Assembly: GCF_004143485.2 (NCBI RefSeq)
Contig: NZ_ML974132.1
Coordinates: 1-64,000, forward strand
Reading direction: 5' to 3'
Origin: Halorussus amylolyticus
Lineage (GTDB): Archaea; Halobacteriota; Halobacteria; Halobacteriales; Haladaptataceae
Length of the DNA: 64,000 nt
Below, in pieces: positions 1-64,000 of the stretch. A program made the translations under genes and the position numbers. The notes under the pieces were generated by a model. It was not told the origin of the DNA and did not search any database. It saw only the letters and a program-made list of their open reading frames with translations. Numbering within the stretch: the first letter of the stretch is position 1; each line of letters opens with the position of its first letter.

Positions 1-351
1 CGCCCGGCCGCGCTCGCCGACGCGCTCGGAACGACTGTCGTCGTCTTCGGCGGGGGGACCGTCGTGCTGTTCGTCTCGCTGACGTTCGCGTATCTCCTGC
101 CCGCGGCGCTCGTCGAGGTGGCGCGGCGCGGGACGCTCCGCGCCGCGCTGGAGTTCGGTGCGCTCGGGCGGACCGCCTTCGACGCGGGCTACCTCCTCGC
201 GTGGGCGGCGGCGCTGGCGCTCGCGGGTCTCTCGGGCGCGCTTTTCGGTGCGCTCGCGGTGCTCGGCCGTCCCGGTGAAGTGGTCGCGCTCGGGGTCGCG
301 GTCTACGCGGCCGTCGCCGTCGCGCGCTTGACGGGACGCGCCGCGAGATAG
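1..351 (+). CDS. C-terminal part of a multi-pass membrane protein (DUF4013-like)
   Basis: The reading frame is open from the first base, so the gene begins before the window; about 116 residues remain. They contain two or three hydrophobic segments rich in Ala, Leu and Val, with a short Arg-rich tail. The pattern (a hydrophobic helix followed by a VEVARRGTLRAALEFG-type amphipathic stretch) resembles the haloarchaeal DUF4013 membrane family, whose role is unknown. It converges on the chemotaxis transducer 12 nt downstream. The family assignment is from memory and tentative; that it is a membrane protein is clear. Confidence 0.6.
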   Translation, partial: RPAALADALGTTVVVFGGGTVVLFVSLTFAYLLPAALVEVARRGTLRAALEFGALGRTAFDAGYLLAWAAALALAGLSGALFGALAVLGRPGEVVALGVAVYAAVAVARLTGRAAR

Positions 352-363
352 CCGAATCGCGAG

Positions 364-1989
364 CTACTCGATTTCCGCAGCCTCGTCCTCGCCGAGTCGG
401 AAGTCGGCGAGCATCTCCTGAAGGGTGTCGGACGTGCCGGTGACTTCGGAGGCGGCGTCGGCGACCTCCTCGGCCGCGTCGGTCTGCTGGTCGAGACCCG
501 CCGCAATTTCCTCGATTCCGGCGCTGACCTCGCCGCTCGCGTCCGAGACGTCCTCGACCAACTGCGACACCTCCTCGGCGTTGGCGGCCTGGTCGTTGGT
601 CGCGTGGCGTATCTCTTCGAGACCCTCGCTGGTCTCTCGGACCGCGGCCTCTATCGTCTCGATGTGTTCGACCACCGTCCGGACCGCCCCGACCCCGGTC
701 TTGACCTGTCGGTTGCTCTCCTCGATGGTGTCGGCGGTCTCGCCGATACCGTCTTTGAGTCGGTCGAGCGAGTCGGAAATCTCCTCGACCGCCTCCTTCG
801 ACTCCTCGGCGAGCGACTTGACCTCGTTTGCGACCACCTGAAAGCCCGCGCCGTCGCCGTCGGCCCGGGCGGCCTCGATGTTGGCGTTGAGCGCGAGCAG
901 ATTCGTCTGGTCGGCGATATCGGCTATCATCTCGGTCATCCGGTCGATGGTCTCCATCCGGTCCTGGAGGTCGTCTATCATCTCGATGTTGCGCTCGGAG
1001 GCGTCGCTCGCCGCGTCGATGGTCTCGATGGCGTCGTCCGCGGTTTCGGTGCCCTCGCGCGCTCGCTCGGCGGCCTCGCCCGACCGGGCGTCTATCTCCT
1101 GGACCGTCGCGGTTATCTCCTCGACCGACGCCGAGAGGTCGGCGACGTTCTCCTCGGCGCGTATCGCGCGGTCGGCCTGCCGTTCGGCGACGCTGGCGAC
1201 TTCGGTGCTCGACTCGTTGATGTCGGAGATGGCTTCGGTGGCTTCGTCGCTCGTCGAATGCATCTCCGCGCCGATGGCGGCGAGTTCGTCGGACTGCTGG
1301 CGAGTCCGCCACAGGACTCCCCGGAGATACCGGACCGCGTCGCCGAGGTCTTCGGCCATCGAGTCGTACTCGGCGTAGACGTTGTCGATGGCTTCGAAGT
1401 GCTCGTCGGGTTCGGGAATCGAGGGGTCCACCGTGAGGTCGCCGTCGCTCAGGCGCGCGAGACTCGATTCGAGTTCGGCCACGACCGTCTCCTGATACGC
1501 TTCGAGTATCTCCTCGCGCTGCCGGAGTTCGACTCGCTCGGTGATGTCGCGGTTGATTTCGAGCGCGCCCACGATTCCGCCCGCGTCGTCGTAGAGTGGC
1601 ATGACGCTCCTGCTGACCGGCACCTCGCCGCTCTCGACCTCGATGGTGTCTTCGAGGTTCTGAACCGGGTCGCCGGTGTCGAGTACCTCGCGCATCACTG
1701 AGTTGTCGGCTTCCTCGAGGTCGAACAGGCAGACGCCGATGAGGTCGTCGCGGGTCTTCTCGAAGAGGTCGAGCGCCTCGTCGTTGATGCGGTCGATGGT
1801 CCCCTCCCCGTCCACCGTGAAGATTGGATAGCCGAGACCGTCGAGGACGCTCTGGACCACGGATTCGGCCGTGGATTTCCCGGCGGTCGCGGTGTCGTCC
1901 GTCGCTTCTCGGTCGCGTCGTCCGGCGGTTTCTGCGCGGGCGTCGGTTTCCGCGCTCAGACCGACGATTCCAGCGAGCGATTCCAGCAT
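364..1989 (-). CDS. Soluble methyl-accepting chemotaxis transducer with PAS domain
   Basis: A 541-residue haloarchaeal transducer (Htr type) that relays a sensory signal to CheA/CheW and the archaellum. Residues about 45-155 form a PAS domain (ending [15 protein letters not shown]), followed by a coiled-coil linker and a long MCP signalling domain at about 230-520. The conserved hairpin tip [19 protein letters not shown] is visible, as are flanking Glu/Gln-rich heptads suitable for methylation. No transmembrane segment is present, so it should sense a cytoplasmic cue, possibly redox or a bound ligand through PAS. No che gene is nearby. The ATG lies just below an AT-rich promoter stretch (about 2010-2050). 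Confidence 0.9.
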
Positions 1990-2144
1990 ATCTTGGCACT
2001 CTCCCGCATAGGTACATAAATATGAGTTCTATTATTTTCCCTGATAACGCGGGTGACGTTCTTTCGAAGTGGGCGGTGTTCAAATTCCACACCATCTCAT
2101 CTGAACGTGTACATTCGTAGAAACGTAGATTCTCGTGAGCCGAC

Positions 2145-2201
2145 CAGTCGGCCGCGAATCGGCTCTTAGTTGACCGGATTCGGCTCCCAGTCGGCCGCGA
2201 A
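2145..2201. repeat. Short direct repeat upstream of the transducer gene
   Basis: The 14-mer cagtcggccgcgaa occurs at 2145-2158 and again at 2188-2201 (43-nt period) in the 230-nt gap between the transducer and the HD-hydrolase gene. It could be a regulator site or slippage; the sequence does not decide. Confidence 0.45.
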
Positions 2202-2219
2202 CCGGCCCTCAATCGGCGG

Positions 2220-2903
2220 CTACTCGTCTCTCGGTAGCTCCTCACCGAACCACTCGCGCTCGAACCGCTCCACGAACGCCGTCAAGAAGTCGTGGCGGTC
2301 CGCGGCGAGTTCGCGGGCGGCGTCGGTGTGCATCTCGTCTTCGAGTTCGAGGAGTTTGTCGTAACAGTGGCCGATGCCCGAGGGTCCGTCGCCGTCGGGG
2401 TCCCAGAGGGGGTTGCCGTAGACTCCCGTGAACGCGAAGTTCCGGGCGATACCGACCGCGCCGATTGCGTCGAGGTTGTCGGCATCCCGGAGGATTTCAG
2501 CCTCGACGGATTCGGCCGGGCGTTCGACGCCGCGGTAGTCGTATTCGTCGTGGACCTCGACGCAGTGGAGGACCGCGGGAATCTTCGCCTCGGGGAAGCC
2601 CGCGCGTTCGAGGACGGTCCGGACCTCGGGGAGCGATTCCTCGGGGTGGACCGCCTCGGTTCCGTTCATCGCGCGGTGGACGTCGTGGGTGAGCGCGGCC
2701 GCGCCCACCACCTCCCGGTCGGCACCTTCGATTTCGGCGAGTCTCGTTGCGAGGTCGAACACGCGTCTCGCGTGGTCCATGTCGTGGCCCGAGGCGTCGT
2801 CGCCGAGCCACGACTCCATCTCGGCGGCCACGGCTCGAAACAGGGGTGTGTCGGCGAACTCGTAGTCGTCGCTCGAAGTCGCGTCGGGGTTCGATTTCGG
2901 CAT
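2220..2903 (-). CDS. HD-domain phosphohydrolase
   Basis: A 227-residue protein of the YedJ/YpgQ-like HD superfamily. The metal-binding pattern is complete: His in HDMDHARRVF, HD in ALTHDVHRA, and Asp in RDADNLDAIG. The family hydrolyses phosphomonoesters or nucleotides with a divalent metal in the cytoplasm; the substrate cannot be read from the sequence. It stands alone on the minus strand. Its stop lies in a short repeat-containing gap and its ATG sits 54 nt from the stop of the next minus-strand gene, so co-transcription with that gene is possible. Confidence 0.85.
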   Translation of the reverse strand: MPKSNPDATSSDDYEFADTPLFRAVAAEMESWLGDDASGHDMDHARRVFDLATRLAEIEGADREVVGAAALTHDVHRAMNGTEAVHPEESLPEVRTVLERAGFPEAKIPAVLHCVEVHDEYDYRGVERPAESVEAEILRDADNLDAIGAVGIARNFAFTGVYGNPLWDPDGDGPSGIGHCYDKLLELEDEMHTDAARELAADRHDFLTAFVERFEREWFGEELPRDE

Positions 2904-2957
2904 GGAGGGTCTCGTTTCGAGTGACGGAAGGCGCGAAAATGTATCTTTCCCCGCAAG

Positions 2958-3767
2958 TCAGAGCGGGAGTCCGACGCCGAGGCTGGCGACCAGCAGGCCG
3001 ACGCCGACGAGCGCGAGAATCGCGCCGACGGGAATCCGCCAGACGCCGAACTTCCTGGACCGGACGAGGTCCTCCTCGGGGCGGTCCGAAATCAGGAACA
3101 TCGGCTCCTCGCGCTCGTCGGCTTTTCGAATCTCCATGTGCTCGGGCTTGGTCGGGCCGACCAAATCGCCCTCCGGGTGGACGGTACCGTAGACGTACAC
3201 CTCTTCGCCGGGCTTGATGAGGTGATGGTGGTACTTCCGGTCGCCCTCCTGTTGGCCCCAGTCGAGCGCCTCGATGAGCGGGCGGTCGGACGCGCCGGGC
3301 GTCGAGTCGGAGGCGAGGAACTTCCGGATGGGCTTTGGCGGGTCGTCGGGACCGCCGACTTCGATGGTGGCCTCTGCGCCCTCGTCGATGTCGAACTCCG
3401 CGCCGCCGGGCCGGACCACTATCGAGGCGGTGTCGTCCTCGACCTCGAACGCCGACACCGACACGCTCCCGCTCCCCTCGGTGCGCCAACTGGAGTGCTT
3501 GCCACCCTCGTCCCACTCCTCTATCTCCCACGTCGCCGCGAGACACGTCTCGTCGGTGAACGGCGCGCGGAGCGTCTCGCCGTCGATGGGCTTTGCGGTC
3601 CCGGTTATCTCGGCCGGGCCGAGGTCGAGATTCCAGATGTCCTCTGTCGGCGTCTCTTCAATCAGTTTCCGCTGTCTGTGGAGGGTCAGCCCGCGGTAGC
3701 ACAGCCACGCGCCGACGCCGACTGCGGCGAGCGAGAGGACGGTCCAAATCAGGGTTTCGGAGGGCAT
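2958..3767 (-). CDS. GIDE-domain membrane protein (annotated elsewhere as E3-ligase-like)
   Basis: A 269-residue protein with an N-terminal transmembrane helix (about residues 5-25), a soluble central region resembling the GIDE/BAM domain of mitochondrial MULAN-type proteins, and a C-terminal transmembrane helix (about 245-265). There is no RING finger or Cys/His cluster, so ubiquitin ligase activity should not be assumed. I start it at the ATG at 3767, because the same frame stays open far upstream but there runs antisense to the MBL hydrolase gene. It is divergent from that hydrolase with a 114-nt shared promoter region. The function of the archaeal family is unknown. Confidence 0.75.
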   Translation of the reverse strand: MPSETLIWTVLSLAAVGVGAWLCYRGLTLHRQRKLIEETPTEDIWNLDLGPAEITGTAKPIDGETLRAPFTDETCLAATWEIEEWDEGGKHSSWRTEGSGSVSVSAFEVEDDTASIVVRPGGAEFDIDEGAEATIEVGGPDDPPKPIRKFLASDSTPGASDRPLIEALDWGQQEGDRKYHHHLIKPGEEVYVYGTVHPEGDLVGPTKPEHMEIRKADEREEPMFLISDRPEEDLVRSRKFGVWRIPVGAILALVGVGLLVASLGVGLPL

Positions 3768-3881
3768 GCGTTCGTCTGGCGAACCGTATTCGAGCGTCGA
3801 ATAATTGACGGTTTTTGACGCTTCCGATACGCTCCGCCCGGTCCCAAAGCCGTTATCACCCTCCGGACCGGGGGTTCGCAC

Positions 3882-4619
3882 ATGCGAGTCACGTTTCTCG
3901 GAACCGGAAGCGCGATGCCGACCGGCGAGCGCTACCAGACCGGCCTCCTCCTCGAAGACGGGGAACGCCGACTCCTCGTGGACTGCGGGAGCGGCGTCCT
4001 CCACCGCCTCCAGCAGTCGGGCGTCGGCTACGAAGCCGTCTCGTCGGTCCTGCTGACCCACCACCACCTCGACCACGTCTCGGACCTGCTCGCCCTCCTG
4101 AAAGCCCGATGGCTCGCGGGCGAAGAACACCTCGAAGTCGTGGGCCCCGAGGGGACCAAAGACCTCCTCGACGGCCTGCTCGACGTTCACGACTACCTCG
4201 ACGGCCGGGTAGACCTCCAGGTCCGGGAGGTCGGCGAACACGCGTTCGAGGTCGCCGGATTCGACGTGGAGGGGTTCGAGACCCGCCACTCGATGCCGTC
4301 GCTCGCCTACCGGTTCGGGGAGCAGTTCGCCTTCAGCGGCGACACCGCGGCGTTCGAAGGCCTCGCGAACTTCGCCGACGGGTGCGACGTGCTGCTCCAC
4401 GACTGTTCGTTCCCAGACGAGGTAGACGTTGAAAACCACCCGACGCCGACCCAACTGGGTCGGGCGCTCGGTGACTCCGGTACCGACATCGGGACGGTGT
4501 TCCTGACCCATCTCTACCCCCACACCGACGGCCGCCACGAGGACATGCTGGAATCCATCGGGGCGGGGTACGACGGTCCCGTGAGATTCGCGGCCGATTT
4601 GCAGACCGTCGAACTGTAA
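3882..4619 (+). CDS. Metallo-beta-lactamase fold hydrolase, RNase Z-like
   Basis: 245 residues. It opens with the RNase Z-type strand MRVTFLGTGSAMP and carries the zinc motif HxHxDH at residues 60-65 (THHHLDH). Later metal ligands are in SFSGDTAAF and FLTHLYPHTD. The length is short of canonical tRNase Z, and the flexible exosite arm is not obvious, so it is more likely a general phosphodiesterase/hydrolase relative than the tRNA 3'-processing enzyme itself. It acts in the cytoplasm. It is divergent from the GIDE-domain gene. Confidence 0.82.
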   Translation: MRVTFLGTGSAMPTGERYQTGLLLEDGERRLLVDCGSGVLHRLQQSGVGYEAVSSVLLTHHHLDHVSDLLALLKARWLAGEEHLEVVGPEGTKDLLDGLLDVHDYLDGRVDLQVREVGEHAFEVAGFDVEGFETRHSMPSLAYRFGEQFAFSGDTAAFEGLANFADGCDVLLHDCSFPDEVDVENHPTPTQLGRALGDSGTDIGTVFLTHLYPHTDGRHEDMLESIGAGYDGPVRFAADLQTVEL

Positions 4620-4693
4620 CGGCGTTCGGCCGGACTCTGATGGCGTTTTCACCTCGGACCGTTTTGCTTCTCGGACAGTTCGGACTGTTCTGT

Positions 4694-4742
4694 TTCGGGC
4701 CGAGAGCGTTTTCGGTCGAGCGGGGTTCGGGCCGAGAGCGTT
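4694..4742. repeat. 17-nt direct repeat in a promoter region
   Basis: The sequence ttcgggccgagagcgtt is present at 4694-4710 and 4726-4742, 32 nt apart, just upstream of the small gene starting at 4778. It may be a duplicated regulator or promoter element; the second copy runs into ttattcg, a possible TATA region for that gene. Confidence 0.5.
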
Positions 4743-4777
4743 ATTCGCGTCGGCGTGGTAGCCCCGGTGACACACCC

Positions 4778-5032
4778 ATGCCACTCATCCGTTTCGAGAC
4801 CGCCGACACCACCGAACGAACCCAAATCGGCGAGGGACTCGTCCGATTCGCGGTGCAGGCCGGGCGACTCGAAACCGGCCGCGACGAGGGGCGATACTTC
4901 CTCCAGCACGCCGACGGTTGCGGCGAGAGCGGCGAGCGACTCGCGCCGGGCGACCCCTTCTTTTTCGACACCGAGACGGGCGAGATTCTGTGCGACGAAC
5001 ACGGTCGAACGCGCGAGGAGACCGACCGATGA
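4778..5032 (+). CDS. Small conserved haloarchaeal protein of unknown function
   Basis: 84 residues starting MPLIRFETADTTERTQIGEG. It is acidic, without a signal peptide or membrane segment. It contains three Cys/His-bearing spots (QHADGCGES, EILCDEHG) that could bind metal. The frame is open further upstream, but the ATG at 4778 is chosen because it follows an AT-containing promoter patch and gives the usual haloarchaeal start. Its stop overlaps the next start by 4 nt (ATGA), so the two are translationally coupled. I do not recognise the family. Confidence 0.65.
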   Translation: MPLIRFETADTTERTQIGEGLVRFAVQAGRLETGRDEGRYFLQHADGCGESGERLAPGDPFFFDTETGEILCDEHGRTREETDR

Positions 5033-5238
5033 GGGCGCTTCGGCTCCTCGCAATCGGTCTCGGACTGGCGGAACTCCTCGCGCCGAGACGCGTCATCGAC
5101 GCGGCGACTCGGCTGGCCTACGAGTCGCCCGAGGAGTTCGCGGTGAAGCCGTGGGTCGTGACCGCGGTTCGAATCGAGGGGCTGGCGTTTCTCGGTCTCG
5201 CGGCGTGGCTGACTCGGAGAGCGACGGGCGACGAGTGA
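5029..5238 (+). CDS. Small two-helix membrane protein
   Basis: 69 residues with two hydrophobic segments (residues about 4-14 and 43-62) separated by an amphipathic stretch (VIDAATRLAYESPEEF). It overlaps the preceding gene by 4 nt and is almost certainly co-translated with it. The function is unknown; the pair may act together at the membrane. Confidence 0.6.
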   Translation: MRALRLLAIGLGLAELLAPRRVIDAATRLAYESPEEFAVKPWVVTAVRIEGLAFLGLAAWLTRRATGDE

Positions 5239-5312
5239 GGGCCGGACTCGCTGCGGACGAAGTCGGCACCTAAAGCGTTTTACCGCGCGACCGATTAGTT
5301 CGACCCACGAAC

Positions 5313-5924
5313 ATGGTGAAACGGGTCCTACTCGCGCTCCTGCTCATCCCCTTCCTCGACGCGCTGTTCCTCGTCTACGTCGCGACGCAGCTCGGCGGCC
5401 CGCTCACGGTCGCGCTCGTGGTGCTGACCGCGCTCCTCGGGATGCTGTTCGTCCGCGCGGAGGGCCGTCACACCGTCCGAAAGCTCCAGCGCAACCTCGC
5501 GAAGGGCGAGGTGCCGACCGACGAACTCACCGACGGCGCGCTCCTCATCGCGGCGGGCGCGTTCCTGCTCACGCCGGGTCTCGTGACCGACACCGTGGGC
5601 TTCCTGCTCGCGTTCCCGCCCTCGCGAATCCTCGCCCGCGAGGCGGTCCAGCGGTGGGTCGTCGAACCCTACCTCGAAAAGAAGACCGGCGGATTCGCCA
5701 CGGGCAACGTCTACACCTTCGGTTTCCCGAACCCCGACGACGCCAGCGGCGGCGCGACCGGTCCGGGTCCGAGCGCGGGACCGAACTTCGGCGGGTCGGC
5801 CGACGCGAGCGATTCGGCCGCTGACGCGACCGGTTCGGGTCGGTCGAGCGCGAGCGACGACACCGTTCGGATGGACGACGACGCCTACGACATCGAGTTC
5901 GACGACGAGACCGACCGCGACTGA
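5313..5924 (+). CDS. fxsA: FxsA family membrane protein
   Basis: 203 residues. The first 130 match the FxsA family: a helix with LIPFLDALFLVYVATQLGG, a second with ALVVLTALLGMLFV, then the conserved GALLIAAGAFLLTPGLVTD and FLLAFPPSR. In E. coli FxsA moderates exclusion of phage T7 by the F plasmid; in archaea the role is unknown. The last 70 residues are an acidic, low-complexity cytoplasmic tail that bacterial members lack. A TATA-like ctaaagcgtttta sits before the start (about 5272-5284). Confidence 0.85.
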   Translation: MVKRVLLALLLIPFLDALFLVYVATQLGGPLTVALVVLTALLGMLFVRAEGRHTVRKLQRNLAKGEVPTDELTDGALLIAAGAFLLTPGLVTDTVGFLLAFPPSRILAREAVQRWVVEPYLEKKTGGFATGNVYTFGFPNPDDASGGATGPGPSAGPNFGGSADASDSAADATGSGRSSASDDTVRMDDDAYDIEFDDETDRD

Positions 5925-6025
5925 GGGCGGGACTCGCCCGCCGAACCGCGCGACGGCGACCGGAATTTCGGTTCGAAAGGAAACGCTTAAAGGTCCAACC
6001 GCGCAATCATCGAATGCGCTCAATT

Positions 6026-6099
6026 GGGCCAATAGCTCAATCAGGTTGAGCGCTCGGCTGATAACCGGGAGGTTCGCGGTTCAAATCCGCGTTGGCCCA
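6026..6099 (+). tRNA. tRNA-Ile (GAU)
   Basis: A full cloverleaf: acceptor stem GGGCCAA/TTGGCCC, D-stem GCTC/GAGC, anticodon stem CTCGG/CCGGG with loop CTGATAA (anticodon GAT at 6060-6062), T-stem CGCGG/CCGCG with loop TTCAAAT, and discriminator A at 6099. CCA is not encoded and no intron is seen. A TATA-like cgcttaaagg lies about 40 nt upstream. The gene borders a lower-GC accessory patch, and such genes often serve as integration sites. Confidence 0.97.
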
Positions 6100-6348
6100 T
6101 CCCAATTCCGGGCGGTTTTTCACCGCCCGAACCGGGGCGTACCCCTCCCCAGCCACTTAATCTCGGCACTTAACACCCCGACAGAACCGGGTGTTTTTCG
6201 GAGAGTCCACCCGGAAAACGAACGCCTCCCCGCGCACTCTAACGTTTCCCATAGCCGGAGGTGGCGTCTGTGATTGCCGTCGAAACCGCCTCAGAGCGGT
6301 CCACCTGCGATTTCTGTGGGCGCACGTCACCCCGAAAATCCATCTGTT
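6100..6348. other. Gap after tRNA-Ile with a possible zinc-finger gene remnant
   Basis: No convincing gene. A 30-residue open frame on the + strand (about 6262-6357) starting at a GTG encodes TCDFCGRTSPRKSICFR near its end, which looks like the relic of a small zinc-ribbon protein. The rest is AT-richer than the neighbourhood and shows no tRNA or clear hairpin. Confidence 0.3.
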
Positions 6349-7002
6349 TCAGGTGAACTGCCTAATGAGTCGTACTTCTGCCTTTTGCAGATGGTTCGAG
6401 GCAGTACTCGTTGCACAGTCGAGAACTTCGGCTACGTCTGCGACACTTCCAGTACGGGGATGCTCGTAGTACCCAACCTTCACCGCCGCTTGAAGCGCCT
6501 CACGTTGTCGGGCAGTGAGATTGACAGCAGGGATGCCCGGCCGAGCATCGTACTCGCCGACCTCAGACACCTCTGTAGTAATTTCTTCAGGTAGCCTGTC
6601 GAGAACTCCCCCTAGGGCTTCAGGTTCGCCGACGATATCGAAGTCTACTCTCCCGTTCGGCCGATAGGCGAGTGGTGGTACAAGAACCACGGACGGCTGT
6701 TCGAACGCTGTACGGAAGCGCTTGAATACATCTTTCTCACGCTCTCGAACGTATGCGTAGAACGAATTATCCTCGACGGGTGTGATATCGTAGTCGACTG
6801 TCGGCTTTGCACTGGCAATGTGCTGTTCGTATCGCTTTCGATCTCCGATAATATAAAACAGCGTGTGGACAATGTCACCCTCGCCCAGTAAGTTCCACGT
6901 GACGAGCCAACTGCGCTCAAGAGCCTCAGAATCGGTCAGAAGTCGCTGCATCGGATGTTGGACTTCCCGTTCGTACTGCAGTGACAGATGGAGGTATTTC
7001 AT
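6349..7002 (-). CDS. HTH_10 (Bat-type) transcription regulator
   Basis: 217 residues. The C-terminus (about 160-215) is the bacterio-opsin-activator type HTH: LTARQREALQAAVKVGYYEH, then VADVAEVLDCATSTASNHL. The N-terminal 150 residues match the usual ligand-sensing half of small Bat-like regulators. It is divergent from the hydrolase at 7088 and likely controls it. A TATA box on the minus strand at 7026-7034 sits 24-32 nt before the ATG, fitting a leaderless transcript. Codon use is less GC-biased than in neighbours, suggesting acquired DNA next to tRNA-Ile. Confidence 0.88.
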   Translation of the reverse strand: MKYLHLSLQYEREVQHPMQRLLTDSEALERSWLVTWNLLGEGDIVHTLFYIIGDRKRYEQHIASAKPTVDYDITPVEDNSFYAYVREREKDVFKRFRTAFEQPSVVLVPPLAYRPNGRVDFDIVGEPEALGGVLDRLPEEITTEVSEVGEYDARPGIPAVNLTARQREALQAAVKVGYYEHPRTGSVADVAEVLDCATSTASNHLQKAEVRLIRQFT

Positions 7003-7025
7003 AGGTAGTGCACCGACCGCCTCGC

Positions 7026-7034
7026 TTTTAAATA
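7026..7034 (-). promoter_or_regulatory. TATA box of the HTH_10 regulator gene
   Basis: On the minus strand this reads tatttaaaa, centred about 28 nt before the ATG at 7002, the expected spacing for a leaderless haloarchaeal transcript. It is the only strong TATA in the 85-nt divergent region, so the hydrolase promoter on the other strand is less clear. Confidence 0.6.
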
Positions 7035-7087
7035 CACTAGAACATCCGACAACGATTGAATCCGGTTACGGCCCTAACCCGCAACTG

Positions 7088-7993
7088 ATGGCAGTCACAG
7101 AAGCACCCACGGACACAAATGCATCGTTACTTGATGCACACGGTCTCGAATCCTCCTACCGCAAAATTAACGACTTGAAGTTACACGTCGCGGCCGCGGG
7201 CGACCCCGAGGGTCCACTGGTCGTCCTTCTGCACGGCCATCCCGATTTCTGGTACGGCTGGCGTGACCAGATCGGACCGCTCGTTGACGCTGGCTTCCGT
7301 GTGGTCGTCCCAGACCAGCGTGGTTGTAATTTGAGTGACGCCCCTGATGGTATCGATGCGTATCAACTTTCGAATCTAACAGCTGATGTCTGTGAACTGA
7401 TCCACAGCGAGGACCGAACGTCAGCCCACGTCGTTGGGCACGATTTTGGTGGCTTTGTCGCTTGGAACATCGCCCTCCGGCACCCGTCCATGGTCAATCA
7501 CCTCGGGATCTTGAACGTCCCCCATCCGACGGTCTATGGAGAGACCCTACGCTCGAGTCCCCAACAGATCATTCGGAGCTGGTACGTGTGGTTTTATCAG
7601 GTCCCGAAGCTCCCCGAGTGGCTCCTTCGCCGGAACGATATGGATAACATGGTTGACTCTCTCAAAATCACGTCAAATGAAGGTACATTCGACAATGAAA
7701 CGATTGAGCGCTACAAGACGGCCTGGAAAAACACCGGCATCGAACCAAGGATCAACTGGTATCGTGGGTTCCGTCGGTCAGACAGCCCTCCGCGCGACAC
7801 TGTCACCCAGCCAACGCTGATTTGCTGGGGCGAAGATGACATCGCTCTTCGCCCTTCGATGGCTGAAGAGAGCCTCCACTACTGCGAGGATGGGAAACTT
7901 CGAATGTTCCCCAATACGTCACACTGGGTCCATCACGAGCGTGAAGAGGTAACTGACGAGCTAGTCCGGCATCTCACGCGGACCTCATCGTAG
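7088..7993 (+). CDS. Alpha/beta hydrolase, epoxide hydrolase-like
   Basis: 301 residues. Features of the soluble epoxide hydrolase/haloalkane dehalogenase group: oxyanion motif HGHPDFWYGW, nucleophile elbow GHDFGGFVAW (nucleophile Asp in HDFGG), a cap domain with Tyr residues, acid Asp in CWGEDDIALRP, and catalytic His in NTSHWVHHE. It would open epoxides or hydrolyse related electrophiles in the cytoplasm. I start at the ATG at 7088; the frame is open upstream across the divergent promoter. It pairs with the HTH_10 regulator in a low-GC patch. Confidence 0.88.
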   Translation: MAVTEAPTDTNASLLDAHGLESSYRKINDLKLHVAAAGDPEGPLVVLLHGHPDFWYGWRDQIGPLVDAGFRVVVPDQRGCNLSDAPDGIDAYQLSNLTADVCELIHSEDRTSAHVVGHDFGGFVAWNIALRHPSMVNHLGILNVPHPTVYGETLRSSPQQIIRSWYVWFYQVPKLPEWLLRRNDMDNMVDSLKITSNEGTFDNETIERYKTAWKNTGIEPRINWYRGFRRSDSPPRDTVTQPTLICWGEDDIALRPSMAEESLHYCEDGKLRMFPNTSHWVHHEREEVTDELVRHLTRTSS

Positions 7994-8470
7994 GTGTCGC
8001 ACAGAGTCCTCAAATTTTCATCCGAGTTTTATCCGAGTTTCACCCGAGTCACATCCGTTCGATGGCCAAGTTACAGATGTGTTGTGAGGGATGAAGAGAC
8101 CGCAATACTGCAGTAGCTTCTGCAGATCTGTGATGAGACGCACAGACGAGAGTTTCGGCCTGAGATTCTCGCGACCGACGAGGTGCCGGTCGAGTACGAG
8201 GCCGCGGAGTTGTCGGTCGAGACGGTGGACGAGTAAGGCCGGTTCGAGTATTCTATTTGATTATCTTGGAGTATCATATGGGGAAGGAGTCTGTCTCAAG
8301 TAGTGACTATTAGCGCGTTCGTATTCGTTGGAATCATCCAGCACGCGAAAGCGAAGGGTGAGAAGTAGTCCAGTGCGCGATCTATTATTTTCCGAGTCGA
8401 GACCGACAGCGACGATTCGGCCCCGACCAAGAGCGAAAGTTGATTAACGGAGGATACTAAACTCGGGGTA
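7994..8470. other. Decayed intergenic stretch before the DUF106 gene
   Basis: 477 nt without an intact gene. The first part has a run of near-repeats of the type catccgagttttatccgagtt (about 8021-8052). A gene relic lies at 8117-8236. The last 20 nt before 8471 carry ggaggatactaaact, a candidate promoter or ribosome-binding region for the DUF106 gene. The base composition is lower in GC than the flanking core genes. Confidence 0.5.
8117..8236 (+). pseudogene. Possible 3' remnant of an unidentified gene
   Basis: An open frame of 39 codons without a start, preceded by an in-frame stop at 8114, ending in taa. It encodes DETHRREFRPEILATDEV and an acidic tail (AAELSVETVDE) with haloarchaeal composition, so it looks like the end of a once-longer gene. 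I do not recognise the family. Confidence 0.3.
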
Positions 8471-9394
8471 ATGGCACGGACCGCGGACAAAATCGAGTCG
8501 CTCATCGCCGAAGACCCGGCGATGGCCGACGCAGTAGCGGTCATCTACGACCGCACGGACGGCGGCTCCGAGGGCATCGAGTGGGCCGCCGTGAACGACG
8601 AGCTCACGAGTGGCCAGTGGGGACGGCTCATCGAGAAGGACGTACTCGAAAGCGCCGGGGACGAGTTCCGACTGTCGGACCCCGCTGCGGTGGAGGCGGC
8701 GCTCGAAGACGACCCCACCACGAGCATCTCGACCGGGACAGACGACGACGACGGCGTCGATGTGGACCTCGACGACGACGGTTCGTCGTGGACAAAGTGG
8801 GACAAACTGGCGGCGGTCGGCTCGGTCGGGCTGTTTCTCGGCTACTCCCAGCGGTCGGTTCGGGACGTAATCGGGAGCGCGGTCAACGTCTTCGTGGGTC
8901 CCATCGAGTCCGTCCTCCCGTTCTACGTGGTCGTGCTCGTCCTGGCGCTGTTCACCGGGCTGTTCTCGACGCTTCTCCAGGCCAACCTCATGGACATGGA
9001 GAAGATGGGAGCCTACCAACAGCGGATGAAGGACATCCAGAAAAAGCGCAAGGAGGCCAAAGAGCGCGGCGACGACGAGGCGATGGAGCGCATCCGCGAA
9101 GAGCAGATGGACGCCATGGGCGACCAGCTCGGCATGTTCAAAGAGCAGTTCCGCCCGATGGTGTGGACGATGTTCTTCACCATCCCGGTGTTCCTCTGGA
9201 TTTACTGGATGGTCCTCGACGGTCACATCCCGGCGGCCGAGACCCAAATCGTCGCGCCGCTGGTCGGCGAGGTGGAGTGGCGAGACGGCGTCGTCGGACC
9301 GATGCAGATGTGGATCGTCTGGTACTTCCTCTGCTCGATGGGGTTCACCCAACTGATTCGGAAGTCGCTGAACATCCAGACGACGCCGACGTAA
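8471..9394 (+). CDS. DUF106 family membrane insertase-like protein (Oxa1/YidC/EMC3-related)
   Basis: 307 residues. The N-terminal 110 are acidic and soluble. Then come a membrane segment (about 145-170), a charged coiled coil (QQRMKDIQKKRKEAKERGDD), and two further hydrophobic segments (about 232-255 and 285-300). This is the archaeal DUF106 layout, distantly related to Oxa1/YidC and eukaryotic EMC3/TMCO1, which insert membrane proteins. In haloarchaea the gene commonly lies between secY-adk and cmk-truB; here cmk and truB follow, which supports the assignment. Confidence 0.85.
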   Translation: MARTADKIESLIAEDPAMADAVAVIYDRTDGGSEGIEWAAVNDELTSGQWGRLIEKDVLESAGDEFRLSDPAAVEAALEDDPTTSISTGTDDDDGVDVDLDDDGSSWTKWDKLAAVGSVGLFLGYSQRSVRDVIGSAVNVFVGPIESVLPFYVVVLVLALFTGLFSTLLQANLMDMEKMGAYQQRMKDIQKKRKEAKERGDDEAMERIREEQMDAMGDQLGMFKEQFRPMVWTMFFTIPVFLWIYWMVLDGHIPAAETQIVAPLVGEVEWRDGVVGPMQMWIVWYFLCSMGFTQLIRKSLNIQTTPT

Positions 9395-9503
9395 TCCGCG
9401 TTTTCGGTCGCCGTTCTCGTTCTCCCGTTCCCCTTTTTGGTTCGTAGTCACGCGACTTTCGTCCGTCCAAATCTCGATTTCCGTCCGGGCCGCGACGTTC
9501 ACC

Positions 9504-9538
9504 GTCCGGTCGCGCGAGCGCCGCTCGCGCGACCGGAC
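9504..9538. terminator. 16-bp perfect hairpin between DUF106 and cmk
   Basis: Arms 9504-9519 and 9523-9538 are exact reverse complements with a 3-nt loop. Archaeal termination mostly uses T-runs and none follows, so it may be a processing or repeat-type hairpin rather than a true terminator. Confidence 0.45.
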
Positions 9539-9621
9539 CTCGAAGTGGGTGAGAGCCAGACCGCGCGTGAGACACCCACACTGACCCGGCAAACCACGCC
9601 GACCCGCCGAAGTTCAAAACC

Positions 9622-9630
9622 TCTTTTATA
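9622..9630 (+). promoter_or_regulatory. TATA box of cmk
   Basis: The stretch tcttttata ends 21 nt before the cmk ATG at 9651. Its centre, 25 nt upstream, is suitable for leaderless transcription, and it suggests cmk-truB has its own promoter. Confidence 0.55.
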
Positions 9631-9650
9631 CTCCCGCTCGGAGAGGGAAT

Positions 9651-10226
9651 ATGTTAATCACAGTTTCCGGACCGCCGGGAGTCGGAAAGAGCACGACCGC
9701 CTCGGCGCTCGCCGACGTGCTCGGACTCGACCACGTCAGCGGCGGCGACATCTTCCGCGAGGTGGCCGACGAACGGGGCTACTCCGCGCTCGAATTCAAC
9801 AAACTCGCCGAGGAGAACGACCAGATAGACAAGGAACTCGACCGCCGCCTGCAGGAAATCGCGGCCGAGCGCGACGACGTGGTGCTCGAATCCCGACTCG
9901 CCGGGTGGCTGGCCGCCGACAACGCCGACTTCCGGGTGTGGCTCGACGCGCCGCTCGACGTGCGCGCCGAGCGCATCGGCGACCGCGAGGACAAGCCGAC
10001 CGCCGACGCCCGCGAGGAGACCGCGGCTCGCGAGGGGAGCGAGGCCGACCGCTACGAGATGTACTACGGCATCGACGTGACCGACCTCACCATCTACGAC
10101 CTCTCCATCAACACCGCGCGATGGGACGCCGACGCGGTCGTGGACATGCTCGTGACCGCCATCGACGAGTACGATCCCGACGCCGACGAGGGGAAGTATC
10201 CGGTCGAGGCGACGTTCGAATTTTGA
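9651..10226 (+). CDS. cmk: Cytidylate kinase (AAA-type)
   Basis: 191 residues, the normal archaeal length. The P-loop GPPGVGKST is at residues 7-15, with the CMP-binding GGDIFRE segment and a LID-like region [14 protein letters not shown]. It phosphorylates CMP and dCMP to the diphosphates in pyrimidine salvage. Translation begins at ATG close behind a TATA box. Five nucleotides separate its stop from the truB start, so the two form an operon, as in other haloarchaea. Confidence 0.95.
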
Positions 10227-10231
10227 CCCCG

Positions 10232-11101
10232 ATGCTCCGCGGCCACCCCGACGAACGCTCGCCCGCCGAACTCTGCTCGTTCGGCGTCGTGAACCTCGAC
10301 AAGCCGCCGGGTCCCTCGGCCCATCAGGTCGCCGGGTGGGTTCGAGATATGGCAGGGGTCGAACGCGCCGCACACGCCGGAACCCTCGACCCGAAGGTCA
10401 CCGGGTGTCTCCCGGTGCTGACGGGCGACGCCACTCGACTCTCGCAGGTGTTTTTGGAGGGCGGCAAGGAGTACGTCGCGGTCCTCGAATGCCACGACGC
10501 CCCACCCGCCGACATCGACGCCATCGTCGCGGAGTTCGAGGGACCGCTGTATCAGAAGCCGCCGCGAAAGAGCGCGGTCGTCAGAAAGCTTCGGGTTCGG
10601 GAGGTGTACGACCTCGACGTGCTGGAGGTGAAGGGTCGGAAAGCCCTGCTCCGGATTCGGTGCGAGAGCGGGACCTACATCAGAAAGCTGTGTCACGACA
10701 TCGGACTCGCGCTCGGGACGGGCGCGCACATGGGCGACCTCCGTCGGACCGCGACCGACCCCTTCGACGACTCGACGCTCGTCACGATGGAGGACCTCGC
10801 CGACGGACTCGCGCGGTGGGAAGAAGACGGCGAAGCCGACTGGCTCCGAGAAGTCGTTAGCCCGGCCGAGCGCGCGCTGGCTCACCTCCCGAGCGTCACC
10901 GTCGCGCCGAGCGCGGCCGAGCAGGTCGCCCACGGCGCGCAGGTGTACGCCCCCGGAGTCATCGACGCCGACGACGCGGACGAAGGCTCGCTCGTGGCGT
11001 GTTACACGCCCAACGAGGCCGCGGTCTGCTTGGGCACGATGGCCGGGGACGCCGACGCCGAAGACGGCGTCGTCGTCGAACTCGAGCGCGTGTTGGTCTG
11101 A
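10232..11101 (+). CDS. truB: tRNA/rRNA pseudouridine synthase TruB/Cbf5
   Basis: 289 residues. The catalytic motif HAGTLDPKVTG places the nucleophile at Asp53; NLDKPPGPSAHQV and RCESGTYIRKLCHDIG are further TruB motifs, and a PUA domain occupies about 205-280. In archaea this protein makes psi55 in tRNA and serves as the Cbf5 subunit of H/ACA RNPs with Nop10, Gar1 and L7Ae. The ATG at 10232 is chosen; the frame remains open into cmk. It is in an operon with cmk. Confidence 0.95.
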   Translation: MLRGHPDERSPAELCSFGVVNLDKPPGPSAHQVAGWVRDMAGVERAAHAGTLDPKVTGCLPVLTGDATRLSQVFLEGGKEYVAVLECHDAPPADIDAIVAEFEGPLYQKPPRKSAVVRKLRVREVYDLDVLEVKGRKALLRIRCESGTYIRKLCHDIGLALGTGAHMGDLRRTATDPFDDSTLVTMEDLADGLARWEEDGEADWLREVVSPAERALAHLPSVTVAPSAAEQVAHGAQVYAPGVIDADDADEGSLVACYTPNEAAVCLGTMAGDADAEDGVVVELERVLV

Positions 11102-11120
11102 GACCCGGACGACGAATTTT

Positions 11121-12608
11121 TCACGACCGCCGAACCGCCAACAGTCCGGCCGCCGCCAGCGCGACCAGCGCGACGAGCGCGTCGAAGCCCGGCACGCCCC
11201 CGCCGCTCGACTCCACGACGGCCCGCTGAGTGTGCGGTCCCGGCGACACCTGCGTGACGCCGTCTCCCGAGGTCTCGGGTGCGGCGGTCGTCGTGTCGGT
11301 GGGTTCGGCTGTGTCGGTAGGCGCGTCCGTGGGTTGGGTCGTGGTCTCGGTTGGTTCGTCGGTCGCCGTCTCGGTGGGTTCGGTCGTGTTCGTCTCGGGC
11401 GCTTCGGTCGTCGTCTCTACCGTGGTTCCGCCCGCCACGACCGCGTCGTGGCGCTGATTCTGGTCGCGGAGCCGAATCTCGAACTCCCGACCGGGTTCGA
11501 GGTCGCTGAAGTCGAACGTCGTGGCGAACTCCCGGTCGTTCGAGATGGTCAGCGTCCGGGGCTTGCGGAACGGCGGAATCTTCTCGTCGCGCGCGGTCAC
11601 GTTTATCTTCGTCCCCGGAGCGAGCGTCGTGCGCGCGGAGACCCTCGTCTCGCCGTCTACGACCATCTCGTCGCCCTCGTAGTCGAGGTTCACCTTGCGG
11701 TCTACGATTCGAACGTCGGTCGAAACCGCCTCGCGGTCGTCGGCGAGGGGGCCGTCGGACCCGACCGAGAACGTCGCGTTGTACCAGTCGCCGGGCTGGA
11801 TGTCGTGGTCGCTGGTGTCCACGAACAGGTAGAACCCCTCGCCGTCGGGGTGGCGGACGAGGCGCTCGACCGAGTCGCCGTCGAACTCGTTCAGGTCGAC
11901 GTTCATCCGTCTGTTCGACTGGGTGAACGACATCGAGAGACCGTGACGGTCGCCGTCGAGGACGCGTTTCGAGACGACGCCGTCGAGACCGGTAGCATCG
12001 ACCCCCACCACGAGCCAGTCGCCCCGAGCGACCGTCCCGTTGGCCGGAAGCGCGGTCGTCGCGTTCGTGACTTCGTTCGCGGCCAGCGAATCGACCTTCG
12101 TATCTTTGGGGGCGAGTCGCGTGCTGATACCGTCTGTCGAGCGCTCCTCGACGACGAACCCGCCGACGGCCTGCTCGACGCCGCCGACCGTCACGTTCAT
12201 CTCGTACTCGGCGGTGTCGAGCGGCCCGTCGAGCGGGTCGGTCCGGAGGTCCACGCTCCGGACGTTCCCGTTGCTCGCCCACACTCGCTCGTTCCGGGCG
12301 TACTCGTCGGCTTGGGCGGCTTTGTACGTGTTGAGTCGGAGCGTGGTCGTCCCTTTATTCACGCCGACCTGCATCCAGAAGCCCTGGTCCGGCGAGCCGA
12401 GATTCACAGTTCCAGCCGAGTCCGTGTTGACCGTGATGTTCACGATGTCGCCCTGCTGTTCGGTGACGACGCTCGGCTCGAACGACCCGTCGGCGGCGCT
12501 CGCGCCGCCGACGAGCCACGGGGTCGCAGGCGCGACGAGGAGGGCGACGACGACGAGCGCCGTCGAGTACTGCAAGGCTGTGAAGTTTCGCGGAAATCTC
12601 GCTGACAT
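11121..12608 (-). CDS. Secreted surface glycoprotein with BGTF-like domains and PGF-CTERM anchor
   Basis: 495 residues. It has an N-terminal signal peptide (hydrophobic about 15-32, then GASAADG), an acidic beta-rich ectodomain of the haloarchaeal BGTF/S-layer-related type, a Thr/Glu/Pro-rich linker (about 400-455) suited to O-glycosylation, and the sorting signal VPGFDALVALVALAAAGLL followed by Arg. PGF-CTERM tails are cut and lipid-anchored by archaeosortase A. Several NxT/S sequons are present. It converges on truB with 19 nt between. Confidence 0.88.
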   Translation of the reverse strand: MSARFPRNFTALQYSTALVVVALLVAPATPWLVGGASAADGSFEPSVVTEQQGDIVNITVNTDSAGTVNLGSPDQGFWMQVGVNKGTTTLRLNTYKAAQADEYARNERVWASNGNVRSVDLRTDPLDGPLDTAEYEMNVTVGGVEQAVGGFVVEERSTDGISTRLAPKDTKVDSLAANEVTNATTALPANGTVARGDWLVVGVDATGLDGVVSKRVLDGDRHGLSMSFTQSNRRMNVDLNEFDGDSVERLVRHPDGEGFYLFVDTSDHDIQPGDWYNATFSVGSDGPLADDREAVSTDVRIVDRKVNLDYEGDEMVVDGETRVSARTTLAPGTKINVTARDEKIPPFRKPRTLTISNDREFATTFDFSDLEPGREFEIRLRDQNQRHDAVVAGGTTVETTTEAPETNTTEPTETATDEPTETTTQPTDAPTDTAEPTDTTTAAPETSGDGVTQVSPGPHTQRAVVESSGGGVPGFDALVALVALAAAGLLAVRRS

Positions 12609-12733
12609 GCGTGCGGGGGAGAGTAATCGATGTGTTACGACCCATCCGTAATAAATCCGCGTGGTGGTCGCCGCGCTCTCGCCGACTTCCGGACTCGGAC
12701 TGGCAGGTCACTCCCGGACGCCGAACCGGCGGG

Positions 12734-13271
12734 TCAGTCCGCGTCCTGGAGTCGCTCGTACGCCTCCTTGACCCGGAGAAACTCGTCCTCGTCGCCGGTG
12801 TCGCGGTCGGGGTGGACCGACTTGACTCGCTCGCGGTACGCCCGGCGGACCGCGTCGGCGTCGGCACCGGGGTCGAGACCGAGCGTCCGGTACGCTTCGG
12901 CCGCGCTCGGCCCGGTGTCGCGGGGGGGGGGGGGGGGGCGGGCCCCCCCCCCCCCCCCCCCCCCCGCCCCTCGAACCTCGTCCGGCGTCTCGCGCGCCGA
13001 ACCCGCCGCGACGTCCCGAAAACGACTCTCTGGGTCCGGCACCGAACCCGCCGCGCTCGGTCTCGACCCGACGGTAGCGCCCGGCGTGACCGGCCTCGAC
13101 CCGCTCGCGGAGGCGACCGCTGGCTTGGTACCACACCAGATACGCCGCCGCCGCGAACGGCAGCGCGACGGCGAGCAACACGGGGCCGTAGACGAACGCC
13201 AGCACGAACTCCAGCGTGGCGATGCCCGCCAGGACCGCCGCCAGGCCGAACAGGAGTCGCGTCTGGTTCAC
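12734..13271 (-). pseudogene. Membrane-anchored J-domain (DnaJ-like) protein, frame broken at a poly-G/C tract
   Basis: From a GTG at 13271 one frame reads NQTRLLFGLAAVLAGIATL with two membrane segments and an Arg/Gly linker (GGFGAGPRESFSGRRGGFG). The C-terminal J domain (AEAYRTLGLDPG, AYRERVKSVHPDRDTGDE, with the HPD motif) lies in a different frame ending at 12734. The switch falls in or near the artificial-looking tract at 12922-12965. The parts together match a common haloarchaeal layout, TM + linker + C-terminal J domain, which recruits Hsp70. The gene is probably intact in the cell, with the tract being a sequence error. Confidence 0.7.
12922..12965. repeat. G17-C-GGG-C23 homopolymer tract
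   Basis: On the + strand 17 G (12922-12938), one C, three G, then 23 C (12943-12965). It can be read as poly-G reached from the left and poly-G on the opposite strand reached from the right. That is the pattern expected when short reads lose signal on both sides of a hard template and the assembler joins them. It interrupts the J-domain gene. Confidence 0.9.
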
Positions 13272-13344
13272 GGTCGAATTTGGTGGGCCGGGGTTGTAAG
13301 CGTCTCGCCGTCGGTGAGGGTGGCGGTCGCCAGCGCTCCGAATC

Positions 13345-13455
13345 ATACTGTCGGCTGTAAGTACGCGAGGCTCACTCGACAGGAGTATTCGTTCCGTCAG
13401 CTCTTCCCCTCGTCTTCTGTGTATCCTCTATTCGAAGAATTACGTCCGACAGTAT
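13345..13455. repeat. 111-nt segment bounded by 10-bp inverted repeats
   Basis: atactgtcgg at 13345-13354 and ccgacagtat at 13446-13455 are exact reverse complements enclosing about 90 nt between the J-domain gene start and the DUF7504-like gene stop. It could be a miniature insertion remnant or a paired regulator site. No target duplication is obvious. Confidence 0.4.
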
Positions 13456-14087
13456 CAGGGTCGCGACCGCACGTGTTCGAGTTCGAAGTCGAGACGCCCG
13501 CTCGCCGACTCCTCGACCCAGAGCAGCAGGTCGGCGAGTTCGCGGACTCGCGCCATCGTGGCGTCGTCGTGGGCGGTGAAGTCGATGCGGAAAATCGAGA
13601 AGCCGTCGATGGTCCGGGACTCCTCGGTGGTCCGTCGCACGAACCGGGTTACGACTCCCGAGTCCACCGATTCGAGGAGGGGCGTGAGCGACTGAAACAC
13701 GAGGTGTCGTCGCCGAACCTCGCGCGAACGCGGCAGGGTCACGTCCCCGAGCGCCATCGAGAGTCGCTCGATTTCGTGAGGGCCGGGGACGTACGCCGTC
13801 GGTGTCTCCGCGTAGGTCGCGGGGAGATTCTGGTCTCCCGAGACGGTGTCCACGACCCCGAGCGAGTCGGCGGGTTCGCCGTCGGTGACAGACCGATACC
13901 GCCGGACCATCCACTCGGCGTCGGTCTCGGTCGTCACGAGAACCGCGCTTTCTCCCGGGGTGCTTCGACGGCGCGCGAGTCGCAAATCGAGGTTGTAGCG
14001 TTCGAGGTCGCCCGACTCCGCGATGACGAGGGTCCGTCCGGCCACCAGCGCGGGCACCTCCGGCATCGCGTCGGCGGGTCGGGTCAC
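13455..14087 (-). CDS. DUF7504-like haloarchaeal protein (RecA/KaiC-like fold, probably without ATPase motif)
   Basis: 210 residues. An alternating beta/alpha pattern (RTLVIAESGDLERYNLDL, SAVLVTTETDAEWMVRRYR, FSIFRIDFTAHDDATM) resembles the RecA/KaiC-related haloarchaeal DUF7504 family. No Walker A or B motif is visible, so ATPase activity is doubtful. The frame stays open upstream of the GTG at 14087 with haloarchaeal-looking sequence (RHRRWWVVTRP) but no ATG, so the start is uncertain; an ATG at 14066 is the conservative alternative. The role is unknown; relatives often occur near signalling proteins. Confidence 0.6.
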   Translation of the reverse strand: MTRPADAMPEVPALVAGRTLVIAESGDLERYNLDLRLARRRSTPGESAVLVTTETDAEWMVRRYRSVTDGEPADSLGVVDTVSGDQNLPATYAETPTAYVPGPHEIERLSMALGDVTLPRSREVRRRHLVFQSLTPLLESVDSGVVTRFVRRTTEESRTIDGFSIFRIDFTAHDDATMARVRELADLLLWVEESASGRLDFELEHVRSRP

Positions 14088-14678
14088 GACCCACCACCGC
14101 CGGTGTCGCGACGGTCCCCCGATTCGCGTCTCGCGGGCGGTTCGCTCGCGAGAGCGGTCGAGCGACGACGCTCGCGGAGACGCGTTGGACGGGGAAGGGG
14201 TGTTTCGTGAATCATGATGCTCCGAAAGTCGGACGACCGAACCGACAGCGCGGGAATCGCGGCTGTCGAGAGACGTGCGACCGAGACGCGATTGTCGGGC
14301 CGCAGAGAAGCGTGAGGCCCGACGGTACTCTATGTGTATTTTCAGATTCCGCGGGGAAATACGTTTCGTTTGGAACGAGACGCCGACCGAAGCGCCCGTT
14401 CCAACAGCAGAGTTAAGTGGACGCGAAAGAAGCGTAGATTACGGACCTCTTTGCGCCACTCGTTCGAATCGGGCGACTGCCGAGAGTCGCCCGATTCGAA
14501 CGACGCCGGTTCGACCCCGGCCGTTCGACTCCGGCCGCCCGATGATGCCGTTCGGCGGAGGGCGCACTCGCGGGAGGAGTCTCTCCTCCTGCTCTCTTGC
14601 CACGAACTTCGAACGCGCTTTTGGCCGTGAACTTCGACACATAGCAAGACCCATCCCGCCCGGATTCCAATCTCGGAT
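14088..14678. other. 591-nt intergenic region with strong hairpins
   Basis: No gene seen. It holds the 19-bp perfect hairpin at 14460-14503, a smaller ggaggag/ctcctcc hairpin at about 14572-14588, and several T-arm-like motifs (gttcgaatc, gttcgaccc, gttcgactc). The divergent promoters of the flanking genes must lie at the two ends. Confidence 0.5.
14460..14503. repeat. 19-bp perfect inverted repeat containing a TTCGAATC motif
   Basis: Arms 14460-14478 and 14485-14503 are exact reverse complements with loop gccgag. Each arm contains gttcgaatc, identical to a tRNA T-loop sequence, but no acceptor, D or anticodon arm can be drawn, so it is not a tRNA gene. Confidence 0.75.
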
Positions 14679-16385
14679 ATGGACGACAGCGCCGAACGGA
14701 CCAAAGTCGAGTGGCGCGAGTGGGGACCAGACGCCTTCGCCGAAGCCCAAGAGACGGATACGCCCGTCCTGCTCTCGCTGTCGGCGACGTGGTGTTCGTG
14801 GTGTCACGAGATGGACCGCGAGGCCTACGGGAGCCCCGTGGTCGCGGCCAACGTCAACGACTCGTTCGTACCGATTCGGGTGGACATCGACCGTCACCCG
14901 CGGGTTCGCGAGCGATACAACGTCGGCGGATTTCCTTCGAACGTGTTCGCCACGCCCGAGGGCGACCCCCTGACGGGCGCGACCTACCTCGGAATCGACG
15001 GCATGCGACAGGTTCTCGAACGCGTTCGGGACCTCTGGACCCACAAGGGCCGGGACGCCGCCCGGATTCCCCGAAGCCTCCGCGAGCGACCCCCGGCGGG
15101 CGAACTCTCGCCCGAAATCGAGCGCCTCGTGGCGGGCCAGTTGGACGAGAAATTCGACTCGCAGTTCGGTGGGTGGGGCGACAGCGAGAAGTTCCCCCTC
15201 CCCCGGACCGTGGAGTTCGCGCTCAAGCGCGAGCGCGAGCAGGCGCTCGCCACCCTGACCGCGGTCAGAAAGTACCTCCACGACGACTACGACGGCGGCT
15301 TCTTCCGGTTCGCGGAGGGTCGCGACTGGTCGGAAGTCCACCACGAGAAACTTCTCTCGACAAACGCCGCGCTCGTCCGGGCGTTCACCGAGGCGTACCT
15401 CCACACGGGCGACGACGACTACCGCGAGACCGCCGAGCGCGCGGTCGAGTATCTCACGACGACGCTCTGGACCGGCGACTCTTTTGCCGCGAGCCAAGCG
15501 CCCGGCGACGAACCGGAAGCCGAGGACACCGCCGACCCCGGGTACTACGGACTCGACCCGAGCGACCGCGAGGCGGCCGACTCGCCCGCGGTCGATGAGA
15601 CCGTCCTCGCCGACTCGAACGCGATGGCCGTCGATGCGCTGCTGACGTTCCACGCGTACACGGACGACGAGCGCGCCAGCACATACGCCGAGCGCGCGCT
15701 CGACCACCTCCGGTCGGAACTCATCGAAGACGGCGTCGTCACGCACTTCCGGACCGAGGATTCGGAAGGCGAGTCCGGCCTGCTCGCCGACCACGCCCAC
15801 GTCGTGTCGGCGCTCACGACCGCCCGGCAGGTCCTCGGGGACGACGAGTACCTCGACCTCGCGCGCGAGGTGGCCGACCACGCGCTCGAAAATCTCCGGG
15901 ACGAGGGCGGAGACGAAGACGCTAGCGACGCCGACGGTGACGAACCGCCCGCGTTCGTGGACGGTCCGAGCGAGGGTCCCGGCCTGCTGGACCGGCCGCT
16001 CCGACCGCTCGACGACAACGCCGAGATGGCGGGCGCGCTGACCGACCTCGCACTCCTGACCGGCGAGGACCGCTATCGGCAGGCGGCCGAGGACGCTATC
16101 GCGGCGTTCGCGGGCGCGGCCGACCGATTCGGCGTGCAGGTCGCGGGCTACGCGACCGCGGCCGCGCGACTCTGTCGCGACCCGCTCGTCGTCGCGGTCG
16201 CCGACGAGGCGGGGTCGGACCTCCACCGCGCGGCGCTCCGGTTGGCCGACCACGAGAAGGTCGTGATTCCCGACGCCGAGGGACCCGCCGAGGGAACAGC
16301 CGTCGTCGTCGCCGAGGGTGAGCGTTCGGCCCCCGCGAGCACGCCCGAGGAACTCGGCGAGCGAGTCGCCGACGCCCGACTCTAG
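14679..16385 (+). CDS. Thioredoxin-fold DUF255 protein (YyaL/SSP411-like)
   Basis: 568 residues. The N-terminal 120 residues are a thioredoxin-like domain with CSWCHEMDREAY (a CxxC site) and the conserved VDIDRHPRVRERYN and GGFPSNVF segments. The rest is an (alpha/alpha)6 barrel related to N-acylglucosamine epimerases. This is the YyaL/spermatogenesis-associated protein 20 family, shorter than the roughly 700-residue bacterial and human forms. Its biochemical role is unsettled; a redox or glycan-related role has been suggested. It is followed 58 nt later by the TrmB regulator on the same strand. Confidence 0.88.
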   Translation: MDDSAERTKVEWREWGPDAFAEAQETDTPVLLSLSATWCSWCHEMDREAYGSPVVAANVNDSFVPIRVDIDRHPRVRERYNVGGFPSNVFATPEGDPLTGATYLGIDGMRQVLERVRDLWTHKGRDAARIPRSLRERPPAGELSPEIERLVAGQLDEKFDSQFGGWGDSEKFPLPRTVEFALKREREQALATLTAVRKYLHDDYDGGFFRFAEGRDWSEVHHEKLLSTNAALVRAFTEAYLHTGDDDYRETAERAVEYLTTTLWTGDSFAASQAPGDEPEAEDTADPGYYGLDPSDREAADSPAVDETVLADSNAMAVDALLTFHAYTDDERASTYAERALDHLRSELIEDGVVTHFRTEDSEGESGLLADHAHVVSALTTARQVLGDDEYLDLAREVADHALENLRDEGGDEDASDADGDEPPAFVDGPSEGPGLLDRPLRPLDDNAEMAGALTDLALLTGEDRYRQAAEDAIAAFAGAADRFGVQVAGYATAAARLCRDPLVVAVADEAGSDLHRAALRLADHEKVVIPDAEGPAEGTAVVVAEGERSAPASTPEELGERVADARL

Positions 16386-16412
16386 TTCCCACGCTGACAA
16401 ACGGGGTGGGAG

Positions 16413-16419
16413 TTTATAT
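16413..16419 (+). promoter_or_regulatory. TATA box of the TrmB-family gene
   Basis: tttatat, centred 28 nt before the ATG at 16444, matches a leaderless promoter and supports that start over longer upstream options in the same frame. Confidence 0.65.
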
Positions 16420-16443
16420 GCCGCGAGCGTAATACGCCGGAGT

Positions 16444-17256
16444 ATGGCAAGTCTGCGAGACCTCGGCCTGTCGGAGTACGAGGCCCGAGCGTACCGGTCG
16501 TTGCTCGACGCGGGACCGACAACCGCCAAGGAGTTGTCACGCGCGAGCGACGTGCCGATGGGTCGCATCTACGACGTGCTTTCGAGTCTGGAGACTCACA
16601 GTTTGGTGCGCTCACAGAGCGCGAGTCGTCCCAAGAAGTACGTCGCGGTCGAACCCGACACCGCGCTGAATCGGCTGTTGGAGGACAAAATCGCCGACCT
16701 CGAAGAGCAGGCCGACCAGTACGAGGGCATCGTGGACACCCTCTCGGACGAACTCGAAGCCGCCGAACCGGTCGAAGAGCAGTTCTGGACCGCGGCGGTC
16801 GGAGCCGAGGAGTCCATCGACCTGCTCGTAGAACGCCTCGACGCCGCCGACCGGCGAATCGTGATGGTTGTCGGCCGGTCGTCGGCGCAGTTCGACCTCG
16901 GAAACGTCGGCGACCTCGTGGCCGAACACCTCGACGCCGCGCTCGAACGCGGTGTCGAGGTGTCGCTCCTCATGACGCCCACGATGGTCGAGACGCTCCC
17001 CGAGAGCGTCGGCGAACTCTACGCCGAGACGCTCTCTGACCATCCCGAGTTCACGGTCCGGACCGCCGCGGGGGTTCAGGGGACGTTCAATCTCATCGAC
17101 AGCGTCGAGGTGTGCATCGAGGTGGCGAACCCCCTGAATCCGGGCGAGCCGTTCGCGATGATAGACCTCAAGGACCCGGAATTCGCAGCCGACGTGCGCG
17201 AGGAGTTCGCGCCCCGGTGGGAGGAGGCCGAACCCCTCTCCATCGGCGGCTCGTGA
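16444..17256 (+). CDS. TrmB-family transcription regulator
   Basis: 270 residues. The N-terminal winged helix reads LGLSEYEARAYRSLLDAGPTTAKELS, followed by the recognition region DVPMGRIYDVLSSLE. A coiled-coil linker (ALNRLLEDKIADLEEQADQYEG) and a C-terminal phospholipase-D-like/sugar-sensing domain follow, as in TrmB and CoaR proteins. It probably represses or activates carbohydrate or cofactor genes depending on a ligand. No transporter is adjacent, so the target is unclear. The start is fixed by the TATA box at 16413. Confidence 0.9.
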   Translation: MASLRDLGLSEYEARAYRSLLDAGPTTAKELSRASDVPMGRIYDVLSSLETHSLVRSQSASRPKKYVAVEPDTALNRLLEDKIADLEEQADQYEGIVDTLSDELEAAEPVEEQFWTAAVGAEESIDLLVERLDAADRRIVMVVGRSSAQFDLGNVGDLVAEHLDAALERGVEVSLLMTPTMVETLPESVGELYAETLSDHPEFTVRTAAGVQGTFNLIDSVEVCIEVANPLNPGEPFAMIDLKDPEFAADVREEFAPRWEEAEPLSIGGS

Positions 17257-17296
17257 ACTCCGGCCGAGTTCGGTTCCGAAACTGCGGCCGACCGCT

Positions 17297-17345
17297 GTTC
17301 CGAGAACCGACACCGACCACCGTTCCGCGAACCGACACCGACCAC
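17297..17345 (+). repeat. Two tandem 25-nt repeat units
   Basis: The 24-mer beginning gttccgNgaaccgacaccg occurs at 17297-17320 and 17322-17345 with one mismatch, directly before the structured element at 17356. It may belong to that element or be a slippage product. Confidence 0.7.
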
Positions 17346-17355
17346 GGGACGCGCC

Positions 17356-17465
17356 GCGTCTGCGCTCGCCACGCGAGCGCAGACGCACGCGGGGAGGAAC
17401 GGGGCGCGGTGCCGTGCGGAGCGGTCGCGGGGCGGTCTCATAGGTACCGGGAGTAGCTAGCTAGC
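17356..17465 (+). repeat. Dispersed structured repeat, family 1, copy A
   Basis: It begins with a 13-bp perfect hairpin (17356-17368 / 17374-17386, loop ccacg), continues with cgcggggagg and acggggcgcggtgc blocks, and ends ggtaccgggagtagctagc. The same block order with the same ends is found on the minus strand at 32338-32445. Copy A lies about 100 nt downstream of the TrmB gene in the same orientation, between convergent genes. It is either a non-coding RNA or a small mobile element; the sequence alone does not decide. Confidence 0.75.
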
Positions 17466-17545
17466 TTCTTTCCGCGTCAGTCACCGCGAGCTCAGGCGTC
17501 AAAAACGTCGTTACCTCACACTCAGCCACCGAAAACGCAGCCGCC

Positions 17546-18448
17546 TCAAATCCGATAGAGTCGCGTCGTCCAGAACTCCCGAAACGCGTCACCGAGCGCG
17601 GCCTCGGGCTTGCCGGTCGCATCGACCGCCGCGGTCGCGACCGCGCGGTCTTCGAACTCCCCCAGAAGCGTTCGCTCGCCCACGACGAACACCCGGTCTG
17701 CGTCCGCCGCCGAAATCGCGGCCTCGCACTTTTCGAGGTGGTCGTCTATCTGTGCATCGCGCCGACGCTCGAATCGGCCCTGCGAGAAGCCGCCCTTCGA
17801 GTGGTCGGATTTCACGTCGCTCTCGAACCCCTCGAAATCGACGCGCTCGCGCCCCTCGTAGGTGCCGAGCGCGAACACGTCCGAGCGCACGAGCGCGAGC
17901 GCGAACCGGCCGGTCGGCAGGAACCACTCGCGGTCGAGTCGGAAGCCGTCGGCCCACTCGGTGAAGGTGTCGGGCGCGACCGGCGGCGCGAGCGCGGCGC
18001 TGACGAGACCCGCGTCGTCGGCGACCGCGAGACACGGGGCGGCCCGGCCCACCAGCGAGGCGTGGCCGCCAAAGGCGTCCTCGACCGCCTCCGGGAGTCG
18101 GCGGTCGTCGTCCACCATCGCGGTCAGCGCGGCCTCCGGTTCGGTTTCGACCGAATCGAGTCGGTCGAGTATCGCGGCGAGTCGGTCGCCGCTGACGGTC
18201 TCGACGCCCCGAAAGTCGAGGTCGGCGTCGTCGGCGTCGTCGGCGTCGTGGCGTCCGACTCGGTCTTCGAGTTCCGCGATGCGGTCTTCGAGTCGGTTGA
18301 CGCGCTCTTCGGCCTCCTGTCGGGCGGTCGCGGCCTCCGCCCGGCGCTCCTCCTCGGCCGCCGCCCGGCGTTCGAGGTGGCGGTTCTCTTCTTCGAGTTC
18401 GTCGATACGCGCCTTGAGGTCGGCGCGCCCGAGTAGCTCGTCGAGCAT
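17546..18448 (-). CDS. Vms1/ANKZF1-like peptidyl-tRNA hydrolase (eRF1-fold release factor)
   Basis: 300 residues. An N-terminal coiled coil (about 8-67) is followed by an eRF1/Vms1-like domain. The signature SDHSKGGFSQGRFERRR (GGFSQ at 219-223) corresponds to the catalytic GxxQ loop that, in yeast Vms1 and actinobacterial relatives, cleaves peptidyl-tRNA stalled on split large subunits. The downstream strand-helix (ADRVFVVGERTLLGEF) matches the rest of the fold. It would act in ribosome-associated quality control. It stands alone, divergent from the phosphoesterase gene. Pelota, another rescue factor, is at 43.8 kb. Confidence 0.87.
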   Translation of the reverse strand: MLDELLGRADLKARIDELEEENRHLERRAAAEEERRAEAATARQEAEERVNRLEDRIAELEDRVGRHDADDADDADLDFRGVETVSGDRLAAILDRLDSVETEPEAALTAMVDDDRRLPEAVEDAFGGHASLVGRAAPCLAVADDAGLVSAALAPPVAPDTFTEWADGFRLDREWFLPTGRFALALVRSDVFALGTYEGRERVDFEGFESDVKSDHSKGGFSQGRFERRRDAQIDDHLEKCEAAISAADADRVFVVGERTLLGEFEDRAVATAAVDATGKPEAALGDAFREFWTTRLYRI

Positions 18449-18600
18449 TCGCCGGAAACAGCGTCCGCGGGCGTGAAGTAGTTTCCCCTCCGAGTCGGTG
18501 TGGGATTTTCCTCCGAACGGGCGCGGATACGGGCTGTGTCGGGTCTCGAATCGGGAGCGAACGTCCGACTTCGCTCTCTGTGGGAGCGAAGAAAAGCCTC

Positions 18601-18635
18601 AAAACTATATAGTCTATTGCCTAAACTATATATTA
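18601..18635 (+). promoter_or_regulatory. Two tandem aaactatata boxes in the phosphoesterase promoter
   Basis: aaaactatata at 18601-18611 and taaactatatatta at 18622-18635, 22 nt apart, lie 45-80 nt before the ATG at 18681. Either gives a TATA box; their repetition suggests two start sites or a TATA plus an overlapping operator. Confidence 0.55.
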
Positions 18636-18680
18636 TGTGCGCCAACTTTATCCGGTTCAGACGGGTATCACCACACGACA

Positions 18681-19697
18681 ATGAGCATGGAGGGGACCGG
18701 GGTACGAGCCGAATCGACCGACGCGACACCACGTGAAACCGCCGACACCGACGATTTCACAGTTCTGAGTGCCGACGCGGGCGCGCGAACGCTCGCGCAC
18801 TTCGCGCACCCGAGAGCCGACACCGAGACCGCGCTAGCCATCGTTTCAGACCCGCACGTCTCGACCGGTAAGGAAGGGACGTGGAAGGTGTTCCACCGGA
18901 CCGAGGAGCGACTCCGGGCCGCGCTCGCCGACGCAACCGCCCGCGAGGTGGACGGCGTGGTGTTCGCGGGCGACCTAACCGAAGACGGCAGGCCCGAGGA
19001 CTTCGCGGGCGTCACCGACCTCCTCGGCGACCTCCGGATTCCCGCGGTCGCGGTGCCGGGCAACCACGACGTGCCGAAGTCGTTCAAGGCTCACGAGACG
19101 CCGCCGCTCTCGACGTTCGAGGATAGATTCACGCCGGGGGAACTCCCGTTCCGAGCGGCCTTCGGCGGCGTGGACGTGCTGGGACTCGACTCCGCCTCGG
19201 CCCCGGACGGGAGCCTCGACGCGACCCACGCCGGTTCGATTTCGGCCGCCCAGCGCGAGTGGCTCGACGCCGCGCTCGCCGAGTCCGACGCGGCGCTGGT
19301 CGTGACCCACCACAACCTCCCCGGGCTCGGTGACTGCTTCGGCGACGAATCGGCGGTGCCCCATCCGCCCGTCGAGGGTGCGGCGGCGTTCGCGCGAACT
19401 CTCGCGCGCCACGACGCGCTTCACGTCTCGGGCCACGTTCATCTCCCGGCCGTCACGCGGTGCGAGGGCGCGACCGGTGTGGTGTGTCCCGCGCTCTCGT
19501 CGTTCCCGCAGGCGTACACCCTCCTCGAAGTCGGCCCGGACGGGACCACTCTCAGTCTGGTCCCGGTCGCCGATTCGGAGGGGGTGGCCGAGGCGCACGA
19601 ACTCGCCCGGACCCACTCGGCACGGAGCAGAACCGTCTCGGAGGTCGTGGCCGACCAGCTTTCGGACCTGCCGCTGGCTGACGAGCGGGACCGATAA
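18681..19697 (+). CDS. Calcineurin-like metallophosphoesterase
   Basis: 338 residues with the full metallophosphoesterase set: DPH (IVSDPHVS), GDLTEDG, GNHD, THHN and GHVH, which bind two metal ions. It is probably a cyclic-nucleotide or other phosphodiesterase of the CpdA/Icc type; the substrate is unknown. The N-terminal 50 residues are acidic and likely disordered. I chose the ATG at 18681; the frame stays open upstream but runs through the promoter. It converges with the amidase gene, with 21 nt between. Confidence 0.88.
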   Translation: MSMEGTGVRAESTDATPRETADTDDFTVLSADAGARTLAHFAHPRADTETALAIVSDPHVSTGKEGTWKVFHRTEERLRAALADATAREVDGVVFAGDLTEDGRPEDFAGVTDLLGDLRIPAVAVPGNHDVPKSFKAHETPPLSTFEDRFTPGELPFRAAFGGVDVLGLDSASAPDGSLDATHAGSISAAQREWLDAALAESDAALVVTHHNLPGLGDCFGDESAVPHPPVEGAAAFARTLARHDALHVSGHVHLPAVTRCEGATGVVCPALSSFPQAYTLLEVGPDGTTLSLVPVADSEGVAEAHELARTHSARSRTVSEVVADQLSDLPLADERDR

Positions 19698-19718
19698 AAG
19701 GAGCCGCGGGCGTCCGAT

Positions 19719-20807
19719 TTAGCCGACGAGGTACTCCCACGTCTGCGGACCGACGACGCCATCGGCCGTGATGGCGCTCGCGCTCTGGAACGACTCGACC
19801 GCGCTCTGGGTTCCGGACCCGAAGACGCCGTCCACCGAGACGTCGTAGCCGTGCTTGTACCGGAGACTGTCCTGGGCCGCGCGGACGGCCTGATTCTCGT
19901 CGCCGCTGCTCGCGGTGACGACGAGTTCGTCCCACGTGTTCGGCCCGACGACGCCGTCGACGGCGAGACCGCTGTCCGACTGGAGGCTCTCGACGTTGGT
20001 CTCGACCTCGGTGCCGTAGATACCGTCGTGGTACTCTATCGGGTAGCCGTTGGCTTCGAGGAGGTACTGGACCGCGTACACGTCGCGGTTCTCGTCGCCG
20101 TTCGAGTACGTCGGCCATCCGGCGGAACCGCCGTCACCGCCGTCGCCACCGTCTCCACCGTCGCCGTCGTCCACTTCGCCGTCCACGAGGTCCATGAAGT
20201 AGTTCCAGTCGAACGTGTCGCCGGGGTCGACCTTCCCGTCGGTGACGCCCGTGCAGTCTTCGTTCGGAATCTGGTTGTGTCCGATGATACCGCCCTGCCC
20301 GTCGTAGGGGTCACACGGCGCGAGGTCGAACGTCGGGTGGCGCTTGGGCACGTCGTACTTGTCGCAGATGTGTGCGACCGCTTCGGCGGTCTGCTCGTAG
20401 ATGTTGTCGTTGAAATCGGTGGAGTTGGCGTAGCCTTCGAGTTCGAAGTTGACGCCCGTGTCGTTGTACGACCCGTCGCCGCCGTTGGTCCACGCGATGT
20501 CCTCGATATCGACCATCTGCATGATTTGGCCGGGTTCGTTGCCGATGACGAAGTGGGAACTCACGTTCGCGTCGGGGTTCTCGAACCAACTGTAGCCCGC
20601 CTCGTAGGAGCCTTCGATGGTGTGCATGACTATCCATCGAACGTCCGACGACGACCGATTCGCGTCGGTGTAGTTGCTCGGGTCGGCCGACCGGTACACG
20701 TCGGTGACGCTCTCCTGTGCGGTCGCGGTCGATGCACTGGTGAGGACGGCGCTCGTGGTGATAGCGCCGCCAGCTAGCTTGACGAAGTTTCGTCTGGATT
20801 TCTCCAT
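19719..20807 (-). CDS. Tat-secreted N-acetylmuramoyl-L-alanine amidase with two peptidoglycan-binding domains
   Basis: 362 residues. A Tat signal (SRRNFVKLAGGAITTSAVL, cleavage near residue 30) precedes an Amidase_2 domain at about 40-210. Candidate zinc ligands and catalytic residues of the AmpD type are present: His62 in VMHT, Glu in FELEG (122/124), His177 in IIGHN, and Lys192-x-Asp194 in KVDPG. A Gly/Asp linker (213-230) leads to two PG_binding_1 domains (about 238-295 and 303-362), each with a DGxxG turn and a WxxL end. It should cut the amide between MurNAc and the peptide stem of bacterial peptidoglycan, outside the cell. Haloarchaea have no peptidoglycan, so the target is presumably bacteria. 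An AT-rich TATA region lies at 20831-20840. The ATG at 20807 is chosen because it gives a proper Tat signal. Confidence 0.9.
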   Translation of the reverse strand: MEKSRRNFVKLAGGAITTSAVLTSASTATAQESVTDVYRSADPSNYTDANRSSSDVRWIVMHTIEGSYEAGYSWFENPDANVSSHFVIGNEPGQIMQMVDIEDIAWTNGGDGSYNDTGVNFELEGYANSTDFNDNIYEQTAEAVAHICDKYDVPKRHPTFDLAPCDPYDGQGGIIGHNQIPNEDCTGVTDGKVDPGDTFDWNYFMDLVDGEVDDGDGGDGGDGGDGGSAGWPTYSNGDENRDVYAVQYLLEANGYPIEYHDGIYGTEVETNVESLQSDSGLAVDGVVGPNTWDELVVTASSGDENQAVRAAQDSLRYKHGYDVSVDGVFGSGTQSAVESFQSASAITADGVVGPQTWEYLVG

Positions 20808-20911
20808 ACATTTATTATCCACGTCTAAGTTAAAAATTTTTGGTCTAGCGGACAAAGATTCCTCTACTCGACATCTGAACCGGGGCGAAACGAAAAACTG
20901 TTGACTCTACT

Positions 20912-21979
20912 TCAGTCGGCCGCGACCGGCGTTCGACAGTCCACCATGTCGAGCACGTCGTCGAAGAAGCCGAGGGTGTCGTTCGGGCCGGGGTTCGCCT
21001 CGGGGTGATACTGGCGGGTCAAGACTCGGAGGTCGTCGCTCTCCAGACCTTCCGGGGTGTCGTCGTTGACGTTGACCTGCGTGACTTCGAGGTCGCCGGG
21101 GTCGGCGACCGTGTAGCCGTGGTTCTGCGTCGTCATCACGACCTTCTCCGAGCGGAGGTCCCGAACCGGCTGATTCACACCCCGGTGGCCGAAGTCCATC
21201 TTCGCGGTCGAGCCGCCGAGCGCTCGCGCGATGATTTGCTGGCCGAGACAGATGCCCGCGAGCGGCACCTCGCCGACGAACTCCGAGACCAGCGACTCGG
21301 CGGCCTCGAAGTTCGCGGGGTCGCCCGGGCCGTTCGAGATGAACAGCACGTCCGGGGCGAGGTCGGAGACCTCGCCCGGACTCACGTCGTAGGGCAGAAC
21401 GTGGACGGTCGCGCCGCGTTCGACCAGCGACTTCACGATGCTCTCTTTTGCGCCGCAGTCCACCAGCGCGACCTCCGTGTCGGCGTCGCCGTCGCCGGGG
21501 TAGGTCTTCTGAGCCGACACGCTGACCTGCGCGCCGATGTCCGTGTAGTCGCTCATCCCCGGACACTCCGCGAGCGCGGCCTTCGCGTCCTCGGGCGAGG
21601 CGTCGGGTCCGGCCGAGACGCCGCACTTCATCGCACCGCCCTCTCGGATTTCGCCGACGAGGTCGCGGGTGTCGAGGCGGTCCACCGCGGGAACGCCCTC
21701 CTCGGTCAGCCACTCGGCCACGTCGTCGGTGAGTTCGCGCGCGACGACCGCGCGCGGGTGGACGCGGCCGCTCTCGAATCGCTCGCTTCGGACGCCGTAG
21801 TTCCCGATGAGGGGGTACGAGAACGTTAGCACCTGCTCCTCGTAGGAGGGGTCGGTGAGACTCTCTTCGTATCCCGTGTACGCGGTCGTGAACACTAGTT
21901 CCCCGTGGGACGTGCCCGGAGCGCGACAGCGCGCCGCCACCACACTGCCACCTTCGAGCGCGACGTATGCGTCCGACAT
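20912..21979 (-). CDS. carA: Carbamoyl-phosphate synthase small (glutaminase) subunit
   Basis: 355 residues. The C-terminal class I glutamine amidotransferase domain shows the nucleophile in GICLGQQII and the catalytic His-x-Glu in RQYHPEAN. The N-terminal CPSase small domain has AYTGYEESLTDPSY and GEIREGGAMKCG. It supplies ammonia from glutamine to CarB for arginine and pyrimidine synthesis. carB is not in the window. I start at the second ATG (21979, MSDAYVALEGG), as in homologues; an in-frame ATG at 21991 is also possible. It is divergent from an Lrp regulator with a palindrome between. Confidence 0.95.
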   Translation of the reverse strand: MSDAYVALEGGSVVAARCRAPGTSHGELVFTTAYTGYEESLTDPSYEEQVLTFSYPLIGNYGVRSERFESGRVHPRAVVARELTDDVAEWLTEEGVPAVDRLDTRDLVGEIREGGAMKCGVSAGPDASPEDAKAALAECPGMSDYTDIGAQVSVSAQKTYPGDGDADTEVALVDCGAKESIVKSLVERGATVHVLPYDVSPGEVSDLAPDVLFISNGPGDPANFEAAESLVSEFVGEVPLAGICLGQQIIARALGGSTAKMDFGHRGVNQPVRDLRSEKVVMTTQNHGYTVADPGDLEVTQVNVNDDTPEGLESDDLRVLTRQYHPEANPGPNDTLGFFDDVLDMVDCRTPVAAD

Positions 21980-22030
21980 TACGAGATTCATACGAAATAC
22001 CGCCTCATAAACCTTGCTTTCGTAGTTAGA

Positions 22031-22045
22031 TTACGAATTTCGTAA
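22031..22045. promoter_or_regulatory. Palindromic operator between carA and the Lrp gene
   Basis: ttacgaatttcgtaa is a perfect 7-bp inverted repeat around a central t, with cgtag and tacgaaa variants nearby (22021, 21991). It lies in the 102-nt divergent region and is a natural binding site for the Lrp/AsnC protein encoded next to it. Confidence 0.6.
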
Positions 22046-22081
22046 TTGTCAAGTACCCTCACCGAGTAGCCTCGAATCTCG

Positions 22082-22495
22082 ATGGACGAACTGGACCGCG
22101 AAATCCTGAGCATCTTGCGCCGAGACGCCCGAAAGCCCTACACCGAAATCGCCGACGCGGTCGGGACGAGCGAGGGAACGGTCCGCAACCGCGTCGAACG
22201 CATGGCCGACGAAGGCGTCATCGAGCGGTTCACGGTCGCCACCCGGACCGGGAACGTGAAAGCGATGATAGAACTCGACGTGGCGGTGGACGTGAACACC
22301 TCCGACCTCGGCGGCACGGTCGCCGACTGGGACCAGGTGGACTTCGTCTGGCAGGTCTCGGGCGAGGAGGACATCGTATTGGTTGTGGACGCCGCCGACA
22401 CGCAGAGCGTGAACGAACTCATCACGCGCGCGAGGGAGTTGGAGGAGGTCGTGAACACGAAGACCCGCCTGATTCTGAACGAGACGTTGGGTTGA
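22082..22495 (+). CDS. Lrp/AsnC-family transcription regulator
   Basis: 137 residues. The N-terminal HTH reads DELDREILSILRRDARKPYTEI with the recognition helix GTSEGTVRNRVERM; the C-terminal RAM-type ligand/oligomer domain follows (VVDAADTQSVNELI). It is slightly shorter than E. coli Lrp but normal for haloarchaea. Its position back-to-back with carA, with a palindrome between, suggests control of carbamoyl phosphate synthesis and of itself, perhaps in response to an amino acid. Confidence 0.9.
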   Translation: MDELDREILSILRRDARKPYTEIADAVGTSEGTVRNRVERMADEGVIERFTVATRTGNVKAMIELDVAVDVNTSDLGGTVADWDQVDFVWQVSGEEDIVLVVDAADTQSVNELITRARELEEVVNTKTRLILNETLG

Positions 22496-22682
22496 GAGAC
22501 GACCATCAGAAGCCGTCACTTTACCTCGACGTGCCTCTCCTTCGATTCGAGTGACGCCCGGGCAGTTCGTTTCACGGTCCAAAAGAACTATCGCCCGTCG
22601 GTGGCACCCGTGGATATGAATCGGAATACTCGTCAGCGCACGAAACTGTCTCGGTGTCCGGACCCGCGGAAAACGCCCGCGA

Positions 22683-24863
22683 GTGATGCGCCGACCGGCG
22701 GTCGGTGATTCCGTGTCGGGAGACCACCCTCGGGCGGTGAACCGCCGGACCGTCCTCGGAGCTATCGCCGGTACCGGAGTCGCGTCGCTCGCGGGGTGTG
22801 GCGCTCTCGAAACCGGCGAGGACAGCGAGACGACCGAACTCGACGACGAAACAGCGCACGACCTGGCGGTGGCGTTCGCGCCGGCGCTGTACTTCGACGA
22901 AGAAGAGCGGTGGTTCCCGACCGACCCGCGACCCTACGAGAGCGATGCGGACGGCGAGACGGTCGTCGATGGGTTCGACGCGCTCGACGGGTACACCGAA
23001 CTGTACGAGAGCGCCGAGGCTCCCCCGAACCCGACGGTGTTCTATCACGCGGTCCAGTACGAGAACTCGCCGCTGGCCGTCGTCCAGTACTGGTGCTACT
23101 CGGCGTTCGACCAGTTCACGACGAACTTCCACTGGCACGACTGGGAGGTCCTTCACGTGTTCGTAGACACGGCGGGCGGAGATTCCTCGGACGGTTCGGC
23201 GGGGTCCGAAACTATCGCGGTGGGAGACCCCCAACTCTACGTCGCCAGTTCCCACTCCCGGAAGGTGCCCAACAACGAGTTCCTCGACCCGGACCGCGAG
23301 ATGGTCCCGCGCATCCTCTCGGAACTCGGTTCCCATTCGAGCGCGCTGTCGCTCAACGAGGAACGAGACGCCTTCCAGCGACTTCCGATTGGCGACACGC
23401 TGGCCGACATCACCAACAGCGCCATGGAGGCCGTCGAGGACCTCGCCGAGATTCCGATTGCGTACGGTCTTCCCCGCGACGAGGGGTCGCGATTACCCTT
23501 CGTCGTCCCGGAACTCGACGGCGCACCGCTTTACGACCACGAGCGACTCCCGTCGGTCGAACGTTCGAGTCTTATCGACGACGACCTGACCGTCCGGTCG
23601 CTCGACGCGCTCTCCTCGCCGCCGACCGACCTGCCGGAGCGCGAGACCGGACTGGTGTTCCAGCACGCCCGGCGGGACGAGTCGGAGCCGGACGTGGAGT
23701 ACGAGCTGGTCCCCGCGGGCGAACTCGAACACATCGCCGACTTCACCGGTCCGCAACTCAGCTTCGAGTTCGCGGTTCCCGACTTCGTCGAGAACGCCGT
23801 CGCGGGCCACATCACGACGACGGGAGCGCCGTGGGACCAACCGCGTTACGACAATCCCGCGGCCGACATCTCCGACCCGAACCACCGCGAGGCGCTGGCC
23901 AACCGCTACGACGCCGTCGGGGAGGCCGCACCGATAAACCGCGTCTTCGCGACCGTCACAGAAGCGGTTACGTCCGACGACGCCCCCGAAGACGAGGGGC
24001 TGACGACCGAAGCGTCGACGGTCGAGGCGGTCGCCATGCTGGAGAGCGAACCGGAAGCGGTCCCGACCTTCGGCGGCGTCGCGGTCGTCCACGACGTTCC
24101 GGAGGGAGACCACCGACTGACGGTCAATGGCGCTGGGGCCGCCCCGCACAGCGAGACCGTGTCGGTCGCGGGGGACGACTCCGTCACTGCGGCGGGCGTC
24201 GGCGGAGAGATACCGCTCGTGGCCCGGGAAAACGCGACGAGGCTCGAAGTCGACCCTCGCGAAACCGACCGCGACCTCAGCGACCTCGCCGTCGAGGACG
24301 ACTTCGCGGGACGGCTGTACGACGCGCCGCTAACGGGCCCCGACGCCGTCTACGTCCACCGGGGCGGCGCGTACACGACCGAAGTGAGAGATACCGACGA
24401 CGAAGTGGGCGCGTTTCGCGTCAATCCGGGCGACGAGGCGGCGGTCAGAATCGACGAACCCCGGACGGGAACGGCCTCGCTCGCGACGTTTCTGGCGGAC
24501 GTCGCCGAGGAGACGCGGGCCGAAGTCGCCGCTGTGGCCGACGACGATGATGGCAACGACGATGAGGACGGTGACGACGACGACCGACGAGGTGGCGGGT
24601 CCGAAAACGCCGTGCGCGGACTCACGCGGGCGCTGGCCGCCGTCGGCGACGCCGCTCGACGGGCCGCCGAGCGCGCCGAGTCAGACGACCGGGGCGGGGC
24701 GAACAAGCAACTCGAAACCGTCGAAACCCGACTCGAACACGTCGCGAACAGACTCGACGAGGCCCGCGAGGACCTTCCGGGCGGATTGTCCCGGGCGACC
24801 GACCGCCGACTCGCTCAGGCGCGCCGTCGCTCCGAGCAGGCGCGCAACGCCCGAAAACTCTGA
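22683..24863 (+). CDS. Large Tat lipoprotein with a VPS62-like domain
   Basis: 726 residues from a GTG at 22683; an equally likely start is the GTG at 22737, which places NRRTVLGAIAGTG close to the N-terminus. The twin arginines and lipobox SLAGC predict Tat export and lipid anchoring. The region about 60-370 (FAPALYFDEEERWFPTDP, VVQYWCYSAFDQF, HWHDWEVLHVF) resembles the VPS62 family. A long acidic region and a C-terminal helical segment follow. An unusually long acidic linker (DDDDGNDDEDGDDDDRR) is at about 618-638. The function is unknown; export to the cell surface is the firm part. Confidence 0.7.
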   Translation: MMRRPAVGDSVSGDHPRAVNRRTVLGAIAGTGVASLAGCGALETGEDSETTELDDETAHDLAVAFAPALYFDEEERWFPTDPRPYESDADGETVVDGFDALDGYTELYESAEAPPNPTVFYHAVQYENSPLAVVQYWCYSAFDQFTTNFHWHDWEVLHVFVDTAGGDSSDGSAGSETIAVGDPQLYVASSHSRKVPNNEFLDPDREMVPRILSELGSHSSALSLNEERDAFQRLPIGDTLADITNSAMEAVEDLAEIPIAYGLPRDEGSRLPFVVPELDGAPLYDHERLPSVERSSLIDDDLTVRSLDALSSPPTDLPERETGLVFQHARRDESEPDVEYELVPAGELEHIADFTGPQLSFEFAVPDFVENAVAGHITTTGAPWDQPRYDNPAADISDPNHREALANRYDAVGEAAPINRVFATVTEAVTSDDAPEDEGLTTEASTVEAVAMLESEPEAVPTFGGVAVVHDVPEGDHRLTVNGAGAAPHSETVSVAGDDSVTAAGVGGEIPLVARENATRLEVDPRETDRDLSDLAVEDDFAGRLYDAPLTGPDAVYVHRGGAYTTEVRDTDDEVGAFRVNPGDEAAVRIDEPRTGTASLATFLADVAEETRAEVAAVADDDDGNDDEDGDDDDRRGGGSENAVRGLTRALAAVGDAARRAAERAESDDRGGANKQLETVETRLEHVANRLDEAREDLPGGLSRATDRRLAQARRRSEQARNARKL

Positions 24864-24940
24864 CCGGCGACCCCGCCGGTCTCGGACGGAGCTACGACGC
24901 CGGCACGAAATCCATCGGCGACGGGTCAGAACGAGAACGG

Positions 24941-25660
24941 CTACTTCGGCGGTTCGCCCACGCCCGGCGACTCCAGCCACTCCGGCTTCTGCAGGTATCC
25001 CTTCTCCTCGTGAATCTCTCGATAGAACCGCCTCACAGTTCGATTTACCACCCCGCGATGCACGCGGGGTTCGACCCGGCCGTCTCGAATCGCTTCGACC
25101 ACCGCCTCGGGCGTGAACACCTCGGCGTCGATTCGGGTGTACGCCCGGCCCACCTCGACCGGGTAGTGGGCGTCGCTCCCGCCGACCAGCGGCAGGGCGT
25201 GATTCTCGGCGAGTCGCCGGACCCACTCCTCGGTCCGGGGGTGCTTGCCGTTGATTTCGATGGCGTCGAACTCCACGTCGGTGTTCCGAACCGTGCTGTT
25301 GCGGTACGGGTGGGCGATGATGGCGGCACAGTCGCGGTCGTGGGCCAACTCCACGGTCTCTTCTGGCGTGAGTTCGCCGGGTTCGGTCCGACGCGGCGGG
25401 TCGGGACCGACCACGAGGACGTGGCCGTGCGTGGTCGTGACTTCGACGCCCGGAATCGTGGCGGCGTAGCCGATTTCTGTCTCCGGGTCGCCGAGGTCGA
25501 ACGCCCGGTAGTAATCGTGATTCGTGAGCGCCACGGCGTCGAGACCGCGCGCCCGCGCGGCCGCCGCCAGCAGGCGAACTCCGACCGGGTCGTAGTACGC
25601 CGCGAGGTCGTCGTGGCCGTGAAAGAACCGCGTGTGTGCGTGCAAATCGACGGAGAACAC
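24941..25660 (-). CDS. PHP-domain phosphoesterase
   Basis: 239 residues. PHP motifs: DLHAHTRFFHG (HxH), LTNHDYYRAFD, GVEVTTTHGHV (E and H), AIIAHPYRN and GGSDAHYPVEVG, which together bind three metals. It resembles the RNase AM/YciV and histidinol-phosphatase-related group of small PHP esterases. The exact substrate is unknown. The start at 25660 is an ATG with the usual haloarchaeal MFSVDLHAHT N-terminus. It is divergent from the lipid kinase gene, 53 nt away. Confidence 0.85.
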   Translation of the reverse strand: MFSVDLHAHTRFFHGHDDLAAYYDPVGVRLLAAAARARGLDAVALTNHDYYRAFDLGDPETEIGYAATIPGVEVTTTHGHVLVVGPDPPRRTEPGELTPEETVELAHDRDCAAIIAHPYRNSTVRNTDVEFDAIEINGKHPRTEEWVRRLAENHALPLVGGSDAHYPVEVGRAYTRIDAEVFTPEAVVEAIRDGRVEPRVHRGVVNRTVRRFYREIHEEKGYLQKPEWLESPGVGEPPK

Positions 25661-25713
25661 GCGTGGTCTAACGCGCCGGTAAACCTTTGGCTTTCTGCCC
25701 CGACGTTCGAGCC

Positions 25714-26694
25714 ATGTCCGGGGAGGGCGAGGACGGGAAGGACGGAGCGACTGCTGGCGGCGACACCGACGCGACTACCGAGGAGTACACCGCGCTCGAC
25801 CGCGTGGCGGTGCTGAACCCACAGAGCGGCGACGCCGACCACCGCGAGCAGGTCCGGACGCTGGCCGACGAGTACGGCTACACCGTGCTGGAGTCGAGCG
25901 CGGAAAACGAGCCGTTCGAGTTCGCTCGACTCGCGGGGGCCGCCGGGACCGACTGCGTGCTGGCCGCGGGCGGCGACGGGACGGTCAACGAAGTGGCTCG
26001 CGGACTCGACGCCGCGGGCGCGCTCGAAGACGTGACCTTCGGCGTCGTTCCCGCGGGGACCGGCAACAACTTCGCGCAGAACGTCGGCGTCGAGGACGTG
26101 CGCCACGCGTTCGAGGTGGCTGAGCGCGGCGAGCGACGGCGTATCGACGTGGCGACCGCGGACGGACGCCTCTTTCTGAACTCCTGTATCGCCGGGCTGA
26201 CCGCCGACGCGAGCGCCGCCACCTCCTCGGAGATGAAGGCGCGACTCGGCGTGCTGGCCTACGTGATAAACGGTCTCCGAACCGCCGCGGAGTTCGACGG
26301 ACTCCCGCTCGCGGTCGAAGCGACCGGACCGGAGGGCAAGGAGACGTGGACCGGCGAAGCGGTCGCTGTTCTGGTGGGCAACGCCCGCCGGTTCCCGGCC
26401 GAAGGGCGCTCGCAGGCGAACGTCGAGGACGGCCTGCTCGAAGTCACCATCGTCGAACGCATGCCGCCCGCGAATCTGCTGGAGGAGGCCGCGGTCCAGC
26501 GACTGTTCGGCGAGGAGACCGAGAACGTGACCCACCTCCGGGCGTCGGAACTCGACGTGGCGGTCCAGCGCGACGAGCCGGTCAGCTTCAGCTTCGACGG
26601 CGAGATGGGCGCGTACCGCTCGCTCGCGATTCGGACGCGACCGCGGGTGCTGGAGGTGTGCGTCGGCGAGGTGTACGACCCGAATCCCGAGTAA
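25714..26694 (+). CDS. Diacylglycerol kinase-family lipid kinase
   Basis: 326 residues. The catalytic glycine-rich loop is GGDGTVNEVARGL, with NPQSGDADHREQ near the start and VPAGTGNNFAQNV, as in DagK, YegS and sphingosine kinases. It phosphorylates a lipid alcohol with ATP at the inner membrane face, plausibly for archaeal lipid turnover. An ATG at 25714 is preferred to an upstream TTG in frame. A taaacct box lies about 32 nt before it. The TnpB element sits directly behind its stop codon. Confidence 0.88.
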   Translation: MSGEGEDGKDGATAGGDTDATTEEYTALDRVAVLNPQSGDADHREQVRTLADEYGYTVLESSAENEPFEFARLAGAAGTDCVLAAGGDGTVNEVARGLDAAGALEDVTFGVVPAGTGNNFAQNVGVEDVRHAFEVAERGERRRIDVATADGRLFLNSCIAGLTADASAATSSEMKARLGVLAYVINGLRTAAEFDGLPLAVEATGPEGKETWTGEAVAVLVGNARRFPAEGRSQANVEDGLLEVTIVERMPPANLLEEAAVQRLFGEETENVTHLRASELDVAVQRDEPVSFSFDGEMGAYRSLAIRTRPRVLEVCVGEVYDPNPE

Positions 26695-26698
26695 ATCG

Positions 26699-26775
26699 CC
26701 TCGGGGTCAAGTGGTTTGAGAGACTTCGTCTCTCGTCATCACGGAAGATCGAAGATCTCCCGAACGACCCCGAGG
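26699..26775 (-). ncRNA. Candidate TnpB omega RNA (reRNA) scaffold
   Basis: CCTCGGGGTC (26699-26708) and GACCCCGAGG (26766-26775) form a 10-bp closing helix around two perfect hairpins: gagagac-ttc-gtctctc (26718-26734) and a ggaagatc/gatctcc hairpin (about 26743-26760). This lies at the 3' side of tnpB on the same strand, where omega RNAs of TnpB systems are encoded. The guide would be the flanking bases just outside (26681-26698, minus strand), covering the end of the lipid kinase gene. Confidence 0.6.
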
Positions 26776-26795
26776 CTTTCGCGTGGACTCCCGTT

Positions 26796-28013
26796 CTATG
26801 CCTCAACCGAGGCAGGGGGTATGTACTCCCCACTCACGTTCAACGTCCCGCGATTCAAGCGCACATCTACGGGTGCGCCTCCGTCGTCTGCGTTTTGCCG
26901 ACGACGGAGATACCGATAGCCGATGTTCTTGGAAGCGTTGTAGTCGGCGTGGTTCTCATACCCGCACTGCTGACACTCGAACGACTCCCCGTTACGGTTA
27001 TCGTCGTGGGTAAACCCACACGTCGAGCAACGCTTCGACGTGTTACGCGGGTCAACCTGCACAGCTTCGATGCCGTGTTCTTCGGCCTTGTATTCGACGT
27101 ACTCGTAGAGGCGTCGGAACGCCCAGACATGTTGCCACGTCGCCTCGGGGATGTTTTCCCGAATGTGGGTCAAGTCCTCAAACGCGATGTGCGAACAGTC
27201 GTTCTCGACGGCCTCCTCGATAAGTTCGTTCGCCACCGTGTGCAGGTGTATCTCGAACCGCCCGTCCTCTTTCTGTGCGACTGACTCGATGTTTTCGTGG
27301 GCGTGGCGAGACCCACACTGTTGAAGCGAGCCACGACGCTTCTCGTACTCTCGTCGCCAATGGTTGAACTCGTCTGCCGACCAGAATTGCCCTGTTGAAG
27401 CGACCGCGAGGTTGTTGACCCCCAAATCCACACCAAGGACTGTTCTGTGCTTGGAATTGGATTCGGACGATTCCTCATCTGCTTCCATTTTTCGCATTGA
27501 GGCGTGGAGATACCAATCACCGTCGCGGTACTGCAAGTGCGCCATCCGAAACTCGAAGTCCTCGTCGGAGACGTACTTCGTCGGCGGTGTCTCCGAGTCG
27601 TCGGGGAGGATGTAGTCGCACTCGACGCGCCCGTCTACGGTCGAAAGAGAAACGTGGTCGCGGTGGAACGTCGCGCTTCGCTTGTCGTAGACCGCGCTAT
27701 CGGCAGAAAAGTGCGGTCGTGACGTGTTCTCACCACGTTCGAGACGCGAGACTCCGCTTTTGATGGCTTCGACCGCCCTGCGAATCCCTTTTTGGACGAG
27801 ATTCGCGGTGAGGTCGGTTTCGTCGCGGAGTCGGTCGTAGAGGGCGCGTTCGGCTTTGGCTTTCGAGGTGACGTGGTAGCCGTCGTCGCCGTGCCAGCAC
27901 CATTCGCCTGCGGTGTTGGCGCAGTGTTTGAACTGCTCGACAGTCTCTCGAAGCGAATCATCGGCTCCTTCGGAAGTGTCGAGTTTGATGACGGCAGTAC
28001 GACGGTATTCCAT
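26796..28013 (-). CDS. tnpB: TnpB RNA-guided endonuclease (IS1341-type)
   Basis: 405 residues, full length for haloarchaeal TnpB. RuvC catalytic residues are intact: Asp196 (LGVDLGVNN), Glu279 (IAFEDL) and Asp357 (NHADYNASKN). The zinc finger has Cys329, Cys332, Cys347 and Cys350 (CSTCG, CQQCG). TnpB proteins are ancestors of Cas12 and cut DNA guided by an RNA from the element's right end, which helps the element persist. The intact active site suggests a functional nuclease. Its 3' end is followed by the candidate guide RNA scaffold. Confidence 0.95.
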   Translation of the reverse strand: MEYRRTAVIKLDTSEGADDSLRETVEQFKHCANTAGEWCWHGDDGYHVTSKAKAERALYDRLRDETDLTANLVQKGIRRAVEAIKSGVSRLERGENTSRPHFSADSAVYDKRSATFHRDHVSLSTVDGRVECDYILPDDSETPPTKYVSDEDFEFRMAHLQYRDGDWYLHASMRKMEADEESSESNSKHRTVLGVDLGVNNLAVASTGQFWSADEFNHWRREYEKRRGSLQQCGSRHAHENIESVAQKEDGRFEIHLHTVANELIEEAVENDCSHIAFEDLTHIRENIPEATWQHVWAFRRLYEYVEYKAEEHGIEAVQVDPRNTSKRCSTCGFTHDDNRNGESFECQQCGYENHADYNASKNIGYRYLRRRQNADDGGAPVDVRLNRGTLNVSGEYIPPASVEA

Positions 28014-28140
28014 TGCGTTTTCACATATGCTGACGGTGTTACTTATATATTTGAAAGTCGGCCTGCCATCGTAGCGTGATTGGTGTCGGCTTCCTCCCCA
28101 ACCTCAAGCGTCGGGGCATCCGCCTCGTACCGCCTGTGAA

Positions 28141-28362
28141 CTACGTTTCGAGTCGGTAGCGGTACGGCGACGACTCGATGACAGTCACCTCGCCGTCGCG
28201 GGCGCGCCGACCGAGGACGGTCGCGATTTGGTGCGGGCTGTCGAACTGTTCGCCGGACGCTTCGAGCAACTGGAGAATCTCGCGCGCGGTCAGCGGCTCG
28301 TCGGGGTCGGCTCGGGCGACGACGGTCCGAATCCGCTCGTAGGTGGCCGCTCGGGAGGCCAT
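28141..28362 (-). CDS. Small winged-helix-like protein
   Basis: 73 residues: helix (AATYERIRTVVARA), then PLTAREILQLLEASGEQFDSPHQIATVLGRRARDGEVTVIESSPYRYRL, which reads as helix-turn-helix plus a beta-wing. It is a likely DNA-binding protein or a small adaptor; similar ORFs are widespread in haloarchaea. A TATA-like ttacacttaa sits upstream (about 28381-28390). The TnpB element inserted just behind its stop. Confidence 0.65.
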   Translation of the reverse strand: MASRAATYERIRTVVARADPDEPLTAREILQLLEASGEQFDSPHQIATVLGRRARDGEVTVIESSPYRYRLET

Positions 28363-28435
28363 ATCGGGTTTTCGGTCGAATTACACTTAACTCTCAGTCA
28401 GCCGCGCGTCTGACGAGTGTCGCCTGACGGAGCTG

Positions 28436-28969
28436 TCAGGCCGGCGTGTCGTTCGGGCCGGTGAAGTCGCGCTCGCGGCGGTACTGCTCGACGAACTCGG
28501 CCACGTCGAAGTTCAGCATGTCCTCCTCGAACTGGGTCATCGCGTCGTCGTCCTCGGCGTGGCTCAGGGCGTGTTCCATGAGTTCGACCACGAGTTCGAC
28601 CAGAATCTCGTGGAGTCGCCGCGAGTCGAAGTCGGCGACCCACACCAGCGCGTAGCCCACGTCCTGGTCGTCCTCGACGTTCTCGCTGACCACGTCGCCG
28701 GGGAACTCCTCCAAGACGATGCCCATCAGGTGAGTCGTGCCGAACTCGCCCATGTCGTCGTCGGTGTCGATGGTCTCGCGCAGAATCCCGACCAGAAACT
28801 CGGGGAAAAAACGCGACGGCGGGTGGATGTCGGTGACGACCGCGTGGGAGTCGCCGCACCGACAGTCGTACTCCCGCATTCCCATGTCGAGTTCGTGGAC
28901 GTGGACCGACTCGCCGCAGGGGAGGTCGAGTTCGGCCCCTCGACCGCCCGGAACGCGCGGTTCTGCCAT
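28436..28969 (-). CDS. DUF5815-like haloarchaeal protein
   Basis: 177 residues, acidic, cytoplasmic. A small Cys/His group near the start (LPCGESVHVHEL, YDCRCGDSHAV) could bind zinc; the rest is helical (VGILRETIDTDDDMGEFGTTHLMG, EILVELVVELMEHAL). I believe it is the DUF5815 family, which has no known function. The ATG at 28969 is chosen because the longer frame upstream runs through a perfect 36-nt palindrome and lacks protein-like composition. Confidence 0.65.
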   Translation of the reverse strand: MAEPRVPGGRGAELDLPCGESVHVHELDMGMREYDCRCGDSHAVVTDIHPPSRFFPEFLVGILRETIDTDDDMGEFGTTHLMGIVLEEFPGDVVSENVEDDQDVGYALVWVADFDSRRLHEILVELVVELMEHALSHAEDDDAMTQFEEDMLNFDVAEFVEQYRRERDFTGPNDTPA

Positions 28970-28998
28970 GCGAACCGGTTGGGGTTTCGGGCGTTTAA

Positions 28999-29034
28999 AC
29001 GCCGCGACTGCGGGCGCGCCCGCAGTCGCGGCGT
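28999..29034. repeat. 36-nt perfect palindrome
   Basis: 18 bp on each side with no loop: acgccgcgactgcgggcg, then its exact reverse complement. It lies between the divergent DUF5815-like and first SOD genes, immediately after a gtttaaac palindrome (28993-29000). It would extrude as a cruciform. Confidence 0.9.
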
Positions 29035-29128
29035 AACCGAGTTGCGCACCCGGCGTCGCATATCGCAATCTCGACCACTCGCTTAACACTTAACCCCGTG
29101 GCCGTTGCCGAGGAGATGGGGGAGACGA

Positions 29129-29755
29129 ATGGCTACTTACGAACTACCCGAACTACCGTACGACTACGACGCGCTCGAACCCGCCATCGACCAGCGAATC
29201 ATGGAACTCCATCACGACAAGCACCATCAGGGGTACGTCGATGGCGCGAACAGCGCGCTCGAAAAATTGGAAGGAATGCGCGAGAGCGGCGACTTCGGAG
29301 ACGTGCGCGCGGTCAAGCGAAGCCTCGCGTTCAATCTCTCGGGCCACGTCAACCACACCGTGTTCTGGGAGAACATGCACCCCGACGGCGGCGGCGAACC
29401 CGACGGCGAACTCGCCGACGCGCTCGACGAGCACTTCGGGAGCTACGACGGTTTCACGCAGGATTTCTCGGAGGCCGCGAAGGGCGTCGAAGGCTCCGGA
29501 TGGGGAATGTTAGTCTACGACCACATCGCCGACAAGCCGATGGTCGCGGCGGCCGAGAACCACCAGAATCAGCACCCACAGGGTGCGACGCCCCTGCTGG
29601 TCCTCGACGTGTGGGAACACGCCTACTACCTTCAGTACGAGAACAACCGCGGGGAGTACGTCGAGAACTTCTGGGACGTGGTGAACTGGGACGACGTGGC
29701 CCAACGCTACGACCACGCCATGCAGGCCGACCCGATTCCGATGGGCACTCACTAA
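29129..29755 (+). CDS. sod: Superoxide dismutase, Fe/Mn type (first of two)
   Basis: 208 residues. Metal ligands are His28 (MELHHDKHH), His76 (VNHTVFW), Asp160 and His164 (LDVWEHAYY). It dismutates superoxide to peroxide and oxygen in the cytoplasm. Near the active site it has QHPQGATPL where its neighbour has ALWGAHPI, so the two differ in the residue that tunes Fe versus Mn use. The ATG at 29129 gives the normal [13 protein letters not shown] start. It is followed by a strong hairpin and then the second SOD. Confidence 0.95.
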
Positions 29756-29807
29756 TGACCTGACGGCCCGGTCGAAACGTTCCGAAAGCGTCCCTACTTT
29801 CACACGA

Positions 29808-29845
29808 CTCGCGGGCGGGCGCGAGGACTCGCGCCCGCCCGCGAG
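29808..29845. terminator. 17-bp perfect hairpin after the first SOD gene
   Basis: Arms 29808-29824 and 29829-29845 are exact complements around ggac. It lies 53 nt behind the stop of the first SOD and 120 nt before the second, and may end or stabilise the first transcript. Confidence 0.5.
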
Positions 29846-29965
29846 CGAGGACGAGAGACGGGCTTCGAGCCGAGAGGCGAGCTTCGACGACCTAGTGGCG
29901 TGCTATCAAACGCCTTCTCAAGCTTTAACACCGAGAAGTGACATATATAGGATGGAGGAATATTC

Positions 29966-30577
29966 ATGCCTGAAGAATCCAACCCCGAACTGCCACCGCT
30001 TCCGTACGACTACGACGCGCTCGAACCTCACATCTCCGAGCAGGTGCTGACGTGGCATCACGACACTCACCATCAGGGCTACGTCAACGGTCTCGAAAGC
30101 GCCGAACAGACGCTCGCGGAGAACCGCGAGAGCGGCGACTACTCCAGCACCGGCGGCGCGCTCGGTAGCGTGACCCACAACGGTTCGGGTCACTACCTGC
30201 ACACGCTGTTCTGGGACAACATGGACCCGAACGGCGGCGGCGAACCCGAGGGCGACCTCCTCGACCGCATCGAGGAGGACTTCGGCTCCTACGAGGGCTG
30301 GAAAGGCGAGTTCGAGGCGGCCGCGAGCGCCGCGGGCGGCTGGGCGCTCCTCGTCTACGACCCGGTCGCCAAGCAGCTCCGCAACGTCGCGGTAGACAAG
30401 CACGACCAGGGCGCGCTCTGGGGCGCACACCCGATTCTGGCGCTCGACGTGTGGGAGCACTCCTACTACTACGACTACGGCCCGGACCGCGGCGACTTCG
30501 TGAGCAACTTCTTCGAAGTCGTGGACTGGGACGCCGTCGCGGAGAACTACGAGAAGACGGTCGGCAACCACGAGTAA
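29966..30577 (+). CDS. sod: Superoxide dismutase, haloarchaeal type (second of two)
   Basis: 203 residues. Ligands are His31 (LTWHHDTHH), His79 (YLHTLFW), Asp161 and His165 (LDVWEHSYY). Segments such as THNGSGHYLHTLFWDNM and KHDQGALWGAHPILALDVWEH are typical of known haloarchaeal Mn-SODs. It is only moderately similar to the first SOD, so this is an old paralogue pair or one was acquired. It has its own AT-rich promoter (atatatagg, 29943-29951). Confidence 0.95.
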   Translation: MPEESNPELPPLPYDYDALEPHISEQVLTWHHDTHHQGYVNGLESAEQTLAENRESGDYSSTGGALGSVTHNGSGHYLHTLFWDNMDPNGGGEPEGDLLDRIEEDFGSYEGWKGEFEAAASAAGGWALLVYDPVAKQLRNVAVDKHDQGALWGAHPILALDVWEHSYYYDYGPDRGDFVSNFFEVVDWDAVAENYEKTVGNHE

Positions 30578-30693
30578 CGACGACGCGTTCCGCGTCGAGT
30601 CCGTCCGAACCTCGCGTTTTCTTTCGACCCGACCGAGTAGCCGCGGGTGTCGCCGTCTCGACGCTGTGACTCGGACGCCGACGCCGAAACGAC

Positions 30694-31125
30694 TCACTCC
30701 GGTCGGAACGAGTCAATGTGATGGTCGGCGACCACGTCCATCAGATCGTCGTAGAGCGTCCCGAAGTCGTAGCCCCCCTCGCGGCGGTCGAAGCTGGCGA
30801 ACACCCCGATTCTCTGGGCGTCGTTCGATAGAAACGTCCGGAACTGCTCGTAGCCGTCGAAGCCCCGGACGGTGTACTCGTAGGAGGTGTAGTGGAGGTC
30901 GGCGTAGGTGTCGCGGGTGACGTAGCCGTACCGCTCGTTGTCCACGTACTTCGCCACGTTGAGGTCCGCGATTTTGCGCTCCACGTCGTCGCGGAGATAC
31001 ATCGATTCGTGGTCAGACTGGTCGAACAGCCACACGTCGCGGAGGGCGTCGCTTCCGAACGCGGTCAGCGTCCGGAGGAGAGCGTCCTTCCCGTCCCCAC
31101 CCTGCGCTCCTGTGTCAGCACACAT
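30694..31125 (-). CDS. DUF7522-like haloarchaeal protein
   Basis: 143 residues, acidic, no membrane segment. It includes ALRDVWLFDQSDHESMYLRDDVERKIADLN and FDRREGGYDFGTLYDDLMD. I believe it belongs to DUF7522, which looks like a small sensor of unknown ligand; members are often found near regulators. An ATG at 31125 is preferred over a TTG at 31146. Confidence 0.6.
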   Translation of the reverse strand: MCADTGAQGGDGKDALLRTLTAFGSDALRDVWLFDQSDHESMYLRDDVERKIADLNVAKYVDNERYGYVTRDTYADLHYTSYEYTVRGFDGYEQFRTFLSNDAQRIGVFASFDRREGGYDFGTLYDDLMDVVADHHIDSFRPE

Positions 31126-31298
31126 ACTTGTTATCTCGTGTGACAAGGAGCCGCATAAAAATTCGGTTCCGCGATTCCGTCGTCACCTCGTAGTGATTGC
31201 TGTGCGTATTTTCAGCACCCTCGAGAAATTTCGGGGTGTCGAGGGGTGAATCGGTCTCTCTGTGACTGCCTCCCGGGAAAGAGTCACAGCAACCGCTA

Positions 31299-32204
31299 TC
31301 ACGCTCTCGTGACCGCGAGCATGTGCTCCGAGCAGTCAACGGCGGTTCGGTCCTCTCGGAGCGTCCGGACGACCTCGCGCACGTCCGCGACCGCCTCGTC
31401 GCTCGCGTCGGCGAGTTCGCGTTTCATCCGAGCGGCGACGTTCTCCAGTCCGACCAGCGTCTCCACCTCGAAACCGGCCGCCTCCAGTTCGGCCTCGAAC
31501 TCGTCGGCCCGGAAGCCGTGGCACGCCGCCCACCCCTCGCCGTCGGCGTGTTCGGCAACTCGCTCGGCGGTGTAGTCGCCGTCCTCGGCGATGGGCGCGA
31601 GCAGGCCGTGGGAGGCGTCGGGCACGAACTTGATGATGTCCCGGAGCATAGCGAATCGGCCGATAACCGAGGCGAAGACGGGCGCGCCGTCAGAGCATCG
31701 CTCTGACGAGCCCGCACTCGCTTCGCTCGTGCGGACGCCGGACCGGGCGACCCGCCGGAGTTCGGCCAGCGCGTCGGCGCGCTCGGCGTCGTCCACGACG
31801 TGCGAGAGGGGACCGCCGAGACAGCAGACGGCGTCGAACGATTCGTCGGCGAACGGGAGGTCCCGGAGGTCGGCCTGCTGGCACGTCACACGGGATTCGA
31901 GACCGCGCTCTTCGACCTTCTCGCGGGCGATTCGGACCTGTTCGGCGCTCAAGTCGCAGTGTTCGACCTCGTACCCTCGCTCGGCGAGCCAGCAGGTGTA
32001 CCGGCCCGGCCCGCCGCCCGCGTCGAGGACGCGAACGGCGTCTGAGGCGGACTCGTCTCCCGAGTCGGGGAGGAACGCCGCGAGGTAGTCGGTCGTGTTC
32101 TCGAACTCCATCCGGGTCACGGGGTCGCGCTCGAGGCGCTCCCACTCGCCGTCTGCGAACTCGTCGTAGTACGTCTGGGGGTCTAAGTCTGCGTCTCGGC
32201 TCAT
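31299..32204 (-). CDS. SAM-dependent methyltransferase with an in-frame hairpin insertion
   Basis: 301 residues, class I methyltransferase. Motif I is VLDAGGGPGRYT (60-70), motif II acidic EHCDLSAEQV, and DLRDLPFADESFDAV follows. The substrate is unknown. Homologous proteins would run RVARPGAPVFASV; here about 17 extra residues (VRTSEASAGSSERCSDG, about 157-173) interrupt between RVARSG and APVFASV. The inserted DNA (31686-31734) consists of two hairpins that also occur at 32426-32471. The frame is kept, so the protein may still fold with a surface loop. Confidence 0.85.
   Translation of the reverse strand: MSRDADLDPQTYYDEFADGEWERLERDPVTRMEFENTTDYLAAFLPDSGDESASDAVRVLDAGGGPGRYTCWLAERGYEVEHCDLSAEQVRIAREKVEERGLESRVTCQQADLRDLPFADESFDAVCCLGGPLSHVVDDAERADALAELRRVARSGVRTSEASAGSSERCSDGAPVFASVIGRFAMLRDIIKFVPDASHGLLAPIAEDGDYTAERVAEHADGEGWAACHGFRADEFEAELEAAGFEVETLVGLENVAARMKRELADASDEAVADVREVVRTLREDRTAVDCSEHMLAVTRA
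31686..31734 (+). repeat. Two-hairpin module inside the methyltransferase gene
   Basis: Hairpin 1: cgtcagagc-atc-gctctgacg (31688-31708). Hairpin 2: ccgcac-tcgcttcgctc-gtgcgg (31712-31734). The same pair, with compensating base changes, occurs in reverse orientation at 32426-32471 within the family-1 repeat region. Confidence 0.8.
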
Positions 32205-32337
32205 TGCTGGTGTCGTTGAGTCGAGGTATTCGCGAACGAGCGATAAGTGTTGGCCTGGTGTGCGATTGCAGAACACGAACTCACTTCGACAGTCGGAACG
32301 ACGAATATGACATCGAACACTGTCGCTCCCGACGCGA

Positions 32338-32445
32338 AGCTAGCTACTCCCGGTACCTAGGGAACCGCACAGCACTGCCACCGCGACCGCCACTGCACAG
32401 CACCGCGCCCCGTGCCTCCCCGCGTCTGCGTGAGCGAAGCGAACG
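32338..32445 (-). repeat. Dispersed structured repeat, family 1, copy B
   Basis: Read on the minus strand it has the same block order as copy A at 17356: a hairpin (ctgcgt/acgcag around an 11-nt gagcgaagcga loop), cgcggggagg, acggggcgcggtgc, and the end ggtaccgggagtagctagc. Like copy A it lies downstream of a gene on its own strand (the ZIP transporter). It carries about eight extra bases in the variable middle. Confidence 0.75.
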
Positions 32446-32475
32446 CAGGCTCGTCGGAGCGTGCTCCGACGGCGT

Positions 32476-32508
32476 GCGCTCTCGGGCGCACTCTGCGCCC
32501 GAGAGCGC
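32476..32508. terminator. 15-bp perfect hairpin downstream of the ZIP gene
   Basis: gcgctctcgggcgca (32476-32490) and its exact reverse complement (32494-32508) around ctc, 54 nt beyond the ZIP transporter stop. It may act as a 3'-end structure. Confidence 0.5.
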
Positions 32509-32561
32509 GGCGCATCCCGCGGACGGTGACAATTCGCGAAACGAAACGCGGGGCATTTCGC

Positions 32562-33392
32562 CTACCCCGCGTACTGGAGCGCGAGCCACGCCGCGAACAC
32601 GACGACGCCGCCGAGTCCGGTGCTCAGGACCGCTCGGGTGCGGAGTTTGTCGAGCAGGCTGTGGGCGTCGTCGCTCACCTGCGCCACCTCGTACACCTCG
32701 CCGCCGAGTTCACACCGGGGCAGGAAGTCCATCGCGACGTGGAGGAACACCCCGGCCGCGAATCCGAAGACGAGCGCGTTCACGGGACCGCTGCTCGGGA
32801 GTTGGAGGAGTGCGGACGGAATCGCGGTAAGACCCACGCCCGCCGCGGGGAGCAGAAGGATTGACACGGGCTTGTCCGAGCGGCGGAGTCGGTGGGCCGC
32901 GGCGTAGCCCGCCGGACCCTTGTGGGAGACGATGGAGAGACCGAGCAACAGTCCGGGGTCGGGCATGTTGCCGTAGATGAGACCGATGATGGCTCCGGCC
33001 GACAGCGAGTGGGCCGTGAGTTCCGCGGCGGCGTGGTCGAAGGGGAGGCCCGTGTGAGTCGCCCGGTGGCCGAGGGTGTGGGCGCCGAATCCGACGAGGA
33101 TACCGAACGCGATGCCGAAGCCGCCGAACTCGGCGTGCTGGCCGATTGCGCCCGGCACGATGAACACCGCCGCGCTCGTAATCATCGCGCCGCTGGCGAG
33201 TCCGTACCCCCACACCAGTCGCCCGGCGTCGGTCGAGACCCCGGCCTGCCCGCCCAGCACCGCCGCGCCCGCCATCGCGGCGAACGCCACCCACGCGATG
33301 ACGGCGACCTTGGTGGTGCCCGCCCGGAGCGCGAACGGGGTGAGAACCGCGAGCGAGATGAGTCCGAGAAGCCCGATTCGAGAGAGTCGCAT
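32562..33392 (-). CDS. ZIP-family metal transporter
   Basis: 276 residues with about eight membrane helices. The helix IV-V metal site is recognisable as TAHSLSAGAIIG and LGLSIVSHKGPAGYA, variants of the canonical HNxPEG pair in which the acidic residues are replaced by Ala, so ion selectivity may differ. It would import or move Zn2+ or Fe2+ across the cytoplasmic membrane. It is monocistronic and followed by family-1 repeats. Confidence 0.82.
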   Translation of the reverse strand: MRLSRIGLLGLISLAVLTPFALRAGTTKVAVIAWVAFAAMAGAAVLGGQAGVSTDAGRLVWGYGLASGAMITSAAVFIVPGAIGQHAEFGGFGIAFGILVGFGAHTLGHRATHTGLPFDHAAAELTAHSLSAGAIIGLIYGNMPDPGLLLGLSIVSHKGPAGYAAAHRLRRSDKPVSILLLPAAGVGLTAIPSALLQLPSSGPVNALVFGFAAGVFLHVAMDFLPRCELGGEVYEVAQVSDDAHSLLDKLRTRAVLSTGLGGVVVFAAWLALQYAG

Positions 33393-33512
33393 GCTTGTTA
33401 AGCAATTCTGTACGATTAATAAGGCCGTCGGTTCTTCGACTTCGAGCGGGACGGCACCGAGACGACGGTCGGAGCGCCGCTTCGGGCGCGAGAGCGAGCG
33501 TCGGGGACTCGA

Positions 33513-35003
33513 CTACGCCCCGACTAACACCTTGACCAGCGCGTCTTGGTAGTCGCGGGCGTCCCCGATGCCGACGGTCAAGTTCGACATGAGCGTCGAG
33601 AACACCACGTCGGACCGGTCCGGACGCCGAATGACACCTGAGAGCGCGCGAGTCCCACGGACCGTCCCGGTCTTCGCTTGGACCGGCACGTCCACGTCGC
33701 CGAGGCGATACGCGAGCGTGCCCTCGCCGGGGGTCGCGAGCGACTCGAAGAAGTCGTCTGCCCACGGCTTCTTGCGGACCCATTCGAGCAACGAGACGAC
33801 GGTCCGCGCCGAGATGAGGTTGAACTGCGAGAGGCCCGACCCGTCACGGAACACGGTCGTGTCGGCTCCCAACCCCTCGAAGTAGGACGCCGCGAGTTCA
33901 GTCCACGCGTCGAACGACCCGTCGCCGGTCGCGCGCCGAGCGGTCGCCAGCGCGAGCTGGTCGGCGACGACGTTGTTCGAGTTCTTCAGCATCGGGCCGA
34001 TGCTCTCCCGAATCGGCGCGGACTCGATGGTCGCGTCGAACGCCGTCTCGGCGTCCGTCGACGCGGTTCGCAGGTCGATTTCGCCCTTGACCGTCACGCC
34101 CGCATCTTCGAGGGCGTCGGCGAACGCCGCCGCGGCGTGTTCGTCGGGGCGCATGACCGGCGCGAGGTCGGTCGCCTCGTACCCCGGCGTGAGTTCGCCG
34201 ATGGCGTAGATGGTGTCGTTCACCCGGTCGAGGTAGGTGTAGAAGTAGCCGGTGTCGTCGGCAGACGCTTTCGAGAGGTGGGACTCGACGGTGACGTACT
34301 CCGAGTCGGGTTCGACCGTGAGGCTGATTTCGTCGTCGGTTCGCTCGGCAGTGAGCAACACCTTGTTCCAGTGGAGCGCGAGCGACGAACTCGGCGCGCC
34401 GTAGGAGTACTGCGGGTCCTCCCACGTCCAACCCTCCGGGTAGCCGGGACCGCGGACCGAGAACACCGGGCCGTAGCCCGACGTGTCGAACGCGGTGATA
34501 TCGGCGACGACATCGCCGTGGACGGCGTTGATATCTCGGTCGGCGACGTTCTCGGCGAGCGTCGTCAGGTCGTCGCGCGTGAGGACAGCGCCCGTCCCGC
34601 GAATCACGAGGTCGCCGTGGAACTGCGTCCCCGTGGTCTCGCCCTCGCCGGTCACGGTCGTGGTGAATCGGTGGTCGGGACCGAGGTGTTCGAGCGCGAG
34701 TCCGGCCGCGAGGAGTTTCGCGTTTGACGCGGGCTTGACGGCCTTGTCGGCCTCGTGGCTCGCGAGAACGTCACCCTCTTCTCCGACCTCCTTGGCGTAC
34801 ACGGAGACGACGCCGCCGGGGAATTTCTCGGTCGCCTGCGCGAGCAGTTCCTCGACCGACGACGCCGCCGAAATCGATTCTCCGTTCGTATCGGCCGACG
34901 CCCGGTCCGCGAGTGCCGTCTCTCCAACCATCGCTCCGGCACCGAGCGCACCCGCGGCTCCGAGAACCGACCGCCTGCCGATGTTTCTATCTTTGTTTCT
35001 CAT
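33513..35003 (-). CDS. dacB: Tat-secreted D-alanyl-D-alanine carboxypeptidase/endopeptidase (PBP4, peptidase S13)
   Basis: 496 residues. It begins with a Tat signal (NIGRRSVLGAAGALGAGAM). The penicillin-binding triad is complete: S93-x-x-K96 (PASNAK), S342-N-N344 (KNSNNVVAD) and K444-T-G446 (AKTGTV), in the order and spacing of the S13 class. The large domain II inserted between SxxK and SxN is present. These enzymes trim or cleave peptide crosslinks of bacterial peptidoglycan. Haloarchaea lack this polymer, so the natural substrate is either bacterial cell walls or a peptide ligand. The ATG at 35003 gives a good signal; an in-frame TTG lies at 35027. Confidence 0.9.
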   Translation of the reverse strand: MRNKDRNIGRRSVLGAAGALGAGAMVGETALADRASADTNGESISAASSVEELLAQATEKFPGGVVSVYAKEVGEEGDVLASHEADKAVKPASNAKLLAAGLALEHLGPDHRFTTTVTGEGETTGTQFHGDLVIRGTGAVLTRDDLTTLAENVADRDINAVHGDVVADITAFDTSGYGPVFSVRGPGYPEGWTWEDPQYSYGAPSSSLALHWNKVLLTAERTDDEISLTVEPDSEYVTVESHLSKASADDTGYFYTYLDRVNDTIYAIGELTPGYEATDLAPVMRPDEHAAAAFADALEDAGVTVKGEIDLRTASTDAETAFDATIESAPIRESIGPMLKNSNNVVADQLALATARRATGDGSFDAWTELAASYFEGLGADTTVFRDGSGLSQFNLISARTVVSLLEWVRKKPWADDFFESLATPGEGTLAYRLGDVDVPVQAKTGTVRGTRALSGVIRRPDRSDVVFSTLMSNLTVGIGDARDYQDALVKVLVGA

Positions 35004-35153
35004 GCTCCAACACTGTTCTTTCCGCAAGAGGAAAGTAACTATGCCCTAGCATGAATGAGTATATCTTCGAGAACGCGACGTTACGACACCGAAGCGACTC
35101 ACGGAATCTCGCAAAACGACTCACGCCACCCGCCGACTGTGCTACCTGCTGAC

Positions 35154-35840
35154 TCACGCAGTCGCTTTCCGGTACTCCTTCAGACCGACGACCTTCCCGT
35201 CCACGTCCTCGGCGGGTGCGTCGGTCGCGGCCCAGTGGAACAGTCCGGCGGCGTCCTCGGGGTCTCGACCCGCCCCGCCCGTGAGTCGGGTGGCAACCAC
35301 GCCGGGGTCCACCACGCACGCGGTCTGGTCGAGTTCGGTCGCGAACCCCCGGACGACCGCCTCGGCCGCGGCCTTCGACACCGCGTAGGAGCCGTATCCG
35401 GGCTTCGCCTCACGCGCGACGTTTCCGGAGGGGACCAGCACCCGCGCGTCGTCGGCCAGATGCGGCAGGGCCTCACGAACCGTCGCGAAGACGCCGCGAG
35501 CGTTCGTTCGGAGCGCGTCGTCGAAGGCCGCGTAGGCTTCCCCGGCCAGCGGGGTTTCGCCCGGCGACCCGTGGTAGACGCCCGCGCAGGCGACCACCAC
35601 GTCGATGCCGCCGTCGCTCCCGCGGGCCGCGGTCTCCATCAGGCGCTCTACGTCGAATTCGTCGCGCACGTCCGCTCGCAGGCCCTCGACCTCGCCGTCG
35701 ATGTCGGCGACCACTTCGTCGAGCGCGTCCTGCTCGCGCGCGCAGACGACCACGCGAGCGCCCTCGTCGGCGAACCGGCGGGCGACGGCCTCGCCGATGC
35801 CCCTGCTCGCGCCCGTCACGACTGCAGTCAGTCCGTCCAT
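35154..35840 (-). CDS. Short-chain dehydrogenase/reductase
   Basis: 228 residues. The nucleotide motif TGASRGIG is near the N-terminus, VVACAGVY corresponds to the NNAG motif, and the catalytic Ser/Tyr-x-x-x-Lys is VPSGN...SYAVSK. It would use NAD(P)H on an alcohol or ketone; the substrate is unknown. The protein is slightly short at the C-terminus but complete. It precedes the secreted S13 gene on the same strand, 150 nt apart. Confidence 0.87.
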   Translation of the reverse strand: MDGLTAVVTGASRGIGEAVARRFADEGARVVVCAREQDALDEVVADIDGEVEGLRADVRDEFDVERLMETAARGSDGGIDVVVACAGVYHGSPGETPLAGEAYAAFDDALRTNARGVFATVREALPHLADDARVLVPSGNVAREAKPGYGSYAVSKAAAEAVVRGFATELDQTACVVDPGVVATRLTGGAGRDPEDAAGLFHWAATDAPAEDVDGKVVGLKEYRKATA

Positions 35841-35907
35841 ACGCTTCCGAAGGAGTTCCGTGCCTAAACTGGTTTCCGTGTGGTTTCGAGAGGCGCGAAT
35901 CGCCGAC

Positions 35908-36447
35908 TCAGATGGCGACGAGATTAATCCGAATGCCGCCGTCCCTGTCCACGACGACGCTCGCTCCGCTGTCCGGATTCTCCGTCCGAACGTCCCAATC
36001 GAACGTGGCGTTCTGTCCCGCGACGCTCGCCGACACGCGGTACGTTCCGGCCCGCGGGAAGTCGATGTCGAACTCCTTCGAACCGTCGCTCGCCAGCGTG
36101 ACCGTTCGGTCGAACACCGCCGAGGCGTTCGATTCGTTGACGGCTTCGATAGTCACGGCGATTTCGGTTTCGTTCTCCGGGTAGTTCGCAATTCGAAGGT
36201 CGTAGTCGAGCGGTCTGACGTACTCCGCGGTCGTCGTCTCCCGAGTCGTGGTCTCTCGGCTCGTCTGCGAGTGCGTCGTCGGAGTTGTGGTGGTCACGTC
36301 CACGGTTGTGGTGGTCGTATCCGGGGCAGTGGTAGTCACGCTTGGAGTCGGGGTCGTCGCGGTCGGAGTCGTGGCGGGCGCTGACGGTGCCGAACCGCAT
36401 CCGGCAACGACCAGCGCGACGACGACGGCTACCGTCGCGGCTCTCAT
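35908..36447 (-). CDS. Small lipoprotein with Thr-rich linker and beta-sandwich domain
   Basis: 179 residues. A hydrophobic signal ends in the lipobox VVAGCGS. A long Thr/Pro linker (about 22-75, with many TTT runs, likely O-glycosylated) holds a beta-rich ectodomain (YDLRIANYPENETEIAVTIEA). The layout is that of haloarchaeal cell-surface lipoproteins of unknown ligand. The ATG at 36447 is chosen because it places the signal at the N-terminus. Confidence 0.78.
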   Translation of the reverse strand: MRAATVAVVVALVVAGCGSAPSAPATTPTATTPTPSVTTTAPDTTTTTVDVTTTTPTTHSQTSRETTTRETTTAEYVRPLDYDLRIANYPENETEIAVTIEAVNESNASAVFDRTVTLASDGSKEFDIDFPRAGTYRVSASVAGQNATFDWDVRTENPDSGASVVVDRDGGIRINLVAI

Positions 36448-36569
36448 CAAACCGCGCGAACATCTCGCTTCCACCGAACGGTTCGTGTCACTGTTCCAGT
36501 CAGTATCGTGTGTCGATAAGTGCTTTCTGGAGTCGCCGGGGTTAAACCGACCCAACACCCACGGCAGGT

Positions 36570-37073
36570 ATGTTCCGCCCCGGTCACTACGGCGTCGCGC
36601 TCACCCTCTACGCGCCCGTCGGCTGCTGGCTCCTCGCGCTCGGCCACCCGACTCTCGCGCTCGCGGGCGGCGCGGGTCTCCTCTGGCTGGCGATGCTTCC
36701 CGACTGGGACACGTGGCTCCCGCTCATCTCCCACCGCGGCCCGACCCACACGCTCGCGTTCGCCGGGCTCGTCGCTGGCGCGGCGTGGGTCGCGGCGGCC
36801 GCGACCGGATTCGGGACCCATTCGGTCGGTCCGGTCGACCTCCGGACGTTCGCGGCCGGAATCGCGGCGCTCTCCGTCCTCTCGCATCTGGCGGCCGACG
36901 TGCTGACGCCGATGGGAGTGGCGCTGCTCTGGCCGGTGACCTCTCGGCGATTCACGCTGTCGGTGTGCCGGGCGAACAACCGAATCGCGAACTACCTGCT
37001 GTTCGCGCTCGGGGTGTTCGCCACCGCGAGCGCGGCGTCGTTCGGGACGATGCTGTTCTCCGGTGCGGTGTAG
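36570..37073 (+). CDS. YdjM-family membrane-bound metal-dependent hydrolase
   Basis: 167 residues with four to five membrane helices. The conserved metal-type residues of the family are present: His7 (PGHYG), PDWDTWLP, ISHRGPTHT and SHLAADVLTPMG. E. coli YdjM is LexA-controlled and of unclear function. It is divergent from the lipoprotein gene and converges with the DUF7344-like gene across two strong hairpins. Confidence 0.85.
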   Translation: MFRPGHYGVALTLYAPVGCWLLALGHPTLALAGGAGLLWLAMLPDWDTWLPLISHRGPTHTLAFAGLVAGAAWVAAAATGFGTHSVGPVDLRTFAAGIAALSVLSHLAADVLTPMGVALLWPVTSRRFTLSVCRANNRIANYLLFALGVFATASAASFGTMLFSGAV

Positions 37074-37091
37074 TCCGTTTTCCGGTTCGGT

Positions 37092-37164
37092 GTCGTCGCC
37101 AGCGGGCGACGACTCCGCGCCGAGACGACGGCGCGCGGCGGTCGCGCATCGCGCGACCGCCGCG
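37092..37164. terminator. Two adjacent hairpins between convergent genes
   Basis: gtcgtcgcc-agcg-ggcgacgac at 37092-37113 (9 bp) and cgcggcggtcgcgc-atc-gcgcgaccgccgcg at 37134-37164 (14 bp) lie between the YdjM-like gene and the oppositely oriented regulator gene. They could serve as a bidirectional end. Confidence 0.55.
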
Positions 37165-37203
37165 AATGGTCTCGACGAGCGTGCGACCCAACGAGGGTTC
37201 GGG

Positions 37204-37620
37204 CTAAAACTCCGAGAGGGACGCGCTCTCGGCGGCGCGGCGGAGCGACCCTCGCTCGTCTTCGGCCGCGAGCGCGAGATAGCGCCGAAATAGCTCGGAG
37301 TCGAGCGCGAGTCGAGCGAATCGGCCCTCGTGGTCGTACTCGACGACGCCGACTTCGGCCAGCCTCGGGAGGTGGACGTGGTGGAGCGAGGTGGCGACCC
37401 GCTCGAAATCGGCCCCTTCGACCGACGCCACCTCGTCGGCGAGGTCCGAGAGCGCGACGCGACCCGCGGACTCGTACAGCGCGTAGAGCACGTTTCGGCG
37501 GCGTTCGGTCGCGAGAACGTCGAAAACCGAATCGAGCGAGCGAGGGTGCGAGCCATGGCTCTCGCCGGGCGCGGCGTTCGTGGACTGTTCCCCGGTCGAA
37601 CTGTTCGACAGCTGACTCAT
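37204..37620 (-). CDS. DUF7344-like winged-helix regulator
   Basis: 138 residues. A Ser/Gly-rich N-terminus precedes a winged helix: SVFDVLATERRRNVLYALYE, the recognition region FERVATSLHHVHLPRLAEVGVVEYD and the end RLALDSELFRRYL. This matches the common haloarchaeal DUF7344 family, often located by stress or light-related genes. The promoter on the minus strand contains catttatgat (about 37650-37659). Confidence 0.75.
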   Translation of the reverse strand: MSQLSNSSTGEQSTNAAPGESHGSHPRSLDSVFDVLATERRRNVLYALYESAGRVALSDLADEVASVEGADFERVATSLHHVHLPRLAEVGVVEYDHEGRFARLALDSELFRRYLALAAEDERGSLRRAAESASLSEF

Positions 37621-37710
37621 GGCTCCGACATCCTATTCGTTTACCTTCATCATAAATGTGCGGGAATTCTCGGGCGAGACCAAACTCGGCGGTCGAACAC
37701 CGAACCGCAC

Positions 37711-37857
37711 TCACCACTCCCGATATGAGAGTTCGTCGGCCTTGGTCGTGACCGCGCGCATCATGCACCCGTGGCACATCCACATGTCGCCCCCGGTGCG
37801 CGCGACCAATCTGGTTCCCCCCGACTTTCGGTCCTCACAGATGTCACACACCTGCAT
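37711..37857 (-). CDS. Zinc-finger microprotein
   Basis: 48 residues, below many gene-finder limits. It reads MQVCDICEDRKSGGTRLV, an acidic/basic middle, then MWMCHGCMMRAVTTK and ends YREW. The CxxC...CxxC pair (Cys4/Cys7 and Cys28/Cys31) is the zinc-binding layout of haloarchaeal one-domain zinc-finger proteins, some of which affect biofilm formation and swarming in Haloferax. Codon positions three are GC-rich, supporting a real gene. It is 91 nt upstream of the DUF7344-like gene on the same strand. Confidence 0.75.
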   Translation of the reverse strand: MQVCDICEDRKSGGTRLVARTGGDMWMCHGCMMRAVTTKADELSYREW

Positions 37858-37937
37858 ACCTCCGTCGTCGTCGCGCTCGAACTTGAGTCTCTCGCCCGTT
37901 CCCGTCCGCCGAACCTCCGTCCCGACGGTCCGGCGAC

Positions 37938-37986
37938 AGGAGGTGTTATGGTCGCGGGGGGCGTCCCTCCCGGGGAGAGACCGTGA
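37938..37986 (+). promoter_or_regulatory. Strong Shine-Dalgarno and 12-codon leader ORF before the flavin-fold gene
   Basis: aggaggtg (37938-37945) precedes an ATG at 37948. The 12-residue ORF (MVAGGVPPGERP) ends in a TGA at 37984-37986 that overlaps the GTG start at 37983. Ribosome-binding sites this strong are uncommon in haloarchaea, so the downstream gene may be translated by coupling to this leader. Confidence 0.45.
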
Positions 37987-38402
37987 AACACGTCGAATAC
38001 GTCCACACGTTCGGGATGGAGGCCGAGGAACTCGACGAACTGCTCCGGACAGGGAGCGTCGGTGTCCTCGCGCTCGCCGACGACGGGGACGCCTACGCGG
38101 TTCCGGTCGCGTACGACTACGACGGCGAATCGCTCGTCGTCAGACTCGGTGCGTCCCCGGACAGCGAGAAGATGGCGCACCTCGAATCGACCGACACCGC
38201 GACTCTCGTCGTGCACGACGAGGGAACGCCATCGTGGAGCGTCCTCGCCCGCGGGTCGCTGCGCGAGCGCGACGACTTCGACGACCGCCGAGTCAACAGG
38301 CAGTTCTCCGCGCTCCGGGTGTTCGACGAGGAGATAGACGAGGTGGACGCCGCGGTGTACGAACTGGAGATGAGCGAGGTGACGGGGCGACGGACCGACT
38401 GA
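37983..38402 (+). CDS. Pyridoxamine 5'-phosphate oxidase-fold flavin protein
   Basis: 139 residues with a GTG start (MKHVEYVHTFGMEAEELDELL). The split-barrel motifs are GVLALADDGDAYAVPVAYDYDG, LGASPDSEKMAHL and WSVLARGSLR. Haloarchaeal members bind FMN, F420 or heme and their substrates are unknown. The start agrees with related proteins, and the ORF is coupled to a 12-codon leader. It lies 48 nt before msrB on the same strand, so it may share its transcript. Confidence 0.82.
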   Translation: MKHVEYVHTFGMEAEELDELLRTGSVGVLALADDGDAYAVPVAYDYDGESLVVRLGASPDSEKMAHLESTDTATLVVHDEGTPSWSVLARGSLRERDDFDDRRVNRQFSALRVFDEEIDEVDAAVYELEMSEVTGRRTD

Positions 38403-38450
38403 TTGGCGAACTCGCGCAAGCCCTAACCCTCCCGCGCCCCAAGTCGGCCC

Positions 38451-38873
38451 ATGAGCCAAGAGACGACTGACGACGCGTCCGAGACCCGCGACCTGCCCGA
38501 GACCGACGCCGAGTGGCGCGAGCGACTCACCGACGAGGAGTACCGCGTCCTCCGCGAGCAGGGGACCGAGTCGCCCTTCTCGGGCGAACACGTGGACCGA
38601 AAGGACGACGGTACGTACACCTGCGCAGGGTGTGGCGCGGAACTGTTCGACTCGGACACCAAGTTCGACTCGGGGTGCGGATGGCCGAGCTTTTACGACA
38701 CCGACGACGACCGGGTCGAGACCCGCGAGGACCGAAGTCACGGGATGGTCCGAACCGAGGTCGTCTGCGCCGAGTGCGGCGGTCACCTCGGTCACATCTT
38801 CGACGACGGCCCGGAGCCGACCGGCAAGCGCTACTGCATCAACTCGGTCGCGCTCGACTTCGACGAGGAGTAG
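38451..38873 (+). CDS. msrB: Peptide-methionine (R)-S-oxide reductase
   Basis: 140 residues. Zinc site Cys58/Cys61 (CAGC) and Cys106/Cys109 (CAEC). The catalytic Cys129 is in RYCINSVAL and the resolving Cys in SGCGWPSFY. It repairs oxidised methionine in proteins with thioredoxin-derived electrons. It lies among other redox genes. Confidence 0.95.
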
Positions 38874-38936
38874 TTTCCTCTCCGAAAACTGTAACAAAAC
38901 CGGTCGTTTTATTTCTCATTCCTGAGAGCTGTAGAT

Positions 38937-39608
38937 ATGGCTGGACCGTCAAGGGTACACACGGACGCCGAATCAGGAGAACAGACGACGCCGACCGACC
39001 AAACACCGGTTTCGAACGCCGAAGAGGTGGAGACCGCTGGCGAGTCGCTCACCGGCGCGTTCGACTACGCGCCCCACGTCCCGGTCGTCGGGGACAGCGT
39101 CTCGTTCGAAGCCGAGACCTCCGGCGGGGACGACCACCGGTACGAGTGGTCGTTCGGCGACGGCGCGACCGCGACGGGCGCACGCGTCACCCACACCTAC
39201 GACGACGGCGGCGAAAAGGACGTGACCCTCACCGCGACCGACGACGACGGCGCGACCGACGGCATTCATCGGTCGCTCACCGTCTATCGCACGGCCGACA
39301 TCGAACTCAGCGAGTTCGACCGCGAAGGCGGCGACGTGCTTCTACCGGTGTCGATTCGCGACGATGACACCACCGCGACCCCGATTCGCGGTGACTCGCT
39401 CCGATTCGGCTCTCCCGTGGCGATTTCGATGGGCGGCGGCGCGACTCCGGTTCGAACCGCCGAGCGCGACGACGGTCTCCGGGCGTGGTTCCGCGCGACC
39501 GACGCCGCCATGACGGGGTCGGAAACGAGGATGCGACTCGCCGGGCGCGCGGCCGACGGCGTTCCGGTCGTGGGGACCGCCGACACCGAGTCGGTCGCAC
39601 AGTGGTAG
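38937..39608 (+). CDS. PKD-domain protein without a signal peptide
   Basis: 223 residues. About 40-120 form a PKD-like beta-sandwich with YEWSFGDGATATG, THTYDDGGEKDVTLT and ATDDDGATD. PKD domains usually sit on exported proteins, but the N-terminus here (MAGPSRVHTDAESGEQ) is hydrophilic and there is no anchor. Either the true start is elsewhere or it is exported by another route or remains inside. A gttttatttct TATA is at 38905-38915. Function unknown. Confidence 0.7.
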   Translation: MAGPSRVHTDAESGEQTTPTDQTPVSNAEEVETAGESLTGAFDYAPHVPVVGDSVSFEAETSGGDDHRYEWSFGDGATATGARVTHTYDDGGEKDVTLTATDDDGATDGIHRSLTVYRTADIELSEFDREGGDVLLPVSIRDDDTTATPIRGDSLRFGSPVAISMGGGATPVRTAERDDGLRAWFRATDAAMTGSETRMRLAGRAADGVPVVGTADTESVAQW

Positions 39609-39621
39609 CCCGCGCGACGGC

Positions 39622-40431
39622 TCAGTTGACCTCGTTGTGCATCTCCTCGATGACTGCTTCGAGGTCCGGCGTCCCGCCGCCGGGTTGGGAGTCGTACGAG
39701 AACTCTCCCTTGCCGTCGAACGACGCGCCCTCGGTCCACGGCTGTTCGGGGTCCTCCATCTCCTCGCGGAACGTGGACATAAACGTGTAATTGAAGTCCT
39801 GATTCTCCTTCTCTTGGGGGAAACTCGCGGGCACGGGGACGTGTTCGCCCATGCTTTCGAGCGCGGCGTGCCACTGATTCTGGTGCATCGTGTCGCGGGC
39901 GATGAGGTACGCGAGCATGTCCTTCATCCCTTCGTCGTCGGTGATTTCGTACAGCCGAGTCGCGAGGAGTCGGCCCGTCGATTCGGCCATCACGTTCGCG
40001 TACATGTCGGCCGCGAGGTTGCCGCTGGCGACGACGCAGTTTCCGTCGAACGGCACGCCGTTCGAATCGACGGGCATCGCGTGGAGTCCGGCCGACAGCG
40101 CCTGTCGGGGCTGGCCGCCGTCCATCATCGCCGCGATGACGGCGTCCTCGCGGGCGGCCTCGCGCGCCTCCTCGGGTGCGCCCTCCAGATTCTTCGCCAC
40201 CGCGGTCGCGAGCATCTCGATGTGGCCCAACTCCTCGGCCGCGGTCTCCATCAGCAGGGTCCGGTACTCCTGCTTGTCGCGGGGCACCGCGAACGCCTGA
40301 AACATGTACTGGAGCGCGACCCGCATCTCGCCCTCCGCGCCGCCGATGGCCTGCTGGAGCATCTTGGCGAAGTAGGGGTCGGGTTCCTCGACTTCCACCT
40401 CGTACTGGAGTTCGTTATCGTGGTAGAACAT
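39622..40431 (-). CDS. Manganese catalase
   Basis: 269 residues from the ATG at 40431 (MFYHDNELQYEVEVEE), the normal start of the family. Dimanganese ligands are in GAEGEMRV (Glu35), ETAAEELGHIEML (Glu and His about 66-70), VMAESTGRL and DTMHQNQWH. It destroys hydrogen peroxide without heme. A frame extending to a GTG at 40476 would add 15 residues that homologues lack. The upstream TATA-like cctaagaaag fits a leaderless start at 40431. Confidence 0.92.
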   Translation of the reverse strand: MFYHDNELQYEVEVEEPDPYFAKMLQQAIGGAEGEMRVALQYMFQAFAVPRDKQEYRTLLMETAAEELGHIEMLATAVAKNLEGAPEEAREAAREDAVIAAMMDGGQPRQALSAGLHAMPVDSNGVPFDGNCVVASGNLAADMYANVMAESTGRLLATRLYEITDDEGMKDMLAYLIARDTMHQNQWHAALESMGEHVPVPASFPQEKENQDFNYTFMSTFREEMEDPEQPWTEGASFDGKGEFSYDSQPGGGTPDLEAVIEEMHNEVN

Positions 40432-40636
40432 CCCGGAAAAAGTTGGAACGCTGACTTTCTTAGGCGTCGTGGCCACGAATCAGTTCGAATTTGTAACGAC
40501 TCTGTACCCGAGCCGAGTTCGGTCGCCGGAGACCGGCGACCGAACTCGACTGGTCCCTCCGCCCGTGAACCCGACCGGCCCCTCCGCCCGGCGGGAAATT
40601 TATCACGGTACGCCAACAAGATGCGCGTAGAATCGC

Positions 40637-41164
40637 ATGCAGGGGGACGGGACACACCGAGAGACCGCGGCCGAGTACGAACACCTCCGGACGAAGAAAA
40701 AAGAGCGTCAGGGCAACGAGGAGCACGCCGAAGTCCGGGACGTGTTCGTCGGCGAGGACGAAGTGAGCCTCGCGCTCGCGTTCGAGTGGACGACCGGAAC
40801 CGAGCGACTCACCTACGATTTGGGCGACGACCGCGACGTGCTCAAACTCGAAGCCCTCGCGGCGTCCCACGGTTTCGAGTTCGAGCAAATCGGGTTTCTG
40901 GAGGGCGAGACCCTTCCGGTCGTCTACACCGGGAGCGAGTGGACGCCGACGGTCCACCGGGGGTACGCCGAGGGCGAGGGGTCGGTCTCCGAGACGTTTA
41001 CCACCGAACTCCGACTGCTCGCCCGCGAACTCGCGCGGTCGCCCAAGATTCTGCGCCGACTGGTCGAACTCTCGCGGACGATGTCCACGAAACAGTTGAT
41101 ACTCGCAGTAATCATCGTCAAGAAACTCATCATCATCGCGCTCATCGCGTGGCTGCTGCTCTGA
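40637..41164 (+). CDS. Uncharacterised protein with C-terminal membrane anchor
   Basis: 175 residues. An acidic N-terminal domain (EYEHLRTKKKERQGNEEHAEV, FEWTTGTERLTYDLGDD, EQIGFLEGETLPVVYTG), a helical region (LLARELARSPKILRRLVEL), and a C-terminal hydrophobic helix (about 155-175) rich in Ile/Leu/Lys. It would be tail-anchored in the membrane with a cytoplasmic domain. I do not recognise the family. It is divergent from the Mn-catalase gene. Confidence 0.6.
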   Translation: MQGDGTHRETAAEYEHLRTKKKERQGNEEHAEVRDVFVGEDEVSLALAFEWTTGTERLTYDLGDDRDVLKLEALAASHGFEFEQIGFLEGETLPVVYTGSEWTPTVHRGYAEGEGSVSETFTTELRLLARELARSPKILRRLVELSRTMSTKQLILAVIIVKKLIIIALIAWLLL

Positions 41165-41211
41165 GCCGGGACGCCGGAATCGTTTTCCCGCGCTCAGTCG
41201 TGTGCCACACC

Positions 41212-41601
41212 ATGGCTCACCCGGTTCCGCCCGAGGTCGAGGAACTACTCACGAGCGAACCGTTGATGGCTCACTTCGCCACCTGCGCAGATTCCCGTCC
41301 GCACGTCGCGCCGGTCTGGTACCACTACGCCGACGGCGTGGTCGAGGTGCTGACCACCGGGAAAAAGCTGGCGAACGTCCGCCAGAACCCCCGAGTAGCG
41401 ATTTCGGTCCAGAAGGACACCGGAGGTCGGGCGGAGTGGATGGTGACCCTTCGCGGGACCGCCACGGTTGTCGAGGACCCCGACGCCCGCCGAGAGGCCG
41501 CCGCGCGCATCAATCCGAAGTACGGCGCGCAGGCCGCCGAGTACCCCGAAAACGTGCTGGTCCGGGTGACGGTTGGGTCGGCGAACTATCAGACGTACTG
41601 A
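41212..41601 (+). CDS. Pyridoxamine 5'-phosphate oxidase-fold protein
   Basis: 129 residues. Split-barrel motifs: PLMAHFATCADSRPHVAPVWYHYADG, GKKLANVRQNPRVAISVQKD and VTLRGTATVVEDP. This is the F420/FMN-dependent type of small oxidoreductase. The ATG at 41212 is 47 nt behind the previous gene. The structured repeat at 41700 follows. Confidence 0.88.
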   Translation: MAHPVPPEVEELLTSEPLMAHFATCADSRPHVAPVWYHYADGVVEVLTTGKKLANVRQNPRVAISVQKDTGGRAEWMVTLRGTATVVEDPDARREAAARINPKYGAQAAEYPENVLVRVTVGSANYQTY

Positions 41602-41699
41602 AGGCGGGCGGAGAGTTGGTGTTGGTCGATGACGCAAACCACGGGAGACAGCAGGCGAACATCCGCCGAGAAACAGCAGACCGACCAACTTCGGGAGGA

Positions 41700-41870
41700 C
41701 TGAAAGGGGCGGCGCGCTCGCGTTTACGTGGTCGCCTGCGCGACCCCTCTCCGCGGCGGGCGTTGCGGAGAGCCGCGGAGATGTCGCGTCAGCGACCGTC
41801 TCGTGAGCGAAGCGAACGAGACCTCGGCGGACGCGGTTTGTCCGTCGGTGGCGAGCGCGCCGGGGCTTTC
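41700..41870 (+). repeat. Dispersed structured repeat, family 2, copy C
   Basis: Order of blocks: tgaaaggggcgg; hairpin ccgcggc...gccgcgg (about 41751-41778); conserved hairpin gtcgc-gtca-gcgac (about 41783-41796); hairpin gtctcgt-gagcgaagcga-acgagac (about 41798-41822); tccgtcggtggcga; cggggctttct. The same blocks occur at 55124-55320 with paired changes in the hairpin stems. Downstream of the PNPOx-fold gene, same strand. Confidence 0.78.
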
Positions 41871-41933
41871 TGGCTGTTCTTCACTGTGGCGGCTGTTGTT
41901 CGTAGCGAGCGTGCCGGGGCTTTCTGGCTGTTC
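41851..41933 (+). repeat. Tandem copies of the family-2 3' motif
   Basis: The 29-nt sequence ending gccggggctttctggctgtt is present at 41851-41879 and again at 41905-41933 with one mismatch, 54 nt apart. Confidence 0.75.
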
Positions 41934-41991
41934 CCGATTTTGATGTCCACGGTTCGTCTCGGCGGACAAGCGTTTCCGATTACCGAGACCC

Positions 41992-42588
41992 TCAGAACGA
42001 ACTGTACCGCTCCTCGTTCCACGGATTCGCGGTGTTCGAGTACCCGCGTTTCTCCCAGTAGCCTCGTCTCGGCTCGGTCAGAAATTCGACGCTATCGACC
42101 CACTTCGCACCCTTGTAGGCGTACTTGTGTGGCGTCACCACCCGGAGGGGACCGCCGTGTTCGGAGGGCAACGGCTGGCCGTCGAGTTCGTGGGTGAACA
42201 GCACCTCCTCGCGCAGACACTCCTCCAGCGGGAGATTCGTGGTGTAGCCGTCGAGCGACCCGAACAGAACGTGGACCGCCTCGTCCTCGACGCCCGCCTC
42301 CTCGGCCAGCGTCGGGAAGGTGACGCCAGCGAACTCGTTGTCGAATCGGCTCCACCCGGTGACGCAGTGGAAGTCCTGTTTCTGGGTCTCTGTCGAGAGG
42401 TCGAGAAAGTCGCTCCACGAGAGCGCGAGATTGTCTTCGACCGCGCCCGAAACCGTGAATTCCCACGATTCCACGTCCCACCGGGGCGTCCCGCTCTTCG
42501 AGAGGACCGGGAATCGGTCGGTCCGGCGCTGGCCCGGCGGGAGTCGGTCGCCGCCGAACTCCTCGTGTATCGCGGTGGCGTCCTTCAT
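41992..42588 (-). CDS. Sulfite oxidase-fold molybdopterin oxidoreductase
   Basis: 198 residues from the ATG at 42588 (another at 42618). The Mo-ligand Cys is in FHCVTGWSRFDN, with DFLDLSTETQ before and SEHGGPLRVVTPHKYAYKGAKWV and WEKRGYSNTANPW after, as in sulfite oxidase/YedY-type catalytic domains. No Tat signal is seen, so it appears cytoplasmic. Haloarchaea have many such paralogues of unknown substrate. Confidence 0.85.
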   Translation of the reverse strand: MKDATAIHEEFGGDRLPPGQRRTDRFPVLSKSGTPRWDVESWEFTVSGAVEDNLALSWSDFLDLSTETQKQDFHCVTGWSRFDNEFAGVTFPTLAEEAGVEDEAVHVLFGSLDGYTTNLPLEECLREEVLFTHELDGQPLPSEHGGPLRVVTPHKYAYKGAKWVDSVEFLTEPRRGYWEKRGYSNTANPWNEERYSSF

Positions 42589-42695
42589 GACGCATGGGGT
42601 CACGGCGGGCGAGGACATAGGGATACGGGCCGGACTGGAAAACGTCGCGCTCGACCGAGCCGTACGTTTATCATCCCCGGCTGTTAGCTCCCGTT

Positions 42696-43361
42696 ATGGG
42701 CCTCGTGAGGCGTCTCAAGCAGAGTTTCGTCGCGGGACTGATACTCGTCGCGCCGCTCGTCGTCACGGCGTACGTCCTCGTGTTGCTCGTCGGCTGGTCG
42801 GCCCAACTGCTCGACCCGCTGGTCAGGGAGATGCAACTGCTGCGATACACCGACAACGTCGAACTCGCGGCCCAAGCGCTCGCGGCCGGAATGTTACTCA
42901 CCGTCATCACCCTGCTCGGCGCGCTCGCACAGCGACAGGTCGGCAATCGGACGTTCCGGAGCGTCGGCCGAGTCGTGAACTTTGTTCCGCTCGTGAACAC
43001 CGTCTACGGAAGCGTCAGGCAGGTCGCCACCGCGATGGTCGAACAGAACACCCGATACGAACGCGTCGTCCTCGTGGAGTACCCTCGCAAGGGCGTCTAC
43101 GTCATCGGCCTGGTCACGGGCGACGGCCCGACCGCCGCCGAAACCGTGGCCGACGAGGACGTGTACAGCGTCTACCTCCCGAACAGTCCGAACCCGACCG
43201 GCGGGCGACTCCTGCTCGTCCCCGAATCGCAGGTCCACGAGACCGACATGAGCGTCAGGCGCGGGCTTCGGATGATACTCACCACCGGAGTCGCCACCGA
43301 GGGGAGAAGTGACCGAGCGACCGAGTCCCCACCGGAGCGCCCGCCGAAAGTCGAGGCGTGA
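42696..43361 (+). CDS. DUF502 family membrane protein
   Basis: 221 residues. Two N-terminal membrane helices (LKQSFVAGLILVAPLVVTAYVLVLLVGW and ALAAGMLLTVITLLGALA) are followed by the DUF502 soluble part: FVPLVNTVYGSVRQVATAM, VLVEYPRKGVYVIGLVTG, VYLPNSPNPTGGRLLLVPESQV. The role is unknown. A 15-bp hairpin covers its stop codon. Confidence 0.88.
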   Translation: MGLVRRLKQSFVAGLILVAPLVVTAYVLVLLVGWSAQLLDPLVREMQLLRYTDNVELAAQALAAGMLLTVITLLGALAQRQVGNRTFRSVGRVVNFVPLVNTVYGSVRQVATAMVEQNTRYERVVLVEYPRKGVYVIGLVTGDGPTAAETVADEDVYSVYLPNSPNPTGGRLLLVPESQVHETDMSVRRGLRMILTTGVATEGRSDRATESPPERPPKVEA

Positions 43362-43388
43362 GGCGCACCGATTGGTGCGCCTCACGCC
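43355..43388. terminator. 15-bp hairpin between convergent genes
   Basis: ggcgtgaggcgcacc (43355-43369) and ggtgcgcctcacgcc (43374-43388) around gatt, covering the DUF502 stop (43359-43361) and lying before the tail of the convergent membrane gene at 43417. It is suited to act as a bidirectional end. Confidence 0.55.
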
Positions 43389-43416
43389 GATTGACGTGCT
43401 CGCGTCGATTGCTGTC

Positions 43417-43827
43417 TCACGCCGTGTTCAGCCGATTCGACAGCGCGCGCATCCCCGCGACGGCGCGCGGGAGCGCGGCCATCGCCGCGACCGAGACGAC
43501 GGCGGCGACGACCATCCCGACGCCCGGCGTGCCGGTCCGGAGGTGGGCGGCCGCCCCGGCGTAGCCCGCGGCCCCGATGGTCGCGCTGTAGTAGGCGACT
43601 CGGAGCGGGAGCGTGTAGGGGTCGCCCGCGCGCGGCCACTCGCCCGCCTCGACCCACCCGCCGCGGAAGGTGGCGGCCGCGCAGGTCGAGACCGCCACCG
43701 CGGTCAGCGCGGCGAGCGAAATCGGCCCCCTCGGCGTGGCGAAGAACAGGACCGACAGCGCCGGAATCGACAGAATCGAGATTTCGAGCCCCGCGAAGAA
43801 CACGTAGTCGAGCCAGCGTTCGAGCAT
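43417..43827 (-). CDS. Four-helix membrane protein, unknown function
   Basis: 136 residues with four hydrophobic segments (about 8-30, 33-53, 70-92, 100-120) and short loops. It starts two nt from the stop of pelota and is therefore in the same operon. I do not recognise the family; the association with pelota may be incidental. Confidence 0.65.
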   Translation of the reverse strand: MLERWLDYVFFAGLEISILSIPALSVLFFATPRGPISLAALTAVAVSTCAAATFRGGWVEAGEWPRAGDPYTLPLRVAYYSATIGAAGYAGAAAHLRTGTPGVGMVVAAVVSVAAMAALPRAVAGMRALSNRLNTA

Positions 43828-43828
43828 G

Positions 43829-44896
43829 TCAGTCGAGTCGGTAACGCAGGAGCGCGGCGATGCCGCCGAACGCCCCGAGTTGGTCGCCGGGCGGGAACTC
43901 GCTCGAAAACACGGTCACGTCGCCGCCCTTCTGTTCGACTTCCGTGATGAGGTCGTTCACGTCGAACGGCCACTCGCCCTCGCCGCTTCGCTCCTCGCGC
44001 AGGCGCTCGTCGAGGAGCAGGAGGTGTTCGATGGCTCCGAAGTCCGACGCCTTCTTGACCTGCTCGACGCCGTAGGCGACCTTCGCGCCCTCGCCGATGC
44101 GCTTGGTGAGTTCGTCGATGAGTTCGGCCTCCTCGGCGATTCGGGTCTCCTTCTGAACCTCCTCGACCGCGCCGCGCTTGAGGACTTCGTGGACGCCCCG
44201 GTCGCCGACCGCGCTCGTATCGACTGTCGTGATTTTCTCGGTCAGGTCCGCGGCGTTCTCCTCGATGTAGTCGTAGGCGTCCTGCTTCGTGAACCCCGGT
44301 CCGGCGAGGACGATGGCGTCCACGTCCATCCGCGAGAGCGCGGCCGTGAGTTCCGCGAACAGTTCGTCGCGCCCTCGCGCGAACTCCCCCTTCCCGGTCG
44401 TGCCCGAGAACTCGCCGCGCTCGTCGGCCCCGTACTGAGTGACTTCGTGGATGTGGGCCTTCCCCTCCTCAACCGTGACGATTGCCACGTCGGGGTTGTC
44501 GGTCGCCTCCTCGGCCTCTTCGAGTCGCTCGATTTGGTCGGGCTTCCAGCGCTTCTGAATCTCGATTTCCTTGGTCTCCTCGACGTTGAGGGTGTGGTGC
44601 TGGCCGAGTTGGTCCTCGCGCGAGCAGTCGGCGATGACGCCGCTGATTCGGAGTCGGTTGGCGAACTTGTGGAACTCCACGTCGTCGACTTCGATGGCGA
44701 CCCACAGGTGTTCGCGCTCGCCGCCCGTGTCGCGCATCTGGTCGTCGTTGCGCTGGATGCGCCGGGTGGTGTCGCCCGACACCCGGTCGCCGGGTTCGAG
44801 GACGTAGGTGAGATGCCAGAGGTCGTCGAGGCTCTCGGGGACGAGCGTGATGCGCTCGCCGCCGCCCTCGACGCGCTGGCGGCTCTGGATTCGCAT
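43829..44896 (-). CDS. pelA: mRNA surveillance protein pelota
   Basis: 355 residues, a match to archaeal Pelota/Dom34. Domain 1 ([29 protein letters not shown]) is the divergent Sm-like part; the eRF1-like domain 2 lacks the GGQ motif, as expected; domain 3 ([37 protein letters not shown]) is typical. It splits stalled ribosomes with aEF1A and ABCE1. The ATG at 44896 follows a TATA-like gacttatca at about 44919-44928. Confidence 0.95.
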
Positions 44897-44989
44897 GTTT
44901 CGACGTGAGTCGCGGGCTGATAAGTCACCTGCGGTCGAAGCCGCCGTCGAAGTCGCCGACGCCGCCGCGAGCGCGGCAGCGTCGGCGAC

Positions 44990-45125
44990 TGAATTTAAAT
45001 AGTACGAAAATCCGACGAGGCGTTGTAAAAGGGGGCAAAAAGGCGATTCGACCGGTATTACACTTCCGTCGTGTACCAAATATTTAAATACATACTTCGA
45101 GCGAGGTTCGGAGCAAATTTCACTT
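44990..45125. other. AT-rich segment with two TATA-like boxes between pelota and the helicase
   Basis: tttaaata occurs at 44995-45002 and 45083-45090 in an otherwise GC-rich region. The second lies in the near-palindrome aaatatttaaata, which could promote either strand. A small unannotated transcript is possible; no gene is seen. Confidence 0.35.
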
Positions 45126-45177
45126 TCGCTCCGGGGGCCAAACCGTCTTACGTGCCCGAGTCCAAGGGGCGACCACG

Positions 45178-47937
45178 ATGGGAGCGCGGGACCTGTTGGC
45201 GCGCGGGGGATTCGACTTCGACCCCGAGGCGGTCGAACTCGACGACGCCGACGTGTTGGAGTCGCTCGAACCCGCGGTCCGGGAGTGGTGGGTCGAGCAG
45301 TTCGGGGAGTACGTCCCCGAGAACGGCGGCTTCTTCACGCCGCCCCAGAAGGAGGCGATTCCGCTCGTTCGCGACCGCGAGAACGCGCTCGTCGCCTCAC
45401 CGACCGGGAGCGGCAAGACCTTGGCGTCGTTCACCGCGATTCTGAACGAACTGTTCGCCCGCGAGCGCGAGACGGAAGACGGCCTCGAAAATTCGGTTTA
45501 CTGCCTGTACGTCTCGCCGCTCAAGTCGCTCGCCAACGACATCCACCGGAATCTGGCGGTCCCCCTGCAGGGCATCGCCGCGAAGATGGACGGCGACCCC
45601 ACGGTCCGCCACGCGATTCGCCACGGCGACACCGATTCGGCGGACCGCCAGAAGATGCTGGAGGAGACGCCCCACATCCTCAACACCACGCCCGAGACGC
45701 TCGCGATTCTGCTCAACTCCCCGAAGTTCAAGAAGAAGCTCGAAACCGTCGAGTACGTCGTTGTGGACGAGATTCACAGCCTCGCCGACGGCAAGCGCGG
45801 CACCCACCTCGCGGTGAGTCTGGAGCGACTCGAAAACATGGTCGAGTCGTCGCCGACCCGAATCGGATGCTCGGCGACCGTCGAACCACTCGACGACATC
45901 GCGGAGTTTCTGGTGGGATGTGAAAATGGCGAGGAACCCGGAGAGAGTCGCCCTCGCGAGTGCGAAATCGTGGACACCCGGTTCGTCCGGGAGTTCGACA
46001 TGGAACTCCAGTGTCCGACCGACGACCTCGTTCACACCCCTCGCGAGGTGGTGAACGAGCGATTCTACGACCAACTCCACGACCTGATTCGAGACCACAC
46101 CAACACCCTCGTGTTCACCAACACTCGGTCGGGCGCGGAGCGCGTCCTCCACAATCTCCGCGAGCGATACGACCGCTACGACGAGGACAACTCCGGGTGT
46201 CACCACGGAAGCCTCTCGAAGGACGCCCGCCAGTCCATCGAGCGGGACTTGAAGGAGGGTACGCTCGACGTGGTGACGACCTCCACCAGCCTCGAACTCG
46301 GCATCGACATGCCCCACATCGACCTCGTGGTGCAGGTCGGGTCCCCGAAGTCGGTGGCCTCGCTCCTCCAGCGCGTCGGCCGGGCGGGCCACCAACTCGG
46401 CCAGACCGTCACGGGCAGGGTCATCGCGCTCGACCGCGACGAACTCGTCGAGTGCGCCGTGATGCTCAAGAAGGCCGAGGAGGGCTTCGTAGACCGGGTG
46501 TTCGTACCCGAGGCCGCCTACGACGTGGCGGCCCAGCACGTCTACGGGATGGCGATAAACGAGGTCCGACCCGAGCGCGAGGTTCGGGCCACCCTCCGGC
46601 GGGCCTACCCCTACCGGAACTTCTCGGACGGCCAGTTCGAGACCCTGTTTCGGTACCTCACCTCGGACTACGACGGCTTGGAGGACAAGCACGTCTACGC
46701 CAAAATCTGGCGCGACGAGAACGACCCGCCCGACGGCGAGTATCACTACCCGGAGTTCGACGTGGGGCAACCCCTAATCGGCAAGCGCGGGCGACTCGCG
46801 CGGGTCATCTACATGACCAACATCGGAACGATTCCCGACTCGTTCACCTGCGACGTGTACACCCGTGCCGACAGCGAGTGGGTGGGGAATCTCGACGAGG
46901 CGTACCTCGACACCCTCGAAGCGGGCGACGTGTTCGTCCTCGGCGGCCAGAACTTCGAGTTCCGGTACCGTCGCGGGTCGAAGGTGTACGCCGACCGGAC
47001 GAACGCCCGGCCCACCGTCCCGTCGTGGTTCTCAGAGCGCCTGCCCCTCTCCTACGACCTCGGCCGGGCCATCCTCGACTTTCAGGCCGACCTCCTCGAA
47101 AGATTCGAGAAGCGGGGCAAGCCCGCAGTCCGGGTGTGGCTTCGGGAGTTCCCGCTGGACGAAAACAGCGTCCGCGCCATCGCCCGGATGTACGACGAGC
47201 AGGTCCGGTACGCCGGTCCCGAGAGCGTCAGCACCGACGCGAGGCTCTCGGTCGAAATCGAACTCGACCGCAACGAGTACGAGCGCCACTACTACGTCCA
47301 CTCGAACTACGGTCGGAAGTTCAACGACGGTCTCTCGCGGGTGGTCGCCTACCGGTGTGCGAACGCCGCCAACACCAACGTCTCGGTCGCGGTCGCGGAC
47401 AACGGCTTCACGGTGTCGATGCCGCTGAATCGGAAGGTGGACGTGGCCGAAATCCTCCGGGACATCGAACCCGAGGCGGTCCGGAGCGACCTCCGGGCCG
47501 CGCTCTCGGGCACCGAACTCCTCCAGCGGTACTTCCGAATCAACGCCACCCGGTCGCTGATGATTCTCAAGCGGTACAAGGGCTACGAGAAGTCCGCGAG
47601 CGAACAGCAGGTCTCCAGCGAGATGCTGCTCGGATTCGCGGAGGACTTAGACGAGTTCGCGGTCATCGAGGAGACCTACCGCGAAATCATCGAGGACAAA
47701 CTCGCGGTGTCGGCCATCGAGGACGTGATGGGCGACGCGCAGGCCGGGGCTATCGAGGTGGTCCAACAGCGCGTCGATTCGCCGACGCCCAAGGCGTTCG
47801 GTCTCGCCACGCTGATGGCGAGCGACGTGGTCCTAGCCGAAGACGAGAGCGCCGTCTTGCAGGAGTTCCACGAGCGCGTGCTGGAGGAAATCGGAGGCGA
47901 GCACGACACCAGCGGGGAGGCTTCGGCAGCGGAGTAG
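45178..47937 (+). CDS. lhr: Lhr-type superfamily 2 helicase
   Basis: 919 residues. Walker A SPTGSGKT (74-81), motif Ia [16 protein letters not shown] box (197-200), motif [12 protein letters not shown], motif [13 protein letters not shown]. The C-terminal winged-helix and Lhr-core domain follow ([18 protein letters not shown]). Archaeal Lhr helicases unwind DNA and RNA:DNA hybrids and have been linked to DNA repair. The size fits Lhr-Core. It is monocistronic, followed by a low-GC pair on the other strand. Confidence 0.93.
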
Positions 47938-47965
47938 CGAGGAATCCGAACGCGGATGGCGCTCG

Positions 47966-48349
47966 CTATCGAAGAACGCTCTTTAGCTTCGAAAACTCCG
48001 TACCGGGGATACGGTAGACACCGTTTCGGTTCTCGACGACGGATTCTTGTTCGAGGTGGCGCAGTGCGGGATACACCGTTCCCATCGAGGCATCGAGCAA
48101 CTGTGTAAGTTCGCTCGGCGCTACCCACGGCGATTCGCTTTCCAGTTCCGCTTTGACGCGCTGGAGGAACAGCGCGGTGGCGACTCGTTTCTGTGGCGGA
48201 AGGTTCTCGAACGAGTCCTTGAAGAAGACCGTGTAACTGCCGTCTTCGCCGTCACCGACGAGTGCAGCGTGATTCGACACCAACGTTGCAATCTCGTCCG
48301 CACTCGTTCCGTTGTGATGGACGAGCGGGGTTTTGTCTAATGTACTCAT
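47966..48349 (-). CDS. Winged-helix regulator of the low-GC pair
   Basis: 127 residues. The N-terminal half has TLVSNHAALVGDGEDGSYTVFFKDSFENLPPQ, the C-terminal half is a winged helix (LTQLLDASMGTVYPALRHLEQESVVENRNGVYRIPG). It is lower in GC than its neighbours, as is the membrane-protein gene directly upstream on the same strand (99 nt), and the two may be one transferred unit. The role is unknown. Confidence 0.65.
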   Translation of the reverse strand: MSTLDKTPLVHHNGTSADEIATLVSNHAALVGDGEDGSYTVFFKDSFENLPPQKRVATALFLQRVKAELESESPWVAPSELTQLLDASMGTVYPALRHLEQESVVENRNGVYRIPGTEFSKLKSVLR

Positions 48350-48448
48350 CTGTTATTTCCTCGTTCGGTTGGGCGAATACGTCGATTTCGTTCCCATTCT
48401 ACCGCTACTCTCCATATAAACTTTCCCTCATTAGTTACGCTCACGGTA

Positions 48449-49360
48449 TTATTTCGTCCCATTTTCTGATTCGTCTCCTGCTGTTCTGTCATCGTCTGAC
48501 TGCTCTTCTGTTGCATCGAGTTCCCTTTGTGCTATTTCGAACTGTCCGTCCTCGCCGCCGCCTCGACCTACTCCGACGCCATCGCTGTCTGTCTCGGGTA
48601 CATCAGTCTCTTGGTCTGTTTCGTGCAGAAAGTCGAGTTCGACGGACCGGTTCTGCTGGCTAAGAACTTCAAGATAGTACTCGATAACCATGTACTTTGC
48701 AACGTCTTTGCTGAACTCACTGCCCCGGTTGTAGAACAGTCCCGCTCCGACGAGCGAAATCGAAACCAGATACGGGAACGTCCAAACCGGAACTGCCGAC
48801 TGAAATACGCCACTGGCCGTGAGTAGCGAGTAGGCGATGAACCAAAGTGCCAACAGAACCATCGTTACGAACATCCCGCGCATCGCCAGATACAGTGCTT
48901 GCAATCGGAGCGCTCGTGACCGGGATGTCGCTTCCAGTTTTGCGAGGATAATCTTGTGTAGCCGATTCCAATCTTCGAACTCCGAGGTAAGACCGAGTTC
49001 GGCTCGAAACGTCTCGATAAAGTAAGCATCAACTGTGCTAATATTTATATTCGATTTCATTTCTGCAACATTTTCTTCGTCACCGGCTTCGTCCTCTTGC
49101 CGATCCACTTTCTGAATGTGATTCGCAAAGTCCTGCCCGGATGACTGAACGATTCCCCCGAGTGCTTGAACGAACAGTCCTGTAGCGAACGAAAGAACGA
49201 GAAGAAGTGATAGGCTACCGATTCTTACACTGACGAATAGACCGTCAACGCCGACGTACGGGAAGAGTAGACCGATTACGAGTACCGCACCCGGGAGAAA
49301 ATTGGCAAAGATATCGTATAGATTGAAATTTGCATACCTTTGCTGTTGAGAGACGCTCAT
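48449..49360 (-). CDS. Membrane protein of a low-GC accessory pair
   Basis: 303 residues. Two N-terminal membrane helices (about 15-35 and 45-72), a long cytoplasmic helical region (about 73-158), two more helices (about 160-210), and an acidic C-terminal tail rich in Asp, Glu, Gly. The start ATG at 49360 is preferred over a GTG at 49381. The low GC and lack of a known family fit an acquired function, possibly defence-related, but nothing in the sequence proves it. Confidence 0.6.
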   Translation of the reverse strand: MSVSQQQRYANFNLYDIFANFLPGAVLVIGLLFPYVGVDGLFVSVRIGSLSLLLVLSFATGLFVQALGGIVQSSGQDFANHIQKVDRQEDEAGDEENVAEMKSNINISTVDAYFIETFRAELGLTSEFEDWNRLHKIILAKLEATSRSRALRLQALYLAMRGMFVTMVLLALWFIAYSLLTASGVFQSAVPVWTFPYLVSISLVGAGLFYNRGSEFSKDVAKYMVIEYYLEVLSQQNRSVELDFLHETDQETDVPETDSDGVGVGRGGGEDGQFEIAQRELDATEEQSDDDRTAGDESENGTK

Positions 49361-49470
49361 CGTCTGAACCTTCCTGCCCACCCTTATAAAAATCTATGCT
49401 AATTCGCGCTAAATTATAGTGGTGTGGCTCCTTTCAATTCTCGGGAAGTACTTGTCCGTGTCGTATGCGC

Positions 49471-50463
49471 TCAGTTCTCGTACAGGTCGAACAGCGGTCG
49501 CACGTCCCCGACCACGTACCGTCGAATCATCTCGCGGAGCGCCCGACACTCGACGCTCTCGTCCTCGCCTCGCTCGCACAGTTCGAGGTAGCGTTCGCCG
49601 AAGTACGGCACGTCCCCGCCGTCGATTTCGGGGCTCGAAAGCGCCGACCCGGATTTGCCCTGCTCGACTCGCCACGCCGTCGGATTCAGCGAGTGGTCGT
49701 AGATATCCCAGTGAGTCGGCTCCACGTCGGCGACGTGGGTCAGCTTTGCTCCGCGGTCGATGTCGCGGTACTCGACGGTCTCCAGAAGGTCCTCGAAGGG
49801 GTTCGTCGCCGCGCCCGCCAAGCGGGGGCGATTTCGGAGGTGTTCGATGTCGAAGTCCCGGCCCATGTACGTCACGAGCGTCGAGGGGTCGCGTCGCTCT
49901 ATCCACTCACAGACCGCTTCGACCAGTTCGACTTCGGATTCGGGATGGGGGCTATCCCGGAATAGCACGGTCGTCTCGGCGGGGGCGTCGGGGTCGGGTC
50001 GGTAGCCGAGCGCCACGCAGAGCAGTTCGACGTGTTCGGAGTTTCCGAGGTCGATGTCGGCCTCCGATTCGGTCGCGAGCGTCTCGATGTCGAGTGCGAG
50101 AACGCCACCGGACTGCGATTCGCGCCGGTCGGTTTCGGTCCGAACTATCGGGGCGAAATCAGGGGAGGGCCGCTGGACCTGTTCGACGGTCATCTTTCCG
50201 AAATTCGACCGGAGTTCGGGGTTCTGATTGTAGACGTTCCCGCTCGCGTTGCGGAGCACGTACCACTGGTCGGGCTTGAGGGTGTAGCTGTCGCCGTCAC
50301 CCGCGAAAACGGTGAGTCCGAACTGTTTTCCGGACTTGTCGACCAGCGTGGCCTTCAGGTCGAAACTGTCGTTTTCGACTTCAGTCACCGACTCGACGCG
50401 AACGAGGATATCCATCGACTCGTTCTGCTCGATGTCGTCGCGGGTGGTCTCGGGGTACGACAT
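49471..50463 (-). CDS. DEDD-type 3'-5' exonuclease with OB fold
   Basis: 330 residues. An OB-like domain (about 10-90: DILVRVESVTEVENDSFDLKATLVDKSG) is joined to an RNase-H-like exonuclease domain: LALDIETLATES (Exo I), VTYMGRDFDIEHL (Exo II), and the later Asp/Tyr motif region HWDIYDHSL. The OB part suggests binding of nucleic acid. The combination is a predicted repair or RNA-processing nuclease. The ATG at 50463 is used. Confidence 0.78.
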   Translation of the reverse strand: MSYPETTRDDIEQNESMDILVRVESVTEVENDSFDLKATLVDKSGKQFGLTVFAGDGDSYTLKPDQWYVLRNASGNVYNQNPELRSNFGKMTVEQVQRPSPDFAPIVRTETDRRESQSGGVLALDIETLATESEADIDLGNSEHVELLCVALGYRPDPDAPAETTVLFRDSPHPESEVELVEAVCEWIERRDPSTLVTYMGRDFDIEHLRNRPRLAGAATNPFEDLLETVEYRDIDRGAKLTHVADVEPTHWDIYDHSLNPTAWRVEQGKSGSALSSPEIDGGDVPYFGERYLELCERGEDESVECRALREMIRRYVVGDVRPLFDLYEN

Positions 50464-50515
50464 ACCGTCACCAAGTGCCGAACCACCCTTCAATCGTTCC
50501 GTATGGGGCCGAGAA

Positions 50516-51775
50516 TTACTCCCCGAGCGCGTAGACGTTCCCGTCCGAGCAGTTCACGAACACACGACCATCGGCCACGGCGGGCGAGGAGTCCACGTAG
50601 TCGTCGAACTCGACGCGCCACGCTTCGGAGCCACTCTCGGCGTCCACCGCCGAGACGCCGCTCGCACATCCGAGGTATACCACGCCGTCGGCGACGGCGG
50701 GCGACGAGCGCACGTCGCGTTCGATGTCGTAGCTCCACGTCTCCGCGCCGTGGTCGGCGTCGAGCGCGTAGAGTTTCGCGGTGGCGTCGGGCGGGTCGCA
50801 CGTGTCGTCCTCCGGGCAGGCGACGTTCCCGTGACACGCGACGTACACCGTCCCCTCGGCGACCGCGGGCGAACACCGGACGCTCGGCCAGTCGAGGTCG
50901 AACGTCCAGTTGGGGTCGCCCGTCTCGGCGTCGAGCGCGAAGAGGGTGCCCACCGCGCCGAAGTAGAGGATTTCGTTCGAGACGGTCGGCGACGAGAACA
51001 CGCTCCGGTTCACCTCGAACGACCATCGCTCCTCGCCCGTTTCGGCGTCGAGCGCCCGAACGTGTCCGTCGTCGTCGCCGAAGTACACCCGGCCGCCGAC
51101 GACCGCGGGCGAGGTGGAAATCCAGTCGGACACCTCGAACGCCCAGCGCGTATCCCCGGTATCGGCGTCGAGCGCGAACAGCGCCCCGCTTCGGTCCACC
51201 TCGTCGTCGTCCGACACGACCGCCGGGGAGTCGCCCGCGGTACCGACGTACACCGTTTCGTCGGCGACCGTCGGCGAGGAGTCGTGAAGGTCGTGTCCGA
51301 GGTCGGTCTCCCACCGGCGCTCGCCCGTTTCGGCATCGACCGCGACGAACTGCTGGCCGTCGGTACCGACGTACACCGACCCGTCGGCGAACGCGGGCGC
51401 GTGGCTCACCCATCCGTCGGTCTCGAACTCCCAGCGTCGCTCGCCCGTCTCGGCGTCGAGCGCGTGGAGGTTTCCGCCGGTGCCCGAACTCCCGGTGTAG
51501 ACGGTGTCGCCGACCACGATGGGAGAGGTGTTCGCGGTCGGGCTTCCGGTTTCGAACGTCCAGACGACGCTCACGTCGTCGGTCGGTCCCGAGACGTCGG
51601 GCGCGTGGCCGGTGTTCGCACGGTCGTAGCCGAAGGTGGTCCATCCGGCCTCGCCCGGGGAATCGGCGTCGGCGGCCGTCGTGTTCCCACCTCCGAATCC
51701 GTCGGTGGCGAGACAGCCACCCGTCGCGACCCCCGCTCCGACCCCGACGAATCGGAGGAGACTCCGTCTGTTCAT
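50516..51775 (-). CDS. PQQ-like beta-propeller Tat lipoprotein
   Basis: 419 residues. A Tat lipoprotein signal (NRRSLLRFVGVGAG, lipobox TGGC) is followed by about seven repeats of the form GALFALDADTGDTRWAF or NLHALDAETGERRWEF, the blades of a PQQ/BamB-like propeller. It sits on the outer face of the membrane and likely scaffolds or binds something unidentified. The repeats are strongly conserved, which suggests a regular ring. The ATG at 51775 gives the signal. Confidence 0.85.
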   Translation of the reverse strand: MNRRSLLRFVGVGAGVATGGCLATDGFGGGNTTAADADSPGEAGWTTFGYDRANTGHAPDVSGPTDDVSVVWTFETGSPTANTSPIVVGDTVYTGSSGTGGNLHALDAETGERRWEFETDGWVSHAPAFADGSVYVGTDGQQFVAVDAETGERRWETDLGHDLHDSSPTVADETVYVGTAGDSPAVVSDDDEVDRSGALFALDADTGDTRWAFEVSDWISTSPAVVGGRVYFGDDDGHVRALDAETGEERWSFEVNRSVFSSPTVSNEILYFGAVGTLFALDAETGDPNWTFDLDWPSVRCSPAVAEGTVYVACHGNVACPEDDTCDPPDATAKLYALDADHGAETWSYDIERDVRSSPAVADGVVYLGCASGVSAVDAESGSEAWRVEFDDYVDSSPAVADGRVFVNCSDGNVYALGE

Positions 51776-51830
51776 GTTACCCCGCAAACATTCGATAGTG
51801 AAAGTCGTGTCGAATGGTGAATGTGTTCTG

Positions 51831-53171
51831 TTAGCCTTCGACGAGCAGGGTGTCGAGCGCGGAGGGGACCACGAGAACGTCGCTCCCGTCCGGTATCGCG
51901 GCTTCGACCGATTCGCGGGCGCACATCAGACACGCCTCGGCGACCTCGGGGTGCTCGCTGTTCGTGACGAACACGTCGTAGTCCCGGAGGACGCGCGCGA
52001 CGACGAACGCGCGCTGTGCGCCCGCCTCGTAGCCCGCTCGCATCTCCTCGTACAGCGAGTCGGCGGTGTCGGCGCGACTCAGTCGGTCGTAGAATCGTTT
52101 CTCGCCGGTCCCCTCGCCAGCGCCTTCGATGAGTCTCGCGGGGAGGACGATGCGCCCGCGCGCTCGCGGGCCGCTTGACTCCGTACTCGCCCCTCCTTCC
52201 GATTCCTCGCTCGCGTCCGAATCACTCCGCCCCTCGCTCGCGTCCGACGCGCGGCGCGCGTCGGACGCGAGCGGGTCGGAGTCGCCGAGTGCGACGTAGG
52301 TGGCCGCCCGCGTGGCCTGATACAGATTCGCGTCCTTGGGCGCGCCGACGCCCGCGACGACCGCGTCGTACGTCCCTTCGACCGGAACTGAAAGTGCCTC
52401 TTTCGCGGTCTCGGCGAGGTCGGCGACGACCGCGCGGTGGTCGCCCGCGCTCGCGCCGAGGAAGCCGTCGGGACCGTGAGTAACGTTGAGACAGAAGTCC
52501 ACGCCGATGAGGTCGCCTGCGCGGTCGAGGGTCTCGCGGAAGGGGTTGTCCTCGATGCGTCCGAGACGGACGTTCTCGTGGGCGAGCATCGCCGGGCCGT
52601 GGGTGTACCGGATGAGCGACTCGCCGCCCGCGCCGATGACGGCGGTTTTCGCGCCGCCGGAGAACCCGGCGTACTGGTGGGGTTCGACCATGCCGGTCGA
52701 AATCACGGCATCGGCGTCCGCGACCGCGGGGTTGAGTTCGACCGGGACGCGCTCGCCGTCGAGTCCCTCGACGGTGCCGACTTCGCGGGCGGCGTCGGCA
52801 TCGTGATTTTGTGCGAGGTCGGCGTACTCGCCCAGTCCGTCGCGGAGTTCGGCGTCCGTCATCGGCCGGTGGAGGCCCAGTCCGACCACGACGACGACCT
52901 GCTCGCGGTCGATTCCGGCGCGCCTGAGTTCCGAAAAGAGCGCGTCCACCAGCACGTCGTCGGGCGTCGCGCGGGTCACGTCGGTCACGACGATTGCGAC
53001 CTCGTCGCCGGGCGCGAGTCGGTCGGCCAGCGGCGGGCCGTGGGGGTCGGCGAGCGCGGATTCGGCCGCATTCCGGGGGTCCACGGGGTCGCCGCCTGCC
53101 GGTTCGGCGACCGTCACGTCGCAGTCCGAGAGGTCGATGTCGAGGGTGGTGTCGCCGTAGGGGATTCGCAT
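51831..53171 (-). CDS. larA: LarA-family nickel-pincer racemase with a low-complexity insertion
   Basis: 446 residues. Motifs of the lactate racemase LarA family are VVTDVTRATP, LHRPM (His101), GMVEPHQYAGFSGGAK (His165 and Lys175, where the nickel-pincer cofactor is attached) and THGPAM (His191). It interconverts a hydroxy acid or a related compound. An insertion of about 40 residues rich in Ser, Asp, Glu and Arg (about 298-337: SDARRASDASEGRSDS and so on) is coded by DNA with an 18-bp perfect hairpin (52235-52273). No LarB/C/E genes are near. Confidence 0.88.
   Translation of the reverse strand: MRIPYGDTTLDIDLSDCDVTVAEPAGGDPVDPRNAAESALADPHGPPLADRLAPGDEVAIVVTDVTRATPDDVLVDALFSELRRAGIDREQVVVVVGLGLHRPMTDAELRDGLGEYADLAQNHDADAAREVGTVEGLDGERVPVELNPAVADADAVISTGMVEPHQYAGFSGGAKTAVIGAGGESLIRYTHGPAMLAHENVRLGRIEDNPFRETLDRAGDLIGVDFCLNVTHGPDGFLGASAGDHRAVVADLAETAKEALSVPVEGTYDAVVAGVGAPKDANLYQATRAATYVALGDSDPLASDARRASDASEGRSDSDASEESEGGASTESSGPRARGRIVLPARLIEGAGEGTGEKRFYDRLSRADTADSLYEEMRAGYEAGAQRAFVVARVLRDYDVFVTNSEHPEVAEACLMCARESVEAAIPDGSDVLVVPSALDTLLVEG
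52235..52273 (+). repeat. 18-bp perfect hairpin inside larA
   Basis: Arms 52235-52252 and 52256-52273 are exact complements with loop ggc. A second copy of part of the arm (ctcgctcgcgtccga at 52206-52220 and 52233-52247) precedes it. It encodes the Ser/Asp/Arg-rich insertion and lies in a protein region not needed in homologues. Confidence 0.8.
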
Positions 53172-53254
53172 TCTCTCGGGTCGTACGCGGCGCGGGTGCG
53201 TGAAACGCTCGGTCGAATCCGTGGCGAAGATGGGCGTCAGATTTAAGTCGATGT

Positions 53255-53303
53255 GTAAAGTCTCCTTTACTGTAAAGTGTGCTTTACGGAAAGGTCGCTT
53301 TAC
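53255..53303 (+). promoter_or_regulatory. Three tandem 16-bp operators before the DUF2178/XRE pair
   Basis: GTAAAG-n4-CTTTAC at 53255-53270 and 53272-53287, and GGAAAG-n4-CTTTAC at 53288-53303. Spacing of 16-17 nt places the sites on nearly the same helix side over one and a half turns each. They overlap the expected transcription start of the operon, with a TATA-like gatttaag at 53240-53247. The downstream XRE protein is the natural ligand. Confidence 0.75.
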
Positions 53304-53316
53304 ACCTTTCCAAACT

Positions 53317-53730
53317 ATGACGACGACACAACCGATTCAGAAAGGACGACGGTACAGGAAACTCATATTCGGACTCATCGGGGTCGGCATCGTGAGCCTG
53401 CTCGTCGGCATGACCGTCGAGCAGTCGCTCGCGGGACTCGTGGTGTACGCGGTGACCGTCGGCGGCGGCGTCGCGCTGACGCTGTACTTCGAGCACCTGA
53501 GTTCGATTCCCATGCAGGACGAGCGCGAGCGCGAACTCGGCGAACGCGCCAGCAGCATCACGTTCCAACTGTTCGGCTACCTCGGCCTGTTCGGATTCGT
53601 CGCGCTCCTCCTGCTCGACGCGACCGGCCAGCGCGCCCTCGGTTCGACCGCCGAGACGCTCCTGTACGCGTACGCCGTGATTACGCTGTCGTGGGGCGGT
53701 ATCTACACCGTCCTCCGGTACCGGTCATGA
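53317..53730 (+). CDS. DUF2178-like four-helix membrane protein
   Basis: 137 residues. Four membrane helices: IFGLIGVGIVSLLVGM (about 18-34), AGLVVYAVTVGGGVALTLYF, a central EHLSSIPMQDERERELGERAS charged turn, then FQLFGYLGLFGFVALLLL and AVITLSWGGIYTVL. The DERE turn is typical of DUF2178. In bacteria such proteins are commonly paired with a small Cro/CI regulator, as here (4-nt overlap with the XRE gene). The ATG at 53317 is chosen; the frame is open upstream through the operators. Confidence 0.75.
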   Translation: MTTTQPIQKGRRYRKLIFGLIGVGIVSLLVGMTVEQSLAGLVVYAVTVGGGVALTLYFEHLSSIPMQDERERELGERASSITFQLFGYLGLFGFVALLLLDATGQRALGSTAETLLYAYAVITLSWGGIYTVLRYRS

Positions 53731-53921
53731 AAAACGACCTCCGGGAGCGCCGCGAGACCGACGACCTGAGTCAGGCCGACCTCGCGGCCGCGGTCGGCGT
53801 GACTCGCCAGACTATCAACGCCATCGAGCGCGAGCGATACGACCCCTCGCTCGAACTCGCGTTCGAACTGGCTCGTCACTTCGAGTGTCGAATCGAGGAT
53901 ATTTTCCGACCCGAGAGTTAG
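53727..53921 (+). CDS. Small XRE/Cro-like HTH repressor
   Basis: 64 residues, a bare HTH: LRERRETDDLSQADLAAAVGV, then TRQTINAIERERYDPSLELAFELARHFECRIEDIF. It matches the YgzD-like regulators that accompany DUF2178 proteins. It overlaps the membrane gene by 4 nt (ATGA), and its stop overlaps the stop of the convergent M42 peptidase by 3 nt. The three operators ahead of the operon are the likely target. Confidence 0.9.
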   Translation: MKNDLRERRETDDLSQADLAAAVGVTRQTINAIERERYDPSLELAFELARHFECRIEDIFRPES

Positions 53922-54982
53922 AGTTCGACGCCGAATCCGTCGCGACCCGCCGACCGCTCGGCGAACGCCGCGAGCAGGTCGGCCGCCGCGTCCAAGTCCT
54001 CGGTGTCGATGACCTCGACCGGGGTGTGCATGTACCGGTTCGGGAGGCCGAGATTCAGCGACGGAATCCCGCCCTGCGACGTGTAGAAGGCGTCCGCGTC
54101 GGTGCCGGTCGAGCGGCCTGACGCCTGCAACTGGACCGGCATGTCGGCGTCGGCGGCCGCCTCGCGGACGAGGCGGACGACTTCGGGGTGGTTCGCCGAC
54201 CCGCGCGCGACGACCGGCCCGCCGCCGAGTTCGACCTCGCCGTGTTGATGTTTCGCGTCGTCGAGGTCCGGGCTATCGACCGCGTGGGTCACGTCGGTCG
54301 CGATGGCGGCGTCGGCGTCAAGGTCGAAGCCGACCATCTTCGCGCCCTGCAAGCCGACCTCCTCTTGGACCGTGCTGACCGCGTAGACGGTCGCGTCCAC
54401 CTCCGCCTCGGCTGCGCGCCGGGCGGCCTCCGCGGCGACCCAGATGCCGACCCGGTTGTCCATCCCGCGCGCGGCCATCCGGGTGCCCGCGAGCTCCCGA
54501 ATCGGCGTGTCGAAGGTGATGGGGTCGCCCACGTCCACGAGGTCGCGGGCTTCGGTCTCGGTCTCTGCGCCGATATCGACGTGCTGTTCGACCACGTCTT
54601 CGATTTCGTCGTCCTCGGGGTCCCGGAGGTGGATGGCGGTCTGGCCGACGACGCCCCGGACGACTCCGTCGTCGGTGTGGATTTCGACGTGCTGGCCCTT
54701 CGAGACGGTGCGGTCCGACCCGCCGACTCGCGAGGGGTGAACGTAGCCGTCCTCGTCGATACTCGACACCATCAGTCCGATTTCGTCGGCGTGGCCGGTG
54801 AACGCCACCGAGGGGTCGCCGCCCTCTACTACCGCCACGGCGTTCCCGTACTCGTCGGTGCGAACGTCGTCGGCGAACTCCGAGACGTACTCGACCCAGA
54901 CGCGCTGTACGTCGGCTTCGAAGCCGGACGGGCTTGGTGTGGTCAACAACGAGTCGAGGAAGTCGCGGCGTGGCTCGTCCAT
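53918..54982 (-). CDS. M42-family glutamyl aminopeptidase-type metalloprotease
   Basis: 354 residues. Metal ligands are GHADEIG (His, Asp), AARGMDNRVG (Asp), TVQEEVG (Glu-Glu), ATDVTHAVD (Asp) and RYMHTPVEVID (His). M42 enzymes of archaea form the dodecameric TET peptidases that trim short peptides in the cytosol. The ATG at 54982 is used because the frame before it overlaps a promoter region. It converges with the XRE gene. Confidence 0.93.
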   Translation of the reverse strand: MDEPRRDFLDSLLTTPSPSGFEADVQRVWVEYVSEFADDVRTDEYGNAVAVVEGGDPSVAFTGHADEIGLMVSSIDEDGYVHPSRVGGSDRTVSKGQHVEIHTDDGVVRGVVGQTAIHLRDPEDDEIEDVVEQHVDIGAETETEARDLVDVGDPITFDTPIRELAGTRMAARGMDNRVGIWVAAEAARRAAEAEVDATVYAVSTVQEEVGLQGAKMVGFDLDADAAIATDVTHAVDSPDLDDAKHQHGEVELGGGPVVARGSANHPEVVRLVREAAADADMPVQLQASGRSTGTDADAFYTSQGGIPSLNLGLPNRYMHTPVEVIDTEDLDAAADLLAAFAERSAGRDGFGVEL

Positions 54983-55431
54983 ACATCCGCGAAACGACTC
55001 CGCGATAATGAACGTCACGGAGACGGACCGCGTTTCGAGACGCGAAGGCCGGTGGACCAACGACCGGGCAGGACTTCCGAAAGACACGTCTTTCGACTTC
55101 CCGCTCGGTTCCCTCGCGGGAATGAAAGGGGCGGTGCGGTCGCGTTCATTTTAGTCGTCTCAGCGGCCCCTATTCGGCGCGAGGTGTGCGGAGAGCGCCG
55201 AATATGTCGCTGAGCGACCGTCACGCGAGCGGAGTGAGCGTGACCTCGGCAGTCGCAGCCCGCGCAGGAGCGCAGCGACGAGCAGGACCGTCTGCCGGTG
55301 GCGACCGCACCGGGGCTTTCTATCTCGTCTCGACCCCGGCGCTGGCAAAATCTGCGACACCAACTGCGTCTCCAAACGTAAGGCGTCTTATCCGCCCCAA
55401 CCGCTAAGTTCGCGCTCGGCGAACCCCCGGT
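54983..55431. other. 449-nt intergenic region holding family-2 repeat copy D
   Basis: No gene. The element spans 55124-55320. The remaining parts are the promoters of the divergent M42 peptidase and the small membrane protein. Just before 55432 a gtaaggcgtcttatccgcc segment is a TATA candidate. Confidence 0.65.
55124..55320 (+). repeat. Dispersed structured repeat, family 2, copy D
   Basis: Same block order as copy C (41700): atgaaaggggcgg; hairpin ttcggcgc...gcgccgaa (about 55174-55203); gtcgc-tga-gcgac (about 55207-55219); hairpin gtcacgc-gagcggagtga-gcgtgac (about 55220-55244); extra hairpin-rich insert; gtctgccggtggcga; ccggggctttct. Stems differ from copy C but still pair. Copy D lies between two divergent genes. 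Confidence 0.78.
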
Positions 55432-55737
55432 ATGGGAATCCTCGAAATACACTTCCACGACTCGGATTTCAGTTGGAACGTCAATCCGCGCGGTTCGGAG
55501 GACGGCGGCGCGCTCCCGTTCGGTAGCGACGAGTCCGAATCCCAACCGGAGACCGACGGGGGCGAGACGCCCGCGCCGTCGGTCGCGAACAAACTTCGGA
55601 CTGTGGGGATGCTCGCGGTTCTCGTCGGTCTCGGCGTGGCGCTCAGTCGCCTCCGGAGTCGGCGCGCGCGGAAGGCGGCCGAGTCGAACGAGCAGGGTTC
55701 GTCGGGCCGTCGCTTCTCGCTCTCGCGGTCGAAGTAG
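55432..55737 (+). CDS. Small single-helix membrane protein
   Basis: 101 residues. An N-terminal domain (GILEIHFHDSDFSWNVNP), an acidic linker, one membrane helix (NKLRTVGMLAVLVGLGVAL), and a basic C-terminal tail (RLRSRRARKA and SRSK). Similar proteins occur in haloarchaea; no function is known. Its stop is 14 nt from the stop of the convergent NmrA-like gene. Confidence 0.6.
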   Translation: MGILEIHFHDSDFSWNVNPRGSEDGGALPFGSDESESQPETDGGETPAPSVANKLRTVGMLAVLVGLGVALSRLRSRRARKAAESNEQGSSGRRFSLSRSK

Positions 55738-55751
55738 TCCCACAGTCCCGG

Positions 55752-56618
55752 TCAGGACTGTTCGCTCCACTCGCTCGTTTCGAGATAGCCGCGGAGCGTG
55801 GTGAAGTCCACATCGTGATTCTCCCGGAGGGCGTCGATGTCGGCCCGATAGCCCTCTTCGTTGAACCACTCGAACATGACCGCGTACTCCTCGCCCATCT
55901 GCTCGCGCACGTCATGGACCGAGACGTGAACCGGTTCGACCTCCCGGCCCAGCGCGTCGGAAAATGTCTCGGCCGCGCTTTCGAGCGTGTGCTCGTCGCT
56001 CGCGAGTTCGTACGCCTCGCCGAGATACGTCTCGGGGTCGGCGAGCGCCTCGGCGACGAACGCGCCGAGGGTGTCCACGTCGAGCATCTGGAGCGAGACG
56101 CCCTCCGCGAGTCCCATCGCCAACTGACCGCTTTCGATGTCCTCGCGCGTGCCCTCGAAGTTCTGCATGAAGAAGACGGGCCGAACGACGGTCGCGGGCA
56201 GGTCGAGGTCGCGGATGCGCTCTTCGATTTCCCACTTCGAATCGAAGTGCGAGACGCCCGTGTCGCGCTCCGCGCCGCCGACGGAACTGAACACGAAGTG
56301 GTCGATACCCGCCTCGGCGGCGGCCTCCGCGAGGTTGGTCCCCTGTTCGACTTCGCCCTCGTAGCCCACCTCCCAGAAGTTGGTCATTCCGAACACGGTG
56401 TCCACGTCCTCCACGAGCGGCCGAATGGAGTTCTTCTCGGCGAGGTCGGCCGAGACGACTTCCGCGCCGCGCTCTCCGAGTTCGTGGGCCTCGGTGCTCT
56501 CGGGGTGTCGGGTCAGCGCGTACACCTCGAACTCGCCGTGGTCGCCCGACAGCAGGTGGTCCGCGACCGCTCCGCCCTGCGTGCCGGTCGCGCCGGTCAC
56601 GAGTACGCTCTCTGGCAT
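55752..56618 (-). CDS. NmrA/atypical SDR NAD(P)-binding protein
   Basis: 288 residues. The nucleotide-binding GATGTQGGAVADHLL is the variant GxxGxxG motif of NmrA-like sensors, which bind NAD(P) and often lack enzyme activity. LTRHPES, VFGMTNFWEVGYEGEVEQG and HFVFSSVGGAERD are family hallmarks. It may sense redox state or reduce quinones. The ATG at 56618 fits. Confidence 0.85.
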   Translation of the reverse strand: MPESVLVTGATGTQGGAVADHLLSGDHGEFEVYALTRHPESTEAHELGERGAEVVSADLAEKNSIRPLVEDVDTVFGMTNFWEVGYEGEVEQGTNLAEAAAEAGIDHFVFSSVGGAERDTGVSHFDSKWEIEERIRDLDLPATVVRPVFFMQNFEGTREDIESGQLAMGLAEGVSLQMLDVDTLGAFVAEALADPETYLGEAYELASDEHTLESAAETFSDALGREVEPVHVSVHDVREQMGEEYAVMFEWFNEEGYRADIDALRENHDVDFTTLRGYLETSEWSEQS

Positions 56619-56717
56619 GGTCGGAGAGTCAACGGCGAGTGTCGGGATAAATCGGGCGGCCGCCGTGACCCGTGCGCCCACTACGCTTTTTGTCCAGTTC
56701 GTCGAACATCGTGTGCT

Positions 56718-56996
56718 ATGTCATCACACACCTATTCGGTGTACCTCGTCCAGCATCCGGGGTCGCAGGGCGGCGAGCGCCAGGTCACGTCGCCGGTCTC
56801 GGGGTCGGCGCTCGACTTCTACGAGTCGGGCGTGTGGCTGACCCGCGAGGAGGGCAAGAACTTCTTCCCCTACGAGCAGATACGGACCATCCGCGAGCAT
56901 CCGGGCGGCGATTCAGAGACCGAGAGTAGCGACTCAGGCGAACACGGAGACGACTCGGTTCGCGACGAGGGCGCGGAGGAGGATATGTTGGAGTGA
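56718..56996 (+). CDS. Small acidic protein
   Basis: 92 residues: a compact N-terminal beta-rich part (YSVYLVQHPGSQGGERQV, SGSALDFYESGVWLTREEGKNFFPYEQIRTIREHP) and an acidic disordered tail with SETESSDSGEHGDDSV. Such proteins are common in haloarchaea and probably bind a partner. I do not recognise the function. Confidence 0.6.
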   Translation: MSSHTYSVYLVQHPGSQGGERQVTSPVSGSALDFYESGVWLTREEGKNFFPYEQIRTIREHPGGDSETESSDSGEHGDDSVRDEGAEEDMLE

Positions 56997-57041
56997 GTCC
57001 CGAGGAACTGCGAAGGACCTCGGAAGAATTGTCGGACTGAG

Positions 57042-58790
57042 TCAGAGTTCAAGTCCGACGACTTCGCGGTTCAGGATGTCTGCGTACCCCGAAAAGGAGA
57101 GTTTGAGTTGCGGGACGCCGGGGAAGGTGAGCGTCTGGAGCGCGAGCATCGGGCGCTCTACGTCCGCTCCGAGTCGCCGAATCGCGGCCCCGACCGCGCT
57201 GTAGAGCTTCGCGGTCTCCTCGACTTCGAGGTCCGAACAGACGCCCGCGATTCGAGTCGGGAGTTCCGCGACGACTCCCTCGTCTTCGACGACCGCCCAC
57301 CCGCCGCCCATCTCCTCGACGCGGCCGACCGCGGTTTGCATCGCGTCGTCGTCGGCACCAACCGCGACGACGCCGGTCGCTTCCCACGTCACGCTGGTCG
57401 CGACCGCACCCCGTTCGAGACCGTAGCCAGTCAGGAATCCGGTGAATCCGGTGCCATCGCCCTTCGGGTGGCGGTCGAGCAGGGTCGCCTTCAAAATTCC
57501 GGCGTCGGGGTCGGCGACCAGTTCGTCGCCTTCGACCGGGGGCGAGACGGTCGTCTCGCCCGACAGCAGGCCGCCCCGGTACTCGATTGCGCGGACCGTC
57601 GGGGTGTCGCCGCTCTCGCCCGCGACGGCGTCGGCCGGCACCCGGAACTCCGCGGGGTCGGTCGAGACGTTCACCGAGTCGTAGAACGCCTCGGGGTACT
57701 CGTGGGTCCGGGGCGCGACCTTCGACTCGCCCTTGTTGTAGACCACTTCGCCGCCGCTCACGACAGTCGAGACCGTGACGGCTTCGAGGTCGCTGATGAG
57801 AACGATGTCGGCGGTGCTACCGGGCGAGAGCGACCCGACTCCCTCGGCGTCGAGTCCGAAGTGTCGGGCGGGGTTGAGGGTCGCCATCAGGAGCGCGTCG
57901 GCAGGTTCGACGCCCTCCTCGATGGCCCGCCGGACGACCGCGTCCATGTACCCCTCGTCGATGAGTTCGCTCGGCCACATGCCGTCCGACGACAGCGAGA
58001 CTTCGGCGGGGTCCACGTCGGGGTAGGCGTCGCCGACGGCGGCCATGTCGTCGCGAATCGAGCCGTAGCGACCGATTGCGTGGACGCCGTTCTCGACGCG
58101 CTCCACGATGTCCTCGCCCGAGATGGCCTCGTGGTCGTCGTCGATGATGGTGGCGAACGCCGAGAGTTTCGCACCCGAGCATCCGGCGGCGTGGCCCGAG
58201 ACGGTCTTTCCCTCCTCGCGAGCGCGCTCGTAGAGCATCTCGGCGGGCGTGTCTCGCCCGACGGCGTGAATCCAGTCGGTCTCGCCGACGCCGACCACGC
58301 GGTCGTCGGCGAGCAGGTCCGCGAGGGCTTGGGCCTCCTCGTCGTCGGCGCGCCGGGGTTCGAAGGTGTCGAGCAGGGGTTGGGGCGGGACGGTGACTCG
58401 GACCCGGACCGGGAGGTAGGAGGTCGCGGCGAGCAACTGCTCGACGCCCTCCGCGCCGAACGCCGGGCCGTAGCCCGTGACCTCCGACACCACGGTCGTC
58501 GTGCCGTGTTCGACCGCGTAATGATATGCGCTCTCGAACGTCTGGTGCAAATCGAGGTGGGTGTGTGCGTCCACGAACCCCGGCGCGACGACGCGGTTGC
58601 TCGCGGTGATTACTCTCGTGTCCTCGCCGATGACCGACTCCGCGTCCTCGGGGAGTGCGGCGATTCGGTCGTCCACCACGGCCACGTCGCGGGCCTGGAA
58701 CTCGCGGCACTCGGGAACGAAGACCCGACCGCCGGTAATCACGAGGTCGGCGGGCTCCTCGCCGAGCGCGACCGATTGGAGGTCGTTCAC
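57042..58790 (-). CDS. ade: Adenine deaminase
   Basis: 582 residues, amidohydrolase fold. The metal motif HTHLDLHQTFES is near the N-terminus; GHAAGCSG, LSSDGMWPS and SPGSTADIVLISDLEAV are typical of adenine deaminases, and the C-terminal segment (VLTDL-like regions) is complete. It converts adenine to hypoxanthine plus ammonia. I start at a GTG at 58790 (NDLQSVALGEEPADLVITGG); a far longer open frame continues upstream but is antisense to nothing and reads as Arg-rich. It overlaps the MBL gene stop by 4 nt and so is in its operon. Confidence 0.9.
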   Translation of the reverse strand: MNDLQSVALGEEPADLVITGGRVFVPECREFQARDVAVVDDRIAALPEDAESVIGEDTRVITASNRVVAPGFVDAHTHLDLHQTFESAYHYAVEHGTTTVVSEVTGYGPAFGAEGVEQLLAATSYLPVRVRVTVPPQPLLDTFEPRRADDEEAQALADLLADDRVVGVGETDWIHAVGRDTPAEMLYERAREEGKTVSGHAAGCSGAKLSAFATIIDDDHEAISGEDIVERVENGVHAIGRYGSIRDDMAAVGDAYPDVDPAEVSLSSDGMWPSELIDEGYMDAVVRRAIEEGVEPADALLMATLNPARHFGLDAEGVGSLSPGSTADIVLISDLEAVTVSTVVSGGEVVYNKGESKVAPRTHEYPEAFYDSVNVSTDPAEFRVPADAVAGESGDTPTVRAIEYRGGLLSGETTVSPPVEGDELVADPDAGILKATLLDRHPKGDGTGFTGFLTGYGLERGAVATSVTWEATGVVAVGADDDAMQTAVGRVEEMGGGWAVVEDEGVVAELPTRIAGVCSDLEVEETAKLYSAVGAAIRRLGADVERPMLALQTLTFPGVPQLKLSFSGYADILNREVVGLEL

Positions 58791-59773
58791 GCAGTCACCT
58801 CCCAGACCACGACGCCGCCCTGTTCGCGGGCTTCGACCTCGTCGCGTTCCGCCAGCACGTCGAGGTGGCCGACCGCCTCGCTCATCGCCGGGAAGTACTC
58901 GGTCGCGGGCAGGTCGTCGAACAGGCCGTCCATCACCTCGACCGCCGTCGTGGGACCCTCCTCGGCCACGATTTCCCGGACGTTCGCGGTCCGGTCCTCG
59001 TGGGCGGCCAGCACCTCGTCGATTCGCTGGCTCGGATTCTCGATTTCCGCGCGGTGGCCCGGCAGAAACCGGTCGAACTCCCGGTCGCGGAGTCGTTCGA
59101 GCGACCGATTGAACGCCGGGAGGACGCGGGGTCGCTCGCCGCCCTCCTCGGTGGGTGGCTGGAGCAGGGGGTTGGGCGTGATTTCGGCCAGCACGTGGTC
59201 GCCGACGAGCGCGCTCGCGCGCTCGTCGGCGACTGCATGGGTGTCGCCTTCGGCGTCCGTTTCGTACGTGAAGATGGTCTCGCCGGGCGCGTGGCCCGTC
59301 ACGCGCTCGGCGGTGAGTCGAGTCTCGCCGACGGCGACCGTGTCGCCGTCGGCGAGCTTCACGTCGGTCTCGACGCTCGGCGCGACCGAGAGGAACGACT
59401 CGGGGAGGTCGGTGACGGTCTCGGCGGTCGTGCGCGCCATCCCGTGGCGCTCGAAGAAGTCGGCGAAGAACGACTGCTCGTAGTCGAGTCGGCCGTCGAA
59501 ATCCGCGATTATCCGCGCCGTCTCGGGACTCGCGACCACCCGCGCGCCGTGGTCGCGCAGACGACTGGCGAGTCCGAAGTGGTCCGGGTGGGGGTGGGTG
59601 ACGAGGACCTGCTCCACGTCGGTCGGTCCCAGCCCGCGAGTTTCGAGTTCGTCGAGCAGGGCCGCCCACGCCTCCTCGCTCCCGGGTCCGGGGTCCACGA
59701 GCGTCCGCCCGGAGAGATAGGCGTTGACCGGCCCGACCTGAAACGGCGTCGGTATCGAGAGCCGCGCAAACAT
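58787..59773 (-). CDS. Metallo-beta-lactamase fold hydrolase
   Basis: 328 residues. THPHPDHFGLASRL is the HxHxDH motif; further ligands are in VTGHAPGETIF, VGDHVLAEI and FLPGHRAEI. The C-terminal winged-helix part (VLAAHEDRTANVREIV) is typical of the LACTB2/glyoxalase-II relatives. Its substrate is unknown; coupling to adenine deaminase suggests salvage or detoxification. The ATG at 59773 is used. Confidence 0.88.
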   Translation of the reverse strand: MFARLSIPTPFQVGPVNAYLSGRTLVDPGPGSEEAWAALLDELETRGLGPTDVEQVLVTHPHPDHFGLASRLRDHGARVVASPETARIIADFDGRLDYEQSFFADFFERHGMARTTAETVTDLPESFLSVAPSVETDVKLADGDTVAVGETRLTAERVTGHAPGETIFTYETDAEGDTHAVADERASALVGDHVLAEITPNPLLQPPTEEGGERPRVLPAFNRSLERLRDREFDRFLPGHRAEIENPSQRIDEVLAAHEDRTANVREIVAEEGPTTAVEVMDGLFDDLPATEYFPAMSEAVGHLDVLAERDEVEAREQGGVVVWEVTA

Positions 59774-59939
59774 ATCCGAATCCTCGCCACCTGCCGATAA
59801 ACCGTTTTTGACACGCGCTGGCGATTTGCGAAACTGTCGCACGTGGCGCGAGACCGCCCCGTCGTGTGTCTCGCGCGACGGTCCCGCGGGGACAAAGCAT
59901 ATATCTGTCCTCTGCGTAAGAACATAATGGGTGAGAACG

Positions 59940-60173
59940 ATGAATAAACATTTCCGAGACGCGTGGTACTACGCCCGACGTGCGGGCGAACACCTCGCCC
60001 GAGGCGCACGCGAGGAACTCGAACCGGTCGAACGCCGAGTTCGGGCCGCGACAGGCCGCGAACGCGACGAAACGACCCGCACGGAGAAGTGGCGCGACGG
60101 ACTCGAAGCCACCGAAGCGAAAGCCGAACGGCGAGTCCGGGGCGCGGTCCGACGCGCCCGCAAGCGAGTCTGA
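59940..60173 (+). CDS. DUF7553-like small Arg/Glu-rich helical protein
   Basis: 77 residues: MNKHFRDAWYYARRAGEHL then long amphipathic helices (RRVRAATGRERDET, EATEAKAERRVRGAVRRARKRV). It is strongly charged and probably coiled. The family is widespread in haloarchaea with no known function. The ATG at 59940 is preferred to a GTG 9 nt upstream. Confidence 0.65.
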   Translation: MNKHFRDAWYYARRAGEHLARGAREELEPVERRVRAATGRERDETTRTEKWRDGLEATEAKAERRVRGAVRRARKRV

Positions 60174-60251
60174 GACCGCGCGTTCCCCGTCCGCGATTTT
60201 TCGAACGTAAAGTAAGCCTTAAGTCCGGGAAGGGGGAACGTTGGACTGCGC

Positions 60252-60326
60252 GGGTTGGTAGTCTAGCCCGGTTATGACAGCTCCTTCACACGGAGCAGGT
60301 CGGCGGTTCGAATCCGCCCCAACCCA
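60252..60326 (+). tRNA. tRNA-Val (CAC)
   Basis: Acceptor GGGTTGG/CCAACCC, anticodon stem GCTCC/GGAGC with loop TTCACAC (anticodon CAC at 60287-60289), T-stem GGCGG/CCGCC with loop TTCGAAT, discriminator A at 60326. No intron and no CCA. An inverted copy of its 3' 19 nt lies at 60397-60415. Confidence 0.97.
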
Positions 60327-60415
60327 TACTTCTGCCGCGAACAACACGGCGAGAGCCTTGTGCGCTCGCCACTCCGCGAGCGGCGGATTGCTGAATGTTG
60401 GGGCGGATTCGAACC
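60305..60415. repeat. Inverted copy of the tRNA-Val 3' end
   Basis: ggttcgaatccgccccaac in the tRNA (60305-60323) recurs as its exact reverse complement at 60397-60415. Such fragments are left where elements integrate at tRNA genes, though the inverted order is unusual. Confidence 0.75.
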
Positions 60416-60421
60416 ACCACG

Positions 60422-60535
60422 CGAACCGTTTCACCTGTGGTCTGCGAATCTGTGCCATGGCCTGCCCGTATCTCGACTACCGCGAGTCGTCGGACGACGA
60501 CTCGTTCGAGACGGCCCGCGCGTACTGCACCGTCG
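60422..60535 (+). repeat. Duplicated 114-nt segment, left copy
   Basis: It matches 63149-63262 in the same order with 10 mismatches and no gaps. It covers the promoter and first 26 codons of the small CPYLDYRE gene. Confidence 0.85.
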
Positions 60536-60576
60536 GGATGATTTCTCCGGCCGATATTACGGCCCACCTCTCGTAG
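60457..60576 (+). pseudogene. Truncated copy of the small CPYLDYRE gene
   Basis: 39 residues: CPYLDYRESSDDDSFETARA, then YCTVGMISPADITAHLS. It matches the intact gene at 63184 up to residue 26 and then diverges and stops early. It is either a decayed copy or a short paralogue. Confidence 0.6.
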
Positions 60577-60815
60577 GTAGAGGCGCCGAAAATCGGGCCG
60601 GGGTTCCCGCACTCGCCCGTAGTTGTCACCCCTTCGATTAACCGACTGGCTAGCCGCGCCGGGAACGCCACCACGCGTCGAGTCATGAAAGAAATTTTAT
60701 ACCACCAAGAGAGAACGAACAATGACGGTATGATACCGTGGTATGAACGAACGCGCTCGACGTTCGAATGTGATTCGGGGAGTCCGTCGCTCCGAACCGA
60801 GGAATCGCGAGGAAT

Positions 60816-61760
60816 ATGAACCGTAAGCAGTACCTCGTGTACCGACTCGTCTGGACGGTAGTCGGCGCGTGGGGCGCGCTCTCGGGTATCTTTCTGGCTT
60901 TCGCGCTCGCGCCCGACCCGGGGCAGTACAAAATCTGTCCCGGCGGTGGCTGTCGAGCAGCGTATCGCGCCGCGAGAAACTACGACGCGCCGCTTCACGA
61001 GCGGTATCTGTCGTGGATGGAGGGGTTTCTAACTTTCGACCTCGGAACGACGGTACGCGGCGAACCCATCGCAGGCGTTCTCGCCGACGCGAGTACCGTG
61101 ACGCTCACCTACCTCGTACTCTCGGTCGCACTCGCGGTTATCGCCGGCGTCGGCGTGGGACTGTTCGTCGCGATGCGACCGGACAGTAAACTCCTCCGCG
61201 CCGTTCGAGCCGTCTCGTACGTCGGATTCGCGATTCCCACGTTCGTCGCCGCGTTGGGGGTGTTCTTCGTCGCGGTGGAGTATCTCGGCATCTACACGCT
61301 GGAGTACGACCACGAGCAGGCGCTGTTCACGGCTCGGAATCTCGTCGCACTCACGTTACCCGCGGGCGTCGTGACGGTGAACTTGTTCGCGATTCAGTTG
61401 CGGTACGCCCGTTCGGAATCGGTCGACATTCTGCAGAGAGACTTCATACGGGCGCTTCATGCCCGCGGGATGGGCACGGCGGTAGTGGTCAGGCACGTCC
61501 TCAAAAACGGGGCGACCTCGTTGCTGTCGGTGTTCTTCTCCGAACTCGTCGGCGTCGTGTTCGTCGTCCTCGTCGTGGTCGAAGTCATCTTCGACATTCC
61601 CGGATTCGGCCAGTTGCTCTACCGAGGAATACAGCAGCGCGACCTCGGCATCATTCTCGCGACCACGACCTTCCCCATCCTGCTGGTCATGGTCGGGAAT
61701 TTCGTGCAGGACGTTGCGTACACCATCATCGACCCGAGAATCGAATCGGGGGCAGAATGA
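60816..61760 (+). CDS. Peptide/nickel-type ABC transporter permease, DppB-like
   Basis: 314 residues. Six membrane helices and the EAA-like loop RDFIRALHARGMGTAVVVRHVLKN; the helix IPTFVAALGVFFV and the C-terminal FDIPGFGQLLYRGIQQRD motif are DppB-like. It forms the membrane channel with the next gene. Four nucleotides overlap with that gene. No ATPase or solute-binding protein gene is near. A TATA-like aaattttata is at 60692-60701, over 100 nt upstream. Confidence 0.85.
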   Translation: MNRKQYLVYRLVWTVVGAWGALSGIFLAFALAPDPGQYKICPGGGCRAAYRAARNYDAPLHERYLSWMEGFLTFDLGTTVRGEPIAGVLADASTVTLTYLVLSVALAVIAGVGVGLFVAMRPDSKLLRAVRAVSYVGFAIPTFVAALGVFFVAVEYLGIYTLEYDHEQALFTARNLVALTLPAGVVTVNLFAIQLRYARSESVDILQRDFIRALHARGMGTAVVVRHVLKNGATSLLSVFFSELVGVVFVVLVVVEVIFDIPGFGQLLYRGIQQRDLGIILATTTFPILLVMVGNFVQDVAYTIIDPRIESGAE

Positions 61761-62950
61761 GTCGCCCAATCATCGCGAACGAGGAGGTTGCGGACGCCGA
61801 CGGCCGAGACTCGCGACTGGCGCGGCGTGACTGGGCGTTCCTCGGGGTTTTAGCCGTCCTCACGGTTCTCCTCGTCGCGGACTGGCGAGGAGCGTTTCGG
61901 GTCGATTACGTCCTCTTCTCGTACGACTTCACGGGACTGGATTGGTTGTTCGTCTACGCCCTCGCGGTCCTCGCGTTCTACTTCGTCCTACCGCTGGCCA
62001 TCAAACGACGACGGACCGCCGCGTACTGGCGGCGACTTCGGGCGGACCGGTGGGCGACCGCGAGTTTCGTCGTCCTCGTTGCGTTCGTGCTTCTCGGTCT
62101 CTTCGGACCGCTCGTCTTCCACCCTGACCGGCCTGTCTTCGGTGAGATGGGGCCGTACGGGGTCCCACTGACCCAACCGCCCGTCGGGTTCGATATCTTG
62201 TGGGGCGGCCCCTGTGCCGGTGCCGAGATAGACGGTCGCTGTCACGGGACGTGGCAGTACCCGCTCGGAACGACGCCGGGCGGGAAGGACGTGGTCGGGA
62301 TGATAGTCGCCGGGACGCGAGTCGCGCTGGAAATCTCGGTCATCTGCGTCGCACTCCTCGTTCCGCTGGCGACCGTAGTTGGGACGACTGCCGCGACCTA
62401 CGGCGGTCGAGTCGACGAGTTTCTCATGCGGTACGTCGATATTCAGCAGTCGATTCCGGCGTTCTTCGTGATTATTCTCGCCCAAGAGACGCTCGGCTAC
62501 ATCAACAAGGACACCGGCGGGAGCCTCCTGCTCGTCGTCCTCGTGTTCGGATTCATGAACTGGGGCGGAATCGCCCGGATTGTCCGGTCCGAGGCGCTCG
62601 AACTACAGGAGCAGTCTCACGTCCACGCCGCGAGGATTGCGGGGATGAGTGAATTCCGAATCGTGAGAACTCACGTCGTTCCGAACGCGCTCAGCACCAT
62701 CTTCACCGCAGTTACGGTTCAAATCAGTTGGCTGTTGCTCCTCGAAACGACGCTGTCGTTTCTGGGCATCGGTTCGAAAGTCCACCCGTCGTGGGGGTAC
62801 GTGATGACGACCAGCGCGCGGTCAGACTTCTTCCCGACCCACCACTGGTGGGGCGTCCTGTTTCCAGCGATTGTGCTTGCGGTGGCTGTCGTCGCACTCC
62901 AGATTCTCGGAGACGCCCTCAGAGACGTGACCGACCCTCGGATGAAGTAG
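61757..62950 (+). CDS. Peptide/nickel-type ABC transporter permease, DppC-like
   Basis: 397 residues. DppC motifs are YPLGTTPGGKDVVGMIVAG, QEQSHVHAARIAGMSEFRI (EAA-type loop) and TTLSFLGIGSKVHPSWGYV. An extra N-terminal part (about 80 residues) carries two membrane helices not usual in bacteria but seen in haloarchaea. It overlaps DppB by 4 nt. Its partner ATPase must be encoded elsewhere. Confidence 0.87.
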   Translation: MSRPIIANEEVADADGRDSRLARRDWAFLGVLAVLTVLLVADWRGAFRVDYVLFSYDFTGLDWLFVYALAVLAFYFVLPLAIKRRRTAAYWRRLRADRWATASFVVLVAFVLLGLFGPLVFHPDRPVFGEMGPYGVPLTQPPVGFDILWGGPCAGAEIDGRCHGTWQYPLGTTPGGKDVVGMIVAGTRVALEISVICVALLVPLATVVGTTAATYGGRVDEFLMRYVDIQQSIPAFFVIILAQETLGYINKDTGGSLLLVVLVFGFMNWGGIARIVRSEALELQEQSHVHAARIAGMSEFRIVRTHVVPNALSTIFTAVTVQISWLLLLETTLSFLGIGSKVHPSWGYVMTTSARSDFFPTHHWWGVLFPAIVLAVAVVALQILGDALRDVTDPRMK

Positions 62951-63148
62951 CGCTCGCGGGAAGCGATTGAACCGTCGCCGAAGTACGCGACCCTGTTCTA
63001 CCCGTCTCCGCCCTCTCGGGGACCGCAATCGTCGGACTTACCCTCTCACAGAACACCTCGAATACATCATATTCCCGACCGATGTATGACGTGGGCCGAC
63101 GTGTGCGTCGTTGCGGGTCGCTACGGAATGCTCGAACACTACCGCACA

Positions 63149-63262
63149 CGAACCATTTTACCCGCGGTCTGCGAACCTGTCCCATGACCTGCCCGTATCT
63201 CGACTACCGCGAGGCGTCCGGCGACGACTCGTTCGAGACGGCCCGCGCGTACTGCACCGTCG
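63149..63262 (+). repeat. Duplicated 114-nt segment, right copy
   Basis: It matches 60422-60535 with 10 mismatches. It covers the promoter and beginning of the intact small gene at 63184. The two copies flank the ABC permease pair. Confidence 0.85.
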
Positions 63263-63390
63263 CCGAGCGGTTCGTACAGCCGATGCGCGCCGACATCTGC
63301 AACGACCGCTACGACCTCGACCACGAGGCCCACTGCGAAATCTATCGGGAACACGAGGACGGGACAGAGTCATCGGGTGACGACTCGTGA
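63184..63390 (+). CDS. Small Cys-containing protein
   Basis: 68 residues: MTCPYLDYREASGDDSFETA, then RAYCTVAERFVQPMRADICNDRYDLDHEAHCEIYREHEDG. Four Cys and two His could bind zinc or an Fe-S centre. It overlaps the next gene by 4 nt (GTGA). Its 5' part is duplicated at 60422. Function unknown. Confidence 0.7.
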   Translation: MTCPYLDYREASGDDSFETARAYCTVAERFVQPMRADICNDRYDLDHEAHCEIYREHEDGTESSGDDS

Positions 63391-64000
63391 GCTACGACGC
63401 GTACCTCGGTGGTGAGCCAGTCATCATCACCGCCGCGTTGACCGGGGGCGTCCACGGGAAGGAGGCCAACCCCAATATTCCCGAGACGCCCGAAGAAATC
63501 GGTCGCGCGGCCGCCGACGCCGAGGCCGCGGGCGCGTCGGTCGTCCACCTCCACGCCCGGAAGCCGAACGGCGAGCGCGCCTTCTCGACCGAGCGATTTC
63601 AGGCGATTACCGACGAGGTGCGCGCCCGAACCGACGACATCATCGTCCAGCACTCGACCGGCGGGACGGGTGCCCCCCTCGAAGTTCGGCGGCAACCGCT
63701 TCGCACCGACCCCGCGCCCGAGATGGCGAGCCTCGACATGGGGCCGCTGAACCGCTACGACCACCTCACGAGCGAGAACACGCGCGGGATGGTCGATTCC
63801 CTGCACGACGAGATGGTCGAGCGCGGCATCAAGCCCGAACTGGAGGTGTTCAACGACGGCCATCTCAACGAGACTCACCAGCTTTTGGACCGCCGGAGCC
63901 TCGCCGACCCGGTGTACGCCACGCTCATCTTCGGGTCCGGAACCCTGACCCGGCCCCGCCCCCGGAACTTCCTGAACGCAATCGACAATCTGCCCGAAGG
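63387..64000 (+). CDS. BKACE-family beta-keto acid cleavage enzyme (DUF849), partial
   Basis: 204 residues are visible; the gene runs beyond the window. It starts at GTG (SYDAYLGGEPVIITAALTGG), with the zinc-site motif VVHLHARKPNG and the segments VQHSTGGTG and MASLDMGPLNR. The family cleaves beta-keto acids with acetyl-CoA. It is coupled to the small Cys protein by a 4-nt overlap. Confidence 0.88.
   Translation, partial: MSYDAYLGGEPVIITAALTGGVHGKEANPNIPETPEEIGRAAADAEAAGASVVHLHARKPNGERAFSTERFQAITDEVRARTDDIIVQHSTGGTGAPLEVRRQPLRTDPAPEMASLDMGPLNRYDHLTSENTRGMVDSLHDEMVERGIKPELEVFNDGHLNETHQLLDRRSLADPVYATLIFGSGTLTRPRPRNFLNAIDNLPE

Follow-up and report, generated by a model that had tools for sequence, protein, structure and literature searches.

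The window, a stretch of 64,000 nucleotides at the start of contig NZ_ML974132.1 of Halorussus amylolyticus, carries on its minus strand an intact ORF with its ATG at 20807 and its stop at 19719. The encoded protein of 362 aa combines a putative export signal, a catalytic domain and two wall-binding domains. The features of the locus, in window coordinates, are:

19719..20807, minus strand: whole gene, 362 aa (Tat-type signal, Amidase_2, Gly/Asp linker and two PG_binding_1 domains)
19731..19895, minus strand: PG_binding_1, second copy (Pfam)
19923..20087, minus strand: PG_binding_1, first copy (Pfam)
20124..20177, minus strand: flexible Gly/Asp-rich linker, about residues 211-228 (sequence, low pLDDT)
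20220..20648, minus strand: Amidase_2 catalytic domain, residues 54-196, with predicted zinc ligands H62, H177 and D194, predicted catalytic E122, and K192 (Pfam, alignment, predicted fold like AmpD)
20715..20807, minus strand: putative Tat-type signal peptide, residues 1-31, SRRNFVKLAGG...STATA (sequence; R5-R6 invariant in relatives)
20829..20841, minus strand: AT-rich promoter-like element AAAAATTTTTAAC, about 22-34 bases 5' of the ATG (conserved in five orthologues; putative promoter role)
20912..21991, minus strand: carA, the conserved upstream neighbor by which the locus is recognized in two genera (synteny)

A chance ORF is excluded by dN/dS values of 0.12-0.25 among orthologues of the gene, indicative of purifying selection, as well as by synteny and Pfam scores. 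The N-terminus presents a twin-arginine motif (SRRNFVKLAGG) with an AxA-type end, and the mature protein has a marked excess of acidic residues (61 D+E versus 11 K+R). The Tat signal previously assigned in a sequence-only reading of this DNA is upheld by the motif and its conservation in relatives, but not by the general Tat model TIGR01409, on which the protein scores below the cut-off (12.6 versus 16.7 bits). The AT-rich element is the best conserved stretch of the region 5' of the gene in the five orthologues compared, which suggests a promoter belonging to the gene itself.

Catalytic domain

Residues 54-196 match the Pfam family PF01510, Amidase_2, with an E value of 3e-22 (79.6 bits versus a gathering cut-off of 26). 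The AmpD-type residues pointed out in the sequence-only reading (H62, E122/E124, H177, K192 and D194) are all present. An alignment of 79 Amidase_2 domains from haloarchaea and bacteria shows no variation at H62, E122 or H177, and only Asp or Cys at position 194; position 192 varies (K/H/T/R) and E124 is not conserved. Given the invariance of E122 and the variability at E124, the predicted catalytic glutamate is E122, not E124.

An AlphaFold2 model built on an 18-row alignment was confident over the amidase domain (pLDDT mostly 85-94) and poorly resolved at the C-terminus, the predicted structure of the binding pair being of low confidence. The modeled amidase matches AmpD (2y2b) with a VIA-align Z of 19.0 and an rmsd of 2.2 over 153 residues; further matches include AmpDh2 (Z 17.6), E. 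coli AmiD (Z 17.0) and phage and autolysin amidases. The likeness to AmpD, AmpDh2 and AmiD in both fold (Z 16-19) and active-site residues supports the prediction that the protein is an AmpD-type zinc amidase. AmpD itself, however, is a cytoplasmic recycling enzyme that lacks the PG_binding_1 pair, whereas the window protein has a putative export signal and a host without murein, and it scores 43.2 bits on the cytoplasmic AmpD equivalog NF008758, under the cut-off of 143.

In the plasmid and phage records searched, the closest bacterial match to the amidase domain is a Nonomuraea (actinobacterial) amidase, about 37% identical, and the closest to the binding pair are those of Streptomyces and Deinococcus, about 51% identical. 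These actinobacterial and Deinococcus wall hydrolases come from murein-bearing bacteria, unlike the window protein, since haloarchaea have no murein. No PBP transpeptidase was found in the window's genome, which therefore shows no sign of a murein of its own.

A wall-binding handle common to archaeal murein hydrolases

Two peptidoglycan-binding domains had also been proposed, and Pfam confirms them as two copies of PG_binding_1 (97.7 bits). Residues 219-361, which comprise the handle only, match NCBIfam models NF052335 (204 bits) and NF052336 (176 bits), which describe archaeal peptidoglycan hydrolases of the glucosaminidase and M23 types, respectively. Neither score reaches the equivalog cut-off of 500, since the window protein has a different catalytic part, an Amidase_2 domain. 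Proteins of another genome (G398) pass the two models, with 633 bits for the glucosaminidase type and 559 bits for the M23 type; the window handle is 57-59% identical to both over 133 residues, and their domain content is that of Danwoldo and Woldo.

Woldo (J2ZZK6) and Danwoldo (J2ZJU5), both from Halogranum salarium B-1, were shown in 2025 to be lethal to Halalkalibacterium halodurans when Haloferax volcanii secretes them (PMC12352652). Three archaeal murein hydrolases have already been reported as bacteria-killing. The sequence-only reading had referred to such reports, and the window protein belongs with enzymes of that kind. All share an N-terminal catalytic domain and a C-terminal PG_binding_1 pair, and Tat-type secretion is predicted for the window protein as well; they differ in that Woldo carries an M23 blade and Danwoldo a glucosaminidase blade, while the Amidase_2 blade of the window protein would be expected to cut MurNAc-L-Ala. 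The window protein can be described as the Woldo/Danwoldo design fitted with an amidase blade, the handle being common and the blades different, and may already appear in the supplementary tables of PMC12352652.

A tree of the binding pair places almost all of the haloarchaeal copies in a single pool, where amidase, glucosaminidase, M23 and DUF900 partners are intermixed; a constraint grouping the bacterial copies together was not rejected (p 0.61). This mixed pool fits the proposal, put forward tentatively in PMC12352652, that the handle was acquired once and its catalytic domains were then replaced. The eight proteins that combine amidase and handle do not form one clade in the amidase tree (AU p 0.0016), and the clade of the window protein is separate from that of G180 and G183 (AU p 0.002), in which the third ligand is Cys, indicating at least two fusions of amidase domain and handle within the haloarchaea. 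Of three candidate independent fusions, two are backed by the separation just described; for the third, in G375, separation is not significant (p 0.094).

Distribution of Amidase_2 proteins in haloarchaea

Amidase_2 domains occur in 50 of the 391 haloarchaeal genomes sampled, and strong PG_binding_1 matches in about 14 of the 391. A survey that requires a binding domain overlooks the short amidases, 21 of which, without any added domain, were recovered. Short Amidase_2 proteins with a Tat-type start are found in Halorussus, Haladaptatus and Halocatena, where they are annotated as 'peptidoglycan recognition family protein'. They share the catalytic family and signal type of the window protein, but lack the binding domain and occupy a separate branch of the amidase tree; some of them lie inside the AnmK/NamZ island described below. 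One such protein, of 200 aa, is also encoded in the window's genome.

Other architectures couple Amidase_2 to SH3_3, or to SH3_3 and a glucosaminidase, or follow the order DUF900-SH3_3-Amidase_2, and the handle likewise occurs with glucosaminidase, M23 and DUF900. In G204 (L053 / L058, L106) the DUF900 alpha/beta-hydrolase is fused both to SH3_3-Amidase_2 and to a PG_binding_1 pair, and may be a further catalytic partner. Two genomes (G002 and G004) each encode an amidase, a glucosaminidase and an M23 protein on the window-type handle; no glucosaminidase was detected in the window's own genome.

The presence of Amidase_2 in so many murein-less organisms makes recruitment to a substrate other than bacterial murein conceivable, be it an archaeal glycoprotein, chitin-associated material or another amide. 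Such a substrate is nevertheless improbable: the AmpD catalytic set and both murein-binding domains are kept under purifying selection, the nearest folds are murein amidases, and relatives place two other kinds of murein hydrolase domain on the same handle.

Conservation and age of the carA locus

In five genomes belonging to two genera, the window gene immediately follows carA, whose other flank is occupied by an Lrp gene. These five are among 27 carA-bearing genomes, 19 of which have no amidase after carA; one Haladaptatus has an amidase one gene further away, and two Halorussus (G012 and G024) have at this site an Amidase_2 of another clade. The latter two were discarded as orthologues of the window gene on account of their clade, yet a single clade is not rejected (AU p 0.073). 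The slot after carA in G012, G024 and G001 (L121, L127, L141) contains other-clade Amidase_2 domains with other C-terminal parts, pointing either to reuse of the locus or to a very old divergence.

Between the genera, the amidase is 77-81% identical and carA 77-79%, with dS values of 0.55-0.74 and 0.65-0.73, respectively. Linkage to carA in two genera, carA-like divergence and purifying selection together argue that the gene is old and not a transient plasmid weapon. Such a pattern fits a gene present in the ancestor of both genera and frequently lost, rather than one recently moved on plasmids.

Distantly related endolysins exist in bacterial phages, and the gene might be taken for a prophage endolysin or for contaminating bacterial DNA in the assembly. 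Either origin is extremely unlikely and was ruled out, given that the carA and Lrp-type neighbors are syntenic across five genomes, the window's and those of four further members of its haloarchaeal family, and that 80% coverage of the protein is not reached by any phage record, the best long matches being 25-27% identical. The halophile-type acidity of the protein also argues against it, and the conserved neighborhood indicates that the contig is archaeal.

Two other ORFs of the window deserve mention. One (22683-24863, plus strand), flanked by the Lrp gene and a PHP-type gene and also found in G022, encodes a 726-aa protein that begins with a Tat/lipobox-like sequence (TGVASLAGCGA) and has highly acidic stretches towards its C-terminus. 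The other (26796-28013, minus strand), not far from the window gene, is a 405-aa ORF that by eye resembles an IS605/IS200-type TnpB-like protein with a zinc-ribbon end.

A putative murein-sugar catabolic island

AnmK (anhydro-MurNAc kinase) and NamZ (exo-N-acetylmuramidase) process the murein sugars anhydro-MurNAc and MurNAc. Both are encoded in the window's genome, AnmK on contig C5 (335 bits; 450 bits versus a cut-off of 387 with NCBIfam) and NamZ about 16 kb away. AnmK is present in 15 of the 391 haloarchaeal genomes and NamZ in 16, including all 15 with AnmK. The conserved surroundings of AnmK comprise, in a composition that varies by genome, an Opp-type transporter, NamZ, a NagZ-like GH3, a serine hydrolase, and creatininase-like, SDR, GNAT and IclR genes, to which the annotated Halorussus aquaticus plasmid island adds GH18, PIG-L and enolase-superfamily genes. 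The island loci are:

G000:C5:180500-199500 (L249): island of the window's own genome
NZ_CP100402 240500-268000 (L300): island on the Halorussus aquaticus plasmid
L253-L266: further island loci

Tat-type Amidase_2 genes lie 1.0-1.5 kb from AnmK in four genomes (G011, G016, G027 and G099). Amidase_2 occurs in 10 of the 15 AnmK genomes versus 40 of the 376 others (Fisher p 9e-7), an association that holds by genus (p 0.0025) and after removal of the window's family (p 0.0019), kinship and genome size being only partly corrected in these tests. NamZ and NagZ have no signal peptides while the amidase, GH18 and binding protein have Tat-type starts, a distribution that points to cutting outside the cell, import and breakdown inside. 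Judged from its gene content, this is apparently a murein-sugar catabolic island in murein-less archaea. An archaeal AnmK-NamZ island of this kind, or a murein-feeding pathway, is not described in the literature searched; GH171, to which NamZ belongs, appears a single time there, in a list of genes of chitin-using Natrarchaeobius.

No MurQ etherase above cut-off was found in the window's genome, only sub-threshold fragments in longer ORFs. A protein of about 392 aa (L300:8039-9214, minus strand, 391 aa; L262:14460-15638, minus strand), which matches neither Pfam nor NCBIfam models at the thresholds applied, is encoded in 12 of the 15 islands and is a possible candidate for a missing step, such as a MurNAc-6-P etherase. 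AnmK looks split in G008 (G008:C3:76316-77451) and truncated in G005 (G005:C5:310619-310957), which suggests that in some relatives the island has recently been decaying.

Killing and feeding

What the sequence-only reading said of the protein is borne out: it is a secreted-type amidase with an intact AmpD-type site and wall-binding domains, and its host lacks a PBP transpeptidase. The antibacterial weapon proposed there is plausible, but the sequence does not separate killing from feeding, and feeding on bacterial walls is at least as well supported. A pure antibacterial weapon, by which living competitors would be killed with nutrient release as an incidental effect, as in one reading of Woldo/Danwoldo, has in its favor the handle shared with demonstrated killers and the three blades of G002 and G004, which on one handle type would cut three different bonds. 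Also, G022 retains an orthologue of the window gene although AnmK and NamZ are both missing there; the gene is thus independent of the island, and killing is still a live reading. The conserved carA locus and carA-like divergence are nonetheless unlike those of a fast-turnover plasmid weapon and murein-sugar catabolism genes are present in the same genome, making a pure weapon rather unlikely.

Scavenging, in which the murein of dead bacteria would be digested to feed the Opp-type transporter and NamZ/NagZ/AnmK, is a serious though tentative possibility. It draws on the constant company of NamZ and AnmK, on the transporter, NagZ-like GH3, serine hydrolase and enolase-superfamily genes of the island, and on the Amidase_2 genes close to AnmK with their significant co-occurrence. 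Against it stand the position of the window gene outside the island, to which it is not physically linked, the gene content of G022, the lack of an above-threshold MurQ, and the GH18 and PIG-L genes of some islands, which are also compatible with chitin use. AnmK and NamZ in the same genome and the class-wide co-occurrence of Amidase_2 with the island favor the bacterial wall as food.

We infer the secretion, cleaved bond, target and purpose of the window protein to be as follows. The folded protein would be exported by the Tat system into high salt, where the two PG_binding_1 domains would dock on murein exposed in bacteria or bacterial debris. Zinc held by H62, H177 and D194, with E122 as general base, would then allow the MurNAc-L-Ala bond to be cut, weakening the wall and setting stem peptides free. 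The protein is thus probably a secreted zinc-dependent N-acetylmuramoyl-L-alanine amidase directed against bacterial murein, the likely gain being bacterial lysis plus peptides and amino sugars, beyond competition alone. For some haloarchaea, the window's host included, a life spent partly on bacterial walls is a nearly evenly balanced prospect: secreted amidases, with or without handles, would open the murein, the Opp-type system would import the products, and NamZ, NagZ-like GH3 and AnmK would degrade the sugars.

New here are the joining of amidase and handle on at least two occasions, the old carA-linked locus, and the concentration of Amidase_2 in carriers of the AnmK-NamZ-NagZ-Opp island. 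The data back the idea, tentative in PMC12352652, of one handle repeatedly combined with different catalytic domains. Whether archaeal murein hydrolases serve killing, feeding or both is a question left by that paper, and the window gene and its genome make it testable: one strain combines secreted amidases with AnmK and NamZ elsewhere in its genome, and the carA-linked locus, with carriers and empty sites in two genera, offers a natural comparison.
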